From: Novosphingobium sp. 28-62-57 | GTDB taxonomy: Bacteria; Pseudomonadota; Alphaproteobacteria; Sphingomonadales; Sphingomonadaceae | Length of the DNA stretch: 64,000 nucleotides | Direction of reading: 5' to 3' | Assembly: GCA_002256985.1 (NCBI GenBank) | Contig: NCGO01000001.1 | Location: 496,001-560,000 of the forward strand | In this document: one piece after another, positions 1 to 64,000 of the stretch | How the letters are laid out: each line of letters starts with the position of its first letter | How positions within the stretch are numbered: the first letter of the stretch is position 1 | Program-made: the position numbers and the translations under genes | The notes under the pieces: generated by a model | Databases searched by the model: none | The model's input: only the letters and a program-made list of their open reading frames with translations | What the model was told of the DNA's origin: nothing

Positions 1-774
1 GTCCTGATAGCGCCAGTAAATCAGATTGTGGCGGCTTTCCTCGCCGGGTCGGGCGTGATTGCTGGTTTCGTAGGCGGGCAGACAGGCGGTAGAAGTTAGC
101 TCGCGGGTGAGGGCGAAGAGGTCTGCGCCCGCGTCATCGTCCAGCGGGGTCAGCTTGCCTTCGCGGACCAGCGTGGCGAAGCGGGTGCCGGGTTCGATGG
201 TCAATTGGTAGAGCGAAAGGTGCCCAGTTCCAAAACCTAAAGCGCGCTTGAGCTCGGCTTCCCAAGCCTCTGGCGTCTGTTCGGGGCGGGCATAAATCAG
301 ATCGAAGCTGACACGCGCGTAAGTTTTCTGCGCAAGCTCCAGCGCGGCAAGGCTTTCGCTGACGTCATGAAGGCGGCCTAGGAATTTCAATGTCTTGTCG
401 TCCAGCGCCTGGAGGCCAAGCGAGACGCGGTTGATCCCGGCGGTGGCCAGCGCGGTGAAATTGGCGGCTTCGACCGAGCTGGGATTGGCCTCCAGCGTGA
501 TCTCGATGCCCGGCGCAAAGCCCCAAAGCGCTTCAGCTTCACGCAGCAAGGCATCGACCAGCACAGGCGGCATCAGCGAGGGCGTGCCGCCGCCGAAGAA
601 GATCGAAGTGAGCGGGCGGCCCGAGGTCAAGCGCGCTTCATGGCGCATGTCGGCAAGCAAGGCGGCGGTCCAGGCTGCAACATCGGTCTTTGCACGGACA
701 TGGCTGTTGAAGTCGCAATAGGGGCACTTTGCGAGGCAGAACGGCCAGTGGATATAGAGAGCGAGGGGTTGCAT
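1..774 (-). CDS. hemW: HemW-like radical SAM protein (3' end beyond window)
   Basis: Radical SAM family protein of the HemW/HemN type, a likely haem chaperone/haem-trafficking protein rather than a true coproporphyrinogen oxidase. Reading leftward from the ATG at 774 the protein opens with a short beta strand and the cluster motif CLAKCPYC (CxxxCxxC) for the 4Fe-4S cluster. It is followed by the glycine-rich stretch FFGGGTPSL that binds S-adenosylmethionine, and then by ITLEANPSS, all typical of the family. About 258 codons are in the window; the family is usually near 380 aa, so the C-terminal third lies outside. It is the last visible gene of the leftward set rph-rdgB-hemW and is separated from rdgB by a palindromic repeat (801-877). 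HemW versus HemN is decided on the lack of an N-terminal extension before the CxxxCxxC motif, so the symbol is probable rather than certain. Confidence 0.88.
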   Translation of the reverse strand, partial: MQPLALYIHWPFCLAKCPYCDFNSHVRAKTDVAAWTAALLADMRHEARLTSGRPLTSIFFGGGTPSLMPPVLVDALLREAEALWGFAPGIEITLEANPSSVEAANFTALATAGINRVSLGLQALDDKTLKFLGRLHDVSESLAALELAQKTYARVSFDLIYARPEQTPEAWEAELKRALGFGTGHLSLYQLTIEPGTRFATLVREGKLTPLDDDAGADLFALTRELTSTACLPAYETSNHARPGEESRHNLIYWRYQD

Positions 775-800
775 CGTGCGCCCCTTAGCACTGTTGTGCG

Positions 801-877
801 CCCCCGCGAAGGCGGGGGTCTCAAGAGGGTTACGCGGAGGTTCTGTAACAGGCCTGAGGCCCCCGCCTTCGCGGGGG
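801..877. repeat. Dimeric palindromic repeat, copy 1
   Basis: Two GC-rich hairpins face each other: CCCCCGCGAAGGCGGGGG at 801-818 and CCCCCGCCTTCGCGGGGG at 860-877. They are joined by a conserved linker with a GTTAC...GTAAC core and CCTGAGG. The same two-hairpin layout occurs at 4146-4276 and 9835-9912. It sits in the 119-bp gap between rdgB and hemW, so it is transcribed with them and could act as a processing or attenuation structure; no function is shown. Confidence 0.85.
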
Positions 878-893
878 AGCACCTAACGGGGCG

Positions 894-1517
894 TTATGAG
901 AATTGGTCCGCGACCAGTTTGGCAAAGGCATCGGCGCGGTGGCTGATGGCATGCTTTTCTGCAGGGTCGAGTTCCGCGAAGGTGCGAGTGTCGCCCACTG
1001 GAATGAACACCGGATCGTAGCCGAAGCCCAGCTTGCCGCGTGGGGGCCATGTCAGGGTGCCGGGCGCGCGGCCTTCGTAGACGGTGTGTTGGCCATTGGG
1101 CCATGCCAAGGCGAGAACGCAGGCGAAGTGGCAGTCGCGCGGGGTATCGGGGCCGAGTTCAGCGAGTTTGCCTTCGACTTTGCCCATCGCCATGTACCAA
1201 TCGCGCCCGGGTCCGCCTTCGAACACGTCAGCTTCGGCCCAGTCGGCGGTGTAGACGCCAGGTGCGCCGCCCAGCGCTTCGACGCAGAGGCCGGAATCAT
1301 CGGCCAGCGCGGGGAGTTGTGCGACCTGCGCAGCGGCCTGGGCCTTGATCAGTGCGTTTTCGATGAAGGTCGTGCCCGTCTCGGCAGGCTCAGGCAGGCC
1401 GAGCGCGCCCGCTGACAGGCATTCGACGCCATAGGGGGCGAGAAGGGCCTGAATTTCCTTGAGCTTTCCGGCGTTGTGCGTGGCGATCACGAGTTTGCCG
1501 GTGCTGAGGCGGGGCAT
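894..1517 (-). CDS. rdgB: RdgB/HAM1 non-canonical purine NTP pyrophosphatase
   Basis: Hydrolyses dITP, XTP and related deaminated purine triphosphates to monophosphates, keeping them out of DNA and RNA. The 207-aa product has the family signature THNAGK at residues 13-18 (phosphate binding), the catalytic ADDSGL segment, the FGYDPVF motif and the C-terminal SHRADAF motif, so it looks complete and active. An ATG further upstream at 1541 would add eight residues (MTTDERLT), but that codon lies in the arm of an inverted repeat and has no ribosome site. The start at 1517, preceded by a GAAAG purine run, is preferred. It follows rph in the same direction after a 181-bp gap filled with repeats. Confidence 0.93.
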   Translation of the reverse strand: MPRLSTGKLVIATHNAGKLKEIQALLAPYGVECLSAGALGLPEPAETGTTFIENALIKAQAAAQVAQLPALADDSGLCVEALGGAPGVYTADWAEADVFEGGPGRDWYMAMGKVEGKLAELGPDTPRDCHFACVLALAWPNGQHTVYEGRAPGTLTWPPRGKLGFGYDPVFIPVGDTRTFAELDPAEKHAISHRADAFAKLVADQFS

Positions 1518-1536
1518 GGTGAGTCTTTCGTCGGTC

Positions 1537-1631
1537 GTCATCCCAGCGAAGGCGGGGATCCAGCCATAGCAAAAAAGTGTCGCCTTGCGGCGGCTGATTT
1601 GTCGCTGGATTCCCGCCTGCGCGGGAATGAC
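1537..1631. repeat. Long inverted repeat upstream of rdgB
   Basis: A 27-base arm at 1537-1563 (GTCATCCC...GATCCAG) is matched by its imperfect reverse complement at 1604-1631 (CTGGATTC...GAATGAC). The arms enclose about 40 bp. The motif core GCGAAGGCGGGG links it to the other GC-rich palindromes of this window. It abuts the rdgB start region. Confidence 0.8.
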
Positions 1632-1670
1632 GATGTGTGGGGTAAAGGTGGTTTCGCTTGGTGGAGGGAG

Positions 1671-1690
1671 GCCCCCGCCTTCGCGGGGGC
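1671..1690. repeat. Perfect GC hairpin just after the rph stop
   Basis: GCCCCCGCC-TTC-GCGGGGGC style palindrome of 20 bp lying 9 bp beyond the rph stop codon. It lacks a T tract on the transcribed side, so it is better read as a lone unit of the palindromic repeat family than as a classical terminator, though it could still stall or protect the rph transcript. Confidence 0.6.
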
Positions 1691-1698
1691 TCAGCCTT

Positions 1699-2415
1699 TC
1701 AGCCGCGAACGGCTTTTTCTTGCGCGGCGAAGATTTCGTTGCAGCCGATGCGGGCGAGGCGCAGGAGGCGCAGGAGGCCTTCTTCGTCGTAGGTAGCGCC
1801 TTCGGCGGTGGCCTGAGCTTCGGCGATCTTGCCGCCTTCGATCAGCACGAAGTTGGCGTCAGCGTCAGCCGAGGAATCCTCGATGTAATCAAGGTCCAGC
1901 ACTGGCTGGCCATTGACGATACCGCAAGAGATGGCGGCGACCTTCTCGGTCAGCGGGTCTTCCTTGATCGCGCCGCTGGCCAGCAGGCCTTGCACGGCCA
2001 AGCGCAGGGCGATCCATGCGCCCGATATCGAGGCGGTGCGGGTGCCCCCGTCGGCCTGGATCACGTCGCAATCCAAAGTGATCTGGCGTTCGCCCAGCTT
2101 CTTCATGTCGGTGACCGAGCGAAGCGAGCGGCCGATCAGGCGCTGGATTTCCTGTGTGCGGCCCGATTGCTTGCCCTTGGCCGCTTCACGGCTGCCGCGC
2201 GTGTGCGTGGCGCGCGGCAGCATCGAGTATTCGGCGGTGACCCAGCCTTCGCCCTTGCCGCGCAGGAATGGCGGCACGCGCTCTTCGATAGAGGCGGTGA
2301 CGAGCACCTTGGTATCGCCAAAGCCGATCAGGACTGAGCCTTCGGCGTGCTTGGTAAAGCCGGTTTCAATCGTGATGGCGCGCATTTCATCGGGCGCACG
2401 GCCAGAAGGTCTCAT
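1699..2415 (-). CDS. rph: Ribonuclease PH
   Basis: Phosphorolytic 3'-5' exoribonuclease that trims tRNA 3' ends. The 238-aa protein begins [12 protein letters not shown], the standard RNase PH N terminus with the first phosphate-binding arginines. It continues with [20 protein letters not shown] and the [23 protein letters not shown] region that holds the catalytic arginines, then [16 protein letters not shown], the RNase PH core. Length and motifs match the family. The start at 2415 is preceded by GCGAGGG at a suitable distance; the open frame runs further upstream but has no family similarity there. It is divergent from hrcA, a common alphaproteobacterial arrangement (rph-rdgB-hemW against hrcA-grpE). 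Confidence 0.97.
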
Positions 2416-2457
2416 GGAATTTCCCTCGCAAGTTTGATTGGCCTCTGGCGCATTGGC

Positions 2458-2486
2458 CTTGAGCCTGCAAGAGCGATGCGTAGAAT
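2458..2486 (+). promoter_or_regulatory. Weak RpoH-like promoter candidate for hrcA-grpE
   Basis: CTTG at 2458-2461 is followed after 17 bases by CGTAGAAT, which keeps only part of the alphaproteobacterial heat-shock -10 (CYTATNT). The position is right for hrcA-grpE transcription, and heat control of these genes would be expected, but the match is poor and could be chance. No CIRCE element is present here. Confidence 0.25.
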
Positions 2487-2501
2487 GATGATGAACGATC
2501 C

Positions 2502-3569
2502 ATGGTAACCGGCCCAACCCTTACTGACCTGACCGACCGCGCGCGGGAAATTTTCCGCCTTGTGGTGGAGGGTTATATTGCCAGCGGGCAGCCCATGGGG
2601 TCCAAAGCGCTGGCAGGACCGGGGGGCGTGAACCTTTCGCCTGCGTCGATCCGGTCGGTGTTGCAGGAACTGCAGGACGCCGGGCTGCTGGCCGCGCCGC
2701 ATACCAGCGCGGGGCGGATGCCGACTGAGGTGGGCCTGCGACTGTTCGTCGATGGCATCATGCAGGTGGCTGAGCCTTCGGCAGCGGACCGGGCACAGAT
2801 CGAACGTGGGCTGGCGCAGGGCGGCACCATCGAGAACGCCTTGGCGGCGGCAAGTTCGGCCTTGTCCGAGCTTTCGGCGGGCGCTGCGGTGGTGATGGTG
2901 CCCAAGCGTGAGCCCCGGCTGGTGCAGGTCAATTTCGTGCCATTGTCGCCGGTGCGCGCGCTGGCGGTGCTGGTGAGCGAGGATGGCGGGATCGAGAACC
3001 GCATCATCGACCTGCCCGAACCGGTGGGCGCCAGTGCGCTGGAGCAGGCGGGGAACTATCTGACCAGCAGGCTCTACGGCCGCACACTGGCCGAAGCAGT
3101 GGGCGTGGTGCGGGCCGAGATTGCAGGCGGGCGTTCGGCATTGGATGCCGCCAGTGCCGATCTGGTGCAGCGCGGACTCGTGGTGTGGACGCGCGATGCG
3201 GCGGCGCGGCCGGTGCTGGTGGTGCGCGGGCAGGCCAATCTGCTGGACGATGCAGCGCTGGGCGATATCGAACGCGTGCGTCAGCTATTGGAAGAGCTGG
3301 AAAGCGCTGAAGCCATCGCCCGCGTGCTGGACGCCGCGCGTGAAGCGCAGGCGACGCGTATTTTCATCGGCAGCGAGAACCGGCTGTTCTCGCTTTCGGG
3401 CTCTTCGGTAATCGCCTCGCCATGGCGGGATGGTGAAGGTCGCGTGGTCGGCGTGGTAGGCGTAATCGGGCCGACGCGGTTGAATTATGCCCGCGTTGTC
3501 CCCATGGTTGATTTCACCGCCCAGACGCTGGGCAGATTCATCGGACAAGACGGGTTTTCGAGAAAATGA
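2502..3569 (+). CDS. hrcA: Heat-inducible transcription repressor HrcA
   Basis: Repressor of heat-shock genes that binds CIRCE operators and is kept active by GroEL. The 355-aa protein has the N-terminal winged helix, with [17 protein letters not shown] and [19 protein letters not shown], followed by [18 protein letters not shown], which is almost diagnostic for HrcA. The C-terminal GAF-like ligand region is present ([22 protein letters not shown]). It overlaps grpE by four bases (ATGA), so the two are translationally coupled. No CIRCE sequence is visible in front of hrcA, grpE or dnaK, so its operator, probably at groESL, is outside the window. Confidence 0.97.
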
Positions 3570-4126
3570 GTGATAACGACACGCGCCCCACGGATGCGGA
3601 CATTGCAGCAGAACTGAAGGGTGTGCCCGAAGACATGATTGATCAACCGGCTGAAAACGATGAGCTGGCGGCCCTGCGCGAGCAGCTGGAAACGGCCAAG
3701 CAGGACGTGCTTTATGCCAAGGCCGAGACGCAGAACGTGCGCCGCCGCATGGAAAAGGACATTGCCGACGCTCGCGCCTATGCCGCAACCGGTTTTGCCC
3801 GCGATATCCTGTCGGTGGCCGACAATCTTTCGCGCGCGCTGGAGACGATTCCGGCTGACTTGCGTGAGGACGACAAGTTCAAGAACCTTGTCGCCGGACT
3901 TGAAGCCACGGGGCGCGAGATCGAGAAGGTCTTTGGCAGCCATGGCATTACCCGCATTGCCGCGGTGGGCCTGCCGCTCGATCCGCACCAGCATCAGGCG
4001 ATGATCGAAATGCCTTCTGCCGATGCAGAGCCGGGGACCGTGCTTTCGGAAATGCAGGCGGGGTATATGATCAAGGATCGGTTGTTGCGGCCTGCGATGG
4101 TGGTCGTGGCGAAGAAGCCGGATTGA
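3566..4126 (+). CDS. grpE: Nucleotide exchange factor GrpE
   Basis: Exchanges ADP for ATP on DnaK in the cytoplasmic chaperone cycle. The 186-aa protein has an acidic N terminus, a long helix (ELAALREQLETAKQDVLYAKAETQNVRRRME) used for dimerisation, and the C-terminal beta domain with the GRPE signature region around GTVLSEMQAGYMIKDRLLRPAMVVVAKK. Translation begins inside the hrcA stop codon. dnaK and dnaJ lie 2.5 kb downstream on the same strand, separated by unrelated genes. Downstream is a cluster of palindromic and tandem repeats (4146-4319). Confidence 0.97.
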   Translation: MSDNDTRPTDADIAAELKGVPEDMIDQPAENDELAALREQLETAKQDVLYAKAETQNVRRRMEKDIADARAYAATGFARDILSVADNLSRALETIPADLREDDKFKNLVAGLEATGREIEKVFGSHGITRIAAVGLPLDPHQHQAMIEMPSADAEPGTVLSEMQAGYMIKDRLLRPAMVVVAKKPD

Positions 4127-4145
4127 GTTTTGAGGAATGCTCGGC

Positions 4146-4276
4146 GTCCCCGCGAAGGCGGGGACCTCAGGAGGTTTACACTTCGGTTCCGTAAAGCGCC
4201 TGAGGCCCCCGCCTGCGCGGGGGCGCGGTTAAGCAAACGTTCCGTCAGACGCCTGAGGCCCCCGCCTGCGCGGGGG
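4146..4276. repeat. Dimeric palindromic repeat, copy 2, with an extra unit
   Basis: Three GC-rich hairpins: GTCCCCGCGAAGGCGGGGAC (4146-4165), CCCCCGCCTGCGCGGGGG (4206-4223) and the same again at 4259-4276. Between the first two is the linker GGTTTACA...GTAAAGCGCCTGAGG, close to that of copies 1 and 3. The third hairpin, with its own CGCCTGAGG lead, looks like a half-unit duplication. It lies between the convergent grpE and isochorismatase-like genes. Confidence 0.87.
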
Positions 4277-4279
4277 CGC

Positions 4280-4319
4280 GGTAGGGCGGTAGGGCGATAG
4301 GGCGGTAGGGCGGTAGGGT
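4280..4319. repeat. Tandem 8-mer repeat GGTAGGGC x5
   Basis: Five consecutive octamers: GGTAGGGC, GGTAGGGC, GATAGGGC, GGTAGGGC, GGTAGGGT. The array directly follows the palindromic block and ends three bases before the stop codon of the leftward hydrolase gene. An array of this type can change length by slippage between strains. Confidence 0.9.
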
Positions 4320-4322
4320 TGC

Positions 4323-5006
4323 TTAGGTGGTTGGGGCGAGCAGTTTTACCACCTCGTCGGTGGAATAGAGATCGGCAAAGACCATCGCCATGATGTGCAG
4401 CGTGGCGGCGTGTTCTTCATCGCTTAGCGCGGCGTTGGCGTCGTTGACCATCAGCACGCGGTAGTTGTGCTGCATCGCATCACGCGCGGTGCTTTCGCAG
4501 CAGCAGTTGGTGAGCGTGCCGGTAATCAGCACCGTATCGATATTGCGTGCCTGCAACTCCTCGTTGAGGCGGCAGGTGCCCGGGGTGAAGCCGCTGAAGC
4601 GGTGTTTGTCGATCACGCTATCGCCATCGCGCACGTCCAAAGTGGGCCAGAACTGCCACAGGTGCGCGCCGGGGGTGAAGGCTTCGCGGTGACCATCGGC
4701 CTCGCGACCCATGCGCACCATGAAATTTGACCAACTCGGCCCGCCTTCGGGCGGCGTGGTAAAGCGCAGGAAGATGTTGTGGCCCCCGCTGGCGCGCACG
4801 CTGGCGGAAATTGCGTTGATATTCTCGACGATGCTTCGCGCCAAGGGCACTTCCACCGGCGCTCCCGGTTCCATGAAACCGTTTTGCATGTCGACCACGA
4901 TATGGGCCAGTCTTGCCGGATCGATATTCTTGAAGATGTTGCCATCACCGCCGCGCGCATCGGCAAAGCGGGCGAGAATCGCGTGATGATCTACCTTGTG
5001 CGGCAT
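4323..5006 (-). CDS. Isochorismatase-family cysteine hydrolase
   Basis: A 227-aa member of the isochorismatase-like superfamily (nicotinamidases, N-carbamoyl amidohydrolases, isochorismatases). The catalytic triad is visible: Asp in HIVVDMQNGF, Lys in VIDKHRFSGF, and Cys in ITGTLTNCCCESTARDA, with the usual cis-peptide region before it. The exact substrate cannot be read from sequence; the neighbours (a lipoprotein and grpE) give no pathway clue. The start at 5006 (MPHKVDHH) has a strong GGGGAGAG ribosome site; the frame extends to 5153 without similarity. It ends three bases from a tandem octamer array. Confidence 0.9.
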   Translation of the reverse strand: MPHKVDHHAILARFADARGGDGNIFKNIDPARLAHIVVDMQNGFMEPGAPVEVPLARSIVENINAISASVRASGGHNIFLRFTTPPEGGPSWSNFMVRMGREADGHREAFTPGAHLWQFWPTLDVRDGDSVIDKHRFSGFTPGTCRLNEELQARNIDTVLITGTLTNCCCESTARDAMQHNYRVLMVNDANAALSDEEHAATLHIMAMVFADLYSTDEVVKLLAPTT

Positions 5007-5169
5007 GGAAGCTCTCCCCGGAATATCGCATGCATTCATGCCGATAAGCTGCGTCGATGTCGCCAGTCCAATGGCGCGCTTTTCGGCAGGAGAAACGCAT
5101 CGGTTCATCGCATCAGGAGGAACCCTGCGCTTGGGCGAACGTCCTGTCCGCAAAGACGGAGATCACACT

Positions 5170-5430
5170 ATGCGCAAAATTATCATCGCATCGCTTATCA
5201 TGGGTTCGGCAGTCACGCTGGGTGGCTGCGCGCGCAATTACACGGCTGAGGGCGGCGCGCTGGGTGCGGCGGTTGGTGCAGGGATTGGCGCGGCGACCGG
5301 GGGCGATATTGCTACGGGCGCAGCCATCGGTGGCGCAGTGGGTGCGGCAGGCGGCTCGCAGATCCGCAAGCGCGATGACCGCTGCTATCGCGTTGACCGC
5401 CGCGGGCGGGAATATGAAGTGCGCTGCTGA
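5170..5430 (+). CDS. Glycine-zipper outer-membrane lipoprotein
   Basis: An 86-aa exported protein. The N terminus MRKIIIASLIMGSAVTLGGC is a lipoprotein signal peptide with the lipobox LGGC, so Cys20 would be lipidated. It is followed by a glycine-zipper segment (GGALGAAVGAGIGAATGG, then ATGAAIGGAVGAAGG) as in SlyB/Rick_17kDa-type surface proteins, and a short charged tail with two cysteines. The tail (DDRCYRVDRRGREYEVRC) could form a disulfide in the periplasm. It was placed at the ATG at 5170 because the upstream in-frame codons have no signal. Role is probably structural, in the outer membrane or membrane tether; not assigned further. Confidence 0.82.
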   Translation: MRKIIIASLIMGSAVTLGGCARNYTAEGGALGAAVGAGIGAATGGDIATGAAIGGAVGAAGGSQIRKRDDRCYRVDRRGREYEVRC

Positions 5431-5925
5431 TCAGGCATTTCCGAAAGGCATAAGCGCTTCAAGCACTGGCAGTGGTGGAGCGTCCGGGTGTGGGCTGCCC
5501 CGTCTTGCCATGAACAGATGGCGCACCAGTTCAGCCTGCTGTTCGATGCCGTAACGCTCGAACGGACGGCCCTTGCGATAGGTGTAGCTATAGCGGCAGA
5601 AGGGGTGGCGCATCAGGGGAAGCCACCACTTTCCGTGAAGCTGGGTCTGCCAGACGTGCACCATTTCGTGGATGAACAGGCCTTGGCCGCCAAGGCTGGC
5701 GCAGGAGAAATCATCGCACCAGTGCGGGCTGGCGGGTGCGAAGTGCAGGTGGCCCATCGGGGCCATCACCACGTTGGTCGGCTGGAAGGGAAACCAGCGG
5801 CGGCGGCGCAGGCGGACTGGGCCTGTGTCGATGCTGGTGCCGAAAACCTCGGTCACCAAGGCGCGTTCGCCGCGGGTCAGCGGGCGCTCCCCGCCCACGG
5901 GGCAGGCAGCGCCGGGTTCGCTCAC
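5431..5925 (-). CDS. Vgr-related HExxH protein (putative metallopeptidase fold)
   Basis: A 164-aa protein that ends exactly where the convergent lipoprotein gene ends. It carries a zinc-type motif HEMVHVWQ (HExxH) around residue 86, preceded by a small hydrophobic patch (GGQGLFI), and a second Glu in GIEQQAELVRH that could be the third ligand. No signal peptide is visible. Similar small proteins in sphingomonads are commonly labelled 'Vgr related', a name without a known function. Its start overlaps the stop of the copper-chaperone gene by four bases, so the two are likely co-translated. Whether it is an active peptidase is unknown. Confidence 0.7.
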   Translation of the reverse strand: MSEPGAACPVGGERPLTRGERALVTEVFGTSIDTGPVRLRRRRWFPFQPTNVVMAPMGHLHFAPASPHWCDDFSCASLGGQGLFIHEMVHVWQTQLHGKWWLPLMRHPFCRYSYTYRKGRPFERYGIEQQAELVRHLFMARRGSPHPDAPPLPVLEALMPFGNA

Positions 5926-6461
5926 ATCTTGCTCATATCATGACCGGAATGGTCCATGCTGGCGTCCATGCCGCCGCCCACCGCTTCGATTTTGGCAGGC
6001 GCGCTGATCTTGTCGCCATTGTCGAGCGTGAGGGTGATTTCGGTCGTCTCGCCAGCCTTGAGCGTATCGGCCACATCGAACAGCATCACGTGCAATCCGC
6101 CCGCCTTGAACTGTACAGTCTTGCCGGCTTCGATCGGCACGGCCTTGACCGGCTGCATCTTGGAAACGCCATTTTCCATCACGGTTTCATGCATCTCGGT
6201 GCGGCCCACGCCTTCGACATAGGCGGCGGCGATGTTTTTTGGCGTGCCATCGCCTTGGGTCACGGTGAAGTAGGCCACGCCGGGCCGGCCGGGGGCAGCG
6301 GGCAGGCGGATCATCGCGTCGGTCACGCTGACGCCGGGGGCGTTTTGCGGTGCGGCATCGCTGGAGGCGGCAGCGGTGGGTGCCGCTTCATCGGCGGACT
6401 GTCCGCATGCCGACAGGGAAAGGGCGAGGGCGGACAGACCGGTGAGAACAATCTTGCGCAT
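5922..6461 (-). CDS. Periplasmic copper chaperone, PCu(A)C family
   Basis: A 179-aa exported protein of the PCu(A)C family (DUF461), which carries Cu(I) in the periplasm, usually to cytochrome oxidase. The N terminus MRKIVLTGLSALALSLSACG is a lipoprotein-type signal. The metal motif is seen as MHETVMENGVSKMQP and later GGLHVMLFDV, giving the H(M)X10MX21HXM-type ligand set. The C-terminal tail is rich in Met and His (GGMDASMDHSGHDMSKM), which may add a second copper site. Start 6461 is chosen over 6485 because it begins the signal peptide directly. It is followed, with a 4-bp overlap, by the Vgr-related protein. Confidence 0.9.
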   Translation of the reverse strand: MRKIVLTGLSALALSLSACGQSADEAAPTAAASSDAAPQNAPGVSVTDAMIRLPAAPGRPGVAYFTVTQGDGTPKNIAAAYVEGVGRTEMHETVMENGVSKMQPVKAVPIEAGKTVQFKAGGLHVMLFDVADTLKAGETTEITLTLDNGDKISAPAKIEAVGGGMDASMDHSGHDMSKM

Positions 6462-6512
6462 GAACTGCGACTCCTGATGGAACAATGTGGCACCGGGTAA
6501 GCATCTGCAGGC

Positions 6513-6543
6513 CTTGTGCCAAGCGGAACCGCACCTATATCGC
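6513..6543 (+). promoter_or_regulatory. RpoH (sigma-32) type promoter of dnaK
   Basis: CTTG at 6513-6516, a 17-base spacer, then CCTATATCG from 6534. This matches the alphaproteobacterial heat-shock promoter (CTTG, 17-18 bases, CYTATNT) almost completely. It lies about 90 bases before the dnaK start, leaving a leader of ordinary length. Confidence 0.75.
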
Positions 6544-6629
6544 CCTCAATCGAGCCGCACATGGCGGTCTGCCCGGCAGGGGGACCATCAATCCTCGCGG
6601 TGTCTTGAATGGAAGGAACTGGGGAACTC

Positions 6630-8537
<1,908 letters not shown>

Positions 8538-8559
8538 TTCGATATTGAATCAAACATTT

Positions 8560-8670
8560 GCCCCTCCCTCTCCCCTTTAGGGGAGAGGGCTGGGGAGAGG
8601 GGGATGAGTAGTGGGCGCGGCATGAATACGCCCCCTCTCCCAACCCTCTCCCCTGAAGGGGAGAGGGCTT
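8560..8670. repeat. Double palindromic repeat between dnaK and dnaJ
   Basis: Two related hairpins: CCCTCTCCCC...GGGGAGAGGG on the left (about 8566-8590) and the same sequence around GAA on the right (8645-8667). Each is flanked by GGGGAGAGGGGG or its complement, so the whole block is also one large inverted repeat. The right arm ends just before the dnaJ ATG and its GGGGAGAGGG is the only purine-rich sequence at ribosome-site distance. Related sequences occur at 24089-24160 and inside the permease gene at 51981-52016. Confidence 0.87.
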
Positions 8671-8674
8671 ATTG

Positions 8675-9805
8675 ATGTCGGCCGAAATCGATTTCTACGA
8701 ATTGCTCGAAGTTGAGCGGACTGCGGACGAAAAAGTCCTCAAGTCTGCCTACCGCAAACTCGCCATGAAGTTTCACCCGGACAAGAATCCGGGCTGTGCG
8801 GACAGCGAGGCGAAGTTCAAGCAGATCAACGAGGCCTATGCCTGCCTGTCTGACCCGCAGAAGCGGGCCGCTTATGATCGCTTTGGCCATGCTGCATTTC
8901 AGCAGGGTGGCGGCGGCAATGCCGGGGGCGGCTTTGGCGGTGGCGACTTTGGCGATATTGGCGATATCTTCGAAACGATCTTTGGCGGTGCCTTTGGCGG
9001 CGGTCGCCAACAGGCTCGGCGCGGCGCGGACCTGCGCTATGACATGGAAATTACGCTGGAAGATGCGTTCCATGGCAAGGAGACCGAAATCGCGGTCGAG
9101 GTTTCTCAAACCTGCAGCCCATGCGGCGGATCGGGCGCTACACCCGGCACGGCAGCACGGCGCTGCAACATGTGCAAGGGCCATGGCAAGGTGCGGGCGC
9201 AGCAGGGCTTCTTCATGGTGGAGCGGGCCTGCCCAACGTGTCAGGGCCGGGGCGAAGTCATCGAAAGCCCCTGCAAACATTGCCGGGGTGAAGGCCGCGT
9301 CGATGCCGAACAGCGGTTGCAGGTCAATATTCCGGCGGGCGTCGACACCGGCACCCGCATTCGGCTGGCGGGCAAGGGTGAGGCAGGGCCGTTTGGCTCC
9401 CCTGCCGGTGACTTGTACCTGTTCCTGCATATCCAGCGGCACAGCGTTTTCGAACGCGAAGGCACGACGCTGCTGACGCGTTGCCCGATCAGTTTCACGA
9501 CTGCGGCACTGGGCGGCGAAATCGAAATTCCGGGGCTGGATGGTGCGGTGCACGTGATCGAGATTCCCGCAGGCATCCAGTCGGGCAAGCAATTGCGCAA
9601 GCGTGGGGCCGGCATGCCGGTGCTGCAAGGGCGCGGGATTGGCGATCTGGTGGTGGAAATCCACGTGGAGACGCCGACCAAGCTTTCGGCCCGGCAGAAG
9701 GAACTGCTGCGCGAGTTTCAGGCTACCGAAACGGGCGATGAATCCCCGCAATCGAAGGGCTTCTTTGATCGGATCAAGGATGCCTGGACGGATTTGACGG
9801 AGTAA
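8675..9805 (+). CDS. dnaJ: Chaperone DnaJ (Hsp40)
   Basis: Co-chaperone that stimulates DnaK ATPase and delivers substrates. The 376-aa protein has the J domain with HPD at residues 34-36, a Gly/Phe-rich linker ([21 protein letters not shown]), and four zinc-finger repeats [24 protein letters not shown] and CKHCRGEG. Two C-terminal substrate-binding barrels follow. All hallmarks of a type I DnaJ are present. The ATG at 8675 is preceded by GGGGAGAGGG, which belongs to the repeat hairpin at 8645-8667; ribosome access may therefore depend on that structure. A TTG at 8672 is also in frame but less likely. Confidence 0.98.
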
Positions 9806-9834
9806 CTCTGCGTTCCCGCATTAAACCCTGCGCT

Positions 9835-9912
9835 CCCCCGCGAAAGCGGGGGCCTTGGGCGCTTTACGGAACGGTTGTGTAAACCTCCTGAGGTCCCCGC
9901 CTTCGCGGGGAC
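9835..9912. repeat. Dimeric palindromic repeat, copy 3
   Basis: Hairpins CCCCCGCGAAAGCGGGGG (9835-9852) and GTCCCCGCCTTCGCGGGGAC (9893-9912) flank the linker CTTTACGGAACGGTTGTGTAAAC, which is close to the linkers of copies 1 and 2. It lies between the convergent dnaJ and patatin-like genes, where it may also act as a two-way transcription barrier. Confidence 0.87.
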
Positions 9913-9954
9913 GCAACAGTGAGTGTGTGTGTTCAGGTAAACGTGGCCAAGACT

Positions 9955-12264
9955 TCAGGCAAACGCAGCCGTTACTTCAGCCCGCAGCCTGTCGATCAAG
10001 CCCGGCTCAGCGATCAACCGCCCGTGTTCCTCGTCGAGTATCGCCAGAAACGCATCGCGCTTGAACGAGGCGATGACCGCTGCATCAAGCGGTTCCTCCA
10101 CGGTTGAAGCGATCAGATCAATCGTCCGCTCAGCGCCATGGAGCCTTCCCCACAGGTAATCATTCTCCCGATAGGCGCGGCTGAAGAAGGCGCCGAAGTT
10201 GAAGAATTCCACCCCGCGCAGGCAGGCGAACGTGCCGCCTTTGCGGATGGAGGTCGCGTCGTCGGGCGAGATGCGATCCACTTTTACCGGATCAAACTCA
10301 CCCATGCCTTCACCTTGCAGCAGCGGCAGCGTGGCCGTGTCATAGAACGGGAAGCCCAGATAAGCGTGGAGGAAGCGGCGGCGCAGCGGCTTGTCCATGG
10401 CCTCCAGCGCGGCGACGAGCAGTGCGTCCACTTGCAGGTCCAGTGTAATCAGGTCGCGCCGCGCGGCAATGGCATTAAGCACTGCGCCGGGATCGACCGT
10501 GGCGAGCGCAGCGGCAGAGGCAAAGCCGGGGCCAAGCCCCTCGGCCGTTTCGCGCCCCTGATAAAGCGCTTGTGCGCGGTACACGGCATCGCGTGCCAAT
10601 TCGCGCGAGGCGGGATCGACAACTTCCCCGTCATCCCAGTCGCGCGTCAGCCTGCGGGCGAGGAGTTTCAACCGGCGGATGCGGAAAGACAGGTCATGCG
10701 TGCGAAAGAAGGCCACAGCCTCGGGCGTCGCCCCGCCGCGCAAGGCCGAAAGCCGGTCCAGCCCATTGGCTGCCAAGTGCCGCCACAAGGCGGCTTCGAC
10801 CTCGGCTTCGGTGGCAGATTGCGGCGCGGCCTGATGGATAAGGCAGGCAAGGTCGGCCACGATGCCTGAGAGTTTCGTCTGAGCATAGCCGTGGAAGGCA
10901 AACCCGGCGCGTTCGGCGGCGGCCTGTTGCGCCTTGTTGCGCCACGCGGTGAGGCGGCGCTGATTGGGCCAATCGAAAAACAGCGTGCGGCCAAACAGCG
11001 TTTCGACCGTTTCTTCGATTTCTGGCCGCAGGGCATCGACAATCACCCGAAGCCGCGCGCGCTGGCGGGATTGCCGTTCGAGCGCCTCAAGGTTGTCACG
11101 GATCGGCTGTTCGCGCGGGATCGAGGACAACGAGCCGAAGATCGCCGAAAAGAAGCCCACCGTGCGGCCACCTTTGGGGGCAATGCGCATGTGATCGGGG
11201 CTGGGATCGATATAGACGAAGCGCCGATCCACTTCGCGTCGGGCAGGGCGATCACGCAAGACATCAATCGCCTGCGCAAAGGGCCGGTTCACCAGCACCG
11301 CGCCATCGACCAGTGCGACGCTTTCGGTCGTGCCGCGCCGCGCGTGGGTGGGCATGACGCGTTCGATAAAGCGCTGGCGCGTGGGCCAGGCAGTACCGCG
11401 TTCGGCTACCAACTGATCGATCTCGTCCAGCACCAGTGGCGGAAAAGCGCCGGGAAAGCTGGCGGTAGAGCGCGCGGCGAGCACCAGTTCGGGGCAGGGG
11501 GCCAGATCGCGATCACCCAGCCGGGTCGTGGCGCGGCGAAAGCCGATGGACAGCCGGTGTTCGCTTTCCACCACCACTTCGGGGCTGTTCAGGCGCAGTT
11601 CTTCCAGATGGCCGTTGAAATCGGTGGCGGTGACCAGCAGGTCCAGCGGATGGCCTTCCGGCAGCAACGGATCTCCCATCGGCGTTTTGGCCATCGCATC
11701 CAGTGCGTCGGCGATCATCCGCGAAAAGCCGATGCCGCTGAACGGCGGGGCAAACCAGCGTGCGCGGATCAGGCGCGAGACCTTGCGCCGCACTTCTGAC
11801 CGGGTTTCAGGCGCGACCGTGCTGCTGACGACATTGCCGGGCCGTTTCAGCACGAACCACACCAGCGGTTGCGCCCAGAACTTGGCAAAGCGGCTCCACG
11901 GTTTGGCATCGGGATCGAGCAGGGCGTCGATATCGGCCCGATCGAGCCACATTGCCGTCAGCGGTTCAAGGCTTTGCCCGGTGGATATGGCTTGAGCCAG
12001 AAATACGCCATTGATCCCCCCGGCGCTGGCACCGGAGATGATATCGGGGAGGATGCGCAGTCGCAGGGCGCGAGTGGCGGCGATGGTATCCAGCAACCGC
12101 AGGTAAACCGCCTCAACGCCTTGCAGCGCGGTGTCGTCGGGACAATGGAAAGCGCGGCTGGCGCGGGTGGCGTGCCACAGCTCCTTCGTGACGCCATGCA
12201 TGTAAACCGCAAGGCTGATGCCACCATAACAGACGAGGGCAATGCGCAGTTCTTTTTGCCGCAT
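9955..12264 (-). CDS. Patatin-like protein with C-terminal DUF3376-type region
   Basis: A 769-aa protein with an N-terminal patatin (lipid acyl hydrolase) domain. Visible are the N-terminal strand and oxyanion loop (CYGGISLAVYMHG), the nucleophile elbow GASAG with Ser80, and the Asp of the dyad in LVDGAVLVNRPF. The first ~400 residues are the hydrolase. The remaining half is helical, matches the long patatin-like proteins carrying a DUF3376 region, and has no assigned role. Such proteins are probably membrane-associated phospholipases, but no signal peptide is present. Start 12264 begins the domain exactly; the frame continues upstream without similarity. It is divergent from the sugar transferase gene. 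Confidence 0.85.
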   Translation of the reverse strand: MRQKELRIALVCYGGISLAVYMHGVTKELWHATRASRAFHCPDDTALQGVEAVYLRLLDTIAATRALRLRILPDIISGASAGGINGVFLAQAISTGQSLEPLTAMWLDRADIDALLDPDAKPWSRFAKFWAQPLVWFVLKRPGNVVSSTVAPETRSEVRRKVSRLIRARWFAPPFSGIGFSRMIADALDAMAKTPMGDPLLPEGHPLDLLVTATDFNGHLEELRLNSPEVVVESEHRLSIGFRRATTRLGDRDLAPCPELVLAARSTASFPGAFPPLVLDEIDQLVAERGTAWPTRQRFIERVMPTHARRGTTESVALVDGAVLVNRPFAQAIDVLRDRPARREVDRRFVYIDPSPDHMRIAPKGGRTVGFFSAIFGSLSSIPREQPIRDNLEALERQSRQRARLRVIVDALRPEIEETVETLFGRTLFFDWPNQRRLTAWRNKAQQAAAERAGFAFHGYAQTKLSGIVADLACLIHQAAPQSATEAEVEAALWRHLAANGLDRLSALRGGATPEAVAFFRTHDLSFRIRRLKLLARRLTRDWDDGEVVDPASRELARDAVYRAQALYQGRETAEGLGPGFASAAALATVDPGAVLNAIAARRDLITLDLQVDALLVAALEAMDKPLRRRFLHAYLGFPFYDTATLPLLQGEGMGEFDPVKVDRISPDDATSIRKGGTFACLRGVEFFNFGAFFSRAYRENDYLWGRLHGAERTIDLIASTVEEPLDAAVIASFKRDAFLAILDEEHGRLIAEPGLIDRLRAEVTAAFA

Positions 12265-12502
12265 GGGTGCACAATGGCAGGCTTGTTTGCCCCATACCAG
12301 TGCCAACTTTGACGGGCTGGTTGTAAATATAGCCGACAGAAGAATTTCCTGTCTGCCAAAAAGCATCTGAAAAATAATGGTATTTCGGCATGCAGGCCCA
12401 CGTCTGGACTTGTCAGGGTAACCGACGCTTTACCCTTTGCGATGTAAGGCATCGCGTGAAGGGGCCAGTCCGTGCCCCACAGGGGTGACGAGCGCCGATC
12501 TG

Positions 12503-13888
12503 ATGATCCGCCTGTTCAAACACTATATCCCGCATTCGGTCCTGCTTTTGGGCCTGCTGGACTTTGCGCTGCTGATTGCGGCTGGCGAGATCAGCTGGCA
12601 GGTGCGCGCCCACCAGATTGGCATGGATCCCGGTGTGGTGGCGCTGCGCTCAACGCCGCTGCTGCTGTTTGCCGGGATGGTGCAGATGGCGATGATCGCG
12701 GTGGGCGTCTATGGTTCGGATGCGCTGCGTTCGATGCGCTATGCCACGGCGCGGTTGCTGGTCGCGGTGAGCCTTGCGATCATTGCGCTGTCGGTGGTCT
12801 ATTTCCTGCTGCCGGGACGCACGCTGTGGCGATCCAATCTGCTCTACGCGATGTTTTTTGGCATGGGTTTGCTGGTGATGATCCGCCTGTTGCTGGGCGG
12901 ACTGCTGGGGACCGCGGCCTTCCGGCGGCGTGTGCTGGTGCTGGGCGCCGGTGCGCGGGCTGAACGGCTACGGCAATTGGGAGAGCGGCCCGAGGCGGGC
13001 TTTGCCATCGTTGGCTATATCGGCATGAGCAGCGCTGCGCCGGTGGTGGTAGAGGCGATCCACCGCGATGCGATCAACAACATGACCCGCTATGTCGAAA
13101 ACCTCGGCGTAAGCGAAGTGGTGCTGGCGCTGGAAGAGCGGCGCAATGCCTTGCCATTGAAGGACCTGTTGCGGATCAAGACCACCGGCGTTCACGTCAA
13201 CGATTTCTCGACATTCCTTGAGCGTGAAACGGGCAGGGTCGATCTGGATACGGTCAACCCCAGCTGGTTGATCTTTTCCGATGGGTTCTCCTCGGGACGA
13301 GCTCTGTCGAGCGCGGCCAAACGGATTTTCGATATCACCGCGAGCCTTTTGCTGCTTTCGCTGACGTTGCCGGTGATCGTGCTCTTTGCGCTGCTGGTGA
13401 AGCTCGACAGCAAGGGGCCCGCGTTTTACCGCCAGCGCCGCGTGGGGCTTTATGGCCAGACGTTCAATGTCATCAAACTGCGCTCGATGCGCACCGATGC
13501 CGAAGTTGGCGGCGCGCAGTTTGCGCAAGAGAACGATCCGCGCGTCACCCGCATTGGCCGTTTCATCCGCAAAGTGCGGATCGACGAGCTGCCGCAGACG
13601 TGGAGCGTGCTGAAGGGTGAAATGAGCTTTGTCGGCCCGCGTCCGGAGCGGCCCGAATTCGTGGCAGAGCTGGAAGAGCAACTGCCCTATTACGCCGAAC
13701 GGCACATGGTAAAGCCCGGCATCACCGGCTGGGCCCAGATCAATTACCCCTATGGCGCGTCGCTCGACGATTCCCGGCAAAAGCTGGAATACGATCTCTA
13801 TTATGCCAAGAATTACACGCCGTTCCTTGACCTTCTGATCCTGCTGCAAACGCTGCGCGTGGTGCTGTGGTCGGAAGGGGCACGGTAG
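12503..13888 (+). CDS. EpsB-like polyprenyl glycosylphosphotransferase (XrtA/PEP-CTERM-associated sugar transferase)
   Basis: A 461-aa integral membrane enzyme that would start exopolysaccharide repeat synthesis by moving a sugar phosphate onto undecaprenyl phosphate. Four or more N-terminal membrane spans are followed by a Rossmann-like CoA-binding region ([17 protein letters not shown]). The catalytic domain has the family marks [65 protein letters not shown] and [10 protein letters not shown]. The architecture fits the TIGR03013 group linked to PEP-CTERM/exosortase systems, supported by prsK and prsR right after it. Start 12503 is the first ATG that gives the membrane N terminus. Confidence 0.9.
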
Positions 13889-13897
13889 GCGCGCGCG

Positions 13898-16108
13898 ATG
13901 CAGAACCCTTTCACTTGGGCCGGCTTTGGGCAATGGGCATTCGCTGCATCGGCGGTGGCGTTCATGTTGCTGATGGGCTGGCGCTGGGACCGGCGGCGGC
14001 GTGAACTTGCAGATACGGGCGCTATTGCCGGATCGGGAACGGGCGCAGGCACGGGCAAGGCCGAGATCGCAGCCTATGTGGCCACCGCCGCATGGGCGCT
14101 GGTGGTGGCGGGCACGGGCCTGCTGACGCCGATCGGGCAATTGTTCGAAACGTTGCGCAGTCTGGTCTGGCTCGGGCTGGTGTTCGTGCTGTTTTCACGC
14201 GACGGCAGAGATTCAAGCGTCGCGCCGATCCGGCCTGTGCTGGCAGCGCTGGTGTTTGTGGAATTGCTGCAGCCGGTGCTCCTGCTGGTGGCGGCCAACA
14301 ATCCCGGCCCTGCTGTACCGGGCATTGTCCAGCACACCACGGTGATGTTCCGCCTGCTGGTGGCAACAGGTGCGCTGGTGCTCGTCCACAATCTCTATGC
14401 CGGTGCCATGGCCCAGCAGCGCGTGGCGCTGCGCTGGACGTGCGCGGCGATGGCAATGATCTGGGGCTATGACCTCAATCTCTATACCATCGCTTATCTC
14501 GCGCGCAGTGTGCCGCAGGAATTGGCGGCTTTGCGCGGGGTGGCGCTGATCGCAGCGGCAGGTTTGCTGGTGATTGGCGCTGTACGCGGAAGATCGCCCT
14601 CTCGCTTTTCGCCATCGCGTGCGGTCGCGTTCCAGTCGCTCTCGCTGCTGGTGATCGGGGCCTACATGCTGATCATGGTAGGGGCCGCGCAATCGCTGGC
14701 GTGGCTTGGCGGCAATGCCAGCCAGTTGGCGCAATTGGGTTTTGTGTTCGTCACCAGTGTGCTGATCGTGGCGATCATGCCGTCAAGCCGGGTGCGCGGC
14801 TGGCTCAAGGTCATGCTCGCAAAGCACTTTTTCCAGCACCGCTATGATTATCGCGCAGAATGGCTGCGCTTTACCCGCACCATCGGGCGCGCAGGCGCAC
14901 AAACGCCGCCGTTGCATGAGCGCGTGGTGCAGGCGCTGGCCGACATTACCGACAGTGCGGCCGGGCTCTTGCTGGTGCCGACCGAAGCGGGCGATCTGGT
15001 GCTGGCATCGCGCTGGCAGTGGCCAACAGTTGACGTTCCGGCCGTGGCGATCACGGCCGAACAAGTGCCGTTTTTCGAACAGCGCAGCTTCATCGTCGAT
15101 CTGGATGAAGTGCGCTCCGGGATTGATTTTCAGGGTGAGCGGGCCGTCGTGCCCGAATGGTTGCGCGATGAACAGGCCGCCTGGGCTCTGGTTCCGCTGC
15201 TGCATTTTGATCGGCTGGTGGGGCTGGTCGTGCTCGGCCGCCCGCCCTTGGCGCGCAAGCTCGATTGGGAGGACTTTGACCTTCTGCGCGTGGTTGGCAT
15301 GCAGTTGGCCAGCTATCTGGCAGAGCATGCGGGCCAGTCTGCCTTGCTCGAAGCGAGCCGCTTTGACGAATTCAACCGGCGCATGGCCTTTGTCATGCAC
15401 GATATCAAGAACCTGGCGAGCCAGCTTAGCCTGCTGTCGCGCAACGCCGAAAAGCATGCGGAAAACCCCGCGTTCCGGGCCGACATGCTGATCACGCTGC
15501 GCAATTCGGCTGAGAAGCTGAACGCTCTGTTGGCGCGCCTGTCGCGCTATGGCGGGAGCAACCGCGAACAGGTTGAGGATGTGGACGCCGCCGAAGTGAT
15601 CCGCGCGGTGGCTGATCGCTACAATGGTCCGGGCGTGATCCGCGTGCATGTGACGCACGAAGCGCCATGCCGGGTGCTGGCCAACCGTGAGGCGTTGGAG
15701 CAGGTGCTGCTCCATCTGGTGCAGAACGCCATAGATGCCAGCCCGGATGGCATGGCGGTGTTCATACAATGCCACGTGGAGGGCATCAGCGGCTGTATCG
15801 AGGTGATCGATACGGGCAGCGGGATGAGCGCCGAATTCATGCGTAACCGTCTGTTCAAACCCTTCGTTTCGACCAAGGCCGGAGGCTTTGGCATCGGCGC
15901 GTTCGAGGCGCGCGAACTGGTGCGAGCGATGCGCGGCAAGCTGGAAGTGGAAAGCCGCGAAGGGCTGGGCAGCCGCTTTGCCGTGCGCCTGCCACTCGCC
16001 GCAGCGCAATCCCTGATTGAAGCGATGGCCCTGATTGAAGCGATGGAACGGACGGCCACTGCGCCGTCACCGTCTGAAAATGATGCCCAAGGGAAGAAGG
16101 TGGCATGA
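13898..16108 (+). CDS. prsK: Membrane sensor histidine kinase PrsK (PEP-CTERM system)
   Basis: A 736-aa sensor kinase. About the first 300 residues form many membrane helices. A GAF-like cytoplasmic region follows (roughly 320-490), then a HisKA-like segment MAFVMHDIKNLASQLSLLS with the acceptor His near residue 500, and a HATPase domain with N box (HLVQNAIDAS) and G boxes (IDTGSGM, GGFGIGAFEARELV). This matches PrsK, which with PrsR controls sigma-54-dependent PEP-CTERM and exopolysaccharide genes. It begins nine bases after the sugar transferase gene and overlaps prsR by four bases. The inducing signal is not known. Confidence 0.9.
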   Translation: MQNPFTWAGFGQWAFAASAVAFMLLMGWRWDRRRRELADTGAIAGSGTGAGTGKAEIAAYVATAAWALVVAGTGLLTPIGQLFETLRSLVWLGLVFVLFSRDGRDSSVAPIRPVLAALVFVELLQPVLLLVAANNPGPAVPGIVQHTTVMFRLLVATGALVLVHNLYAGAMAQQRVALRWTCAAMAMIWGYDLNLYTIAYLARSVPQELAALRGVALIAAAGLLVIGAVRGRSPSRFSPSRAVAFQSLSLLVIGAYMLIMVGAAQSLAWLGGNASQLAQLGFVFVTSVLIVAIMPSSRVRGWLKVMLAKHFFQHRYDYRAEWLRFTRTIGRAGAQTPPLHERVVQALADITDSAAGLLLVPTEAGDLVLASRWQWPTVDVPAVAITAEQVPFFEQRSFIVDLDEVRSGIDFQGERAVVPEWLRDEQAAWALVPLLHFDRLVGLVVLGRPPLARKLDWEDFDLLRVVGMQLASYLAEHAGQSALLEASRFDEFNRRMAFVMHDIKNLASQLSLLSRNAEKHAENPAFRADMLITLRNSAEKLNALLARLSRYGGSNREQVEDVDAAEVIRAVADRYNGPGVIRVHVTHEAPCRVLANREALEQVLLHLVQNAIDASPDGMAVFIQCHVEGISGCIEVIDTGSGMSAEFMRNRLFKPFVSTKAGGFGIGAFEARELVRAMRGKLEVESREGLGSRFAVRLPLAAAQSLIEAMALIEAMERTATAPSPSENDAQGKKVA

Positions 16109-17484
16109 TGAGCGAGTTGAAGCCCGGACAGCGGCCAGTGCTGCTGATCGTCGAGGATGATCCCGGCCTGCAAGCCCAGTTGAAATGGGCCTACGAGGAT
16201 TTCGACGTGGTGATCGCCGGCGACAGGGCAAGCGCGCTGACATTGCTGCGGTCGGAGGAACCGGCGGTCGTCACGCTTGATCTGGGTCTGCCGCCTGATC
16301 CCGATGGCACGACCGAAGGCTTTGCCGTGCTCGACGAGATCATGGCACTGCGCCCGCAGACCAAGGTCATTGTCGCCAGCGGCCATGGCGCGCGCGAATC
16401 CGCGCTGAAGGCCATCGAGAAGGGGGCCTATGACTTCTATCAGAAGCCGGTGGACATCGATGCGCTGGGCCTGATCGTGCGGCGCGCATTGTATCTTTCG
16501 CGGATCGAGAGCGAGAACCGCAACTTGGCCACCCGCGCTACGACCGACAACAAAGTGCTGGGCCGGATGATCACCGCCGCGCCTGAGATGATCAAAGTTG
16601 CCCGAACGATTGAGCGCGTGGCCAACACCAATGTCTCGGTCATGCTGCTGGGGGCCAGCGGCACCGGCAAGGAACTGCTGGCGCGTGGGCTGCACGATGC
16701 ATCGGGCCGCGCAGGCGGATCGTTCATCGCCATCAATTGTGCTGCGATCCCCGAGAACTTGCTGGAAAGCGAGCTGTTCGGGCATGAAAAGGGCGCCTTT
16801 ACCGGCGCGGTGAAGACCACCGAGGGCAAGATCGAACTGGCCAGCGGCGGCACGCTTTTCCTTGATGAAGTGGGCGATATCCCGCTGCAACTGCAGGTAA
16901 AACTGCTGCGTTTTCTGCAGGAGCGCACGATCGAGCGCATCGGTGGGCGCAAGTCTATCGCGGTCGACACCCGCATCGTCTGCGCCACGCACCAGAACCT
17001 TGAGGCGATGATCGGTGACGGGCGCTTCCGCGAGGATCTCTATTATCGTCTGGCCGAAATCGTCGTGCGCATTCCCAGTCTGGCCGAACGTCCGGGTGAT
17101 GCGACGCTGCTCGCCAAGACATTCCTGATGCGCTTTGCCAAGGAAATGAACCCGCATGTCAAAGGCCTTGCGCCCGATGCGCTGGCGGCCATCGATGGCT
17201 GGAACTGGCCGGGCAATGTGCGCGAATTGGAAAACCGCGTGAAGCGCGCAGTGATCATGGCCGATGGCAAGCTGGTGACAGCCGCCGATCTTGATCTGCC
17301 GGGCGGTGATAGCGAGGATAGCGCGCCGCTGAACCTGAAAACCGCGCGCGAGGTGACCGACCGCAAGGTCATCCGCCATGCGCTTGCCCGCAGCGAAGGC
17401 AATATCTCCAGCACCGCCCGCCTTCTCGGCATCAGCCGCCCCACGCTCTATGACCTGCTCAAGCAGTACGATCTCCAGACTTAA
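16105..17484 (+). CDS. prsR: Sigma-54-dependent response regulator PrsR (PEP-CTERM system)
   Basis: A 459-aa NtrC-type activator. The receiver domain shows VEDDPG, the phospho-acceptor Asp in VTLDLGLPP and the Lys in YQKPVD. The AAA+ domain has Walker A GASGTGKE near residue 182, the sigma-54 contact loop GAFTGA near residue 230, and Walker B GGTLFLDEVGD. A Fis-type helix-turn-helix ends the protein (GNISSTARLLGISRPTLYDLL). Partner of the upstream PrsK, with which it overlaps by ATGA. It should activate sigma-54 promoters of PEP-CTERM genes; no convincing target promoter is visible in this window. Confidence 0.93.
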   Translation: MMSELKPGQRPVLLIVEDDPGLQAQLKWAYEDFDVVIAGDRASALTLLRSEEPAVVTLDLGLPPDPDGTTEGFAVLDEIMALRPQTKVIVASGHGARESALKAIEKGAYDFYQKPVDIDALGLIVRRALYLSRIESENRNLATRATTDNKVLGRMITAAPEMIKVARTIERVANTNVSVMLLGASGTGKELLARGLHDASGRAGGSFIAINCAAIPENLLESELFGHEKGAFTGAVKTTEGKIELASGGTLFLDEVGDIPLQLQVKLLRFLQERTIERIGGRKSIAVDTRIVCATHQNLEAMIGDGRFREDLYYRLAEIVVRIPSLAERPGDATLLAKTFLMRFAKEMNPHVKGLAPDALAAIDGWNWPGNVRELENRVKRAVIMADGKLVTAADLDLPGGDSEDSAPLNLKTAREVTDRKVIRHALARSEGNISSTARLLGISRPTLYDLLKQYDLQT

Positions 17485-19045
17485 GGCCTTTGCCGCGATC
17501 TGCGCATTTAGCGTGCTGGCTGCGGTGCCAGTGCGCGGCGATGCTCCGCCTGACGCGGTGGCAAAGGCGCGCGCGGCTTTGGCCAAGGGCGATGGCATTG
17601 CCGCCGAAGTGCCGTTGCGGCTGGCCTTGCGCAATGGCCTTGCGCCGGATGCGGCGCGGGCTGAACTGGGCGAGGCGCTGCTGCTGCAAGGCAATCGGCG
17701 CGAAGCACGCGAAGTGCTTTTCGGCGGCGAGTTTGCACCCGAAAGTGCAGGACGCGGCTGGCAAATGCGCGGACGGCTGGAACTGGCTGAAGGTCGGCTG
17801 GCGCAGGCCGGGCAGGCCTTTGACCAATCCTATCGGATAGACCCTGAGAAAGCCTCGCTATGGACCGATATTGGCCGCTTGCGCTTTCTTGGCGGGGAAC
17901 ACGCCCAAGCCATCGAAGCGGCCGAACGCGCGGTCAGGCTTGATCCCAAAGACCCGCGTGCGCTGGAATTGCGCGGGCTGCTGATCCGCGAACAATTCGG
18001 CCTCCAATCTGCGCTGCCGTGGTTTGAGGCTGGCTTGCGCGTTGCGCCAAACGATATCGGCCTGCTGGCCGAATACGCAGCCACGCTCGGCGATCTGGGC
18101 CAGTATCGCGCCATGCTGATCGTGTGCCGCAAGCTGGCCAAGGTCGATCCCGGCAATGTTCGCGCGCTCTACCTGCAAGCCGTGCTGGCAGCCCGCGCCG
18201 GGCAGACCACGCTGGCACGCACAATCCTGCAGAAGACCGGCGCGGCTTTGCGCGATATGCCTTCGGCGGTCATGCTGAATGGCATTCTGGAATACCGCGC
18301 TGGCAATGCCAATCTGGCCGTCGAACACTTTGACCGATTGGTGCGCATGCAGCCCGACAATCTGCAAGCGCGCATGATGCTGGTGCGGGCCTTGCGCACG
18401 CGCAAGCTTGACCGCCAAGCGGTGGAGGCGGCGGGCGTCTGGGCCAATCTGGACCTTGCCCCACCCTACCTGCTGCAATTGACCGGTGAGGCCTATCAGG
18501 GGCTGGGCCGCAAGGCAGAAGCCGCAGCGCTGTTGGAGCGGGCGGGCAATGAGGGCCAGCAGCCTTCGGCGTTTCTACCGACAGGACAGCCATTGGGTGT
18601 CTGGGCCATCGGCTATCAGGAAGCCCCCAATCTGGCGAGCAATGCGGTGCCCTATATCCGCGCGCTGATCGAGGCTGGAGAGGATCGACAGGCCATTGCC
18701 GTGGCGGACCGCCTGAAACTGGCCAATCCCGGCGCTGCCGAAGCATGGTTGCTGGCAGGCGATGCCCGTTTGATCGGCAATGATGCGTTGGGCGCGCTGG
18801 ACCAATATGGCCGTGCGGCGCTGATCCGCTTCAATCTGCCCACGCTTCAACGGATCGATCACGCCATGCGCCTGTTGGGCCGCGATGCCGATGCCAACGG
18901 CGTAGTCGCGCGCTATCTGCGCCAGAACCCCGGCAGCCCACAGGCGCTCAAGCTCCTCGCCAATGGGCGCGCCGCTGTGGGCGATATGGCCGGAGCGCAG
19001 CGGATTGAAGCTGTGCTTTCTGCCCGCGGGCTCAGAAATCCTTGA
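17450..19045 (+). CDS. Exported TPR-repeat protein (PrsT-like)
   Basis: A 531-aa protein built almost entirely of tetratricopeptide repeats (for example WTDIGRLRFLGGEHAQAIEA, and repeats with A at position 8 and LDP ends). An N-terminal hydrophobic stretch (RLKAFAAICAFSVLAAVPVRG) looks like a signal peptide. Its position directly behind prsK-prsR suggests the PrsT role, a TPR protein of the PEP-CTERM/exopolysaccharide system. It is however shorter than the long (about 900 aa) PrsT described for other bacteria and lacks a clear lipobox. The start is uncertain: 17450 overlaps prsR by 35 bases but begins the signal peptide. Stop 19045 is clear. Confidence 0.72.
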   Translation: MTCSSSTISRLKAFAAICAFSVLAAVPVRGDAPPDAVAKARAALAKGDGIAAEVPLRLALRNGLAPDAARAELGEALLLQGNRREAREVLFGGEFAPESAGRGWQMRGRLELAEGRLAQAGQAFDQSYRIDPEKASLWTDIGRLRFLGGEHAQAIEAAERAVRLDPKDPRALELRGLLIREQFGLQSALPWFEAGLRVAPNDIGLLAEYAATLGDLGQYRAMLIVCRKLAKVDPGNVRALYLQAVLAARAGQTTLARTILQKTGAALRDMPSAVMLNGILEYRAGNANLAVEHFDRLVRMQPDNLQARMMLVRALRTRKLDRQAVEAAGVWANLDLAPPYLLQLTGEAYQGLGRKAEAAALLERAGNEGQQPSAFLPTGQPLGVWAIGYQEAPNLASNAVPYIRALIEAGEDRQAIAVADRLKLANPGAAEAWLLAGDARLIGNDALGALDQYGRAALIRFNLPTLQRIDHAMRLLGRDADANGVVARYLRQNPGSPQALKLLANGRAAVGDMAGAQRIEAVLSARGLRNP

Positions 19046-19097
19046 GGGCGTAATCACTTCTGAATTCGGCTCTCGACAGCGCCGGGTTGCGCGAATA

Positions 19098-19129
19098 CTC
19101 CCAATTCAACCGACTGACTAAACTGGGAG
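19098..19129 (+). promoter_or_regulatory. Hairpin that covers the ribosome site of the next gene
   Basis: CTCCCAATT (19098-19106) can pair with AACTGGGAG (19121-19129) with one G-T/U wobble position. The right arm contains GGGAG, the ribosome site for the ATG at 19136. In the mRNA this would hide the site until the hairpin opens. Seen in the sequence only; no test of function. Confidence 0.4.
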
Positions 19130-19135
19130 AATAGG

Positions 19136-20203
19136 ATGGCAGGCGCGCTCGAAGGACTGACGGTACTTGAATTTGCCGGGATCGGCCCGGGCCCCTTTGC
19201 TGGCATGATGCTGGCTGATCATGGCGCACGCGTCATCCGCATAGACCGCCCGGCCAAGGGCGCGCGCGTCGGTGACGAAGGCCAGCGCGACATTCTGAAC
19301 CGCAACCGCGAACGCATCGAACTCGATCTCAAAGACCCCGCCGCCATCGCGCAGATTCGCGAATTGGCCAAGCAGGCCGACGCGATCATCGAAGGCTATC
19401 GCCCCGGCGTGATGGAGCGGCTGGGCCTTGGGCCTGATGTGTTGCTGGCCGACAATCCAAAGCTGGTGTTCGGGCGCATGACCGGATGGGGACAGGATGG
19501 CCCGATGGCCCCGCTGGCCGGGCACGATATCAACTACATCGCCCTGGCAGGCGCGCTGCACAGCTTTGGGCAAGCAGGCGGCAAGCCGCAGTTTCCGGTG
19601 AACCTCGTTGGGGATTTTGGCGGGGGCGGGATGCTGATGGCGTTCGGCGTCATGGCGGCCGTGTTCTCCGCCCAGCGCACCGGCAAGGGGCAGGTGGTCG
19701 ATTGCGCGATGGTCGATGGCGCGGCGATCCTTTCAGCCATGACTTATACGTTTCTCGGCAACGGTCGCTGGCGCGACGAGCGAGGCGTCAATCTCCTCGA
19801 TGGCGGCGCGCATTTCTATGACACCTATCAGACGCTCGATGGCAAATACGTCTCCATCGGCTCCATCGAACCGCAGTTCTATGCGCTGCTGCTGGAAAAG
19901 ACCGGCCTTGCCGATGATCCCGATTTTGCCCCGCAAATGGACCCGCGCGTCTGGCCAAAACTCAAGGAGCGACTGACGGCACTGTTCCGCACTAAGACCC
20001 GCGACGAATGGTGTGCGATCATGGACGGCACCGACATCTGTTTCGCCCCGGTGCTGAGCCTGCGTGAGGCGCCAAACCATCCGCACAATGCGGCGCGCGG
20101 CACTTTCGTTGAGGATCAGGGCATGGTCATGCCTGCGCCCGCGCCGCGTTTCCTGGGAACGCCCGCGCCCAAGCCTTCACTGGCCGGGCGGAACACAAAC
20201 TGA
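19136..20203 (+). CDS. CaiB/BaiF CoA-transferase, alpha-methylacyl-CoA racemase type
   Basis: A 355-aa class III CoA-transferase family protein. The N terminus GALEGLTVLEFAGIGPGPFAGMMLADHGA is the usual start of alpha-methylacyl-CoA racemases. The active-site region is seen in GHDINYIALAGAL (Asp of the racemase pair) and the earlier RNRERIELDLKD; the glycine-rich GGGGMLMAFGV segment also fits. This points to racemisation of 2-methyl-branched acyl-CoA in fatty acid or sterol side-chain breakdown rather than true CoA transfer. No pathway genes are adjacent. GGGAGAATAGG precedes the start and may be shut in a hairpin (19098-19129). Confidence 0.88.
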   Translation: MAGALEGLTVLEFAGIGPGPFAGMMLADHGARVIRIDRPAKGARVGDEGQRDILNRNRERIELDLKDPAAIAQIRELAKQADAIIEGYRPGVMERLGLGPDVLLADNPKLVFGRMTGWGQDGPMAPLAGHDINYIALAGALHSFGQAGGKPQFPVNLVGDFGGGGMLMAFGVMAAVFSAQRTGKGQVVDCAMVDGAAILSAMTYTFLGNGRWRDERGVNLLDGGAHFYDTYQTLDGKYVSIGSIEPQFYALLLEKTGLADDPDFAPQMDPRVWPKLKERLTALFRTKTRDEWCAIMDGTDICFAPVLSLREAPNHPHNAARGTFVEDQGMVMPAPAPRFLGTPAPKPSLAGRNTN

Positions 20204-20208
20204 GATTG

Positions 20209-20290
20209 AAATTTAACCCGTTCGTGTCGAGCGAAGTCGAGACAACGCGCACTGGTGTCTCGACTTCGCTCGACACGAACGGGTAAATTT
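20209..20290. repeat. 82-bp near-perfect inverted repeat
   Basis: Arms of about 35 bases (AAATTTAACCCGTTCGTGTC... at 20209-20244 and its complement at 20256-20290) differ by one base and enclose 11 bases. The core TTCGTGTCGAGCGAAGTCGAGA is related in style to the CTTCGACAAGCTCAGG repeats at 50731 and 55097. It sits between convergent genes, so it would form a strong hairpin in either transcript. Confidence 0.88.
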
Positions 20291-20324
20291 GGCTTTGGGG
20301 CCTAGTTTATCGAGGTCGAGCCAC

Positions 20325-21392
20325 TCAATCCGCCCGCAGCGCAGCTTCCATTTCGGCATCGGGATGAAGCCGCTTGTGGCGGACCGACCACCACAGCGAA
20401 ATCCCGATCAGCGCCGCTCCGATCAGACCGGTGATGGTTTCAGGGATGTGGAACTTGGCCGAAAGCAGCATGATTACGCCAAGGGCAATGATCGCCCAGA
20501 ATGCGCCATGTTCCAGGAAGCGGTATTCCGAAAGCGTGCCCTTCTTGACCAGCATGATCGTCATCGAACGCACGAACATCGCGCCGATGGACAGGCCCAG
20601 CGCAATGACCACCATGTTGTTCGACAGCGCAAATGCGCCGATCACGCCATCGAAACTGAACGAGGCGTCCAGCACGTTGAGGTAGAGGAAACCGCCAAGG
20701 CCCGAGCGGACGACAAGGCCCGCCGCCTTCTGCGCCTCGTCACGCATCTCAAGGATCGTGCCGAGCGCTTCCACCGCGATGAACGTCACCAGCCCCAGAA
20801 CGCCCGAAACCAGGAAGGTCAGCGCGTCTGCCTCTGAGAGCATCGTCGAAATGCCATAGATCGCCAGCAGTAGCAGCGCAATTTCCGCCGCCTTGACGTT
20901 CGAAACCAGCGCCAGTTTCTCTTCCACCCACCGGATCCAGTGGACTTCCTTTTCGCCATCGAAAAAGAATGAGAGGCCGACCATGGCAAGGAAGGCCCCG
21001 CCAAAGCCCGCAATGCCGACATGCGCACTGCTGACGATTTCCTCATAGCGCTTCGGGTCATTGAGCGAGAGCGACAGCGCCTCGACCGGCCCAAGCCCTG
21101 CGGCGACCGCAACGATCGCCAGCGGGAACACGATGCGCATGCCGAAGACGGCAATGATCATGCCCCAGGTCAGGAACCGCTGCTGCCAGACCTCGTCCAT
21201 TTCCTCCAGCACCGCGGCGTTGACCACCGCATTGTCGAACGACAACGAAATTTCGAGGATCGACAGGACGAACACGATCCACAGCAACGACAGCGTGCCA
21301 CCGGCCGTGCCGGTCTGCATCCAGCCATAGGCCACGGCGAGCGCGAGGCACACCAGCGTGAAGAGGATCGATCCCTTGTAAAAGCGCAGCAA
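20325..21392 (-). CDS. DUF475/TerC-family integral membrane protein
   Basis: A 355-aa protein with about nine to ten membrane helices. It carries the TerC-like motif around LSILEISLSFDNAVVNAAVL, with acidic residues within helices (EISLSFDNAV, then VLDASFSFDGVIGAF near residue 220). These are thought to bind divalent metal ions; TerC relatives are now linked to manganese export and metal loading of secreted proteins. Family and topology are clear, but substrate is not. The first codon is ATG at 21392, 28 bases past the panB stop, so panB and this gene may be co-transcribed. Confidence 0.88.
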   Translation of the reverse strand: MLRFYKGSILFTLVCLALAVAYGWMQTGTAGGTLSLLWIVFVLSILEISLSFDNAVVNAAVLEEMDEVWQQRFLTWGMIIAVFGMRIVFPLAIVAVAAGLGPVEALSLSLNDPKRYEEIVSSAHVGIAGFGGAFLAMVGLSFFFDGEKEVHWIRWVEEKLALVSNVKAAEIALLLLAIYGISTMLSEADALTFLVSGVLGLVTFIAVEALGTILEMRDEAQKAAGLVVRSGLGGFLYLNVLDASFSFDGVIGAFALSNNMVVIALGLSIGAMFVRSMTIMLVKKGTLSEYRFLEHGAFWAIIALGVIMLLSAKFHIPETITGLIGAALIGISLWWSVRHKRLHPDAEMEAALRAD

Positions 21393-21424
21393 GTTGGAAT
21401 TCCCTTGGTTCGAAGCGGCAGCGC

Positions 21425-22294
21425 TTACTTGGGTTGATAGGTCTGTTCAATGCCGGGAAAGCTGCGGTCACGCACTTCCTGCGCATATTGGGCCGCTGCG
21501 CCCGAAATGGTCTCGGCGATATTCTCGTAAACCTTCACAAAGCGCGGCACCCGCTCGAACATGCCGAGCATGTCCTCGGTCACCAGCACTTGCCCATCAC
21601 ACTGTGCCGATGCGCCAATGCCGATGGTGGGGCACGGCACGGCTTGCGTGATGGCAATGGCAATGGGTTCGACCACGCCTTCGATGACGATGGCAAATGC
21701 GCCCGCATCGGATAGCGCCTTGGCATCGCCCACGATCTTGGCCGCTTCGGCCTCGCTCCGTCCGCGCGCATTGTAGCCGCCCAGCACGTTGACCGCCTGT
21801 GGGGTCAGGCCGACATGGCCCATCACCGGAATGCCGCGCGCGGTCAGGAAGGCGACGGTTTCGGCCATCGCCTCTCCGCCTTCCAGCTTCACCGCTGCAC
21901 AGCCAGTTTCCTTCAAGAGGCGGGACGCGCTTTCGAAGGCCTGCACTGGCGAGGCCTCGTAAGAGCCGAACGGCATATCGACCACGACTGCCGCATGATA
22001 CGACCCGCGCACCACTGCTGCACCATGCGCTGCCATCATGTCGAGCGTTACGGGCACCGATGATGGCAGGCCATAGATCACCTGTCCCAGCGAATCTCCC
22101 ACCAGCAGCAGATCGCAATGCGCATCAAGCAGCTGCGCCTGCCGTGCGGTATAGGCGGTGAGCATCACCACGGGCTGCGCGGTCACGCCATCCTTCTTGC
22201 GCTGGCGGATCGCGGGGATCGTCAACCGCTTCATCGGCGCGGGCGTGGGGTTGGCGCGGCTGGTGCCGGTATCTAGCTGGAAGGTCGTTGACAT
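21425..22294 (-). CDS. panB: Ketopantoate hydroxymethyltransferase
   Basis: First enzyme of pantothenate synthesis: adds a hydroxymethyl group from methylene-THF to 2-oxoisovalerate. The 289-aa protein contains [32 protein letters not shown] (Asp/Ser metal and substrate site), [25 protein letters not shown], and [16 protein letters not shown], all PanB signatures. Start 22294 (MSTTFQLD) is preferred; the frame runs to 22375 without similarity. It is divergent from the amino-acid permease across 216 bp, which must hold both promoters. panC and panE are not in the window. Confidence 0.97.
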
Positions 22295-22510
22295 GGCGCG
22301 CATCCTTTCAGTCAGGGCACTTTGGTGGGCACTTGTTTCTGACCGCGCTTCTACTGGCTTGGCACAAACCCGCAAGGCTGGTGCGCCTTTGATGCAAGTC
22401 TGGGGAAAAATGGCTTGCGCGCAAGTCCGTTCCCGCTAGCTTCCCGGCCATTAGCTGGTTTCCGGCGCAACCGCTTCGGGTTTTGCGCCGGACCTAGGCA
22501 GGAGAAATTC

Positions 22511-24031
22511 ATGTTCGGTCGCGTCAAGCCGCTCGACGCCATTCTTGCTACTGCAGAAAAGAAATCGCTGCACCGCTCATTGGGTGCGTTCCAGTTGACC
22601 ATGCTCGGGGTGGGAGCCGTCATCGGCACCGGCATCTTCGTGCTCACCGCCGAAGCCGCGCAAAAGGCAGGGCCGGGCATGATGATCAGCTTCATCATTG
22701 CTGGCTTCGTCTGTGCCGTAGCCGCATTGTGTTACGCCGAAATGGCATCGATGGTGCCGGTTTCGGGCTCTGCCTACACCTATAGCTATGCCGTGATGGG
22801 CGAGCTGATTGCGTGGATGGTCGGCTGGGCACTGATCCTCGAATATGCCGTGGCGGCAGGCGCAGTCAGCGTTGGCTGGTCGGGCTATGTGGTCGGGCTG
22901 GTCGAGAATGCGTTCAGTATCGACATCCCCGATCTGCTGGTGCGCGGACCTTATGATGGCGGCTTGGTCAATCTGCCCGCCATGCTGATCGCAGGGCTGG
23001 TCACCTGGCTGCTGGTCATCGGCACCAAGGAAAGCGCCTCGGTCAACGCGGTGCTGGTGGCGATCAAGGTCGCGGCGCTCACGCTGTTCTGCGTGCTGGC
23101 CTTGCCGGTGATGAAGATGGAGAACTTCGAACCATTTGCCCCGCTTGGCTTTGGCGGAATCGGCGCTGCAGCCGCTTCGATCTTCTTTGCCTATGTCGGT
23201 TTCGACGCGGTTTCCACTGCAGCTGAGGAAACCAAGAACCCGCAACGGAATATGCCAATCGGCCTGATTGGCAGCCTTGCCATCTGCACCGTGTTCTATC
23301 TGCTCGTGGCAGCAGGCGTGATCGGTTCGGTAGGGGCCCAGCCCGTGCTGGATGCCGCCGGTGCCAGCATGGAGCCGGGCAGCCGCGAATTGGCCGAACA
23401 GTGCCTTGCCATGGGCGATCAGGCGGTCGTCTGTTCCAAGGAAGCGCTGGCGTGGACGCTGCGTGAAATTGGCTGGCCGCAGATCGGCAACCTGATCGGC
23501 CTTGCCGCCGGTCTTGCCTTGCCATCGGTCATCCTGATGATGATGTTCGGCCAGACCCGCATCTTCTTCGTGATGAGCCGTGACGGCCTGCTGCCCGCCG
23601 CGTTCTCGAAGATCCACCCGCGTTACAACACGCCGCACGTGATCACGATCATCACCGGGATCTTTGTGGCACTGTTCGCGGCGTTCTTCCCGGTCGGCTT
23701 GCTGGCCAACATCTCGAACTCGGGCACGCTGTTCGCCTTTGCCGCCGTGTCGGTCGCCGTGCTGGTGATCCGCCGTCGCGAACCGAACCGCCACCGCCCG
23801 TTCCGCACCCCGGCGATCTATGTCACCGCACCGCTGTCGTTCCTCGGCTGCGGTTATCTGTTCTACAAGCTTGATGAAAAGAGCCAGATGCTCTTCGTGG
23901 TGTGGGCGGTGATCGGGCTGATCGTGTACTACGCCTATAGCCGCAGCCGCAGCCATGTTGGCCGCGGGCTGGTCGAAGTGCATGAAACCGACAGCGATAT
24001 CCCGCCAACATCGGTGCCGCCGGTCGATTGA
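22511..24031 (+). CDS. APC-family amino acid permease
   Basis: A 506-aa inner-membrane transporter with about 12 helices. The N terminus has the APC fold signature LTMLGVGAVIGTGIFVLTAEAAQKAGPGMMISF, with the GAVIGTGIF unwound helix 1 that binds the amino-acid backbone. Helix 6 has the FFAYVGFDAVSTAAEETKNPQR segment typical of cationic or broad-specificity members (CAT/YfnA type). Substrate is not certain. GGAGAAATTC precedes the ATG at 22511. A strong terminator follows at 24051-24086. Confidence 0.92.
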   Translation: MFGRVKPLDAILATAEKKSLHRSLGAFQLTMLGVGAVIGTGIFVLTAEAAQKAGPGMMISFIIAGFVCAVAALCYAEMASMVPVSGSAYTYSYAVMGELIAWMVGWALILEYAVAAGAVSVGWSGYVVGLVENAFSIDIPDLLVRGPYDGGLVNLPAMLIAGLVTWLLVIGTKESASVNAVLVAIKVAALTLFCVLALPVMKMENFEPFAPLGFGGIGAAAASIFFAYVGFDAVSTAAEETKNPQRNMPIGLIGSLAICTVFYLLVAAGVIGSVGAQPVLDAAGASMEPGSRELAEQCLAMGDQAVVCSKEALAWTLREIGWPQIGNLIGLAAGLALPSVILMMMFGQTRIFFVMSRDGLLPAAFSKIHPRYNTPHVITIITGIFVALFAAFFPVGLLANISNSGTLFAFAAVSVAVLVIRRREPNRHRPFRTPAIYVTAPLSFLGCGYLFYKLDEKSQMLFVVWAVIGLIVYYAYSRSRSHVGRGLVEVHETDSDIPPTSVPPVD

Positions 24032-24050
24032 TCGGTTGCAGTTGGAATGA

Positions 24051-24086
24051 AAAAGGGCCGCCCCCCCAAAGGAGCGGCCCTTTTTT
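24051..24086 (+). terminator. Rho-independent terminator after the permease
   Basis: Stem AAAAGGGCCGC / GCGGCCCTTTTTT with an 11-12 base loop, ending in six T. It stands 20 bases after the permease stop and is the clearest intrinsic terminator in the window; the A tract on the left side could serve the opposite strand too. Confidence 0.9.
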
Positions 24087-24088
24087 AT

Positions 24089-24160
24089 GCCCCCTTCCGT
24101 TTACGGGAGGGGGCGCCTCTTGAACTCCCCTCCCGTTTACGGGAGGGGCTGGGGGAGGGC
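24089..24160. repeat. Double GC hairpin repeat after the permease
   Basis: Two units, GCCCCCTTCCGTTTACGGGAGGGGGC and CCCCTCCCGTTTACGGGAGGGG, followed by CTGGGGGAGGGC. They resemble the double repeat between dnaK and dnaJ in layout (hairpin, then CTGGGGAGAGG-like tail). They lie between the permease terminator and the stop of the convergent oxidase-like gene. Confidence 0.8.
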
Positions 24161-24183
24161 ATGTTCCCCCACATCGCTGAATC

Positions 24184-24666
24184 TTAAAGCATCGTCTCGG
24201 TAAACCCACCCTTCACATCCCCGGTCACATCCATCCCCAGCGCCATCTTGGCCACGCCAATCACGCCAAGCTCGCCTGCCCAGATCGAAGCATCGCCCAG
24301 GTTCATGCGCATGAACAGCAGGTTGGGTGCATCCTTGCCGCCGGGAAACCACGCCTCGACAAAGTTGTTCCAGTGCTTTTCCAGCACTGCACGGTCGGTC
24401 TCTTCCACCAGAACCCCATGGAAGCGCGCGAACACATCGTGCCCCTTGGACGCGAACGTCGCGGTTGCGCCGCCCATCTTGGCAAAGCGATTGTCGCGGC
24501 TGGTGAAGAACCAGATCGCGCTATTGGCGTCCTTGTCGAGCTGGGCCGTCATCGGCGCGGCCGAATCCGGATCATCATCAAGCTGCAGCATGACGTAGGG
24601 CGACGAAGACATCGCCTTCCAGAATTTTTCACGCAATTCCTCGGGATTGCCCTGATCATACTTCAT
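24184..24666 (-). CDS. Pyridoxamine 5'-phosphate oxidase-like protein (general stress protein 26 type)
   Basis: A protein of about 160 aa with a flavin-binding split barrel as in general stress protein 26 family members (Pyrid_ox_like). Motifs seen: ELREKFWKAMSSSPYVMLQLDD at the N terminus, then APMTAQLD, WFFTSRDNRFAKM, and the C-terminal LRMNLGDASIWAG-type strand (here FMRMNLGDASIWAGELG). It probably binds FMN or F420-like cofactors, but it is unlikely to be the true PNP oxidase. Three in-frame ATGs (24666, 24684, 24702) are possible; 24666 is chosen because AAAGG stands ten bases before it. It is divergent from the SOS cassette; its promoter region overlaps the LexA box region only loosely. 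Confidence 0.8.
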   Translation of the reverse strand: MKYDQGNPEELREKFWKAMSSSPYVMLQLDDDPDSAAPMTAQLDKDANSAIWFFTSRDNRFAKMGGATATFASKGHDVFARFHGVLVEETDRAVLEKHWNNFVEAWFPGGKDAPNLLFMRMNLGDASIWAGELGVIGVAKMALGMDVTGDVKGGFTETML

Positions 24667-24796
24667 CGGAAAATAGCCTTTCATCTCTTGATCTTGTTTC
24701 ATGAACGGGGTGGGGCAGGGCTGGTTCCCCACAGGCTTTTCCCCAAAGTCTTGCACAGACGGGCAGGCACAGACGCATTGCGCGTTCCTCAAAATA

Positions 24797-24811
24797 GAAC
24801 ATAATAAGAAC
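24797..24811 (+). promoter_or_regulatory. LexA box upstream of imuA
   Basis: GAAC-ATAATAA-GAAC, the direct-repeat GAAC-N7-GAAC operator used by alphaproteobacterial LexA. It ends 15 bases before the imuA ATG. With the same form at lexA itself and at 27120, this supports SOS control of the cassette. Confidence 0.85.
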
Positions 24812-24826
24812 AAAGGAGCGAATCGC

Positions 24827-25591
24827 ATGATCGAACACGCCCATCTTCCAGACCCTGTGGCGCTCTTGCCCGGCCTTGCGCGCGGGCTGGGGGCAACCAC
24901 CCGCACCCCTCGCTGGCATCCCGGTATCGCCACCGGTTGCCGCCATGCCGAACTGTTCGCCCCCGCCCGCGATGCATCGGGAGCCGGACTGGCGCTGGCC
25001 TTCGCGCGTGATGCTCTCGCCCGGGAGCAGGCGGCTGAAACCCCGGACCGCCGCCCCTTCCTGTGGGTGCAGGACAAGGCGGCGCTGCGCCTTTCGGGCC
25101 GCCCCTATCTGCCCGGCCTGCCAGCGGAACTGCGCCATCGCCTGATCCACGTCGCCGCCGTCACGCCCGAAGACGCATTGTTCGCGCTGGAAGAGGGCCT
25201 GCGCTGCCGCGATCTTGCTTTCGTGATCGGCGAACTGGCCGGCAACCCGCGCGCGCTCGATTTCACCGCCTCGCGCCGCCTAAGCCTTGCGGCGGAAAAG
25301 CATGGAGTGCCGTTGTGGCTGGTGCGGCTCGATGCGCGGCGTGATCTGGGGGCGGCACGGATGCGGTGGGAGGTGGGAGCAGCGCCATCGCCCCAATCGC
25401 GCTGGAACCCGCACGCCCCCGGCACCTCCACCTGGCGCGCTGACTTGTTCCGCACCCACACCTTTCACCCCGGACAATGGAATTTGCGCGATGACGGTGC
25501 CGTCCTCACCGCTGAACCAGCCCCATCCGCCACGCCGGATCATGGCGATCTGGTGCACGGATCTGGCGATCGATCGCTGGCGGCTGGCTGA
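24827..25591 (+). CDS. imuA: ImuA-like SOS mutagenesis protein
   Basis: A 254-aa protein in the position of imuA (SulA/RecA-related), the first gene of the imuA-imuB-dnaE2 error-prone repair cassette. It contains RecA-fold-like segments (RPFLWVQDKAALRLSGRPYLPGL, EEGLRCRDLAFVIGELAG, LDFTASRRLSLAAEKHGVPLWLVRL) and ends with a disordered Pro/Ala tail. The Walker A lysine is not evident, as usual in ImuA. Start 24827 follows AAAGGAGC at a good distance and lies under the LexA box. It overlaps the imuB frame by 101 bases. Confidence 0.85.
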   Translation: MIEHAHLPDPVALLPGLARGLGATTRTPRWHPGIATGCRHAELFAPARDASGAGLALAFARDALAREQAAETPDRRPFLWVQDKAALRLSGRPYLPGLPAELRHRLIHVAAVTPEDALFALEEGLRCRDLAFVIGELAGNPRALDFTASRRLSLAAEKHGVPLWLVRLDARRDLGAARMRWEVGAAPSPQSRWNPHAPGTSTWRADLFRTHTFHPGQWNLRDDGAVLTAEPAPSATPDHGDLVHGSGDRSLAAG

Positions 25592-27077
25592 GGGTCTCGC
25601 GTGTCGGGAAGGGCCAGATGCCACCCCGCTCGCCCTGATCGAGGATACCGCGCACGGTCCCCGCATCGCCGCTGTTAACGCCGCCGCGCGCGCTGCCGGG
25701 GCCATGCCCGCCATGCGCCTTGCCGATGCGCGCACGCTGTGCCCCGTGCTTGCCGTGCGCCCGGCTGATCCGGCAGGCGATCTTGCCTTTCTGGAAAGCC
25801 TTGCGCTTTGGGCGCAGCGCTGGGGCCCATGGAGCGCGCTTGATCCGCCCGATGGCCTGCTCGTCGATGTCACTGGCGTCGCCCACCTGTTCGGCGGCGA
25901 ACGCGCGTTGATTGCCGATGTGCTGGCTTTGCTGGAAAAGCGCGGCCTTGCTGCTCGCGCCGCGCTCGCCCCCACTGCAGGTGCGGCATGGGCATTGGCC
26001 CATTACGCCCCGCAAGCCGCGATCCTGCCGCCAGAAGCGGACCCGCGCGCGCACCTTGCCGATCTCCCGGTGGCCGCGCTGCGCCTCGATGCCGATGTGG
26101 TCCTGCTGCTGCGCCGCCTTGGCCTCAAACGTCTGGGCGATCTCGATGGCCTCGCGCGCGAAAATCTGGCGCGGCGTTTCCGTAACACCCGTTCGGCCGC
26201 CGCCAATCCGCTGCTCCGGCTTGATCAGTTGTTCGGCCTGCGCCCCGAACCGCTGCTGCCGGTGGTGGGCGTGCCCGCGCCGCTCGTCCAGCGCCGGTTG
26301 ATGGAGCCGATCCGCCATCGCCCGCTGCTCGATCAGGTCGTGGCCGATCTGGCGCAAGACATGGCGCGCCTGCTCGAAGGGCAGGCGCAGGGCGCGCGCC
26401 GTCTGGAACTGGGCATGTGGAAAGTCGATGGCGAAGTGCTCATCCGCTCCCTCGAAATGGCCGCCGCCACGCGTGATCCGGCGCATGTCTGCCGCCTGTT
26501 CGCCACGCGCCTCGATGATCTGGACGCCGGTTTCGGCATCGAACTGGTGCGCCTGCGCGCCTCATGGACCGAGCCTTTGCTGCTCGCTCAGGCCGATCTT
26601 GATGCCGCAGCTGAATCTCACGGCACCAGCCTTGCCGCCTGTATTGACCGGCTGACCGTGCGCCTCGGTGCGCAAGCGGTGCGCCGCCCGGTCCCCCATG
26701 CCAGTCACCTGCCGGAGCGCGCACAGCGCTGGCAGCCGCCACTGGCAGACCTGCCATCTTCGCAAGAGGAATTACGTTTCCACCACAGGCCCCTGAAAAT
26801 TCTCGACAAACCCGAATCCGTCTCGGTGATCTATGAAACCCCCGATGGACTTCCCCGCCGCTTCCGCTGGCGCGGTGAAGTGCATGAAATCGCCCGCGCC
26901 GAAGGGCCGGAACGCATCGCGCCTGAATGGTGGCGCGAACGCTCGACCGTGCGCCTGCGCGACTATTACCGGATCGAGGATGCCCTCGGCCGCCGCTACT
27001 GGCTCTACCGCCACGGCGTGATCGGCGATGGCCGCGGCGGCGCGCCTGAATGGTTCATCCAGGGGCTTTTTGCCTGA
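25491..27077 (+). CDS. imuB: ImuB, catalytically inactive Y-family polymerase homologue
   Basis: Bridges DnaE2 and the sliding clamp during translesion synthesis. The protein (528 aa from 25491) has the DinB/UmuC fold: palm region DGLLVDVTGVAHLFGGERAL, a finger/thumb helix-hairpin-helix (LLRRLGLKRLGDLDGLARENLARRF), and the C-terminal extension of ImuB. The N-terminal metal-binding Asp and the Ser-Ala-Asp-Glu motif of active polymerases are missing (the start reads MAIWCTDLAIDRW), as expected for ImuB. A clamp-binding motif is not obvious. The start is uncertain: 25491 overlaps imuA by 101 bases; 25542 (MAIWC) is the alternative. Confidence 0.92.
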   Translation: MTVPSSPLNQPHPPRRIMAIWCTDLAIDRWRLAEGLACREGPDATPLALIEDTAHGPRIAAVNAAARAAGAMPAMRLADARTLCPVLAVRPADPAGDLAFLESLALWAQRWGPWSALDPPDGLLVDVTGVAHLFGGERALIADVLALLEKRGLAARAALAPTAGAAWALAHYAPQAAILPPEADPRAHLADLPVAALRLDADVVLLLRRLGLKRLGDLDGLARENLARRFRNTRSAAANPLLRLDQLFGLRPEPLLPVVGVPAPLVQRRLMEPIRHRPLLDQVVADLAQDMARLLEGQAQGARRLELGMWKVDGEVLIRSLEMAAATRDPAHVCRLFATRLDDLDAGFGIELVRLRASWTEPLLLAQADLDAAAESHGTSLAACIDRLTVRLGAQAVRRPVPHASHLPERAQRWQPPLADLPSSQEELRFHHRPLKILDKPESVSVIYETPDGLPRRFRWRGEVHEIARAEGPERIAPEWWRERSTVRLRDYYRIEDALGRRYWLYRHGVIGDGRGGAPEWFIQGLFA

Positions 27078-27119
27078 TTCCACCTGTCCACAGGTTCGGG
27101 CTGGCGCATCATTGCGAAA

Positions 27120-27134
27120 GAACATATAAAGAAC
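27120..27134 (+). promoter_or_regulatory. LexA box upstream of the radical SAM repair gene
   Basis: GAAC-ATATAAA-GAAC, ending only two bases before the ATG at 27137. This second operator inside the cassette implies a separate SOS promoter for the downstream genes (radical SAM, UdgX, dnaE2), as well as possible read-through from imuA. Confidence 0.85.
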
Positions 27135-27136
27135 AA

Positions 27137-28384
27137 ATGTCTCAGTTGTCCGTTCTCGAACGTCTCGAAATCCTTGCCGATGCTGCCAAGTATGATGCTT
27201 CGTGCGCATCATCCGGCACTGCCAAGCGCAACAGCAAGGGTGGAAAAGGCATCGGATCGACCGAGGGCATGGGCATTTGCCATGCCTATGCGCCCGATGG
27301 CCGCTGCATTTCGCTGCTCAAGATCCTGTTGACCAATCACTGCGTGTTCGATTGCCATTACTGCATCAACCGCAAAAGCTCAAACACCCGCCGCGCGCGC
27401 TTCACCCCGCAGGAAGTGGTGGACCTGACGCTGTCGTTCTACCGCCGCAATTATATCGAGGGGCTGTTCCTGTCCTCAGGCATCATCAAAAGCGCCAGTC
27501 ACACGATGGAACAGTTGATAGAAGTCGCCCGTATCCTGCGGGAAGAACACGATTTCCGCGGCTACATCCACCTCAAGACCATTCCCGAGGCAGATCCCGA
27601 ACTGGTTGCGCAAGCCGGGCTCTATGCCGATCGCGTCTCGATCAATGTCGAACTGCCCACGGTGGCGGGCCTCACCCGCCTTGCGCCCGACAAGTCCGCG
27701 CCGCAGATCGAAGGCGCAATGGGGTCGCTGAAAGAGGCCATCGTCGAAGCCAAGGACGCCCGCAAGCGCTTCCGCAACGCGCCGAAATTCGCGCCCGCCG
27801 GGCAGTCGACGCAGATGATCGTGGGCGCAGATGCCGCCACCGATTCCGATATCGTCGGCCGCGCCAGCACGCTTTACGGCAACTTCGGCCTGCGCCGCGT
27901 CTATTACTCGGCCTTCAGCCCGATCCCCGATGCCAGCGCGGTCCTGCCTTTGAAGCGCCCGCCCTTGATGCGCGAACACCGGCTCTATCAGTCCGACTGG
28001 CTGATGCGCTTCTATGGCTATGCTCCGCACGAGGTGCAGCAGGCTGCCGGGGCCGACGGCATGTTGCCGCTGGATATAGACCCCAAGCTCGCCTGGGCGC
28101 TGCGCTTCCGCGGCGATTTTCCTGTCGATGTAAACCGCGCTCCGCGTGAGAAACTGCTGCGCGTGCCGGGGCTGGGGGTGAAGGCGGTCAACGCGATTGT
28201 CGCTGCGCGCCGCCAGCGCCGCCTGCGTCTGGCCGATGTCGGCAAACTCACCGTCTCGATCACCAAAGTGCGCCCGTTCATCATCGCCGAAGACTGGCGG
28301 CCGGTGCTGCTGACTGATCGCACGGATCTGCAAAGCCTGATCGCGCCTGCAGCACGCCCGGCGCAGATGGAATTGTTTGCATGA
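27137..28384 (+). CDS. Putative DNA modification/repair radical SAM protein
   Basis: A 415-aa radical SAM protein of the family described as putative DNA modification/repair (TIGR03916 type). The cluster motif CVFDCHYC is near residue 75; the N-terminal block KYDASCASSGT and ICHAYAPDGRC adds further cysteines. The C-terminal 70 residues hold a helix-hairpin-helix (LLRVPGLGVKAVNAIVAARRQ) for DNA binding. It overlaps the UdgX gene by four bases (ATGA), a pairing usual for this family. Reaction is unknown; photoproduct or base repair is an inference. It is the first gene behind the internal LexA box and begins almost leaderless. Confidence 0.9.
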   Translation: MSQLSVLERLEILADAAKYDASCASSGTAKRNSKGGKGIGSTEGMGICHAYAPDGRCISLLKILLTNHCVFDCHYCINRKSSNTRRARFTPQEVVDLTLSFYRRNYIEGLFLSSGIIKSASHTMEQLIEVARILREEHDFRGYIHLKTIPEADPELVAQAGLYADRVSINVELPTVAGLTRLAPDKSAPQIEGAMGSLKEAIVEAKDARKRFRNAPKFAPAGQSTQMIVGADAATDSDIVGRASTLYGNFGLRRVYYSAFSPIPDASAVLPLKRPPLMREHRLYQSDWLMRFYGYAPHEVQQAAGADGMLPLDIDPKLAWALRFRGDFPVDVNRAPREKLLRVPGLGVKAVNAIVAARRQRRLRLADVGKLTVSITKVRPFIIAEDWRPVLLTDRTDLQSLIAPAARPAQMELFA

Positions 28385-29832
28385 CGCCGTTCCGCAGCAT
28401 GCGCCTGCCCGAAGCGTTCCGCATAACGCTTAGCGCGCCTGATGATTTCGAAGGCTGGCGTGATGCCGCGCGCCGGATGATCCGCGCCGATGTCCCACCC
28501 GACCGGATCACGTGGGAATCGCCTGCCGACCAGAGCGCTGACCTGTTCGCGCAAGGTGACCGCCGCCTGCCAGCGCAGCCCGCTGATGCCCCGCAGCCCC
28601 GCGCCTCGCGCGACTTCCTGCAACTTGCGCAAAGCGTCATCCTTCACTCTGATAGCACACGGTTTTCGCTGCTCTACCGCATGCTCTGGCGGCTCCAGTC
28701 CCGCCCGCGCCTGATGGAGGACAAGGCCGATGCCGACGTGCGCGCGATGGAGGACCTGGCCCGGAACGTGCGGCGCGATATTCACAAGATGCGTGCCTTC
28801 GTGCGCTTTCGGGTGATCGAAAGTGAAGCGGGCGATCACTACGTCGCGTGGTTTGAGCCGGACCATCACATCCTGCGCGCCAATGCCGGGTTCTTCGTGC
28901 GCCGTTTCACCACGATGCACTGGTCGATCCTCACCCCGCGCGGCACTTTGCATTGGGATGGCGAAGTCTTGCAGGAGGGGCCCCCCGCCACCCGCGCCGA
29001 TGCGCCATCGGGCGATCCGGTGGAGGCGCTGTGGCGCAAATACTATGCTTCCACCTTCAATCCGGCGCGGCTGAAGATCGGCGCTATGCTCAAGGAAATG
29101 CCCCGCCGTTACTGGAAGAACATGCCTGAAACCGCGCTGATCCCCGAACTGATCGCAGGCGCTCAGGCGCGCGAGGCGCAGATGGTGAAGGCGGGTGAGC
29201 AGGACTTTGGCGAGCAGCCACAAAGCCTTGCTGCCATTGCCGAGGCCATTCTCGCCTGCCGCCGCTGCGAGATGGGTTGCAATGGCACCCGCGCAGTCAT
29301 GGGCGAGGGACCCCAAGGGGCAGCGCTGATGATCGTGGGCGAACAGCCCGGCGATACCGAGGAAGCGCAGGGGAAACCCTTTGTGGGCCCTGCCGGACAA
29401 CTTCTGCGCGCACATCTGCAGAATGCCGGGATCGACATGGAGCAGGCCTATGTCACCAATGCGGTCAAGCACTTCAAGTTCGTGCCGCGTGGCAAACACC
29501 GCCTGCATCAGAACCCCACCGCCAAGGAAATCGACATCTGCCGCTGGTGGCTGGATGGCGAACGCGCGCTGGTGCGTCCGCGCCTTGTGCTGGCATTGGG
29601 AGCCAGCGCCGCGCGCAGCCTTCTGGGCAAGACGGTGAGCGTGCAGAAAGTGCGCGGAGAGCCACAGGTTCTGGCAGATGGCAGCGAATTGTGGATCACC
29701 ACGCACCCCAGCTACCTCTTGCGGCTCGAAGATCAATCCCGCGCCGAGGAAGAAGCCAAGTTTGCGAATGACTTGCGCAAGGTATCTACGCGTCTTTCGG
29801 AACTTTCCGGGCGTATAAGCACCGAAGGCTGA
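28381..29832 (+). CDS. DUF4130-UdgX fusion (uracil-DNA binding/glycosylase family)
   Basis: A 483-aa fusion. Residues ~1-260 match the DUF4130 domain found beside the radical SAM partner. Residues ~280-480 are a family 4-like uracil-DNA glycosylase of the UdgX type: cluster cysteines in CRRCEMGCNGT, motif GEQPGDTEEAQGKPFVGPAG, then NAVKHFKFVPRGKHRLH and THPSYLLRL. UdgX proteins have an inserted loop with KRRIH whose His traps uracil-DNA covalently; here the loop reads KHRLH, keeping the His and one basic residue. It should therefore bind uracil-containing DNA tightly, possibly covalently. It overlaps dnaE2 by one base. Confidence 0.88.
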   Translation: MTPFRSMRLPEAFRITLSAPDDFEGWRDAARRMIRADVPPDRITWESPADQSADLFAQGDRRLPAQPADAPQPRASRDFLQLAQSVILHSDSTRFSLLYRMLWRLQSRPRLMEDKADADVRAMEDLARNVRRDIHKMRAFVRFRVIESEAGDHYVAWFEPDHHILRANAGFFVRRFTTMHWSILTPRGTLHWDGEVLQEGPPATRADAPSGDPVEALWRKYYASTFNPARLKIGAMLKEMPRRYWKNMPETALIPELIAGAQAREAQMVKAGEQDFGEQPQSLAAIAEAILACRRCEMGCNGTRAVMGEGPQGAALMIVGEQPGDTEEAQGKPFVGPAGQLLRAHLQNAGIDMEQAYVTNAVKHFKFVPRGKHRLHQNPTAKEIDICRWWLDGERALVRPRLVLALGASAARSLLGKTVSVQKVRGEPQVLADGSELWITTHPSYLLRLEDQSRAEEEAKFANDLRKVSTRLSELSGRISTEG

Positions 29833-32800
29833 TGCCCGATCCGCCGCTTACACCGCCGCGCCGCCATGTCCTGCCGGTAGAAGGCGACCCGCCGCCGCCT
29901 GCGCCCTTCGTGGAACTGGGCCTTGCCAGTTGCTTTTCGTTCCTGCGCGGCGCGTCCGAGGCGGCGGCGCTGGTCGAGACCGCCCGCAGCCTTGGCTATG
30001 ATGCGCTGGGCATTGCCGATGCCAACACCATGGCGGGCGTGGTGCGTCTGCATACCGAGTCAGAATCCGCCCGCTTGCGCCCGATCATCGGATGCAGGAT
30101 CGAGACGGTCGAAGGGCTGGCTTTCCTTGCCTATCCGCAAGACCGTGCCGCCTATGGACGCCTGTGCCGCCTGATTTCGGCAGGCCGCATGTCGACGCTG
30201 GACGGGGAATGGCAAGCCAAGGGTGTGTGCGATATCGATCTGGCCCTGCTCGCCGCCCATGCCGAGGGCGTGCATCTGATCCTGATCCCGCCAACTGTTC
30301 TGGATCAAGTGCTTACAGTGGAAACTGAAAGCAATATCTACGCTTTTCCAGCGGGGGAAGGGGCACCTGCTCCACAGTCAGTCCACAGCCTGTCCCAGCC
30401 TTTTACAGAAGTTCTGCCCCGGCTTGTCCACAGGCTGCCCACCTTGCGCCACATCGCGGCGAGTTACCTTTACGTGGGCGACGATATCGCCCGGATCGAA
30501 CGGCTCGATGCTTTGGCCCGCGCCAATGGCCTGTCGCTGCTGGCCACCAATGACGTGCTCTATGCCACGCCCGACCGTCGCCCACTGCAGGATGTCATGA
30601 CGGCGATCCGTCACAAGACCACTGTCGCGGCGGCGGGCCATCTGCTGGAACCCAATGCTGAGCGGCACTTGAAATCGCCGGAAGAAATGGTGCGCCTGTT
30701 CCAGCGCTGGCCTCATGCCATCAAGGCGGCGCGCGATGTGGCCGATACCTGCTGCTTCAACTTGTCCGAATTGCGCTACGAATATCCGGAAGAAATCTGC
30801 CCCGATGGCCATGATCCGCAATCGTGGCTGGAGGACCGGACATGGGCTGGCGCTACAGAATTCTATGGCGGAGATGTGCCCGAAGCGGTCGCCGATACCT
30901 TGCGCCGGGAACTGGCCCTGATCGGCAAGCTGAACCTCGCAACTTACTTCCTGACCATCAAGGACATCGTTGATTTCGCGCGCAATTGTGATCCGCCGAT
31001 CCTGTGTCAGGGGCGTGGCTCGGCGGCCAATTCTGCCGTGTGTTTTTGCCTTGGCATCACGTCGGTGGACCCCGCCAAACATGCCTTGTTGTTCGACCGC
31101 TTTATCTCCGAAGAGCGCAAGGAACCCCCTGATATCGACGTGGATTTCGAGCATGAGCGGCGCGAGGAGGTCATCCAGTACATCTACCGCCGCTATAGCC
31201 GCGAGCGGGCGGGGCTCTGCGCCACGGTCATCCACTACCGCCCGCGCATGGCGATCCGCGAGGTGGGCAAGGCGATGGGCCTTTCCGAAGATGTGACCAG
31301 CGCGCTCGCTCGCACCGTCTGGGGCAGCTGGGGCAGCGAAGTGGGGGAGCGGAACGTCACCGAGAGCGGCCTGGACGGCACCGACCCGCACCTGAAGCGC
31401 GTGGTAAAGCTGGCCGAACAGATGATCGGGATGCCGCGCCATCTGTCGCAGCACGTTGGCGGCTTCATCCTGACGCAAGGCCCGCTGGTGGAGACGATTC
31501 CCATCGGCAACGGCGCGATGGCCGATCGCAGTTTCATTGAGTGGGACAAGGACGATATCGACGCGCTGGGCATCCTGAAGGTCGATGTGCTGGCGCTGGG
31601 CATGCTCACCTGCATCCGCAAGTGTCTGGATTTGCTGGGTGAACACCACGGTCGCACGCTGACGCTGGCCACAGTCCCGCGTGAGGACCCGGCGGTTTAC
31701 GACATGCTGTGCAAGGGCGATTCGCTGGGCGTGTTTCAGGTGGAAAGCCGCGCGCAGATGAACATGCTGCCACGCCTGCGCCCGCGCTGCTTTTATGACC
31801 TTGTGATCGAAGTGGCGATCGTGCGGCCGGGGCCGATTCAGGGCGATATGGTCCATCCTTACCTGAAGCGGCGGCGGGGAGAGGAGAAGGTGGAAATCCC
31901 TGCGCCCGGCCCGGAGCACGGCCCGCCGGACGAGCTTTCCTCGATCCTCGCCCGTACGCTGGGCGTGCCGATCTTTCAGGAGCAGGCGATGAAGATCGCG
32001 CTCGATGCGGCCAAATTCTCCAGCCTTGAAGCCAACCGGCTGCGCAAGGCCATGGCGACGTTCCGTTCACGCGGGATGGTGCACGAGCTTGAGGACATGA
32101 TGGTGGGGCGCATGGTGCAGCGCGGCTATGATCCCGATTTCGCAGCGCGCTGCTTCAACCAGATCAAGGGCTTTGGCGAATACGGCTTTCCCGAAAGCCA
32201 TGCCGCCAGCTTTGCGCATCTGGTCTATGTCTCGTCATGGCTGAAGTGCCATTATCCCGCGGCCTTTGCCTGCGCTCTGCTCAATTCGCAGCCGATGGGG
32301 TTCTATGCCCCGGCTCAGATCGTGCGCGATGCGGCGCAGCATGGGGTGGTGGTGCTGCCGGTGGATGTGAACCATTCGCACTGGGACTGCACTTTGGAAG
32401 ACGTGGATTCGCGCAGAGGCGCAGAGGCGCGGAGGGGATTGGATTCGCGCGGAGACGCGGAGACGCGGAGAAAGGAAGAAGAAGGGGAGGAGCCTGCGGC
32501 GCAGCCACTTTCATCACCTTCCTTCTTCTCCGCGTCTCCGCGGCTCCGCGTGAACCCTGAAACGCAGCCCCTCTGCGCCTCTGCGCCTCTGCGCGAACCC
32601 CAACTGGCGCTCCGCCTCGGCCTGCGGCAGATTGACGGTTTCCCCGAACACGCAGCCGCCATGCTTGTCGCTGCCCGCAGTGAAGACGGTCCTTTTACCG
32701 ATGCCGCCAGCCTCAAGGATCGCGCCGGGCTCTCACCCACACTTATCGAGCGCCTTGCCGCGGCCGATGCGCTCGGCTCGCTGGGCCTTTCGCGCAGGCA

Positions 32801-33473
32801 GGCGCTGTGGGATGCGCGCAGCCTGATTGCGCCCAAGGAACTGCCGCTGTTCGCCGCCATGACGGCACGGTCACAGGGCGAAGAGCGGCACCGTGCCGTG
32901 CTGCCGATGATGCCGCTGTCCGAAGAGGTCGTGGCCGATTACCAGACGCACCGGCTTTCGCTGAAAGCCCACCCCATGGCGTTTCTGCGGCCGATGCTGG
33001 GTGATCGCGGCTTTGTGCGCGCGGCAGACCTGCGCAATCACAAGTATCGCGCCACGGTGCAGGTGGCCGGTGTGGTGCTGGTGCGCCAGCGCCCCGGCAG
33101 CGCCAAGGGCGTGTGCTTCATCACGCTGGAGGACGAGACCGGGGTGGTGAACCTCGTGATCTGGCCCGATCTGTTGGAAAAGCAGCGCAAGGTCATCATG
33201 GGCGCGCGGCTGATGGAGGTGCGCGGAAGGGTGGAGTACGACGACGAAGTCATCCATGTCATCGCCACGCACCTGACCGATGCGAGCGCCAGCCTTGATG
33301 CGCTGTCCGATGCCGACCGCCTTGTCCCGCCAATCGCGCGGGCGGATGAATGCAACCGCCCAATCCCTGAACGCACTGGCTTCAGACAGGGCGGTTTTTC
33401 ACAAGCCGGTCCGGGCGCACGCACGCACCCCCGCGATGTGCGGATCATCCCCAAATCGCGCGATTTCCACTGA
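29832..33473 (+). CDS. dnaE2: Error-prone DNA polymerase DnaE2
   Basis: C-family polymerase for SOS mutagenesis together with ImuA and ImuB. The 1213-aa protein has a PHP-like N terminus (ELGLASCFSFLRGASEAAAL) that has lost key metal ligands, a palm with PDIDVDFEHERREEV (two catalytic Asp), finger and tandem HhH regions, and an OB fold (VQVAGVVLVRQRPGSAKGV, FITLEDETGVVNLVIWP). It is longer than usual because residues 859-923 are encoded by an in-frame palindromic repeat (32406-32600) between DCTLEDV and QLALRLGLRQI. Start at 29832 overlaps the UdgX stop by one base. It is probably SOS-induced through the box at 27120. Confidence 0.95.
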   Translation: MPDPPLTPPRRHVLPVEGDPPPPAPFVELGLASCFSFLRGASEAAALVETARSLGYDALGIADANTMAGVVRLHTESESARLRPIIGCRIETVEGLAFLAYPQDRAAYGRLCRLISAGRMSTLDGEWQAKGVCDIDLALLAAHAEGVHLILIPPTVLDQVLTVETESNIYAFPAGEGAPAPQSVHSLSQPFTEVLPRLVHRLPTLRHIAASYLYVGDDIARIERLDALARANGLSLLATNDVLYATPDRRPLQDVMTAIRHKTTVAAAGHLLEPNAERHLKSPEEMVRLFQRWPHAIKAARDVADTCCFNLSELRYEYPEEICPDGHDPQSWLEDRTWAGATEFYGGDVPEAVADTLRRELALIGKLNLATYFLTIKDIVDFARNCDPPILCQGRGSAANSAVCFCLGITSVDPAKHALLFDRFISEERKEPPDIDVDFEHERREEVIQYIYRRYSRERAGLCATVIHYRPRMAIREVGKAMGLSEDVTSALARTVWGSWGSEVGERNVTESGLDGTDPHLKRVVKLAEQMIGMPRHLSQHVGGFILTQGPLVETIPIGNGAMADRSFIEWDKDDIDALGILKVDVLALGMLTCIRKCLDLLGEHHGRTLTLATVPREDPAVYDMLCKGDSLGVFQVESRAQMNMLPRLRPRCFYDLVIEVAIVRPGPIQGDMVHPYLKRRRGEEKVEIPAPGPEHGPPDELSSILARTLGVPIFQEQAMKIALDAAKFSSLEANRLRKAMATFRSRGMVHELEDMMVGRMVQRGYDPDFAARCFNQIKGFGEYGFPESHAASFAHLVYVSSWLKCHYPAAFACALLNSQPMGFYAPAQIVRDAAQHGVVVLPVDVNHSHWDCTLEDVDSRRGAEARRGLDSRGDAETRRKEEEGEEPAAQPLSSPSFFSASPRLRVNPETQPLCASAPLREPQLALRLGLRQIDGFPEHAAAMLVAARSEDGPFTDAASLKDRAGLSPTLIERLAAADALGSLGLSRRQALWDARSLIAPKELPLFAAMTARSQGEERHRAVLPMMPLSEEVVADYQTHRLSLKAHPMAFLRPMLGDRGFVRAADLRNHKYRATVQVAGVVLVRQRPGSAKGVCFITLEDETGVVNLVIWPDLLEKQRKVIMGARLMEVRGRVEYDDEVIHVIATHLTDASASLDALSDADRLVPPIARADECNRPIPERTGFRQGGFSQAGPGARTHPRDVRIIPKSRDFH
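32406..32600. repeat. Nested palindromic element inserted in frame in dnaE2
   Basis: Outer arms GCGCAGAGGCGCAGAGGCG (from about 32411) and CGCCTCTGCGCCTCTGCGC (to about 32594) enclose inner arms GCGGAGACGCGGAGA...GGAAGAAG and CTTCTTCTCCGCGTCTCCGC. The block is 195 bp, exactly 65 codons, with no stop in the reading frame used. It encodes a low-complexity, Arg/Glu/Pro/Ser-rich stretch foreign to DnaE2. Similar GCGCAGAGGCGC sequences are known as intergenic palindromic repeats in sphingomonads; none other was found in this window. Confidence 0.88.
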
Positions 33474-33524
33474 ACCGACCCATCGCCACAATTGGGCCGC
33501 AACGCACCATTATCCGCCACCGGC

Positions 33525-34013
33525 ATGGATATCATCAGACTGGGGGCCGGCGATGCCGAGCGTTACGTCGCGCTGCGCAAGACCATACTGGAAAGTGAGG
33601 CGGCCAATTTCCGGTCGTCCAAAGAGGACAATGACAGAATAGCACTATCAGCCTGGCAAGAACGACTGGCGCATGACCACGTGTTTGTTGCAAGGCAGGT
33701 TGATGCGTGGCTTGCGGTTGGCGGGCTGACACGGATGACGGGCGGAAAGCTTGATCACAAAGGCCTTGTCTGGGGCATGTATGTCTCACCCGCCGCACGG
33801 GGTAACGGGGCAGCAGGGCAGATTCTGCACCATCTGGAACATGCCGCCCGGACGCTGGGTCTTCGTCTTCTGCAATTGACCGTGATGGCCGACAATCTGC
33901 GCGCGCGGCGCTTGTATGAACGCTACGGCTTCGAACTCTATGGAATCGAACCGGAATCGGTCAGGCGGGAAGATGGCTTTGCCGACGAAGCCCTGATGTG
34001 GAAACGTCTATAA
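33525..34013 (+). CDS. GNAT-family N-acetyltransferase
   Basis: A 162-aa acetyltransferase. The acetyl-CoA site is visible as VWGMYVSPAARGNGAAGQILHHLEHAA (motif A, here R-G-N-G-A-A), followed by the beta-5/alpha-4 region LQLTVMADNLRARRLYERYGFELYG, which closes the fold. The substrate (small molecule or protein N terminus) is not readable. It begins 51 bases after dnaE2 and is not obviously part of the SOS set. Start 33525 is preferred to 33492 because the latter extension has no similarity to the fold. Confidence 0.9.
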   Translation: MDIIRLGAGDAERYVALRKTILESEAANFRSSKEDNDRIALSAWQERLAHDHVFVARQVDAWLAVGGLTRMTGGKLDHKGLVWGMYVSPAARGNGAAGQILHHLEHAARTLGLRLLQLTVMADNLRARRLYERYGFELYGIEPESVRREDGFADEALMWKRL

Positions 34014-34024
34014 CCCACACAGCC

Positions 34025-36559
34025 TTACGTCCGCAGCCGCTCAATCCCTTGCGCCAGCGCGACATAGAGCTTGCCCATGTCTGACGAAAGCAGCGTCACG
34101 CCCAGCGCGTTGCCATCGCGGGTGGATAGCAATTGCCGTAGCATCGATTCGAAATCATGAATGTAGCGGTTCACATGTTCGCGGAACTCAGCTTCGCTTT
34201 CGTAATGGCTCTGCACCGCCTTTGCCTCGGCATTGTCCAGCAGGCTGACCGCGCGGCGGGTAAAGATGCCGCGATCACCCCGCAGATAGGACGCCCACGC
34301 CGTTTCCGACACATCGGACGAGAGCGCCTTGGCAATGTCGATGGCTGAGGAATTGAGCGATTCGGTGATCAGCGCAGCACGGCGCGCAAAATCGTTATCG
34401 ATCTGCTCTTCGGCCTTCTCGCGCGCGCGGCTGACGCGGGCTTCCAGATTGGCGGCAAGCACATCGATCTTGGCAAGCTGATCGCGCATCTGGACTGCGG
34501 TATCGCGGCTTGCATTGGCAGCGGCATCGATTGCTTCTTCGAGCCGACCCACAAGTTCCGCAGCGCGTCCCTGCAGTACCCGGGCGATGGCAACATTGCT
34601 TTGTTCACCAAGTTGTTCGGCAATCGCGGCAATTTCACCGGATGCCGCATCGCGCAAGTCCGTGCCGGTCTTTGTGGCTGCTTCGGTAAGGTGCGCTATG
34701 GCACCCGAGAGGCGCTCCTCAACTTCATGCGACAGGGCAGCGCTCTCTGCCTTGACCTTGGCCAAAGTCGCCAAAAGCGCAGAAATGTGGGCCTGGCGCT
34801 CTCCTGCCTGACCAACCAATGCCTCCTGCGCAATCTGCAGGTCTCGCACCGTGGCATCCACTTCGCTCCGCGCGGACCCCAGAGCATCTTTCAGCGCGCG
34901 TCCGCCGTCTCCGGCTTCGCGCAGCGTATCACGCAGAGTGAATACGCGATTCTCAAGCCCTTTCAGACCGGCCTCGGTGCTGCGCAAAGCTTCGGGAATC
35001 TGGGTGCGCGCATGGTCGCTCCCGGCCTGAATCAATTCGAGTAGTCGCACAGCCGAATCGGTAACATCACCAATCTCGCTATCCGTTCCGGCCAGCGTCT
35101 GCCGCATATTCGCCAGACGGCCGTTCAGATCATCAACAGACCGGTTGATGGCCGTCGCCGCCTGCACGCCTTCCTCGCTCGTCGACGCCAACACAGTCGT
35201 GAACGCGCTGACCGTCGCCCCGATCTGTGCAAATTGCTCGGCCAGAGCATCGGCTTTTGCGGCCTGCCTTTCACGCTGTTCTGAAACGAGCGTGTCGAGC
35301 TGGCCAAGCTGGCTTGCCAGTGTTTCGGCTGCCAAGGCTGCCGCCGCCTCCATCGCTTCGCGCCGTTCCGCAATGGCCGCGTCGATCTCGCTCAAGCGCT
35401 GATCAAGGCCTTGTCGCAGAAGATTTGCTTCCGCCTCGGCAGAAACCCGCCGGGCCGCAAAGGCCTGATCCAGCGATAGCGCCTCCTCGCCAAGCGCGGC
35501 GGTCAGTGCCATTGCCTCTTGCTCGAACTGCGCCAGACGGTTTGCAGATTGCGTCAGCAGGGCCTGATGGTCAGCCGCCAACTGCTGCAGGGCATCGCGC
35601 AGCGAAGTGACATGGGCATCGCTGCGGTCTTCCCACGCGCTGATGGCGGCGTTTTCAGCCGCGGTGATCGCCTCGTGATGCTGGCTGCTGCGCATGGCGA
35701 GCGCATCGAACCGGCTTTCCGCCAGAGCGGCAAGATCCTCGGCTGCTTCGGAGAACGACGCCACCGACGCGTCTATCCGTTCGCGGACCGAGGCCACTTG
35801 ACGTTCACTGGCCAGACCGAATTCATTGAGCCGCTGAAAACCTGAAACCAGCTCTTCGAGCTGCAGATGCGCCGTGCGCCCTGCATTTCCGATGTTGTTG
35901 GTCACATCCTTGGCCGTATTGGCAATGACCGGCAATTGCCCGCGCAGCTTCTCCATATTGTCGAGCGCAGCGGATGAGACATCGGCGATCCGGTCAATCT
36001 GCTTGCTGTTTTGACCGACCAGATTGTCAAGCTGTGTCGCGCTGGAAGAAAGCCGCTCCACCGCCATACGGCCCAGTGTTTCCAGATCCCGGCTTTGCGC
36101 AGCGATGAAGTCCCGCGCCAGCGCAAGTTCGGTGTTCATCGACGACAGCCGCAGTTCCAGACTTCTGGATTCCCGCGCAAGCTGCTGCGTCACGTCGGCG
36201 AATCTGTCGGCCTCCCGGCGGCTTGTCCGCATGATCAAAAGGAACACCATCAGGATCAGCGCAACCGGCACAGACCATTGCGAGACCCACCATACCCATT
36301 GGTCCGGGCTTGTCGCAGCCGTTTGAGGAACGATTACGGCCCATGCGAACACAGCCGTCCACGCAGCGATCAATACACCTGCCATGGCGGCTGCCAGCCA
36401 ACTGCGATCGGGCCGTGGTTCAAGGGTTTGAAGCACATCGCTTTCATGATCTTCGCCACGCAGCAGCGGCTGTTCCACAGCTTGCGCTTCGTGAGAATCG
36501 GTTGGCGCGGTGTCTGCCTTGGCGCCGTCCAGCGGAATGATCCGGCTTGTCTCGCTCAT
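34025..36559 (-). CDS. Membrane-anchored large coiled-coil protein, TipN-like architecture
   Basis: An 844-aa protein. An N-terminal acidic cytoplasmic region (1-50) is followed by two membrane helices (about 54-78 and 91-110), then about 730 residues of almost continuous Ala/Glu/Arg/Gln-rich helix without enzyme motifs. This two-helix plus coiled-coil layout is that of TipN, the new-pole marker of Caulobacter. It could instead be another structural protein (kinesin- or chemoreceptor-like annotation is common). No nuclease motif of RmuC is visible. It is convergent with the GNAT gene and divergent from the HPt-like gene. A GTTC-N7-GTTC sequence stands 12 bases upstream of the start. Confidence 0.75.
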   Translation of the reverse strand: MSETSRIIPLDGAKADTAPTDSHEAQAVEQPLLRGEDHESDVLQTLEPRPDRSWLAAAMAGVLIAAWTAVFAWAVIVPQTAATSPDQWVWWVSQWSVPVALILMVFLLIMRTSRREADRFADVTQQLARESRSLELRLSSMNTELALARDFIAAQSRDLETLGRMAVERLSSSATQLDNLVGQNSKQIDRIADVSSAALDNMEKLRGQLPVIANTAKDVTNNIGNAGRTAHLQLEELVSGFQRLNEFGLASERQVASVRERIDASVASFSEAAEDLAALAESRFDALAMRSSQHHEAITAAENAAISAWEDRSDAHVTSLRDALQQLAADHQALLTQSANRLAQFEQEAMALTAALGEEALSLDQAFAARRVSAEAEANLLRQGLDQRLSEIDAAIAERREAMEAAAALAAETLASQLGQLDTLVSEQRERQAAKADALAEQFAQIGATVSAFTTVLASTSEEGVQAATAINRSVDDLNGRLANMRQTLAGTDSEIGDVTDSAVRLLELIQAGSDHARTQIPEALRSTEAGLKGLENRVFTLRDTLREAGDGGRALKDALGSARSEVDATVRDLQIAQEALVGQAGERQAHISALLATLAKVKAESAALSHEVEERLSGAIAHLTEAATKTGTDLRDAASGEIAAIAEQLGEQSNVAIARVLQGRAAELVGRLEEAIDAAANASRDTAVQMRDQLAKIDVLAANLEARVSRAREKAEEQIDNDFARRAALITESLNSSAIDIAKALSSDVSETAWASYLRGDRGIFTRRAVSLLDNAEAKAVQSHYESEAEFREHVNRYIHDFESMLRQLLSTRDGNALGVTLLSSDMGKLYVALAQGIERLRT

Positions 36560-36571
36560 GATGCCCTGTTC

Positions 36572-36586
36572 GTTCCTGACCCGTTC
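36572..36586 (-). promoter_or_regulatory. Possible LexA box upstream of the coiled-coil gene
   Basis: GTTC-CTGACCC-GTTC, which on the gene strand reads GAAC-N7-GAAC as at imuA and the radical SAM gene. It starts 12 bases before the ATG at 36559. The spacer is GC-rich, unlike the AT-rich spacers of the other boxes, and a chance match somewhere in 64 kb is expected, so this is weaker than the other three. Confidence 0.4.
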
Positions 36587-36670
36587 ACGCTAGCCCTCAT
36601 AGGCTTGCATATCACGAATTTCGGCAGAGCATAAACCCTGCCTTAACACTTCGCCGCTTACCGCATCCCC

Positions 36671-36976
36671 ATGGCTTATGAAGGTGCTTCACTCGACGCC
36701 AATCTGGCCGCTGCGGCAGGGCATGATCCTGAACTCGTGCGCGAATTGCGCAAGGCCTTCATCGAAAGCGCCGAACGCCAGATTGATCTGCTTGCCCGGT
36801 CGCGGTGTGACGGCAACTGGGAAGTGGCGGCCATGCGGCTCAAGGGTCTGGCGGCAAGTTTTCACGCCGATAGCCTGATGGCGCTGGCCGAAGAGGCGCT
36901 CGATACGGTTCCGGGTGATCCCGTCATCCTGCGACGCCTGAACCAGCTACTGGCCGATCTTGCCATAGAGATATAA
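36671..36976 (+). CDS. HPt-like protein lacking the phospho-acceptor histidine
   Basis: A 101-aa all-helical protein that resembles histidine phosphotransfer domains: DPELVRELRKAFIESAERQIDLL, then a Trp-Glu turn, then EVAAMRLKGLAASFHADSLMALAEEAL. In HPt domains the second helix reads AHxLKG with the phosphorylated His; here the residue in that place is Met55 (AMRLKG), and the only nearby His (in SFHADSL) is out of register. It would therefore dock to partners but not relay phosphate. It stands next to the coiled-coil gene and heads the cluster up to 40974. Start 36671 is an ATG without a strong ribosome site. Confidence 0.75.
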   Translation: MAYEGASLDANLAAAAGHDPELVRELRKAFIESAERQIDLLARSRCDGNWEVAAMRLKGLAASFHADSLMALAEEALDTVPGDPVILRRLNQLLADLAIEI

Positions 36977-36989
36977 TGCCGCGCAATCG

Positions 36990-37024
36990 GACAAGCTTTC
37001 CCGATGCCGACAAGTTTTCCCGAT
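36990..37024 (+). repeat. Two 16-base direct repeats
   Basis: GACAAGCTTTCCCGAT at 36990-37005 and GACAAGTTTTCCCGAT at 37009-37024, with a 19-base period. They lie in the 113-bp gap before the next gene and could be paired protein-binding sites at its promoter. Confidence 0.5.
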
Positions 37025-37089
37025 AGGGCCATGCGCGCCTTGGCATTGCTGATCGCACTCCCTACCATGCTCCGTCAGGAGGCTGGTGT

Positions 37090-38364
37090 TTGCGGGTCGC
37101 AGTTCTATCGCTGATCGAAGCTGGCGGGAGCGATCCGGCTGCGCTGCGAGGATACCTGCCAATTGGCGGACGCTCGGTGCTGCGCCATCAGATTGGCCTT
37201 GCCCTGTCTTTCAACGCCAAACGCATTGTCATCATGGCAGAGGCGATCAGCGGCGAACTTGTGGCTTTGCAGCATGTTGCCGAAGCGGGCGGCGCGCAAT
37301 TCCATGTGGTGCCAACCGTGCGCGCACTGGTTCCGCTGATTGCCCCGGAAGACGATGTAATCGTCTTTGGGGATGGCCTGCTGGCGATGCCCGATGCGCT
37401 CCATGATCTGGTCGATGCAGGGCCGGTTGTGCTGACTTTGCCGATTGAGCCTGCCTTGCCGCTGGGGTTTGAACGAATCGATATCAATCACGCCTCGGCC
37501 GGAGTCATGCGCTTTGCGGGACGGATCGCCGCAGGCCTTGCCGATCTTCCGCCGGAATGGAATCCGCAATCTGCGCTGTTGCGTCTGGCTATTCAGGGCC
37601 GTGTGGCGCAGCGCAATGTTCCCGCCGCTATGCTGGACGATGGGCGCTGGGGCATTGTGCGCAACGAACAGGACGCACAAATCGCCGAACGGCGCTGGCT
37701 GCGCCTGCACACACGGCTTTCCGGCGATGGCGCGTTCACGCTGGGTGAGCGTCTGGCAGCTTTGATGGTGAACCGCTTTGGCCCGGCGCTGCTGCATGCA
37801 GGCACCCGGCCAGCGCTGCTGGGGCTTGCGGCAGGCGCACTTGGATTGCTTGGCGGAGGCGTGGGCTGGCTGGGTCAGCTTGCAGTTGGGTTTGTCCTGC
37901 TTGGGCTTGCCTGGCTCGTGGAACAGGTGGCCAGCCTGCTCGGGCAAGTCGAGCGGGCCTCGCTGTTGGCATCCGGATTGGCCCGGCGCAGCGTGGCGCT
38001 TTTTCATCTGTTGATCGATGCCGGATTTGTGACTTTGGCGGGATGGGGCAGCGGGCTGCCAACTCACCCATCCATGCCGCCGGGAGCGCCGTTCTTCGTA
38101 CCGCTCACACTGCTGATGTGCATGCGGTTGATACCATTGGCTTTGCCCGGGCGCCGCTGGAGCCGTTGGCTGTCTGATCGCTTCATGATCGGGGCTGCCT
38201 TGGCCGCCATTCACCTGTTTTTGCCATGGGATGCAACGCTCGGCATTGGTGTAATCTTGTTGCTCGGCATTGGCGTTTTTTCGTTGCAATTCGGACACAA
38301 ACGTTCTGATCCAGAAGGGCCGCCGCCCGCTTCGCCTAACCCGCGGTTAACCACTCGGCAGTAA
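37090..38364 (+). CDS. Nucleotidyltransferase-like domain fused to membrane domain (CDP-alcohol-transferase-like), likely degenerate
   Basis: A 424-aa fusion. Residues 1-~215 follow the sugar-nucleotidyltransferase fold: strand AVLSLIEAGG, LPIGGRSVLRHQIGLAL, and VIVFGDGLLAMPDAL, but the nucleotide loop GxGxR is replaced by GGSDPAALRG. Residues ~225-405 form about six membrane helices with a run (NRFGPALLHAGTRPALLGLAAGALGLLGGG) resembling CDP-alcohol phosphatidyltransferases; the DGxxAR...DxxxD motif is absent (LVEQVASLLGQVERAS). The layout recalls IPCT-DIPPS enzymes of inositol-phosphate synthesis, but both active sites look lost. It starts with TTG at 37090, seven bases after a perfect AGGAGG. 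Confidence 0.7.
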   Translation: MRVAVLSLIEAGGSDPAALRGYLPIGGRSVLRHQIGLALSFNAKRIVIMAEAISGELVALQHVAEAGGAQFHVVPTVRALVPLIAPEDDVIVFGDGLLAMPDALHDLVDAGPVVLTLPIEPALPLGFERIDINHASAGVMRFAGRIAAGLADLPPEWNPQSALLRLAIQGRVAQRNVPAAMLDDGRWGIVRNEQDAQIAERRWLRLHTRLSGDGAFTLGERLAALMVNRFGPALLHAGTRPALLGLAAGALGLLGGGVGWLGQLAVGFVLLGLAWLVEQVASLLGQVERASLLASGLARRSVALFHLLIDAGFVTLAGWGSGLPTHPSMPPGAPFFVPLTLLMCMRLIPLALPGRRWSRWLSDRFMIGAALAAIHLFLPWDATLGIGVILLLGIGVFSLQFGHKRSDPEGPPPASPNPRLTTRQ

Positions 38365-38373
38365 GAGCGACAG

Positions 38374-39369
38374 ATGGCCATGACTGTATCTGCCGAACCA
38401 CCTGCCTCAGCCCCCGAGGCGGCCATTGATCCCGGCGCGATTGAGCGCCTGTTGTGTGACGACCTGTTCCATGCCGATCAGGCGATGCTCCACATGGGGC
38501 CCATTCTGCGCCATCTGCTGCAAAATGATGATCGTTCGATTTTCAGCGATGAGCTCATTGCCAGAGTTCGGGGCATGCTGGCCGATCTCGCGCGCCAGTT
38601 GGTGCAGGCGCTGGGCGAGGCCGCAGGCCATGCCGATGCTGCTGCATGGGCGCGCGATGCAGGTCCGGGTCTGGCTGAAATGCTCGCCGCCAGCCAACCC
38701 CTGCTCCATTACTTGCACATGTTGGCAGTGGAATGGCAGGTTGCGGAAAAGCTGCAGGGCACGCTGGGCCTGGACCCGGTGCTCACCCCGCTGCTGCAGG
38801 ATATCATTTCCTCGCCGGGGCCTGATCTGGCAGCGCGCGGCATGAATTTGCTGGCTGCCCAAGCCCGGTTTGGTCAGGCTGTCCGGCGCATGCAAATCCC
38901 GCTGGCAGAACTGCCTGCTGATCTGCATGATGAAACGCTTGGCATCATGCAGCGCTATGTCGCGGCTGACCCGGCGGGCGAGGCGGCGGCGGCCCAGGCT
39001 GAAGCGTCTTTGCGCAAACGCCGCGCCGTGACCGCATCCAGAATTGATCTGCTCGATCACGTGATGGCCGTTCTGGGAGCGGGGCGTTCTGCTGCTCTGC
39101 AACTGGAGCATGCAGGCGTTGCCTTGTTCCTGAGCGGTCTGAGCGCGGTTGCCGGCATTTCGCGGGAGACGGCGATCATGTGCACCACCGAAAGCCAGAT
39201 GCCGCGCCTCGCGCTGTCACTGGTCGCTGCCAATGTTGGCCGTGAAGGCGTGGTCGCAACCTTTGCTGCGCTTCATCCCGATATTGCCGTTCCGGCAGGA
39301 ATTGAGCGGCTTGATCCTGCGCGTGCCAGTGCACTGCTGACAAACACGTCGGCAGAGGCGCGCTCCTGA
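38374..39369 (+). CDS. Conserved helical protein of unknown function
   Basis: A 331-aa, predicted soluble, mostly helical protein with no recognised motif, signal peptide or membrane span. The N-terminal half is rich in Leu/Ala helices (FHADQAMLHMGPILRHLL, LAASQPLLHYLHMLAVEWQVAEKL). A short charged region follows near 200 (EASLRKRRAVTASRIDLLDHVM). The C-terminal part has a repeated-looking pattern LALSLVAANVGREGVVATFAALHPD. It begins ten bases after the preceding gene and ends two bases before the kinase-like gene, so it belongs to that transcription unit. Nothing firmer can be said about its function. Confidence 0.7.
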   Translation: MAMTVSAEPPASAPEAAIDPGAIERLLCDDLFHADQAMLHMGPILRHLLQNDDRSIFSDELIARVRGMLADLARQLVQALGEAAGHADAAAWARDAGPGLAEMLAASQPLLHYLHMLAVEWQVAEKLQGTLGLDPVLTPLLQDIISSPGPDLAARGMNLLAAQARFGQAVRRMQIPLAELPADLHDETLGIMQRYVAADPAGEAAAAQAEASLRKRRAVTASRIDLLDHVMAVLGAGRSAALQLEHAGVALFLSGLSAVAGISRETAIMCTTESQMPRLALSLVAANVGREGVVATFAALHPDIAVPAGIERLDPARASALLTNTSAEARS

Positions 39370-39370
39370 C

Positions 39371-40786
39371 ATGACGGCCGCCGGGCCCATCCGCGCCCGA
39401 ACCGACGGGGCTGATTGCCTTGTCGAGGCGGATGAGACATTTGCCGCTTTGCAGATGCGGTTGGGCGGAGCCTATCCCGGCACGATTGCGCTGCCGGGGC
39501 TGCTGGCATTGGTGCGCAAGGCGCGTCGCACTGGCACCGCGCTTCACGCCATGCTGTCGGTCGAAGATGGTGACCAGCCAGTCTCGTTCCAGGCCGCAGT
39601 CGTTCCATTGGAAGATGGCGCCACGATTGAGATTACCCAGTGGCGGCTTTCCGATGCGGCATGGTCTGCCGATAATGGCGGCCCAGATATGCTGGCGCTC
39701 CAGCGTCAGCTTGCGCAGGCGCATCTGGTGCTCGATGCCGAACAGCGGGTGATTGCCGGCAACGTCGATGCCGCTGATCTGACCGAACTTGCCGCCGCCT
39801 TGCAGCAGGGTTTTGGCCGATACTGGACCGACCTCGTCTCGGTTGAAGGCAGCAGCCATCGCCAACCGCTGCATTGGCGCTTGCTTGATGATGCTGCCGT
39901 TTCCGTTGAGGGTTCTGCCCGCACATGGAAAACCCGGATATTGCCACTGCGCAACGGCGGTTTTGAGCTTTTTCTGGTGGCTGAAACCGTCATGGCCAGC
40001 CCTGCCGAAGCGTGGCAGGCCGGGTCTGGCGATGAAGTCTCGCAATCGCCTGGCCCGGAATCAAATGGCGCACCACTGAACGGCCTGCTCGGTCAAACAC
40101 TCGCCCCGGCGCTCAGAGTTCCGGTGAACCGCATTGTTGCCAATGCCGAAACTATCCGCACACGCCTCGCCGGGCCGATTGCCGAACCTTATGTTGGCTA
40201 TGCGGGCGATATTGCCGAAGCGGGGCGGCATCTGCTTTCACTGGTTGAGGATCTGGCCGATCTTGAAACGGTCGAGGATGCCAATTTCGCGCCAGCGCCT
40301 GACCATGTCGATCTGGCAGACTGCGCCCGGCGCGCGGCAGGCATTCTGGGGGTGCGGGCGAGGGAACGGGCGATCACGCTGCAATTGCCACCGTCCGATT
40401 TGGCGGCCCCGGCCATTGGCGAGTTCAAGCGCGTGTTGCAAATCCTGCTGAATCTTGTCGGCAACGCCATCCGCTACACCCGCCCCGAAACGTCCGTCCG
40501 CGTGGAAAGCGGAGTGTCCGGCGCGTTGGCGTGGATCACTGTCGAAGATGACGGTGAAGGCATTGGACCCGAACAGGCCGAACGCGTTTTTGAAAAGTTT
40601 GAGCGTCTGGGGCGCAGCGGCGATGGCGGTAGCGGCCTTGGCCTTTACATCTCGCGCAAGCTGGCCCGTGCCATGGGCGGCAACCTTGTGGTTGAGCGCG
40701 GCACAAACGGAGGCGCGCGCTTCGTCCTGACCCTTCCGGCAGACCGCGCCGCAGCCGCCGCCGAAACTGCCAGCGCCTTCGGCTAA
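39371..40786 (+). CDS. Histidine-kinase-like protein without the phospho-acceptor histidine
   Basis: A 471-aa soluble protein. A PAS-like N terminus (1-~225) is followed by a HisKA-like helix pair and a complete HATPase domain (N box LLNLVGNAIRYT, G1 VEDDGEGI, F box VFEKFERLG, G2 GGSGLGLYISRKLA). The HisKA helix reads LAPALRVPVNRI where MSHELRTPLNAI is standard; the acceptor His is replaced by Pro246. The rest of the dimer helix (AGRHLLSLVEDLADLETVE) is well kept. Such kinases (compare DivL of Caulobacter) work as signal readers without autophosphorylation. It is the last large gene of the cluster that also holds the His-less HPt-like protein. Confidence 0.85.
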   Translation: MTAAGPIRARTDGADCLVEADETFAALQMRLGGAYPGTIALPGLLALVRKARRTGTALHAMLSVEDGDQPVSFQAAVVPLEDGATIEITQWRLSDAAWSADNGGPDMLALQRQLAQAHLVLDAEQRVIAGNVDAADLTELAAALQQGFGRYWTDLVSVEGSSHRQPLHWRLLDDAAVSVEGSARTWKTRILPLRNGGFELFLVAETVMASPAEAWQAGSGDEVSQSPGPESNGAPLNGLLGQTLAPALRVPVNRIVANAETIRTRLAGPIAEPYVGYAGDIAEAGRHLLSLVEDLADLETVEDANFAPAPDHVDLADCARRAAGILGVRARERAITLQLPPSDLAAPAIGEFKRVLQILLNLVGNAIRYTRPETSVRVESGVSGALAWITVEDDGEGIGPEQAERVFEKFERLGRSGDGGSGLGLYISRKLARAMGGNLVVERGTNGGARFVLTLPADRAAAAAETASAFG

Positions 40787-40974
40787 CGCTGTTTGCCCGC
40801 CCGCCAAAGCGCAAGTGCACCCAGCACCATCAGCCCTGCGCCAATATAGGCCCAGCGAGGTTGGGCCAGCATGAAGCTTGAAGCGGGCCACATGATAAGG
40901 CCAAGGCCCTGTCCCGCCCACAAACCACCGACGAGTAGGGCGGCAATGCCAACAATCTTCAGAATTGCCGTCAT
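40783..40974 (-). CDS. Small two-helix membrane protein
   Basis: A 63-aa protein with two hydrophobic segments (ILKIVGIAALLVGGLWAGQ, and RWAYIGAGLMVLGALALW) and a basic C terminus (RAGKQR). It has a proper ATG at 40974 and ends by overlapping the last four bases of the convergent kinase-like gene. Proteins of this type are common as unnamed small membrane proteins. Function unknown. Confidence 0.65.
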   Translation of the reverse strand: MTAILKIVGIAALLVGGLWAGQGLGLIMWPASSFMLAQPRWAYIGAGLMVLGALALWRAGKQR

Positions 40975-40991
40975 CGCCGCACTCTAGTTTA

Positions 40992-41229
40992 GATCAGCGT
41001 TTACTCACCGGCACGTAATCACGCTGTGCAGGGCCGGTGTAGAGCTGGCGCGGCCAACCGGTTTCTCTTGAGAAACCGGCAACAGGACAAGCGGCCGCGC
41101 CTTGCATCTGATCAGCGTTCACTCACCGGCACGTAATCGCGCTGTGCTGGGCCGGTGTAGAGCTGGCGCGGCCAACCGGTTTCTCTCGAGAAACCGGCAA
41201 AAAGACAAGCGGCCGCGCCTTCCATCCGA
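40992..41229 (-). repeat. Two tandem 118-bp units carrying decayed copies of the gltA 3' end
   Basis: Unit A (40992-41109) and unit B (41110-41227) directly follow the gltA stop. Each starts with about 62 bases homologous to the last codons and stop of gltA ([18 protein letters not shown] or SKR, then TGA). Each continues with a hairpin CCGGTTTCTC/GAGAAACCGG inside a larger stem GGCGCGGCC/GGCCGCGCC. Differences among A, B and gltA fall mostly in third codon positions. The hairpin part is not present in gltA itself. Read leftward, the hairpins could also end gltA transcription. Confidence 0.92.
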
Positions 41230-42516
41230 TCAGCGTTCACTCACCGGCACGTAATCGCGCTGTGCAGGCCCCGTGTAGAGCTGGCGCGGACGCCCGATCT
41301 TCTGGCCTGGATCGCTGATCATTTCGTTCCACTGCGCCACCCAGCCCACGGTGCGGGCCAGTGCGAACAGCGCGGTGAACATCGTGGTCGGGAAGCCGAT
41401 CGCCGAAAGGATGATGCCCGAATAGAAGTCAACGTTCGGGAACAGCTTCTTCTCTGCAAAGTACGGATCGCTCAGCGCGATTTCTTCAAGCCGCAGCGCG
41501 GTTTCGAACAGCGGATCGGTCACCTTCAGCGCGTCGAACACTTCGCGCACGGTCTTTTGCATCACCGTCGCGCGCGGATCGTAGTTCTTGTACACGCGGT
41601 GGCCAAAGCCCATCAGGCGGAACGGATCGTTCTTGTCCTTGGCACGATCAATGTAGTGCTGAATGCGATCAGGCGTGCCGATCTCCTTCAGCATGTTGAG
41701 CGCGGCTTCGTTCGCACCGCCATGCGCCGGGCCCCACAGGCAGGCAATGCCAGCGGCAATACAGGCAAACGGGTTTGCGCCCGAAGATCCTGCCAAGCGC
41801 ACCGTCGAGGTCGATGCGTTCTGTTCGTGATCGGCGTGGAGAATGAAGATGCGGTCCATCGCGCGTTCGACCGCGGGGATCACTTCATATTCCTCGGCCG
41901 GCACGGCGAAGGTCATCTTCAGGAAGTTGCCGGTGTAGGACAGCTTGTTGTCAGGATAGACGAAGGGCTGGCCGACCGAATACTTGTAGGCCATGGCCGC
42001 AATCGTCGGCATCTTGGCAATCAGGCGGTGCGAACTGATCGTGCGGTGCGTCGGGTCGGCAATATCGGTGCTGTCATGATAGAACGCCGAAAGGGCGCCC
42101 ACCACGCCGCACATGATCGCCATCGGGTGCGCATCGCGGCGGAACCCGCGATAGAACGTGGCGAGCTGTTCATGCAGCATCGTGTGCCGCGTGATCGTGC
42201 GGGTGAAATCGTCCAGCTCTGTCTTGTTCGGCAAATCGCCGTTCAGCAGCAGGTAGCTGGTTTCCATGAAGCTGGAATGTTCGGCCAGCTGGCCAATCGG
42301 ATAGCCACGGTGCAGCAGCACGCCTTCGTCGCCATCGATGTAGGTGATCGCGCTGTCGCAGCTTGCGGTCGAGGTAAAGCCCGGGTCGTAGGTGAACATG
42401 CCCGTCTGGGCATAGAGCTTGCGGATATCGACCACGTCCGGGCCAATCGTGCCGCTGTTGATCGGCATATCGATGGTCTTACCACCCGCCATCAAAGAAG
42501 CCTGGTTATCGCTCAC
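41230..42516 (-). CDS. gltA: Type II citrate synthase
   Basis: Condenses oxaloacetate and acetyl-CoA in the citrate cycle. The 428-aa protein is the hexameric (type II) Gram-negative form: [26 protein letters not shown] at the start, the catalytic His in [27 protein letters not shown], the second His in [16 protein letters not shown], and the Asp in [11 protein letters not shown]. It is complete and ends in [17 protein letters not shown]. The final codons are repeated twice in tandem behind the stop (40992-41229). It is preceded by gltX on the same strand, 46 bases upstream. Confidence 0.99.
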
Positions 42517-42562
42517 GCCTTAACCCTCCTATTTATCTTTGCTTTGCAACCAATTGCGAGAT

Positions 42563-44026
42563 TCAAGCCACTGCATCACGAATGCGCAAAAGCGACTCGT
42601 CCTTGCCAAGCAGTGCCAATACGTCGAAAATTCCCGGCGAGGTAGTCTGTCCCGTCAAGCTTGCGCGCAACGGTTGGGCAATCTTGCCCAAACCTATCCC
42701 TAGCTCCTCGGCCATTTGTTTTACCGTGGCTTCGAGGCTCTCCATTGTCCAGTCGTTTTCGGTATCAAACCGTTCAGCCACCTGGCCAAGAATGGTCCGG
42801 GACTCGTCCGTCAGCAGGGCTGCGGCCTTTTCCGTCATCGGCAAGGGGCGCTGGGCAAACAGGAACACCGCGCCAGCCGCCAACTCGTTCAAATCCGCCG
42901 CGCGCACTTTCAGCACCGGCATCGCACGGGTCAGCAAATCGGTGCCAGAGCCCGCGTCAAATCCGGGCTCTAATGCCGCCAGCTTCGGCGCCACCAGCGC
43001 GGCCAATCGCGCATCGTCAGCTTCGCGAATGTAGTGCCCGTTCAGGTTGAGCAGCTTTTTCAGGTCAAACCGCGAAGCGCCCTTGTTCACATCGCCGATA
43101 TCGAACCATTCCACCGCCTGATCGCGGCTGATGATTTCCTCGTCACCATGGCCCCAGCCAAGCCGGAGCAGGTAATTGAACACGGCTTCGGGCAGCAGGC
43201 CCAGTTCATCGCGATAGGCATCAACGCCCAGCGCGCCATGCCGCTTTGAAAGCTTGGCCCCGTCCGCACCATGGATCAGCGGAATGTGGCCATAGACAGG
43301 ATCGGGCCAGTTGCCCTCGATGGCCTGCATCGCGCGGATCACCACCAGCTGGCGGAACGCATTGTTGATGTGGTCGTCGCCCCGAATCACATGGGTGACG
43401 CCCATGTCATGATCGTCCACCACCACGGCCAGCATATAAGTAGGCGTGCCATCAGACCGCAGGATCACGAAGTCATCCAGCTCGCTGTTCTGAACGGTAA
43501 TCGCGCCCTGAACCTTGTCCTCGATGGTCGTCTCGCCCTCGCGCGGGGATTTCATCCGCACGACATAAGGCTGGCCTTCGGGCCACTGATCGGCGGTGGC
43601 ATCACGCCATTCGCTGTCGATGCGGAAGGGCCGACGTTCCGCCTGCGCCTGCTCGCGCCGCGCGGCAAGTTCTTCCTGAGTCAGATAGCAGCGATAGGCA
43701 TGGCCCGCGTCCAGCATCTGCCGCGCCACTTGGGCATGGCGTTCAGACCGGGCGAACTGGAACACCGGCTCGGCATCGCCGCCAAGGCCCAGCCAGTTCA
43801 ACCCGTCAAAAATTGCCTCAATCGCCGGTTCGGTCGACCGGGCGCGGTCGGTATCTTCGATCCGCAGCAGGTAGGTGCCGCCGTGATGGCGGGCGTAAAG
43901 CCAGTTGAACAGCGCGGTGCGCGCGCCGCCAATATGCAGAAAACCCGTGGGCGAGGGCGCAAATCGCGTAACCACGCGGCCTTTTTCGGGCGATCCTGCA
44001 GAAACGGTGTCAGTGGCGCTTGCCAT
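42563..44026 (-). CDS. gltX: Glutamyl-tRNA synthetase
   Basis: Class I aminoacyl-tRNA synthetase loading glutamate on tRNA-Glu (and perhaps tRNA-Gln). The 487-aa protein has FAPSPTGFLHIGGART with the HIGH-type motif at residues 31-34 (HIGG), the KMSKS-type motif in GAKLSKRHGALG, and the anticodon-binding helical end. It stands upstream of gltA and divergent from comEC, with only about 30 bases between the two starts, so promoters overlap coding sequence. Many alphaproteobacteria keep this comEC-gltX-gltA order. Confidence 0.98.
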   Translation of the reverse strand: MASATDTVSAGSPEKGRVVTRFAPSPTGFLHIGGARTALFNWLYARHHGGTYLLRIEDTDRARSTEPAIEAIFDGLNWLGLGGDAEPVFQFARSERHAQVARQMLDAGHAYRCYLTQEELAARREQAQAERRPFRIDSEWRDATADQWPEGQPYVVRMKSPREGETTIEDKVQGAITVQNSELDDFVILRSDGTPTYMLAVVVDDHDMGVTHVIRGDDHINNAFRQLVVIRAMQAIEGNWPDPVYGHIPLIHGADGAKLSKRHGALGVDAYRDELGLLPEAVFNYLLRLGWGHGDEEIISRDQAVEWFDIGDVNKGASRFDLKKLLNLNGHYIREADDARLAALVAPKLAALEPGFDAGSGTDLLTRAMPVLKVRAADLNELAAGAVFLFAQRPLPMTEKAAALLTDESRTILGQVAERFDTENDWTMESLEATVKQMAEELGIGLGKIAQPLRASLTGQTTSPGIFDVLALLGKDESLLRIRDAVA

Positions 44027-44055
44027 TGGCCGCGCTTTCCTTTGCTCTGAATGTC

Positions 44056-46329
44056 ATGGCGTCCCCGGCAGCAGATGGACCTGCGGCGGATTATCCCGCC
44101 GCCGATCCGGGTTCCGCCCCGGCCGGACAGGCGCGGCATTGGGACATCCGCGCGCGATTGTCCAGCATGCTTGCCAAGATGCCTGAACATGCCGACCGCT
44201 TCCTTGAAGCGCACCCCTTTGATCGCGGGCTGTGGCTGGTCGTAGCCTTTGCTGCGGGGATCGTGGCATGGGTATCCTTGCCTGCCCTTGCTGACTGGAT
44301 TGCGCTGCTGCTGGCCAGCCTTGCCATAGCGCTCTTCGCACTGATTCTTTTGGATGAAAGCCGCTTTCCCTACGTACGTCTCGCGCTGTTCGGCTGCGCT
44401 GCCATGCTTGCCGCCGGTATGGCCACGATCTGGGCAAAGTCCGAACTCGTCGGACAGCCCGGGATTGCACGGCCTGCGGTCATGACCTTGCAGGGCAAGG
44501 TTTTGGAGCGCCGGGAAGAGCCTGCCAAGGCGCGTGTTCGGCTCCTGCTTCTCGCCCGCATTCCCGAATTCCCCGATCCGGTTCGCGTCCGCGTCAATCT
44601 GCCGATTGCCAAGGACCTTCCCACCATTACCGAAGGCGCAGAAATCCGCCTGCGTGCCCGACTGATGCCTCCGGCAGCGCCGATGTTGCCCGGGGCCTAT
44701 GATTTTGCCCGCACGGCATGGTTCAACGGGCTGGCCGCCACGGGCAGCGCGCTGGGTGATCCCACCGTGATCCGCACTTCGGATCAAGGTGCCACGCTGC
44801 GCGCGGTGCAGCGGTCGCTGGCCGATCATGTCCGCTCTCAACTCGGCGGATCACCGGGCAGCATCGCGGCGGCGCTGGCCAGCGGAGACCGCGGGGCCAT
44901 TGCGCCTGCAGATGACGACGCGATGCGCGATGCGGGGTTGACGCATCTGCTCTCGATCAGCGGCTTGCACGTCAGCGCGCTGGTAGGCGCAGTCTACTTT
45001 CTCGTAGCGCGTCTGCTTGCGGCAATCCCTTGGATCGCCCTGCGCATTCGTGTGCCAATCGCGGCTGCCCTGATGGGGGCGCTGGCGGGCATCGCCTACA
45101 CCCTGCTGACCGGGGCTGAAGTGCCCACGATCCGCTCTTGCATCGGCGCGCTTCTGGTGCTGGTCGCCTTGGCCTTGGGGCGTGATCCGTTGTCCTTGCG
45201 CATGGTCGCGGTGGGCGCCCTGGTCGTCATGCTGTTCTGGCCTGAAGCCGTGCTTGGCCCCAGCTTCCAGATGAGCTTTTCCGCCGTCATCGCCATCATT
45301 GCCTTCCACTCTGCCGCCCCGGTGAAGGGGTTCCTCACAGCCGAGCACCATGGGCCGCTGGTGCGGATGGCGCGCAATCTGATCCTGCTGCTGGTCACTG
45401 GTGTGGTCATCGAACTGGCGCTGATGCCCATCGGCCTGTTCCACTTCCACCGCGCAGGCGTGTATGGCGCGCTCGCCAATGTGATTGCCATCCCGCTTAC
45501 GACTTTCGTCACTATGCCGCTGATCGGCCTTGCCTTGCTGCTGGACAGTGCGGGGTTTGGTGCTCCGGCCTGGTGGCTTGCGGGAAAAAGCCTCGAACTG
45601 CTGCTAGCGCTCGCCCATTTCGTGGCGGCAAGGCCCGGTGCGGTGACTATGCTCCCGGCCATCGCGCCGTGGACCTTCGCGCTGTTCATTGCCGGAATGC
45701 TGTGGCTCGCGCTGTGGACGGGAAAAGTGCGGCTGTGGGGCGCGGTCCCTGCGGTTCTGGCCGTTATTGCCATGGTGCTCACACCGACCCCGGACATTCT
45801 TGTCACCGGCGATGGCCATCACGTCGGCCTGACCGGTGCGGGGGATGATCTGATCGTGCTGCGCATGGGCCGGGGAGAGTACATGCGTGACAATCTGCTC
45901 GAACTGGCCGGGATGGCAGGTACGCTGCGCCCCATAGATCGCTGGTCTGGCGCTCGCTGCAACGATGATTTCTGCGTCGCACGGTTGCAGCGTGGCGGCA
46001 GACGCTTCACCTTGCTGGTGGCGCGCAGCCGCAACTACATCGACGACATGGCGCTGGCCGCGGCCTGTGAACGTGCTGACATCGTGGTTGCGGATCGCCG
46101 CCTGCCCCATTCGTGCCGGGCAAAGATGCTCAAGGCCGACCGCGTGATGCTGGCCAAGACAGGTGGCCTCTCGATCAACCTGACAACGGGCCGCGTGCGG
46201 ACGGTGGCCGAAACGCAGGGCGGGCATGGATGGTATCGCAAGCCACCGCCGCCAACTTTCAGAAAGCCCGTCAGACCCGCAGTGTCGGCCTCGGAAAGTG
46301 CATCTGAGTTTTCCCAGTCTCCGCCATAG
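44056..46329 (+). CDS. comEC: ComEC/Rec2-family DNA uptake channel protein
   Basis: Polytopic inner-membrane protein of the ComEC family, which carries transforming DNA across the membrane. The 757-aa product has N-terminal helices followed by an OB-fold region (VMTLQGKVLERREEPAKARVRLLLLA), then the competence domain with LTHLLSISGLHVSALVGAVY and GAEVPTIRSCIGALLVLVALALGRD, the typical ComEC core. The C-terminal hydrolase-like part is short and has no HxHxDH metal motif, as in many non-competent alphaproteobacteria. Start 44056 (MASPAADG) is chosen; 44020 is possible but overlaps gltX. It ends in a convergent region with a hairpin (46346-46385). Confidence 0.9.
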   Translation: MASPAADGPAADYPAADPGSAPAGQARHWDIRARLSSMLAKMPEHADRFLEAHPFDRGLWLVVAFAAGIVAWVSLPALADWIALLLASLAIALFALILLDESRFPYVRLALFGCAAMLAAGMATIWAKSELVGQPGIARPAVMTLQGKVLERREEPAKARVRLLLLARIPEFPDPVRVRVNLPIAKDLPTITEGAEIRLRARLMPPAAPMLPGAYDFARTAWFNGLAATGSALGDPTVIRTSDQGATLRAVQRSLADHVRSQLGGSPGSIAAALASGDRGAIAPADDDAMRDAGLTHLLSISGLHVSALVGAVYFLVARLLAAIPWIALRIRVPIAAALMGALAGIAYTLLTGAEVPTIRSCIGALLVLVALALGRDPLSLRMVAVGALVVMLFWPEAVLGPSFQMSFSAVIAIIAFHSAAPVKGFLTAEHHGPLVRMARNLILLLVTGVVIELALMPIGLFHFHRAGVYGALANVIAIPLTTFVTMPLIGLALLLDSAGFGAPAWWLAGKSLELLLALAHFVAARPGAVTMLPAIAPWTFALFIAGMLWLALWTGKVRLWGAVPAVLAVIAMVLTPTPDILVTGDGHHVGLTGAGDDLIVLRMGRGEYMRDNLLELAGMAGTLRPIDRWSGARCNDDFCVARLQRGGRRFTLLVARSRNYIDDMALAAACERADIVVADRRLPHSCRAKMLKADRVMLAKTGGLSINLTTGRVRTVAETQGGHGWYRKPPPPTFRKPVRPAVSASESASEFSQSPP

Positions 46330-46345
46330 TGTGGGAGTTTCCATT

Positions 46346-46385
46346 GGCCGGGCACCCGCATCGATTGTCGCGCAAGTGCCCGGCC
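46346..46385. terminator. Hairpin between convergent comEC and TonB-like genes
   Basis: GGCCGGGCAC (46346-46355) and GTGCCCGGCC (46376-46385) are perfect 10-base arms around a 20-base loop, lying just between the two stop codons. No T tract follows in either direction, so it may act through stability or pausing rather than as a textbook intrinsic terminator. Confidence 0.5.
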
Positions 46386-46391
46386 GGATAG

Positions 46392-47060
46392 TTACGGCAG
46401 CACCCAGCGGATCGAGCCGCTGTAGCTCCCGCTCATTGGTGCGCCATCGCTGCCCGTTGCGGGTATGAAGCGGGCGCGGCTGCTGACTTTCGCGCAGGTC
46501 GCGGCGTCTAGGTCGGCCGATCCGCTCGAACCGGTAATCTCGCACCCTGTCACGCGGCCGTCAGTTCCGATGGTCAGGCGGAATCGCGTAAGCCCCTCGC
46601 GCTCTTCACGGATCGCGGCGCTCGGATAGTCGCGGTCGGAGACCCATGAGCCGGGCGAACCTTTGGGAGAGGCTCCTCGCACGGCGAAGCTGGCAGAAGG
46701 CGAAGGCTTCACTTCGGGCGGGACGAACGGCCCCACTTCAACCGGCACGATCGGAATGATCTCGACCGGTTTCAGTCCGATGCCCGGATCGGCGGGGCCG
46801 AGTATGATGTCAGGCTTGGGAGCGACCAGCGGGGTATCTTGCGGCTTCTGTGCCGGTTTGATGTCCGGCGGTGGGGCGATGGGAGTGATCTTGACCTCAT
46901 CGTCCTTCCATTGCTGGGCGATGAAGGGGTCCTTCACGATCTTGACGATCCCGCTGGCAAAGCCAGACGTGATGGCCCAGATCGCCACGCCGTGAAGCAA
47001 CGCTACGGCGATGAAGGTTTGCGTTTGTCGCTGCCGGGAATTTTCTGCTGAATAAGCCAT
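46392..47060 (-). CDS. TonB-like energy-transducing protein
   Basis: A 222-aa protein of TonB layout: short cytoplasmic N terminus, one membrane helix (TFIAVALLHGVAIWAITSGFA), a Pro-rich periplasmic linker (IAPPPDIKPAQKPQDTPLVAPKPD and more), and a C-terminal TonB-like domain (SDRDYPSAAIREEREGLTRFRLTIGTDGRVTGCEITGSSGSADLD). It would pass proton-motive energy to an outer-membrane receptor, partner unknown; exbB/exbD are not adjacent. Start 47060 follows GAGGTGTTGCC. The 258-bp gap upstream to lexA is AT-richer and should hold its promoter. Confidence 0.85.
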   Translation of the reverse strand: MAYSAENSRQRQTQTFIAVALLHGVAIWAITSGFASGIVKIVKDPFIAQQWKDDEVKITPIAPPPDIKPAQKPQDTPLVAPKPDIILGPADPGIGLKPVEIIPIVPVEVGPFVPPEVKPSPSASFAVRGASPKGSPGSWVSDRDYPSAAIREEREGLTRFRLTIGTDGRVTGCEITGSSGSADLDAATCAKVSSRARFIPATGSDGAPMSGSYSGSIRWVLP

Positions 47061-47318
47061 TGGCAACACCTCTTCCGTTGCCGACGCCCCAGGTTCTGGC
47101 GGGCCGTCCCGGAAGGGGGCGCCCCGTGTGGGGCATTCGGTAACGATGGAAACTATATCAAAGCCAAACGCCACGCCAGAAAAATCTCAACCAAAAAGAT
47201 TGATATTGACCATAACGTTGGTCGAGCCAAAGCAAATGCCGCCCGCCGACTGTCTCGGCCAACGGCATCTGATGTCTTGAAATCTAGGGGTAGCCGTACG
47301 TAGCGGCCACCACGCCTC

Positions 47319-48032
47319 TTAGTGGTATCGCCGCAACAGGCCCGCCAGCTTACCCTGCACGGCCACTTCATCAGGCCGGTAGAACTGCGGATCATAGGCA
47401 GCATTGGCCGGATCGAGGCGGATCATGCCCTTTTCGCGGTGGAGGTACTTGAGCGTGGCTTCCTCACCGCGCACCAGCGCGACCACGATTTCGCCATCGC
47501 GGGCCACATCGGTCTTGCGGACAAGGGCGTAGTCGCCATCAAAAATCCCGGCTTCGACCATCGAGTCCCCGGACACTTCGAGCGCGTAATGTTCACCAGC
47601 GCCGAGCAGGGCGGCGGGCACCGGCAGCGTTGCCGTGGTTTCGAAAGCTTCGATCGGCATACCGGCGGCGATCTTCCCGTGCAGGGGCAGTTCGATCACA
47701 TCATTGGCCGGAGCGGGCGCAGCCTTGGGCGCGGTGCGCAGCGGGGTGAGGGTGGTGTTGGCGTTTGCGTTTGCGGCGGCACGCACTGGCGCTGTGCTGC
47801 CCGGCTTGGTCACCGAACTATCAGGCTGGCGCAGCACTTCGAGCGCGCGCGCGCGGTTGGGCAGGCGGCGGATGAAGCCGCGTTCTTCCAGTGCGGAGAT
47901 CAGGCGGTGGACGCCAGACTTCGATTTGAGATCGAGCGCTTCCTTCATTTCCTCAAACGAAGGGGAAATGCCCGATTCCTCCAACCGGATCTGGATGAAG
48001 GTGAGCAGTTCATGCTGCTTGCGCGTCAACAT
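47319..48032 (-). CDS. lexA: SOS repressor LexA
   Basis: Represses DNA-damage genes and cleaves itself when RecA filaments form. The 237-aa protein starts [33 protein letters not shown] with a winged helix-turn-helix. It has a long low-complexity hinge (about 85-125), the Ala-Gly cleavage site (GKIAAGMP), catalytic Ser in [11 protein letters not shown] and Lys in [17 protein letters not shown]. Start 48032 is preceded by GCGGAGGAAC, an excellent ribosome site. A GAAC-N7-GAAC operator 20 bases upstream indicates self-repression. It lies 58 bases behind moeA. Confidence 0.98.
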
Positions 48033-48051
48033 TGGCGGTTCCTCCGCGGGT

Positions 48052-48066
48052 GAACGAATGCGGAAC
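48052..48066 (-). promoter_or_regulatory. LexA box upstream of lexA
   Basis: On the gene strand GTTC-CGCATTC-GTTC (plus strand GAAC-GAATGCG-GAAC), 20 bases before the lexA start. This is the alphaproteobacterial direct-repeat LexA operator and fixes the motif used for the other sites in this window. Confidence 0.85.
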
Positions 48067-48090
48067 GGATAAGCAACCAATTACGACTCG

Positions 48091-49296
48091 TCAAGCAATT
48101 CCGCCATTTTCGAGCAGGTAAACCGGAACATCCGTTCCTGCCGCTTTGGCTTCAGCCCAGGCTTCGCGCACCACCAGCGCATTGGCGCGGGCAAGCGGTG
48201 ATAGTGCGCCTGAATCCTGCAGCGGATCGAGCGCCACGTTCGCCCCATCCCAGACGGCGCGAAGGAATTCCATGCGGCTGCCGCCTTTGCCCAGCGGTGC
48301 GGCGAGGCGGGCCGGAATTGTCCGTGGCAGCGGGGCCGCTGCACCGGCGCTGGCGCGCAGCAGCGGCAACAGGAACAGGAAGGCGGTGACATAGGCCGAG
48401 GCGGGATTGCCCGGCAGTCCAAGGATCACCTGCTTCCCTCGGCGCGCCACGAGCAGGGGCTTGCCCGGCTTGATCCCGACGCGCCAGAAATCCAGCGTGG
48501 CACCAACGGCTTCAAGAGCAGGCCGGACAAGATCGTGATCGCCGACAGAAGCGCCGCCGCTGGTCACGATGATGTCGGCATCGTTGGCGCTTTCTAGCGC
48601 CGCTGTCAGCGCCTCCAACTGATCAGGAATCGGGCCAAGTGCCTTAATCTCAACGGGCAAGGCTGCGGCCATCGCACACAACATCGGGCCATTGCTGGCG
48701 GGCAACTGGTGCAGGCCAGCATCTTGTCCCGGCGGCACCAGTTCATCCCCGCTGTCGATCACGGCGAGCTTGAGCAGCCGCCGAACCGGCAGATGGCTAT
48801 GCCCGCCCGCGATGGCCAGCGCGATCTGGGCCGGGCCGATGCGTGTGCCTGCTGGCATCAATTCACCAGCGGCAGAGAAATCCATGCCGGCCGGACGGAT
48901 ATGGCGCTCCAGCGGTTCGGGCAGGGTGCCGGTGAAGCGCAAGGATGCGCCATCGCGCGCCGTGTCTTCCTGAATCAGCACCATGTCCGCACCGACAGGA
49001 ACAATCGCGCCGGTGCTGATCCGCACCGCTTCACCTGCGCCGACAACGCCCTCAAACGGATGGCCCGCTGCACTTTCGCCGACCACCTGCCAAGGCCCGG
49101 GCAGATCGGCGCTGCGCAGCGCATAGCCGTCCATCGCAGAGAGCGGGGCTGCAGGCTGCGTGCGGCGGGCGGCCAGCGGTTGCGCGAGGTAGTGACCGAG
49201 GCATTCGGCGACCGCGCGGTGCTCCACCGGCAAGGTCGGAGCGAGTGCGAGCAAGCGCGCTTGGGCTTCGGCAAGGGGAAGGGGAGGTGTTTTCAC
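48091..49296 (-). CDS. moeA: Molybdopterin molybdenumtransferase MoeA
   Basis: Inserts molybdate into adenylylated molybdopterin. The 401-aa protein has the MoeA N terminus [35 protein letters not shown], and the MoaB/Mog-like core with [18 protein letters not shown] and [13 protein letters not shown]. It starts inside the moaC stop (4-bp overlap), so both are coupled. Together with moaC, it stands directly upstream of lexA. Confidence 0.97.
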
Positions 49297-49769
49297 GCCT
49301 CGTCTGCGCGCCAGATGCCGGATTTTCCGCCGCGCTTTTCGATCAGGCGCACGCCTTCGATGACCATGCCCTTGTCCAGCGCCTTGGCCATGTCATAGAC
49401 CGTCAGCAGCGCTACAGAAACAGCTGTCAGCGCCTCCATTTCCACCCCGGTGCGTCCGGTTAGTGTGGCCGTGGCGGTGCATTCGACGCCGCTTTCAACG
49501 AATGCGAAATCGACGTTCACCGCATCGAGCGCAAGCGGATGGCACAGCGGGATCAGTTCGCCGGTCTTCTTTGCCGCCATGATCCCGGCAAGCCGCGCGG
49601 TGCCCAGCACGTCGCCCTTGGGAGCATCGCCTGTGCGGATGGCCTCAAGTGTGGCGGCGGTCATGCGAATCAGGCCGCGCGCGATGGCCACGCGCTGTGT
49701 TTCAGCCTTGCCGCCAACGTCGACCATGCGGGCGGTTCCAGCCGAATCGATATGGGTCAATCCGTTCAT
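49293..49769 (-). CDS. moaC: Cyclic pyranopterin monophosphate synthase MoaC
   Basis: Second step of molybdopterin synthesis: forms cPMP after MoaA. The 158-aa protein has [25 protein letters not shown], then [20 protein letters not shown] with the catalytic Lys/His region, and [28 protein letters not shown]. It is complete. In many alphaproteobacteria moaC follows trpC directly; here they are separated by about 4.5 kb holding an esterase and an ABC pair. A short leader (49770-49830) contains a direct GTTTACACA repeat. Confidence 0.97.
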
Positions 49770-49793
49770 TCAACAGGGCCTTTCCCTGAACAG

Positions 49794-49811
49794 GTTTACA
49801 CAGTTTACACA
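49794..49811. repeat. Direct repeat GTTTACACA x2
   Basis: Two adjoining copies of GTTTACACA (49794-49811) in the 180-bp gap between the moaC start and the esterase stop, followed by a third partial GTCTA. Possibly part of the moaC-moeA promoter; no factor can be named. Confidence 0.5.
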
Positions 49812-49951
49812 GTCTATGGAGAAAACTGTCAGGCCTCCCTCGGTGTCTATTTGGTGCACGCAAATGGCCGGAAATGCGGCGGTTTTCAAGCAAGGGAGAG
49901 CGGGATCGGACATCGTGCCATGCTGGCACCGTCATGCGATGTAGGACAGCC

Positions 49952-50650
49952 CTATCTGCCGCCTTCAACCGCCTGTTTCAGCGCCTCGGCCACTTTGGCC
50001 TGCGTAGCCGCCACAATCCGGTTCACGCCTTCGGCGTTGGGGTGGACATTATCGTCCAGCATCAGTGCGCGGTTGCCCAGAACGGGTTCGAGGAAGAACG
50101 GCACCAACCCTGCCTTGTGCTTTTTGGCCATGTCGGGCCAGATCGGGTTGAAGCGTTCCGTGTAGTCAGCGCCCAGATTGGGCGCAGCGAGCATGCCGGT
50201 GAGGACCACCGGAATTTGGCGATTGTCGAACTCGGTCAGGATCGCGTCGAGATTGGCGCGGGTTTGCTCGGGCGGCAAGCCACGCAGCATATCGTTGCCC
50301 CCAAGGCCGACCAGCGCCAGCGAGGGCTTGACCGGCTGATTGTCGAGCGTGAACTTCAGCCGTTGCAGCGCGGCGGCGGAGGTATCGCCCGAAACGCCCG
50401 CGTTAATCACACGCGCCGGGGTGCCGCTGGCGTTGAGCGCGGCTTCAAGGCGCGGCGGATAGCCTTCGCCCAGTTGCAGGTTGTATCCGGCATAGAGGCT
50501 ATCACCGAAGGCGAGGATGACGGGCGCGTCAGCCGGAACGGGTACCGCGGGGGCGGTTGTTTCGGCAGCAGTGCTCGATTTTGGATCGGGTGCATTTTCT
50601 GTAGAGCATGCAGCCAAGAGCAGGGTGGCGAGGAGCAGGGGTGTTCTCAT
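49952..50650 (-). CDS. TesA-type SGNH/GDSL esterase lipoprotein
   Basis: A 232-aa hydrolase of the thioesterase I/arylesterase type. The N terminus MRTPLLLATLLLAACST is a lipoprotein signal (LAAC), followed by a Pro/Ala-rich spacer. Catalytic blocks: ILAFGDSLYAGYNL (Ser), NAGVSGDTSA (Gly), LVGLGGNDMLRG (Asn), and DDNVHPNAEG (Asp, His). It is complete. Together with the divergent LolD-like ATPase and FtsX-type permease it forms the classical tesA-ybbA-ybbP group, where the esterase and the transporter are linked by position in many proteobacteria. Confidence 0.93.
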   Translation of the reverse strand: MRTPLLLATLLLAACSTENAPDPKSSTAAETTAPAVPVPADAPVILAFGDSLYAGYNLQLGEGYPPRLEAALNASGTPARVINAGVSGDTSAAALQRLKFTLDNQPVKPSLALVGLGGNDMLRGLPPEQTRANLDAILTEFDNRQIPVVLTGMLAAPNLGADYTERFNPIWPDMAKKHKAGLVPFFLEPVLGNRALMLDDNVHPNAEGVNRIVAATQAKVAEALKQAVEGGR

Positions 50651-50730
50651 GCCTGCTGTGATAACCGTTAGGTTTGCGCTTGTCGAAGGGTGCTTGAAGG
50701 CTTGTTTTGGCTGGCCTGTGCTGGCTGGTG

Positions 50731-50808
50731 TGCTTCGACAGGCTCAGCACGAGCGGGGTTTGGGATTGTCCATCAGAGATTCCGCTCATGCTGAGCCTGT
50801 CGAAGCAT
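50731..50808. repeat. CTTCGACA-type inverted repeat between tesA-like and ABC genes
   Basis: Arms TGCTTCGACAGGCTCAGCA (50731-) and TGCTGAGCCTGTCGAAGCA (-50807) with GAGCGGG and CCGCTC next to them, around about 24 bases. It is the same family as the repeat at 55097-55179 but with a different inner sequence. It stands in the divergent promoter region and could influence both genes. Confidence 0.87.
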
Positions 50809-50928
50809 CATCCTGAGCGCGCCAAAGGTTGTTTCCTCGCAAACGCGCCAATCCGCGCATTGAAACTTTGCTGCAGCGCACCCAAGTGCCGGTTGCACGT
50901 TGCAACCAAACCATGCCAAGCGAGGCCC

Positions 50929-51657
50929 GTGATCAACACCCCCACCCCGGTTATCGCCGCTTCCGCCCTTACCCTGTCGCTCGGTTCAGGGGAGGCGCGG
51001 GTGGAAATTCTGCGGGGCATCGACCTGACGGTTCTGCCGGGGGAGAAAGTCGCTCTGCTGGGGCCTTCAGGATCGGGCAAATCATCGCTGCTGGCGATCC
51101 TTTCCGGGCTGGAACAGGCGAGCGGCGGCACGCTGAACGTGGCAGGGGCCGATTTTACCACGCTCGATGAAGATGGGCTGGCCGCCGCACGGCGCGGTCG
51201 GATCGGGATTGTGTTGCAGGCATTCCATCTGCTGCCCACGATGACCGCGCTGGAAAACGTGGCAACGCCGCTGGAACTGGCAGGCATGGCTGATGCGATG
51301 GCGCGGGCCGAGGCGGAACTGGTCGCGGTTGGCCTTGGCCACCGGTTGCACCACTATCCGGCGCAGCTTTCGGGTGGAGAGCAGCAGCGCGTGGCGATTG
51401 CCCGCGCGCTGGCGCCCAAGCCAGCGATCCTGTTTGCGGATGAGCCGACCGGCAATCTTGATCATGCCAATGGCGATGCGGTGGCGGACCTGCTGTTTGC
51501 CCGCGCGGGCGAGGTGGGCGCGACATTCATCATGGTGACGCATGACGAGGCGCTGGCGGCGCGTTGCGGGCGGATTGTGCGTCTGGCCGATGGGCGCATC
51601 GTGTCTGATGGCATGTCGAGCGGCCCAGCAGGCGTGGCGTCGGGCGTAGCGGCATGA
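50929..51657 (+). CDS. ABC transporter ATPase, LolD/YbbA type
   Basis: A 242-aa ATP-binding protein. Walker [11 protein letters not shown] loop [16 protein letters not shown], signature [16 protein letters not shown], Walker [14 protein letters not shown] and H loop [12 protein letters not shown] are all present. This places it in the LolD/MacB-like group that pairs with FtsX-type permeases. The start is probably the GTG at 50929, just behind CGAGGCCC; the frame stays open upstream to 50707, but that part encodes the repeat at 50731. It overlaps the permease gene by four bases. Confidence 0.93.
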
Positions 51658-54254
51658 ACCTTTCGTGGAGCGCCGCCTGGGCACTGGCAAGGCGCGGACT
51701 GGACTGGCGGTTCAAGGGCCTGCGGCTTTTGCTGGTGTGCCTTGTGCTGGGCACGGCAGCGCTTTCAGCGATTGGCACGTTGACCGGGGCGATTGAGCGG
51801 GAACTGACATCGCGCGGGCGCGAGATGTTGGGGGCGGATCTGGAGTTTACGCTGGCCGCGCGCGCTCCGGCGGCGGACGAGCTTGCGGCAATTGCGGCAT
51901 TGGGCGAGCTTTCCGAAGGCGCGCGGATGCAGGCGATGGCTGTCAAGGTTGGGGCGGTGAAGGTGGCTGGTGCCAACTCACGACCCCCAACCCCCTCCTC
52001 TGAAGAGGAGGGGGCTTCTGGCGCGGCTGCTACGCCGGTTGAGTTGAAGGCGGTGGATGCGAAGTGGCCGCTTTATGGGACTTTCAGGCTGGCTGACGGC
52101 ACGATAGCGCGCGCGCCGGAGGGCATGACGGCCTGGATTGCGCCGGGGGTGGCGGACCGGCTTGGCGTTAAAACGGGCGATGCGCTGAAAGTGGGCGAGG
52201 CCACGCTGACGGTGGGTGGCGTGATTGGCGCGGAGCCGGACCGACTTGCGGAGGGGTTCTCGCTCGGGCCGACAGTGATCATCGGGCAGGAGGCGCTTGA
52301 AGCGTCGAAGCTGGTGCAGCCCGGCTCCATGGTGCGGTCAAAGCTGCGAGTGAAGTTGCAATCGGCGGCTGATCCGGTCGCGCTGGGCGAAAGCATCAAG
52401 GAGCGGTTTCCGCTTGCCGGATATGAAGTGCGCACGCGCGAGAAGGCCTCGCCCAGTCTGGACCGGTTCGTCTCACGCATGGGGCAGTTTCTGGTGCTGG
52501 TGGCGCTGGCGGCTTTGGCGATTGCCGGGATCGGGATTGGCAATGGCGTCAATTCCTATCTGGAAGCGCGGCGCAGCAGCATTGCGACGCTGAAGATTCT
52601 GGGCGCATCGAGCGGCGATATTGCGCGGATTTTCCTGCTGCAATTGGCGGCAGCATCATCGCTGGCGATCATTGCCGGGCTGGTGATCGGCGTGAGCGTG
52701 ACGCCGCTGCTGGGGCAGGCTCTGCAAGGCCTGCTGCCGATCAAGGCGGGGTTCGTGATCGATTATGGCGCGCTGGCGATTGCGGCAGCTTATGGGGCGC
52801 TGATCGCGCTGACTTTTGCCGCGCCGCCACTGGTGCGGGCGCGCAGTTTTCCGGCGATGGCGCTGATGCGTGCGCGCGTTAGCCCCTTGGCGGGTGGATG
52901 GCGCGGAGCGGTGTTGCCGGTGGCCGTGGGGCTTGGCGGGATTGTGGCGCTGGCGGTGTTCACAGCGCCGCAGAAGCTGCTGGCTGCAGGGTTTCTGGGA
53001 GGAGCGGCGGCACTGTTCGTGCTGCTTTCGGCGCTGGGTTGGGGCATTCAGCGCTTGGCCGCGCGGGTGCCAAAGCCAAAGGGCGCGATTGCGCGGATGG
53101 CGCTGGCCAATCTGCACCGGCCCGGCGCGCAGACTTCGGCGCTGGTGGTGGCGCTGGGCTTCGGGCTTTCCGCATTCGTGCTGCTGGCGGCTGTGCAAAC
53201 GAGCCTTGATGGGAACATTGCGTCACGCGTGCCGAACAAGGCGCCGGATTACTTCGTGCTCGATCTGCCGCTGACCAAAGTGGGCGATTTTGATGCGATT
53301 GTGAAGGCGGCGGCTCCGGGGGCCGATATCCGCAAGGTGCCCGCGTTGCGTGGCAGCATCGTGGCTTATGGCCCGGACGGGGCGATGACGCGGGTGGCCG
53401 ATCTCAAGGAATTGCCTGATAACGCTTGGCCTTTGCGTGGGGATCGGGGGCTGACTTATGCCGACGAATTGCCGCAGGGCAATGTGCTGACGCAAGGCCA
53501 GTGGTGGGCGAAGGATTATGCAGGTGAGCCGCTGGTGTCGGTCGACGATGATCTGGGCAAGGCGCTGAACCTGAAGCTGGGGGACCAGATTGCCGTTTCG
53601 ATTCTGGGAGTTGAACGCAGCGCAAAGATCGCCTCGTTCCGGCGGATCGATTGGGAGAATATGGGCCTGAACTATGTGCTGGTGTTCAGCCCCAACGCGA
53701 TTGCTGATGCGCCGCACAATCTGGTCGCAACCGTCAGCCTGCCCGAGCAGGAAAAGACTGACGGCGTTCGCTCGGCAATCCTTGGCGGGCTGGTGAAGGC
53801 GCTGCCATCGAGTTCAGTGATCGAGATCGGACCGGTGCTGGGGCAAGCACGGGAAATCTTGGGCCAGATGGGCACGGCGATTTTGGCGGCGGCGAGTGTG
53901 GCGGTGCTTTCGGGCATGGCGGTGCTGGCCGGAGCCATCGCAGCGGCGCGCGAACGCAAGACTTATGACAATGTGATCCTGCGCGTGCTGGGGGCGAGCC
54001 GCAGGCAGCTGTTGGTGCTGCTGATGGCCGAATATGTGCTGCTAGGTGCACTTCTGTGCGCCTTGGCCTTGGCGCTGGGCAGCGGGGTGGCTTGGGCCGT
54101 GGTCGTGCTGCTGTTCGAGTTTGACTGGCTGCCCGATTGGCCGCGTATCTTGAGCGTGCTCGGCGCGGGCGTGGGGCTGGTGATGGTGCTGGCGGTGGGC
54201 GGTTCGCTCGGCCTGCTGCGCACCCGCCCGGCGCAAGTGCTGCGGGAGCTTTAG
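51654..54254 (+). CDS. FtsX-type ABC transporter permease (YbbP-like)
   Basis: An 866-aa permease with large extracytoplasmic domains and two sets of FtsX-type helices (for example GQFLVLVALAALAIAGIGIGNGVNSYLEARRSSIATLKILGAS and the C-terminal AGAIAAARERKTYDNVILRVLGASRRQLLVLLMAEYVLLG), the YbbP pattern. It partners the preceding ATPase. Residues 110-123 are encoded by an inserted perfect hairpin repeat (51991-52014), giving PPTPSSEEEGASG within the first periplasmic domain. It converges on trpC with a 2-bp gap. Substrate unknown; the LolCDE analogy is an inference. Confidence 0.93.
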   Translation: MNLSWSAAWALARRGLDWRFKGLRLLLVCLVLGTAALSAIGTLTGAIERELTSRGREMLGADLEFTLAARAPAADELAAIAALGELSEGARMQAMAVKVGAVKVAGANSRPPTPSSEEEGASGAAATPVELKAVDAKWPLYGTFRLADGTIARAPEGMTAWIAPGVADRLGVKTGDALKVGEATLTVGGVIGAEPDRLAEGFSLGPTVIIGQEALEASKLVQPGSMVRSKLRVKLQSAADPVALGESIKERFPLAGYEVRTREKASPSLDRFVSRMGQFLVLVALAALAIAGIGIGNGVNSYLEARRSSIATLKILGASSGDIARIFLLQLAAASSLAIIAGLVIGVSVTPLLGQALQGLLPIKAGFVIDYGALAIAAAYGALIALTFAAPPLVRARSFPAMALMRARVSPLAGGWRGAVLPVAVGLGGIVALAVFTAPQKLLAAGFLGGAAALFVLLSALGWGIQRLAARVPKPKGAIARMALANLHRPGAQTSALVVALGFGLSAFVLLAAVQTSLDGNIASRVPNKAPDYFVLDLPLTKVGDFDAIVKAAAPGADIRKVPALRGSIVAYGPDGAMTRVADLKELPDNAWPLRGDRGLTYADELPQGNVLTQGQWWAKDYAGEPLVSVDDDLGKALNLKLGDQIAVSILGVERSAKIASFRRIDWENMGLNYVLVFSPNAIADAPHNLVATVSLPEQEKTDGVRSAILGGLVKALPSSSVIEIGPVLGQAREILGQMGTAILAAASVAVLSGMAVLAGAIAAARERKTYDNVILRVLGASRRQLLVLLMAEYVLLGALLCALALALGSGVAWAVVVLLFEFDWLPDWPRILSVLGAGVGLVMVLAVGGSLGLLRTRPAQVLREL
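51981..52016. repeat. Hairpin repeat inserted in frame in the permease gene
   Basis: CGACCCCCAA leads into a perfect 11-base-arm hairpin (CCCCCTCCTCT, GA, AGAGGAGGGGG; 51991-52014). It resembles the hairpins at 8560-8670 in composition and in the lead ACCCCCAACCCCC (there CTCCCAACCCTCTCCCC). The frame is maintained through it. Confidence 0.8.
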
Positions 54255-54256
54255 GT

Positions 54257-55045
54257 TTAGCCCTGCAGCAATGCCCGCGTCGCAGCCTCAACATCGGGCT
54301 GACGCATCAGCGCTTCGCCGACAAGGAATGTGCGCGCGCCGAACTTTTCGAGGTGGAGCAGGTCGGCGTGGGTGTTGATGCCGCTTTCGCTGACCAGCAG
54401 CGTGCCATCGGGCGCCAGTGCGGCGAGGCGTTCGGTGGTCGACAGGTCGGTTACGAAGCGCTTAAGATCGCGGTTGTTTACGCCGATGAGGCGCGACTTG
54501 AGGCGGGCGGCGCGTTCCATTTCGGCTTCGTCATGGACTTCGACGAGGGCGTCCATACCCTGTTCGTGCGCGGCGGCTTCCATCTCGGCCATTTGCGCGT
54601 CTGACAGGCAGGCGGCGATGATCAGGATGGCGTCTGCGCCCATCGCGCGGGCCTCAGCACACTGCCACGGATCGACCATGAAGTCCTTGCGGATGACCGG
54701 GAGCGTGCAGGCGGCACGGGCGGCGATCAGGTAATCTTCGTGGCCCTGGAAATAGGGCTCGTCAGTGAGGACCGAGAGGCAGGTGGCTCCACCGGCCTGA
54801 TAGGCGCAGGCATGGTCTGCCGGGCTGAAATCGGCGCGGATTAGGCCCTTGGAGGGGCTGGCTTTCTTGATTTCGGCAATCAGTGCGTAGCCGGTGGCGG
54901 CCTTGGTGCGCAGCGCGGCTTCGAAACCGCGCGGGGCGGTTTGTTCGCTGGCGCGGGCGGCGAGGTCGGCGAGAGAGAGGCGGGCCTTGCGGGCGGCGAC
55001 TTCGCTGCGCGTGGTGTCGCAGATTTCGGTGAGCATGTCGGTCAT
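54257..55045 (-). CDS. trpC: Indole-3-glycerol phosphate synthase
   Basis: Fourth step of tryptophan synthesis: closes the indole ring. The 262-aa TIM barrel has [33 protein letters not shown] (catalytic Lys, Glu region), [14 protein letters not shown], and [12 protein letters not shown]. Complete. It is the last trp gene of the leftward group and is separated from trpD by 148 bases containing the repeat at 55097-55179. Confidence 0.98.
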
Positions 55046-55096
55046 TGTGCGAGTGCCTTAGCGGGGTTGGGCGCGGTGGGGCAAGAGTGTCCTTCG

Positions 55097-55179
55097 ATCC
55101 TTCGACAAGCTCAGGATGAGCGGGGCTGGTGAAACAGAAACATGCACAAAGACCGCTCATCCTGAGCTTGTCGAAGGAT
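55097..55179. repeat. CTTCGACAAGC inverted repeat between trpD and trpC
   Basis: Arms ATCCTTCGACAAGCTCAGG (55097-) and CCTGAGCTTGTCGAAGGAT (-55179), both continuing into GATGAGCGG / CCGCTCATC, around about 29 bases. It would form a long stem in the trp mRNA between trpD and trpC. This CTTCGACAAGCTCAGGATGAGC sequence is a widespread sphingomonad repeat. Confidence 0.9.
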
Positions 55180-55193
55180 GCCGAACCGACGCT

Positions 55194-56183
55194 CTACTTG
55201 AGCGCTGCGATCCAGCAGTTGAGCAGGGCGTTGGCGAGGCCTTTGTCGATGGCTTCCGCTGCTTCCTCGACGCCTTCGTGCCAGTCATGCGCTTCGCCCG
55301 CGACGATCAGCGCGGCGGCGGCGTTTAGGAGGACGGCGTTGCGGTAGGGGCCTTCCTCGCCCTGCAACAGCGCGCGCAAGGCGGCGGCGTTGTAGGGTGC
55401 GTCGCCACCGCGCAGGGCTTCGACTGGGGCTGTGGGCAGGCCTGCGTCTTGGGGCGTGAGGCGTTGCATCAGCACTTCACTGCCGCGCACTTGCGCCAGT
55501 TCGTTGCCACCGGCGAGGCTCAGTTCGTCAAGGCCCTCGTCGCCCGAGATGACCATGCTGTGGTCCGTGCCGAGGCGGCTCAGGGCGTCAGCATAGATCG
55601 GCACATAGGCGGGCCGCGCGATGCCGACGAGTTGGCGACGGACGCCTGCGGGGTTTGCCAATGGCCCCATCAGGTTGAAGATGGTGCGGCGGCCCAGTGC
55701 CTTGCGGATGGGCATGATGCGGCCCATAGACGGGTGGTGCTTGGCCGCGAAAAGGAAGCAGATGCCAAGGTCAGCCAGCGTTTCCTCTGCAGTTTCAGCC
55801 GCACGATCAAGGTTGAGGCCGAGCGCTTCCAATGTGTCGGCAGCGCCAGCCTTTGAACTGGCGGCGCGGTTGCCGTGCTTGGCAACCGGCACACCGCAGG
55901 CCGCGACGACGAGGCTGACGGCGGTGGAGACGTTGAGCGTGTGGTGACCATCGCCGCCAGTGCCGCAGACGTCGATGGCGTTGGCAGGCGCTTTGACCGG
56001 GATCATCCGGGCGCGCATGGCGCGGGCCGCTCCGGCGATTTCGGACGCGGTTTCGCCCCGGTCGGACAGGGCGGTGAGGAACTGCGCGATGGCTTCATCC
56101 GGCACGGTGCCATCGAGGATGGCCGCAAAGGCCGCTTCGGCTTCAGCTTCTTCCAGCGGATGGGTTACATCGGGCAGGCTCAT
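55194..56183 (-). CDS. trpD: Anthranilate phosphoribosyltransferase
   Basis: Second step of tryptophan synthesis: joins anthranilate with PRPP. The 329-aa protein contains [43 protein letters not shown] (PRPP binding), [10 protein letters not shown], and the C-terminal [12 protein letters not shown] region. Complete. It overlaps trpG by four bases. Downstream the trp unit continues to trpC after a repeat. Confidence 0.98.
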
Positions 56184-56767
56184 GCGGGCAGCGGGTTGGT
56201 CTTGATGCCGCAGAGCTTGAGGAAGTTCGCGACCATCGCGTGGCCGTGCTCGGTGGCGATGGATTCCGGGTGGAATTGCACACCGTGGATCTGCAGCGAG
56301 GTGTGGCGGAAGCCCATGACGTGCGTGTCATCGGACTGCGCGTTGACTTCGAGGCAATTGGGAATGTCGGTCACGATCAGCGAGTGATAGCGCGTGGCGA
56401 TGAACGGGCTGGGCAGGCCTTCGAACACGCCGGTGCCATCGTGGGTGACGGGGCTGGTCTTGCCGTGCATCAACCCGCCACGCACGACCTTGCCGCCGAA
56501 ATACTGCCCGATTGACTGGTGGCCGAGGCACACGCCGAGCAGCGGCAGCTTTGCATCGGCCGCCGCTCCGACGAGATCGAGGCTGACGCCCGCCTCGTTC
56601 GGTGTGCAGGGGCCGGGCGAGAGCAGAAACCCTTGCGCGCCGGTCTTGATGGCTTGCTCTGCCGTGAGCGCATCGTTGCGCACGACTTCAACTTCCGCGC
56701 CCATTTCCATCAGGTAATGGACGAGGTTCCAGGTGAAGCTGTCGTAGTTGTCGATGACGAGGATCAT
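56180..56767 (-). CDS. trpG: Anthranilate synthase, glutamine amidotransferase subunit
   Basis: Provides ammonia from glutamine to TrpE. The 195-aa class I amidotransferase starts [19 protein letters not shown] and has [28 protein letters not shown] with the nucleophile Cys, and [13 protein letters not shown] with the His-Glu pair. Complete. In standard operons it follows trpE; here a YcxB-like gene lies between them, two bases upstream. It may also serve PabB (folate). Confidence 0.98.
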
Positions 56768-56768
56768 A

Positions 56769-57314
56769 TCAGACCTTTGATAGCCCCCGTTTCACACCGG
56801 CGGTAGCGAGGCATTGCTTGAGGTCAGCCAAACTTTCTTCGCCTAGCTGTGCCTTGGGAAGGCAAAAAAAGGTTATGCTTGTCTTTTCCAGCACAAGCAG
56901 GCGCTCACTCTCCATCCAGCTTTTTACATGGGACCAAGGTAGGTTGGAGGTCTCGAACTTTCCCTCAGCGCTCATTCCTTGCGCATCGAAACTGAACACA
57001 TACGGCGCGCTTGCCGATGGTTGTTCGGAATAGAGCTTCCGTGCACTGCGTGGGATGCACCACAGCAACCAAAGGCGTATTCCAACATACGCGCAAAGTC
57101 CGACCATCAATCCCATTAAGAGGCAAACAAACAACGTCTGCACGGAGAGTCCGTTATCCGCAACTTCTCCAAACGAAATGATCACCGCGTAAAGGATGGT
57201 GGTCAAAGCGATGAAGCGAGCAGAGGCAACAACAGTCCATCTGCTGCGAATTCTCAATCGGTTAGCTTCGAGGTAGTCCTCGTAGCTCATCGTGATGGTG
57301 ACTTTTTGGTTCAC
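56769..57314 (-). CDS. YcxB-like membrane protein inside the trp operon
   Basis: A 181-aa protein with two membrane helices ([20 protein letters not shown] and [25 protein letters not shown]) and a C-terminal soluble domain with [38 protein letters not shown], the pattern of YcxB-type proteins. Function is not known for the family. Base composition is visibly more AT-rich than the trp genes on either side. It nevertheless overlaps trpE by ATGA and stops one base before trpG, so it is fully integrated in translation. This mixture suggests an acquired gene that was then fixed in the operon. Confidence 0.8.
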
Positions 57315-58849
57315 TGCCCATACCCCGGTTCGCTCGCCACCCGCACAGCTTCACGCGCCGCCGCGAACAACGCGCCGCTTTTCAGCTCGCATTCGCGCTG
57401 TTCGTATTCGGGGTTGCTGTCGGCGACGATGCCCGCGCCGGCCTGGGCGTGGAGGACGCCGTCTTTGACAACGCCGGTGCGCAGGACGATGCAGCTGTCG
57501 ACCGAGCCGTCGGGAGCGAAGTAGCCGACGCCGCCTGCGTAGGCGCCGCGCGTTTCGGGTTCGAGTTCGGCGATGATTTCGCAGGCGCGGACTTTGGGGG
57601 CGCCGCTGACGGTGCCTGCAGGGAATCCGGCGAAGAGGGCGTCGACGCTATCGGCGCGGTTGGTGTCGAGCCTGCCGACCACGTTCGAGACGATGTGCAT
57701 CACGTGGCTGTAGCGTTCGACGGTGTAGCTTTCGGTGACTTTGACCGTACCCGCCTTGGCCACGCGGCCGACATCGTTACGGCCGAGGTCGAGCAGCATC
57801 AGGTGCTCGGCGCGTTCCTTGGGATCGTCGAGCAGGCTCAGTTCGTTTGCGCGGTCTTCCTCGGGCGTTTTCCCACGAGGGCGGGTTCCGGCGATGGGGC
57901 GGATCGTCACTTCGCCATCGCGAATGCGGACGAGGATTTCCGGGCTTGAGCCGGTCAGCGCGAAGCCCGGCATGTCGAGGAAATAGAGGAAGGGCGAGGG
58001 GTTGATGCGGCGCAAGGCGCGGTAGAGTGCAATGGGCGGAAGCGGGAAGGGCGCGGTGAAGCGCTGGGCGAGGACGACCTGGAAGATGTCGCCTGCCTCG
58101 ATGTAGTCCTTGGCTTGGCTGACCATGTTTGCGTAATTGGCCGCTGGCATGACCGGCTGCGGGGTTACGTCGATGCTTTGCGCAAGGCGCGTATCGGCAG
58201 GGACCGGATCGGCCAGCTTGCGCAAGGCGTTGTCGATGCGTTCCGCTGCGGCTTCGAGCAGGTATTCGGGCGCGCCGCCTTCGGCCCAGACGGGTGCAAT
58301 GGCGAACAATTCATCGGACAGGCGATCGAACACCAGCACCACGGTGGGGCGAGTGAACAGCATGTCGGGCAGGACGAGATCGCTTTGGGCGGCGCGCGGC
58401 AGCTTTTCGACGAGGCCGATGGTTTCATAGCCGAAGTAGCCGACGAGGCAGGCGAGTGCCGGGGGCAGGGCCGCGGGTACATCGATCCGGCAGGCGGCGA
58501 CGAGCGCGCGCAGTTCGGCCAGCGAATTGCCGGGGAGCGGGGCGAAGGCGGCCTTGTCGTGCCGCCAGATGCGGTTGATTTCGGCGCTGGCGCCGGTGGC
58601 GCGGAAAACGAGGTCCGGGTCAATTCCGAGCAGGCTGTACCGCCCGCGCACTTCGCCGCCCTGCACGGATTCGAGCAGGAAATCACCGCGCCCTGATTCC
58701 ATCAGCTTCAGCGCTGCGCCGACCGGGGTTTCGGTATCGACAATCAGCTTGCGCCAGACGAGCGCGGGCTTTCCGGCGGAAAGCTGCACAAGCGCGGGGC
58801 CGTGGTTTTCAAGGTTTGCGGTGACGGGTGCGGCGGTGAGCGTCGTCAT
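57311..58849 (-). CDS. trpE: Anthranilate synthase component I
   Basis: Makes anthranilate from chorismate with ammonia supplied by TrpG. The 512-aa protein has the N-terminal tryptophan feedback domain with LLESVQGGEVRGRYSLLG, and the chorismate-binding domain with IVLRTGVVKDGVLHAQAGAGIV, GSSPEILVRI, TIRPIAGTRPRG, LLDLGRNDVGRV and AGTVSGAPKVRA. Complete. It starts 17 bases behind the PpiD-like gene and probably shares its transcription. No leader peptide or trp attenuator is visible before it. Confidence 0.98.
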   Translation of the reverse strand: MTTLTAAPVTANLENHGPALVQLSAGKPALVWRKLIVDTETPVGAALKLMESGRGDFLLESVQGGEVRGRYSLLGIDPDLVFRATGASAEINRIWRHDKAAFAPLPGNSLAELRALVAACRIDVPAALPPALACLVGYFGYETIGLVEKLPRAAQSDLVLPDMLFTRPTVVLVFDRLSDELFAIAPVWAEGGAPEYLLEAAAERIDNALRKLADPVPADTRLAQSIDVTPQPVMPAANYANMVSQAKDYIEAGDIFQVVLAQRFTAPFPLPPIALYRALRRINPSPFLYFLDMPGFALTGSSPEILVRIRDGEVTIRPIAGTRPRGKTPEEDRANELSLLDDPKERAEHLMLLDLGRNDVGRVAKAGTVKVTESYTVERYSHVMHIVSNVVGRLDTNRADSVDALFAGFPAGTVSGAPKVRACEIIAELEPETRGAYAGGVGYFAPDGSVDSCIVLRTGVVKDGVLHAQAGAGIVADSNPEYEQRECELKSGALFAAAREAVRVASEPGYGQ

Positions 58850-58866
58850 GGCTTGTGCTTATCGGC

Positions 58867-60807
58867 TCACTGGGCGCTGGCGCCGGTCAACTGGTCACGG
58901 ACGGCCTTGATCCCGGCTTCGTTGCGTTCGACACCCACTTCCTTGCGGATGGCAAGGCGCAGCTGCTGTGCATATTCGTCACCGGCATCGGCCGAGAACG
59001 AACGGGCCGCCTGCGTGAAGACCTGATCGCCACGCTTCACATCGCCCAGAACGATGTCTTTTACCGAGACCACGAACCAGCCTGCCTTGTCTGGTCCTTC
59101 AAGGCGCTTGTGCGTGCCCTTGGCCATGGCGAAGAGCAGCGCGAGCGGGGCGGGGACTTGGCCCTGCATCTGGTTAAGCGCGGCGCGCGGGAGATCAACG
59201 GCCTGCGGCGCAGGCAGGGGCGCGCCTGCGGCCTTCACGGCTTCGGCCAGGGGCATGCCCTTGTTCAGGGCGGCGAGGATCTTGTCTGCTGCCACCTTTG
59301 CTTTGGCAGCGCCTTGGTCCACCGCCCAATCGCGCGCGACAAGCGGCTTGATCTTGTCCAGCGGGGCAGGGGTGGCGGCGGTGAGTTGACCGACGTCGAA
59401 AATCGCGACCTTGAGGCCTGCGGTCAATTCGGCCAGCTGGGCTTCGCCTTCGCGCTCCATCGCAAATGCCGCCTGCACCAGCGGCGCAAGGTCTGGCGAG
59501 ACCTTCTCACCCTGCGTTCCGAACACGCTGCCATCGGCGGTGAGCGGGGCGGTGGTGCTGACGGTCATGTTCAGCTTCTTGGCGATATCGGCAAGGCCGG
59601 TACCGCCGTCAATTTCCTGTTCCGCCTGTGCGGCAAGATCGGACAGTGCGGCGCGGCGCTTTTGCGCCGTGAGCGTCTTGATGATGTCAGGCCGGGCCTG
59701 ATCAAGCGTTTTTCCGGTGTTGCGTGTGACGGAATCGACTTTGACCACATGCCAGCCAATGCTGGACTTGGCAGGAGCAGCGATTGCGCCCTGAGCTGCG
59801 GCAAAGGCGGCATCGGCCACGGCTTTGGCGGTCTGGTTCCCCAGTGTGTCGCGCGTCTGGTTTTCCAGTTTGCTGGGGACAAGGCCCTTGGCGCGGGCGG
59901 CAGTTTCAAGCGCGCCGCTGCTGGCAACCTCGGCGGCAAGCGCCTTGGCGGCAGCCTCGGTCGGCACGATGACTTGGGTTACCGAACGCTGTTCGGACGG
60001 GGCGTAGATCGCCGTGTTCGCTTTATAATCGGCGGCGATTTCGGCCTCGGTGGGTGCGGGCACATTCTTTAGGCTGGTCTCATCGAGCACGAGATAGCGG
60101 ATCGTGCGCCGCTCGGGCTGCATGTAGCGGGCCTTGTTGGCGTTGTAGAACGCCAGGAGCGTGTTGGTATCGGGCGGCGATGCGGGAGCGAAAGCGAGCG
60201 AGGGCACCTGCAGGACCGTGCCGGTGCGCTTTTCGGTGAGCAGTGCGGCATAGCGCTGCACCGCTTCATCGGCCATTTGCGCACCGAAACCTGCGGGCAG
60301 GAGCAACTGGCGGGCAATCAGGCCCTGGCCCAGATCCTTGCGCACTTCCTTGTCGGTCAGGCCGCGCTGTTTGAGCAACTGTTCATAGGTGCTCTGGCTG
60401 AACTTGCCATCAACGCCCTGAAAGGCCTGCACTTTTACGATCTCGCTGTCGATCAGGCGGTTGCTGACGGTCATACCATGGCGTTCGCCCCATTCGGCAA
60501 GGGCGAGGCGATCAGTGAGGCCATTCAGCACGGTATCCATGCCGCCAGCAGACAGGAACTGTGCCATGGTGAGGCCGGGCTGGCGCTGCCGCTCTTGTTC
60601 AAAAGAGCCGGTCAGGGCTTTGCCAAGTTCGGCCGTGCCGAGGCGGCTTGATCCGACCTTTGCGGCGCGATCACCCCCGGCAACGCCGCCAAAGCCGCTG
60701 CCAGTGACATCGGCGCTGGCAAAAGCAAGCGCGATCAGGCCGAGGAACACCAACGCAAAGGCAACGCCAAAGCGGGATTTCAGGAACGAGCGGAAGAAGC
60801 CGAGCAT
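58867..60807 (-). CDS. PpiD-like periplasmic peptidyl-prolyl isomerase/foldase
   Basis: A 646-aa inner-membrane foldase. One N-terminal helix (RFGVAFALVFLGLIALAFASA) anchors it; an N-terminal SurA-N-like chaperone region follows (AELGKALTGSFEQERQRQPGLTMAQFLSAGGMDTVLNGLTDRLALAEW), then a parvulin-like domain (SIGWHVVKVDSV) and a helical C terminus. This is the PpiD layout, helping newly exported proteins at the Sec gate. Start 60807 (MLGFFRSFLKSRF) is chosen because it gives the standard PpiD N terminus; 60897 is open but unlikely. It is divergent from tpiA. Confidence 0.92.
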   Translation of the reverse strand: MLGFFRSFLKSRFGVAFALVFLGLIALAFASADVTGSGFGGVAGGDRAAKVGSSRLGTAELGKALTGSFEQERQRQPGLTMAQFLSAGGMDTVLNGLTDRLALAEWGERHGMTVSNRLIDSEIVKVQAFQGVDGKFSQSTYEQLLKQRGLTDKEVRKDLGQGLIARQLLLPAGFGAQMADEAVQRYAALLTEKRTGTVLQVPSLAFAPASPPDTNTLLAFYNANKARYMQPERRTIRYLVLDETSLKNVPAPTEAEIAADYKANTAIYAPSEQRSVTQVIVPTEAAAKALAAEVASSGALETAARAKGLVPSKLENQTRDTLGNQTAKAVADAAFAAAQGAIAAPAKSSIGWHVVKVDSVTRNTGKTLDQARPDIIKTLTAQKRRAALSDLAAQAEQEIDGGTGLADIAKKLNMTVSTTAPLTADGSVFGTQGEKVSPDLAPLVQAAFAMEREGEAQLAELTAGLKVAIFDVGQLTAATPAPLDKIKPLVARDWAVDQGAAKAKVAADKILAALNKGMPLAEAVKAAGAPLPAPQAVDLPRAALNQMQGQVPAPLALLFAMAKGTHKRLEGPDKAGWFVVSVKDIVLGDVKRGDQVFTQAARSFSADAGDEYAQQLRLAIRKEVGVERNEAGIKAVRDQLTGASAQ

Positions 60808-60927
60808 TGGCGGGTTTTCGTCTCTTTTAATGTGGCGCCTTGCAGCACCCAAGGGCAAATTTGCCGCATCCTTAGGAGCCAAACGCAATTCCCGCAATGG
60901 GGCGCGCTTGCTCTGCCATGTTCCCGG

Positions 60928-60953
60928 AAATGTGACAACGTGCTGTCACATTT
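60928..60953. promoter_or_regulatory. 26-bp perfect palindrome between ppiD-like gene and tpiA
   Basis: AAATGTGACA (60928-60937), spacer ACGTGC, TGTCACATTT (60944-60953). The two arms are perfect inverted repeats with an even spacer, as expected for a dimeric regulator. The TGTGA...TCACA half sites look like CRP/FNR sites, but the spacing is ten bases, not six, so CRP is not supported. It lies 121 bases upstream of the PpiD-like start and 144 upstream of tpiA. Confidence 0.6.
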
Positions 60954-61096
60954 GCTGTTTTATGCGATCAGGCGTTTTGCAGAATCATCTGAGGTTTGAT
61001 AGCGGCCCGGCCTGTTGAGACGAGACGCGCCCAATCTGGATGCGTTTCTGCAGGGAAAACTGCTTCGTTTGAGAAGCACAGGGGAACTGACCGATC

Positions 61097-61867
61097 ATGC
61101 CGCATCGTCCATATATCGTTGGCAACTGGAAGATGAACGGCAGCCGCGCCATGCTGGCCGAGGCCCGCGCGATTGACCGGGCCGCCGCCCGCTATCCCGA
61201 TGTGCAAGTGGCGCTTGCGCCGCCATTCACGCTGATCGGAGCCTTGCGCGAGGCAGTGACAGCGATGGGTGTTGGCGGACAGGACTGCCACACGCAGGTC
61301 AAAGGCGCGCATACCGGGGATGTATCGGCGGCCATGCTGGTGGATACCGGCGCGGACTTTGTGATCGTGGGCCACAGTGAACGGCGCAAGGACCACAGTG
61401 AAAGCGATGCGACGGTAAAGGCGAAGGCAGAGGCTGCGCTCACCGCAGGGCTCGGGATCATCGTGTGCGTGGGTGAGACGCTGGACGAGCGCGATGCTGG
61501 CAAGGCGGAGGCCGTGGTATCAGGGCAGGTGGATGGATCGATGCCTTCTGCCGATGTGGCGCAAGATCTTGTGGCGCTTGGCAAAGTTGCCGTGGCCTAT
61601 GAGCCGGTCTGGGCCATTGGCACAGGGCGGGTTGCTGCGGTTTCGGATGTGGTGACGATGCATGCGGCCATTCGTGAGCGGTTGCTGGCGCTGTTTGGTG
61701 AAGCAGGGGCCAAGGTGCGCATTCTCTATGGTGGCTCGGTCAATGCTGCCAATGCGCAGGAATTGCTGGCTGCGAAAGGCGTGGGCGGGGCGCTGGTGGG
61801 CGGTGCGAGTTTGACGGCCGAGGCCTTCCTGCCGATTGTGGCGGCGGCGGGCACAGGCGAAGTGTAA
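61097..61867 (+). CDS. tpiA: Triosephosphate isomerase
   Basis: Interconverts dihydroxyacetone phosphate and glyceraldehyde 3-phosphate. The 256-aa TIM barrel has IVGNWKMNG (Lys, Asn), VIVGHSERRK with the catalytic His, AYEPVWAIGTGR with catalytic Glu, and ILYGGSVNAANA. Complete. GGGGAACTGACC precedes the ATG. It starts the conserved tpiA-secG-pyrG order. Confidence 0.99.
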   Translation: MPHRPYIVGNWKMNGSRAMLAEARAIDRAAARYPDVQVALAPPFTLIGALREAVTAMGVGGQDCHTQVKGAHTGDVSAAMLVDTGADFVIVGHSERRKDHSESDATVKAKAEAALTAGLGIIVCVGETLDERDAGKAEAVVSGQVDGSMPSADVAQDLVALGKVAVAYEPVWAIGTGRVAAVSDVVTMHAAIRERLLALFGEAGAKVRILYGGSVNAANAQELLAAKGVGGALVGGASLTAEAFLPIVAAAGTGEV

Positions 61868-61963
61868 TCAGCCTTCCGCACAACCATCGGCTTGCACAGA
61901 GGCGTTCGCGCGCCTACATGGCCGGAAATTCCGGCGCTTTGATGCGCGAAGGGTAAGAGATTC

Positions 61964-62356
61964 ATGTCGCTGTTCATTTTCCTCACCGTTGTCCAGGCTA
62001 TTGTTGCGGCCCTGCTTGTGGTCGTGATCCTGATGCAGAAGTCCGAAGGCGGCGGGCTGGGTGTGGGTGGCAGCCCGGCAGGGTTCATGTCGGCGCGGGG
62101 CGCGGCTGATTTCATGACCCGGATGACGACCATTCTGGCCGTGGCCTTTGTGGTCTTGAGCATCACGCTGGCGACACTGGCCGTGGGCACGACGTCTAGC
62201 CGCAAGATCGACACTTCGCTTGAACGCGTTGCGCCGGTTGAAAATGCGCCCGCGGTTGATCCGCTGGCCCCGGCTCAGGGTGCTGCTCCCGCCGCAGCGC
62301 AACCTTCTGGCGCAGCTCCGGCCAGCGATCCACTGGGTGGTGCTGCCGCACAATAA
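61964..62356 (+). CDS. secG: Preprotein translocase subunit SecG
   Basis: Small subunit of the Sec translocon. The 130-aa protein has two membrane helices (FIFLTVVQAIVAALLVVVILMQ and TTILAVAFVVLSITLATLAV) with the typical loop SEGGGLGVGGSPAGFMSARGAADFMTR between them. The C-terminal tail is Ala/Pro-rich, as in alphaproteobacterial SecG. Start 61964 is preceded by GAAGGGTAAGAG. It is 96 bases downstream of tpiA, with a GCCGGAAATTCCGGC hairpin in the gap. Confidence 0.95.
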   Translation: MSLFIFLTVVQAIVAALLVVVILMQKSEGGGLGVGGSPAGFMSARGAADFMTRMTTILAVAFVVLSITLATLAVGTTSSRKIDTSLERVAPVENAPAVDPLAPAQGAAPAAAQPSGAAPASDPLGGAAAQ

Positions 62357-62511
62357 GGGTTTTTGCGACGACAAGGCAGCCGACCCGGTTCTTCATGGTA
62401 CCGGGGACGGCAGTCTTATTGCGTTCGCCATAAGCTGATTCAACCAAGCTTGTGGATTGCGGATCAGATTACAGCCGCAACCGCTTGCGCACATGCAACC
62501 TCTGACGTTAA

Positions 62512-64000
<1,489 letters not shown>

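Follow-up and report, generated by a model that had tools for sequence, protein, structure and literature searches.

The window analysed here, a 64,000-nt stretch of the Novosphingobium sp. 28-62-57 genome, contains an operon-like set of genes at 25410-33473 with touching or overlapping ends, which encode an ImuB-like Y-family polymerase, a radical SAM protein, a DUF4130 and uracil-DNA-glycosylase fusion, and the error-prone polymerase DnaE2 (Table 1). The dnaE2 reading frame runs through a nested palindromic insert at the loop that joins the polymerase fingers to the helix-hairpin-helix part of the protein. The original prediction described this element as a nested palindrome read in frame and adding 65 codons, and we confirmed both its structure and its extent. 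The linker between the WDCTLE and LRLGLRQ segments is 210 nt in this gene versus 15 nt for the empty linker of N. taihuense, which puts the addition at 195 nt, or exactly 65 codons. An inverted-repeat search resolved two arm pairs, with outer arms of 42 nt that match at 86% and inner arms of 32 nt that match at 91%. The outer pair reached an inverted-repeat score of 27, and no inverted repeat scoring above 14 was found in five shuffled windows (2-mers shuffled). The predicted RNA fold of the insert was -153 kcal/mol compared to -87 +/- 5 kcal/mol in 200 shuffles (z -13.1), none of which folded as well. Endless arrays of either the GCGCAGAG or the GCGGAGAC unit are free of stops in all six frames, and a small palindrome of the type found in the core also occurs, as judged by eye, in other copies of the family described below. 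No Rfam match was found within the window at the gathering threshold. Six other strong inverted repeats of different sequence, with scores of 16-29 and including GTCGAGCGAAGTCGAGAC and CCTTCGACAAGCTCAGGATGAGC types, are also present in the window.

Table 1. Features of the dnaE2 locus and recurrent sites of GxxExxY genes. Positions refer to the window; L numbers denote loci in other sequences or elsewhere in the genome.
Feature	Position or loci	Strand	Basis
dnaE2, error-prone DNA polymerase III alpha-type protein, 1213 aa, host of the insert	29832..33473	+	ORF; Pfam DNA_pol3_alpha, finger, HHH_6, PHP
Nested palindromic insert, in frame, residues 859-923	32405..32600	+	Inverted repeats, alignment, RNA fold
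Outer left arm, 8-bp units GCGCAGAG, end motif TTCGCGC	32405..32446	+	Inverted-repeat search
Inner left arm, units GCGGAGAC	32441..32472	+	Inverted-repeat search, BLAST
Core between inner arms, with small palindrome CTGCGGCGCAG	32473..32525	+	Sequence
Inner right arm	32526..32557	+	Inverted-repeat search
Outer right arm, ending GCGCGAA	32559..32600	+	Inverted-repeat search
Site B, second permissive DnaE2 loop, PHP domain, residues about 173-186	30348..30390	+	Inverted repeats of relatives
Other strong inverted repeats of the window	801-877, 8566-8667, 20216-20284, 41058-41197, 50731-50807, 55097-55179		
GxxExxY with palindromic arms between fabD and fabG (fatty-acid synthesis operon)	L039, L151, L152, L153, L156, L157, L158, L161, L221		Mostly flanking sequence
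Second recurrent GxxExxY site, 3 genus cases	L040, L155, L162		By eye

The two conserved segments that flank the insert had been expected to lie almost next to each other in a normal DnaE2. This is true of the nearest relatives with an empty site (L044, L097, L135 and L139), in which the linker is 5 residues, but not of DnaE2 at large, where the linker spans 3 to 101 residues in the sequences in which the anchors were found. Given that these close relatives lack the insert, we rejected the possibility, raised with the original prediction, that it is an old conserved domain. The insert is also not specific to one strain, since a sister species carries it as well (L042 = L071; 92% identical) with the outer left arm eroded. 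The sister genome is a separately assembled MAG, which makes an assembly error unlikely. Other relatives carry different inserts at the same point of the linker.

We compared 107 DnaE2 ORFs (109 minus 2 duplicates), some of which are fragments or incomplete. The linker that holds the insert, referred to here as site A, contained an inverted repeat with a score of at least 14 in 16 of the 107 ORFs, and a motif rule assigned 12 of these 16 to the tandem-unit arms of the insert's kind; the other 91 ORFs, some incomplete at this point, had no inverted repeat there. A second loop, site B in the PHP domain, held an inverted repeat in 15/107 ORFs, seven of them of the insert's kind, and none was found at site B of our own dnaE2. 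Only three inverted repeats lay elsewhere in the 107 ORFs, all at the threshold score of 14, such that sites A and B account for 31 of the 34 gene-places with inverted repeats. The palindromes classed as having no 8-bp units were those of L043, L055, L085 and L114 at site A and of L052, L055, L057, L062, L072, L118, L123 and L129 at site B. When the 8-bp-unit trait was mapped on a DnaE2 tree, it changed 11 times at site A (12 carriers) and 6 times at site B; the tree was a quick build from residues 300-845 only, with some long branches, and the count cannot separate gain from loss, but we infer that most of these changes were gains. L119 has inserts at both loops, and L121, which is 95.7% identical to it in aligned DNA, has neither.

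We considered that the insert could have been domesticated as a functional part of DnaE2, either as a regulatory mRNA hairpin or as a partner-binding segment. The insert is in frame and common to the sister species, and its predicted RNA fold is strong in both (-141 kcal/mol in the sister). Between the two species, 28 of its 195 sites differ, which is below the 0.405 per synonymous site observed in the rest of the gene, suggesting that the insert is somewhat constrained and not freely drifting, or that it has been homogenized. However, the constraint on the encoded protein is relaxed, with a dN/dS of 0.62 in the insert versus 0.07 in the rest of the gene, and the majority of DnaE2 ORFs with no inverted repeat at site A, the different inserts found at the same spot and the eroded arm in the sister all argue against domestication. 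In an AlphaFold2 model of residues 715-1051, itself modest overall (mean pLDDT 70.7, pTM 0.53), the blocks of the insert have pLDDT values of 36-52 and lie between two short strands. This low confidence likewise speaks against domestication, agrees with the disordered loop proposed in the original prediction and fits an insert that is predicted to be disordered. Taken together, we regard domestication as improbable, and the insert would be close to a passenger as far as DnaE2 is concerned.

The insert belongs to a dispersed family, as had been anticipated. BLAST of the insert against its own genome returned 85 matches, with both strands and the insert itself included, and we read 40 element places in total, 33 around the BLAST matches and 7 from a second query. 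The locus L028 was left out of this count, and the bounds of five places (L026, L033, L036, L037 and L038), where one arm or none met the motif, were taken from BLAST ends. The usual ends of the element are TTCGCGC...GCGCGAA. Four copies are nested by eye (L009, L010, L013 and L041). A second repeat lies within the core of L020 and L029 (GGGATGACGTTAAACT...), as if elements nest in each other. We asked whether other copies also sit inside genes, and the dnaE2 copy was the only clearly intragenic one among the 33 places covered by open frames and inspection by eye. In the other long frames that span an element, the element is near the end of the ORF or before the apparent start of the gene, or the frame looks antisense; for this, 12 places were translated and judged by eye. 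We did not observe a target-site duplication at the two L119/L121 sites, at L041/L135 or at L072/L107/L109, where divergence of the flanks blurs the ends. As a query against plasmids, the insert gave partial matches in 3 records. One of these, the Sphingopyxis indica plasmid pMC4, holds a partial family copy in a gap between listed genes (L223 2501-2729), and carriage on such a conjugative plasmid is a possible route of spread for the family. Titles and abstract openings in the literature on palindromic elements, sphingomonad repeats, PDDEXK proteins, intervening sequences and DnaE2 contained no description of this family.

Two of the 33 places in the genome hold a gene of the GxxExxY family, each between arms of the family type. 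The inner left arm of the insert shares a stretch of 30 identical bp (32444-32473) with the right arm of one of these elements (G000:C1:56953-56982, located at C1:56.5 kb of the same genome). The outer arms of the insert, made of GCGCAGAG units, have by eye a full-length match to neither of the two GxxExxY arms, and the arms of the insert fit the type seen in GxxExxY elements, namely tandem units of about 8-11 bp of the CRCRGAG type. Each of the 14 full-length GxxExxY genes found in 59 Novosphingobium genomes is flanked by inverted arms, with scores of 14-38 overall and of at least 20 in 13 cases; the partial matches L159 and L160 were left out of these counts. None of 4768 background windows (from the genus, the class and TIGR02436 loci) reached a score of 14, and a control with wider windows at random places in DnaE2 loci gave 21/4800 at 14 or above and none at 20 or above. 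Outside the genus, arms scoring at least 14 were present around 9 of 20 GxxExxY genes in the class, with 8 partial loci left out (L204-L206, L214, L216, L217, L219 and L220), and around 21 of 30 in the phylum among the matches listed.

The GxxExxY protein matches the Pfam family PF13366 (PDDEXK_3) of the PD-(D/E)XK superfamily. Across 34 GxxExxY proteins, the positions corresponding to E32, D72, E82 and K84 are conserved in 33, 34, 33 and 32, respectively, and all four residues are present in 32 of the 34, the exceptions being L201 and L215. These counts should be read with the alignment in mind, as 25 of the proteins were placed by a motif that itself contains three of the four residues (25/25 kept there) and 9 others were added. 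The four conserved positions form what we take to be the pattern expected of a PD-(D/E)XK active site. The structure of the protein was predicted with a pLDDT of 94.9. No Foldseek match in the PDB had an E value of 0.001 or better; the best were 4ic1 (SSO0001, E 2.4e-3), followed by Bax1, CinB and AddAB, several of which presumably belong to the same superfamily. The passage on GxxExxY found in the literature concerns reverse transcriptases and not palindromes.

We examined whether the repeat and the gene occur together at the level of genomes. The repeat was present in 10 of 10 genomes with an over-cutoff GxxExxY match versus 14 of 49 without one (Fisher p 3e-5 over 59 genomes), a value that counts genomes separately despite their relatedness. 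The comparison is also in part circular, since a repeat match may be nothing other than an arm of a GxxExxY element. This circularity is apparent in G025, whose only placed repeat match is a GxxExxY arm; the other 9 genomes with GxxExxY also match elsewhere. The 14 repeat-bearing genomes (of 24) that have no over-cutoff GxxExxY include G007, which is near-complete and has 44 repeat matches, indicating that copies can persist without GxxExxY. The gene also does not look very mobile, given that by eye 11 of the 14 genus cases fall at one of two recurring operon sites. Eight of the 14, as well as a case in Sphingomonas parapaucimobilis, lie between fabD and fabG according to annotation and flanking sequence (L157 by eye), and the second site is flanked by what we take to be saccharopine-dehydrogenase-like and carboxynorspermidine-decarboxylase-like genes.

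The repeat-bearing genomes without an over-cutoff GxxExxY and the recurring operon sites speak for a rival reading, in which an enzyme unlinked to the palindromes, such as a RAYT/HUH transposase or an IS transposase, or else replication slippage, would move them, with GxxExxY captured once between arms or thriving beside hairpins. The bracketing of every full-length GxxExxY gene in the genus by arms, its recurrence outside the genus and the arms held in common by GxxExxY elements and dispersed short copies argue against it. For example, the arms of the G013 element occur by eye from match lists at about 11 other places in G013. In 12 other genomes, the G013 arms matched one short element (in G011) and sequence beside GxxExxY in G023 and G066, and the remaining matches to the G013 element were parts of the gene body. 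The G009 arms occur by eye at about 8 other places in G009, at many places in our genome, whose arms are of a related type, and at a small number in other genomes; they are thus not private to G009. They had no match in three of four genomes without GxxExxY, with one marginal match outside the arms in the fourth, and no match in G025, which has GxxExxY. We consider an unlinked enzyme an unlikely explanation, although one that deserves to be weighed seriously.

A further reading is that the palindrome grew in place through quasi-palindrome template switching and slippage of tandem units, with no insertion at all. Arms belonging to a single element at the fab site score 16-36 against each other, compared with 6-29 for the same arm between species, suggesting that both arms tend to be rewritten together as the gene stays put. 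Since the arms change together in this way, hairpin-templated correction may well occur. Growth in place nonetheless appears highly improbable as an origin of the insert, given that the same end motifs and arms are found at about 40 places in the genome and that relatives have an empty site.

The TIGR02436 family, presumably the S23-type family, provided a comparison for the arms. We found no TIGR02436 gene in our own genome; 14 other genomes matched in the same search. Among the matches listed, TIGR02436 genes lie between inverted arms scoring at least 14 at 13 of 19 loci in the class and at 13 of 28 new loci in the phylum. Arms thus bracket these four-helix-bundle genes at 26/47 loci among the matches listed, e.g., L233, L237, L240, L253 and L264. 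The best period of the TIGR02436 arms was 7 bp in 23 of 26. GxxExxY arms reached a score of 14 in 23 of 34 genus and class cases and 21 of 30 phylum cases, and of these 44, 42 had a best period of 8-11 bp and the other 2 one of 5 bp, with no case at 7 bp. For all of these period and arm counts, the phylum part refers to the matches listed. The difference in period between the two families gave a Fisher p of 1.5e-15, an optimistic value because related genomes were counted separately, and periods of short arms are estimated with considerable noise.

The arms also differ in how readily they can be translated. TIGR02436 arms had a mean of 3.5 open frames of 6 versus 4.4 when shuffled, i.e., more stops than expected, and the GxxExxY arms of the genus had a mean of 5.6 versus 5.0 when shuffled, i.e., fewer stops than expected. 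All six frames were open in 9 of 14 genus GxxExxY arms, 14 of 30 other GxxExxY arms and 3 of 26 TIGR02436 arms. This openness offers a reason why the GxxExxY kind could live inside proteins more easily than the TIGR02436 kind. We tentatively propose, while slightly doubting that it will hold in full, that two widespread classes of palindromic mobile elements exist, one with GxxExxY and the other with TIGR02436 as its protein, and that the protein fixes the arm period (8-11 bp versus 7 bp). Stop-free GxxExxY units could then live in protein genes, which would explain in-frame palindromes, and 7-bp arms, often with stops, would be confined to intergenic and rRNA sites, giving rise to 23S intervening sequences.

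The insert had been likened to the Rickettsia palindromic elements (RPEs), reportedly described by Ogata et al. in 2000 and 2002. The likeness stands in that the insert is read in frame, is open for translation and looks selfish, with 65 codons added to a protein gene by predicted translation, but it does not extend to the large share of copies inside genes. As described in PMC10969869, RPEs are about 150 bp and nearly half of them are inserted in ORFs; our family resembles them as a dispersed alphaproteobacterial palindrome of about 100-200 bp that is found in frame within a protein gene, and differs in that a single place of 33 lies clearly inside a gene. The 8-bp tandem-unit arms, the nesting and the link to GxxExxY are further differences. 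Given that the many-copies-in-genes feature is missing, we did not file the insert as an RPE. The 23S rRNA intervening sequence of Coxiella is a stem-loop element with an S23 ORF, whose function and origin are called unclear in PMC4990558. The likeness to such sequences lies in a stem-loop with inverted repeats at its borders that takes the place of a small loop of the host molecule and in some cases holds a small ORF (PMC4990558). They carry the S23 four-helix-bundle protein and lie in 23S rRNA, whereas here the host is a protein gene, the insert is in frame and the coding copies carry an ORF of the GxxExxY family.

Miniature inverted-repeat elements (MITEs) are also comparable, as short non-autonomous copies that share ends with a longer coding copy (PMC10969869). 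Terminal inverted repeats are common to the insert family and the coding element; a difference from MITEs is that the coding copy of the family carries a putative nuclease, and no target-site duplication was seen at the sites with blurred ends noted above. REP sequences pair with RAYT transposases, and the present family is similar in that palindromic repeats are paired with a small DNA-processing enzyme, but the enzyme here is of the PD-(D/E)XK type by Pfam and the arms are built of tandem units. How Rickettsia-type in-frame palindromes move is, to our knowledge, an open question. What is new here is the link of dispersed palindromes to a putative nuclease gene, GxxExxY, which suggests what may move them.

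In summary, the original interpretation of the dnaE2 insert is supported by our analysis, and the explanation that we favor, with a probability of roughly two in three, treats the insert as a MITE-like element without coding capacity that is related to a GxxExxY palindromic element and tolerated in a disordered loop. In the coding members of the family, inverted arms of this tandem-unit type would flank the PD-(D/E)XK gene. The insert would represent two elements, nested one inside the other, that reached the DnaE2 loop joining the fingers to the helix-hairpin-helix part, probably before the species diverged from its sister, in which both are also present. The insert could have persisted because its arm units are stop-free in any frame and because the loop tolerates extra disordered residues. 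The putative nuclease GxxExxY may drive the copying; it could nick or resolve hairpins or target DNA, for instance, and repair would then copy the element.

Collectively, our findings single out two tolerant loops of DnaE2 at which mobile DNA has repeatedly added segments to the protein. The link to GxxExxY makes the question of how such palindromes move a testable one: if GxxExxY elements are the coding relatives of in-frame palindromes, a small nuclease gene together with its arms could be tested directly. A hypothesis of function is thereby gained for two widespread families of small proteins, GxxExxY and TIGR02436.
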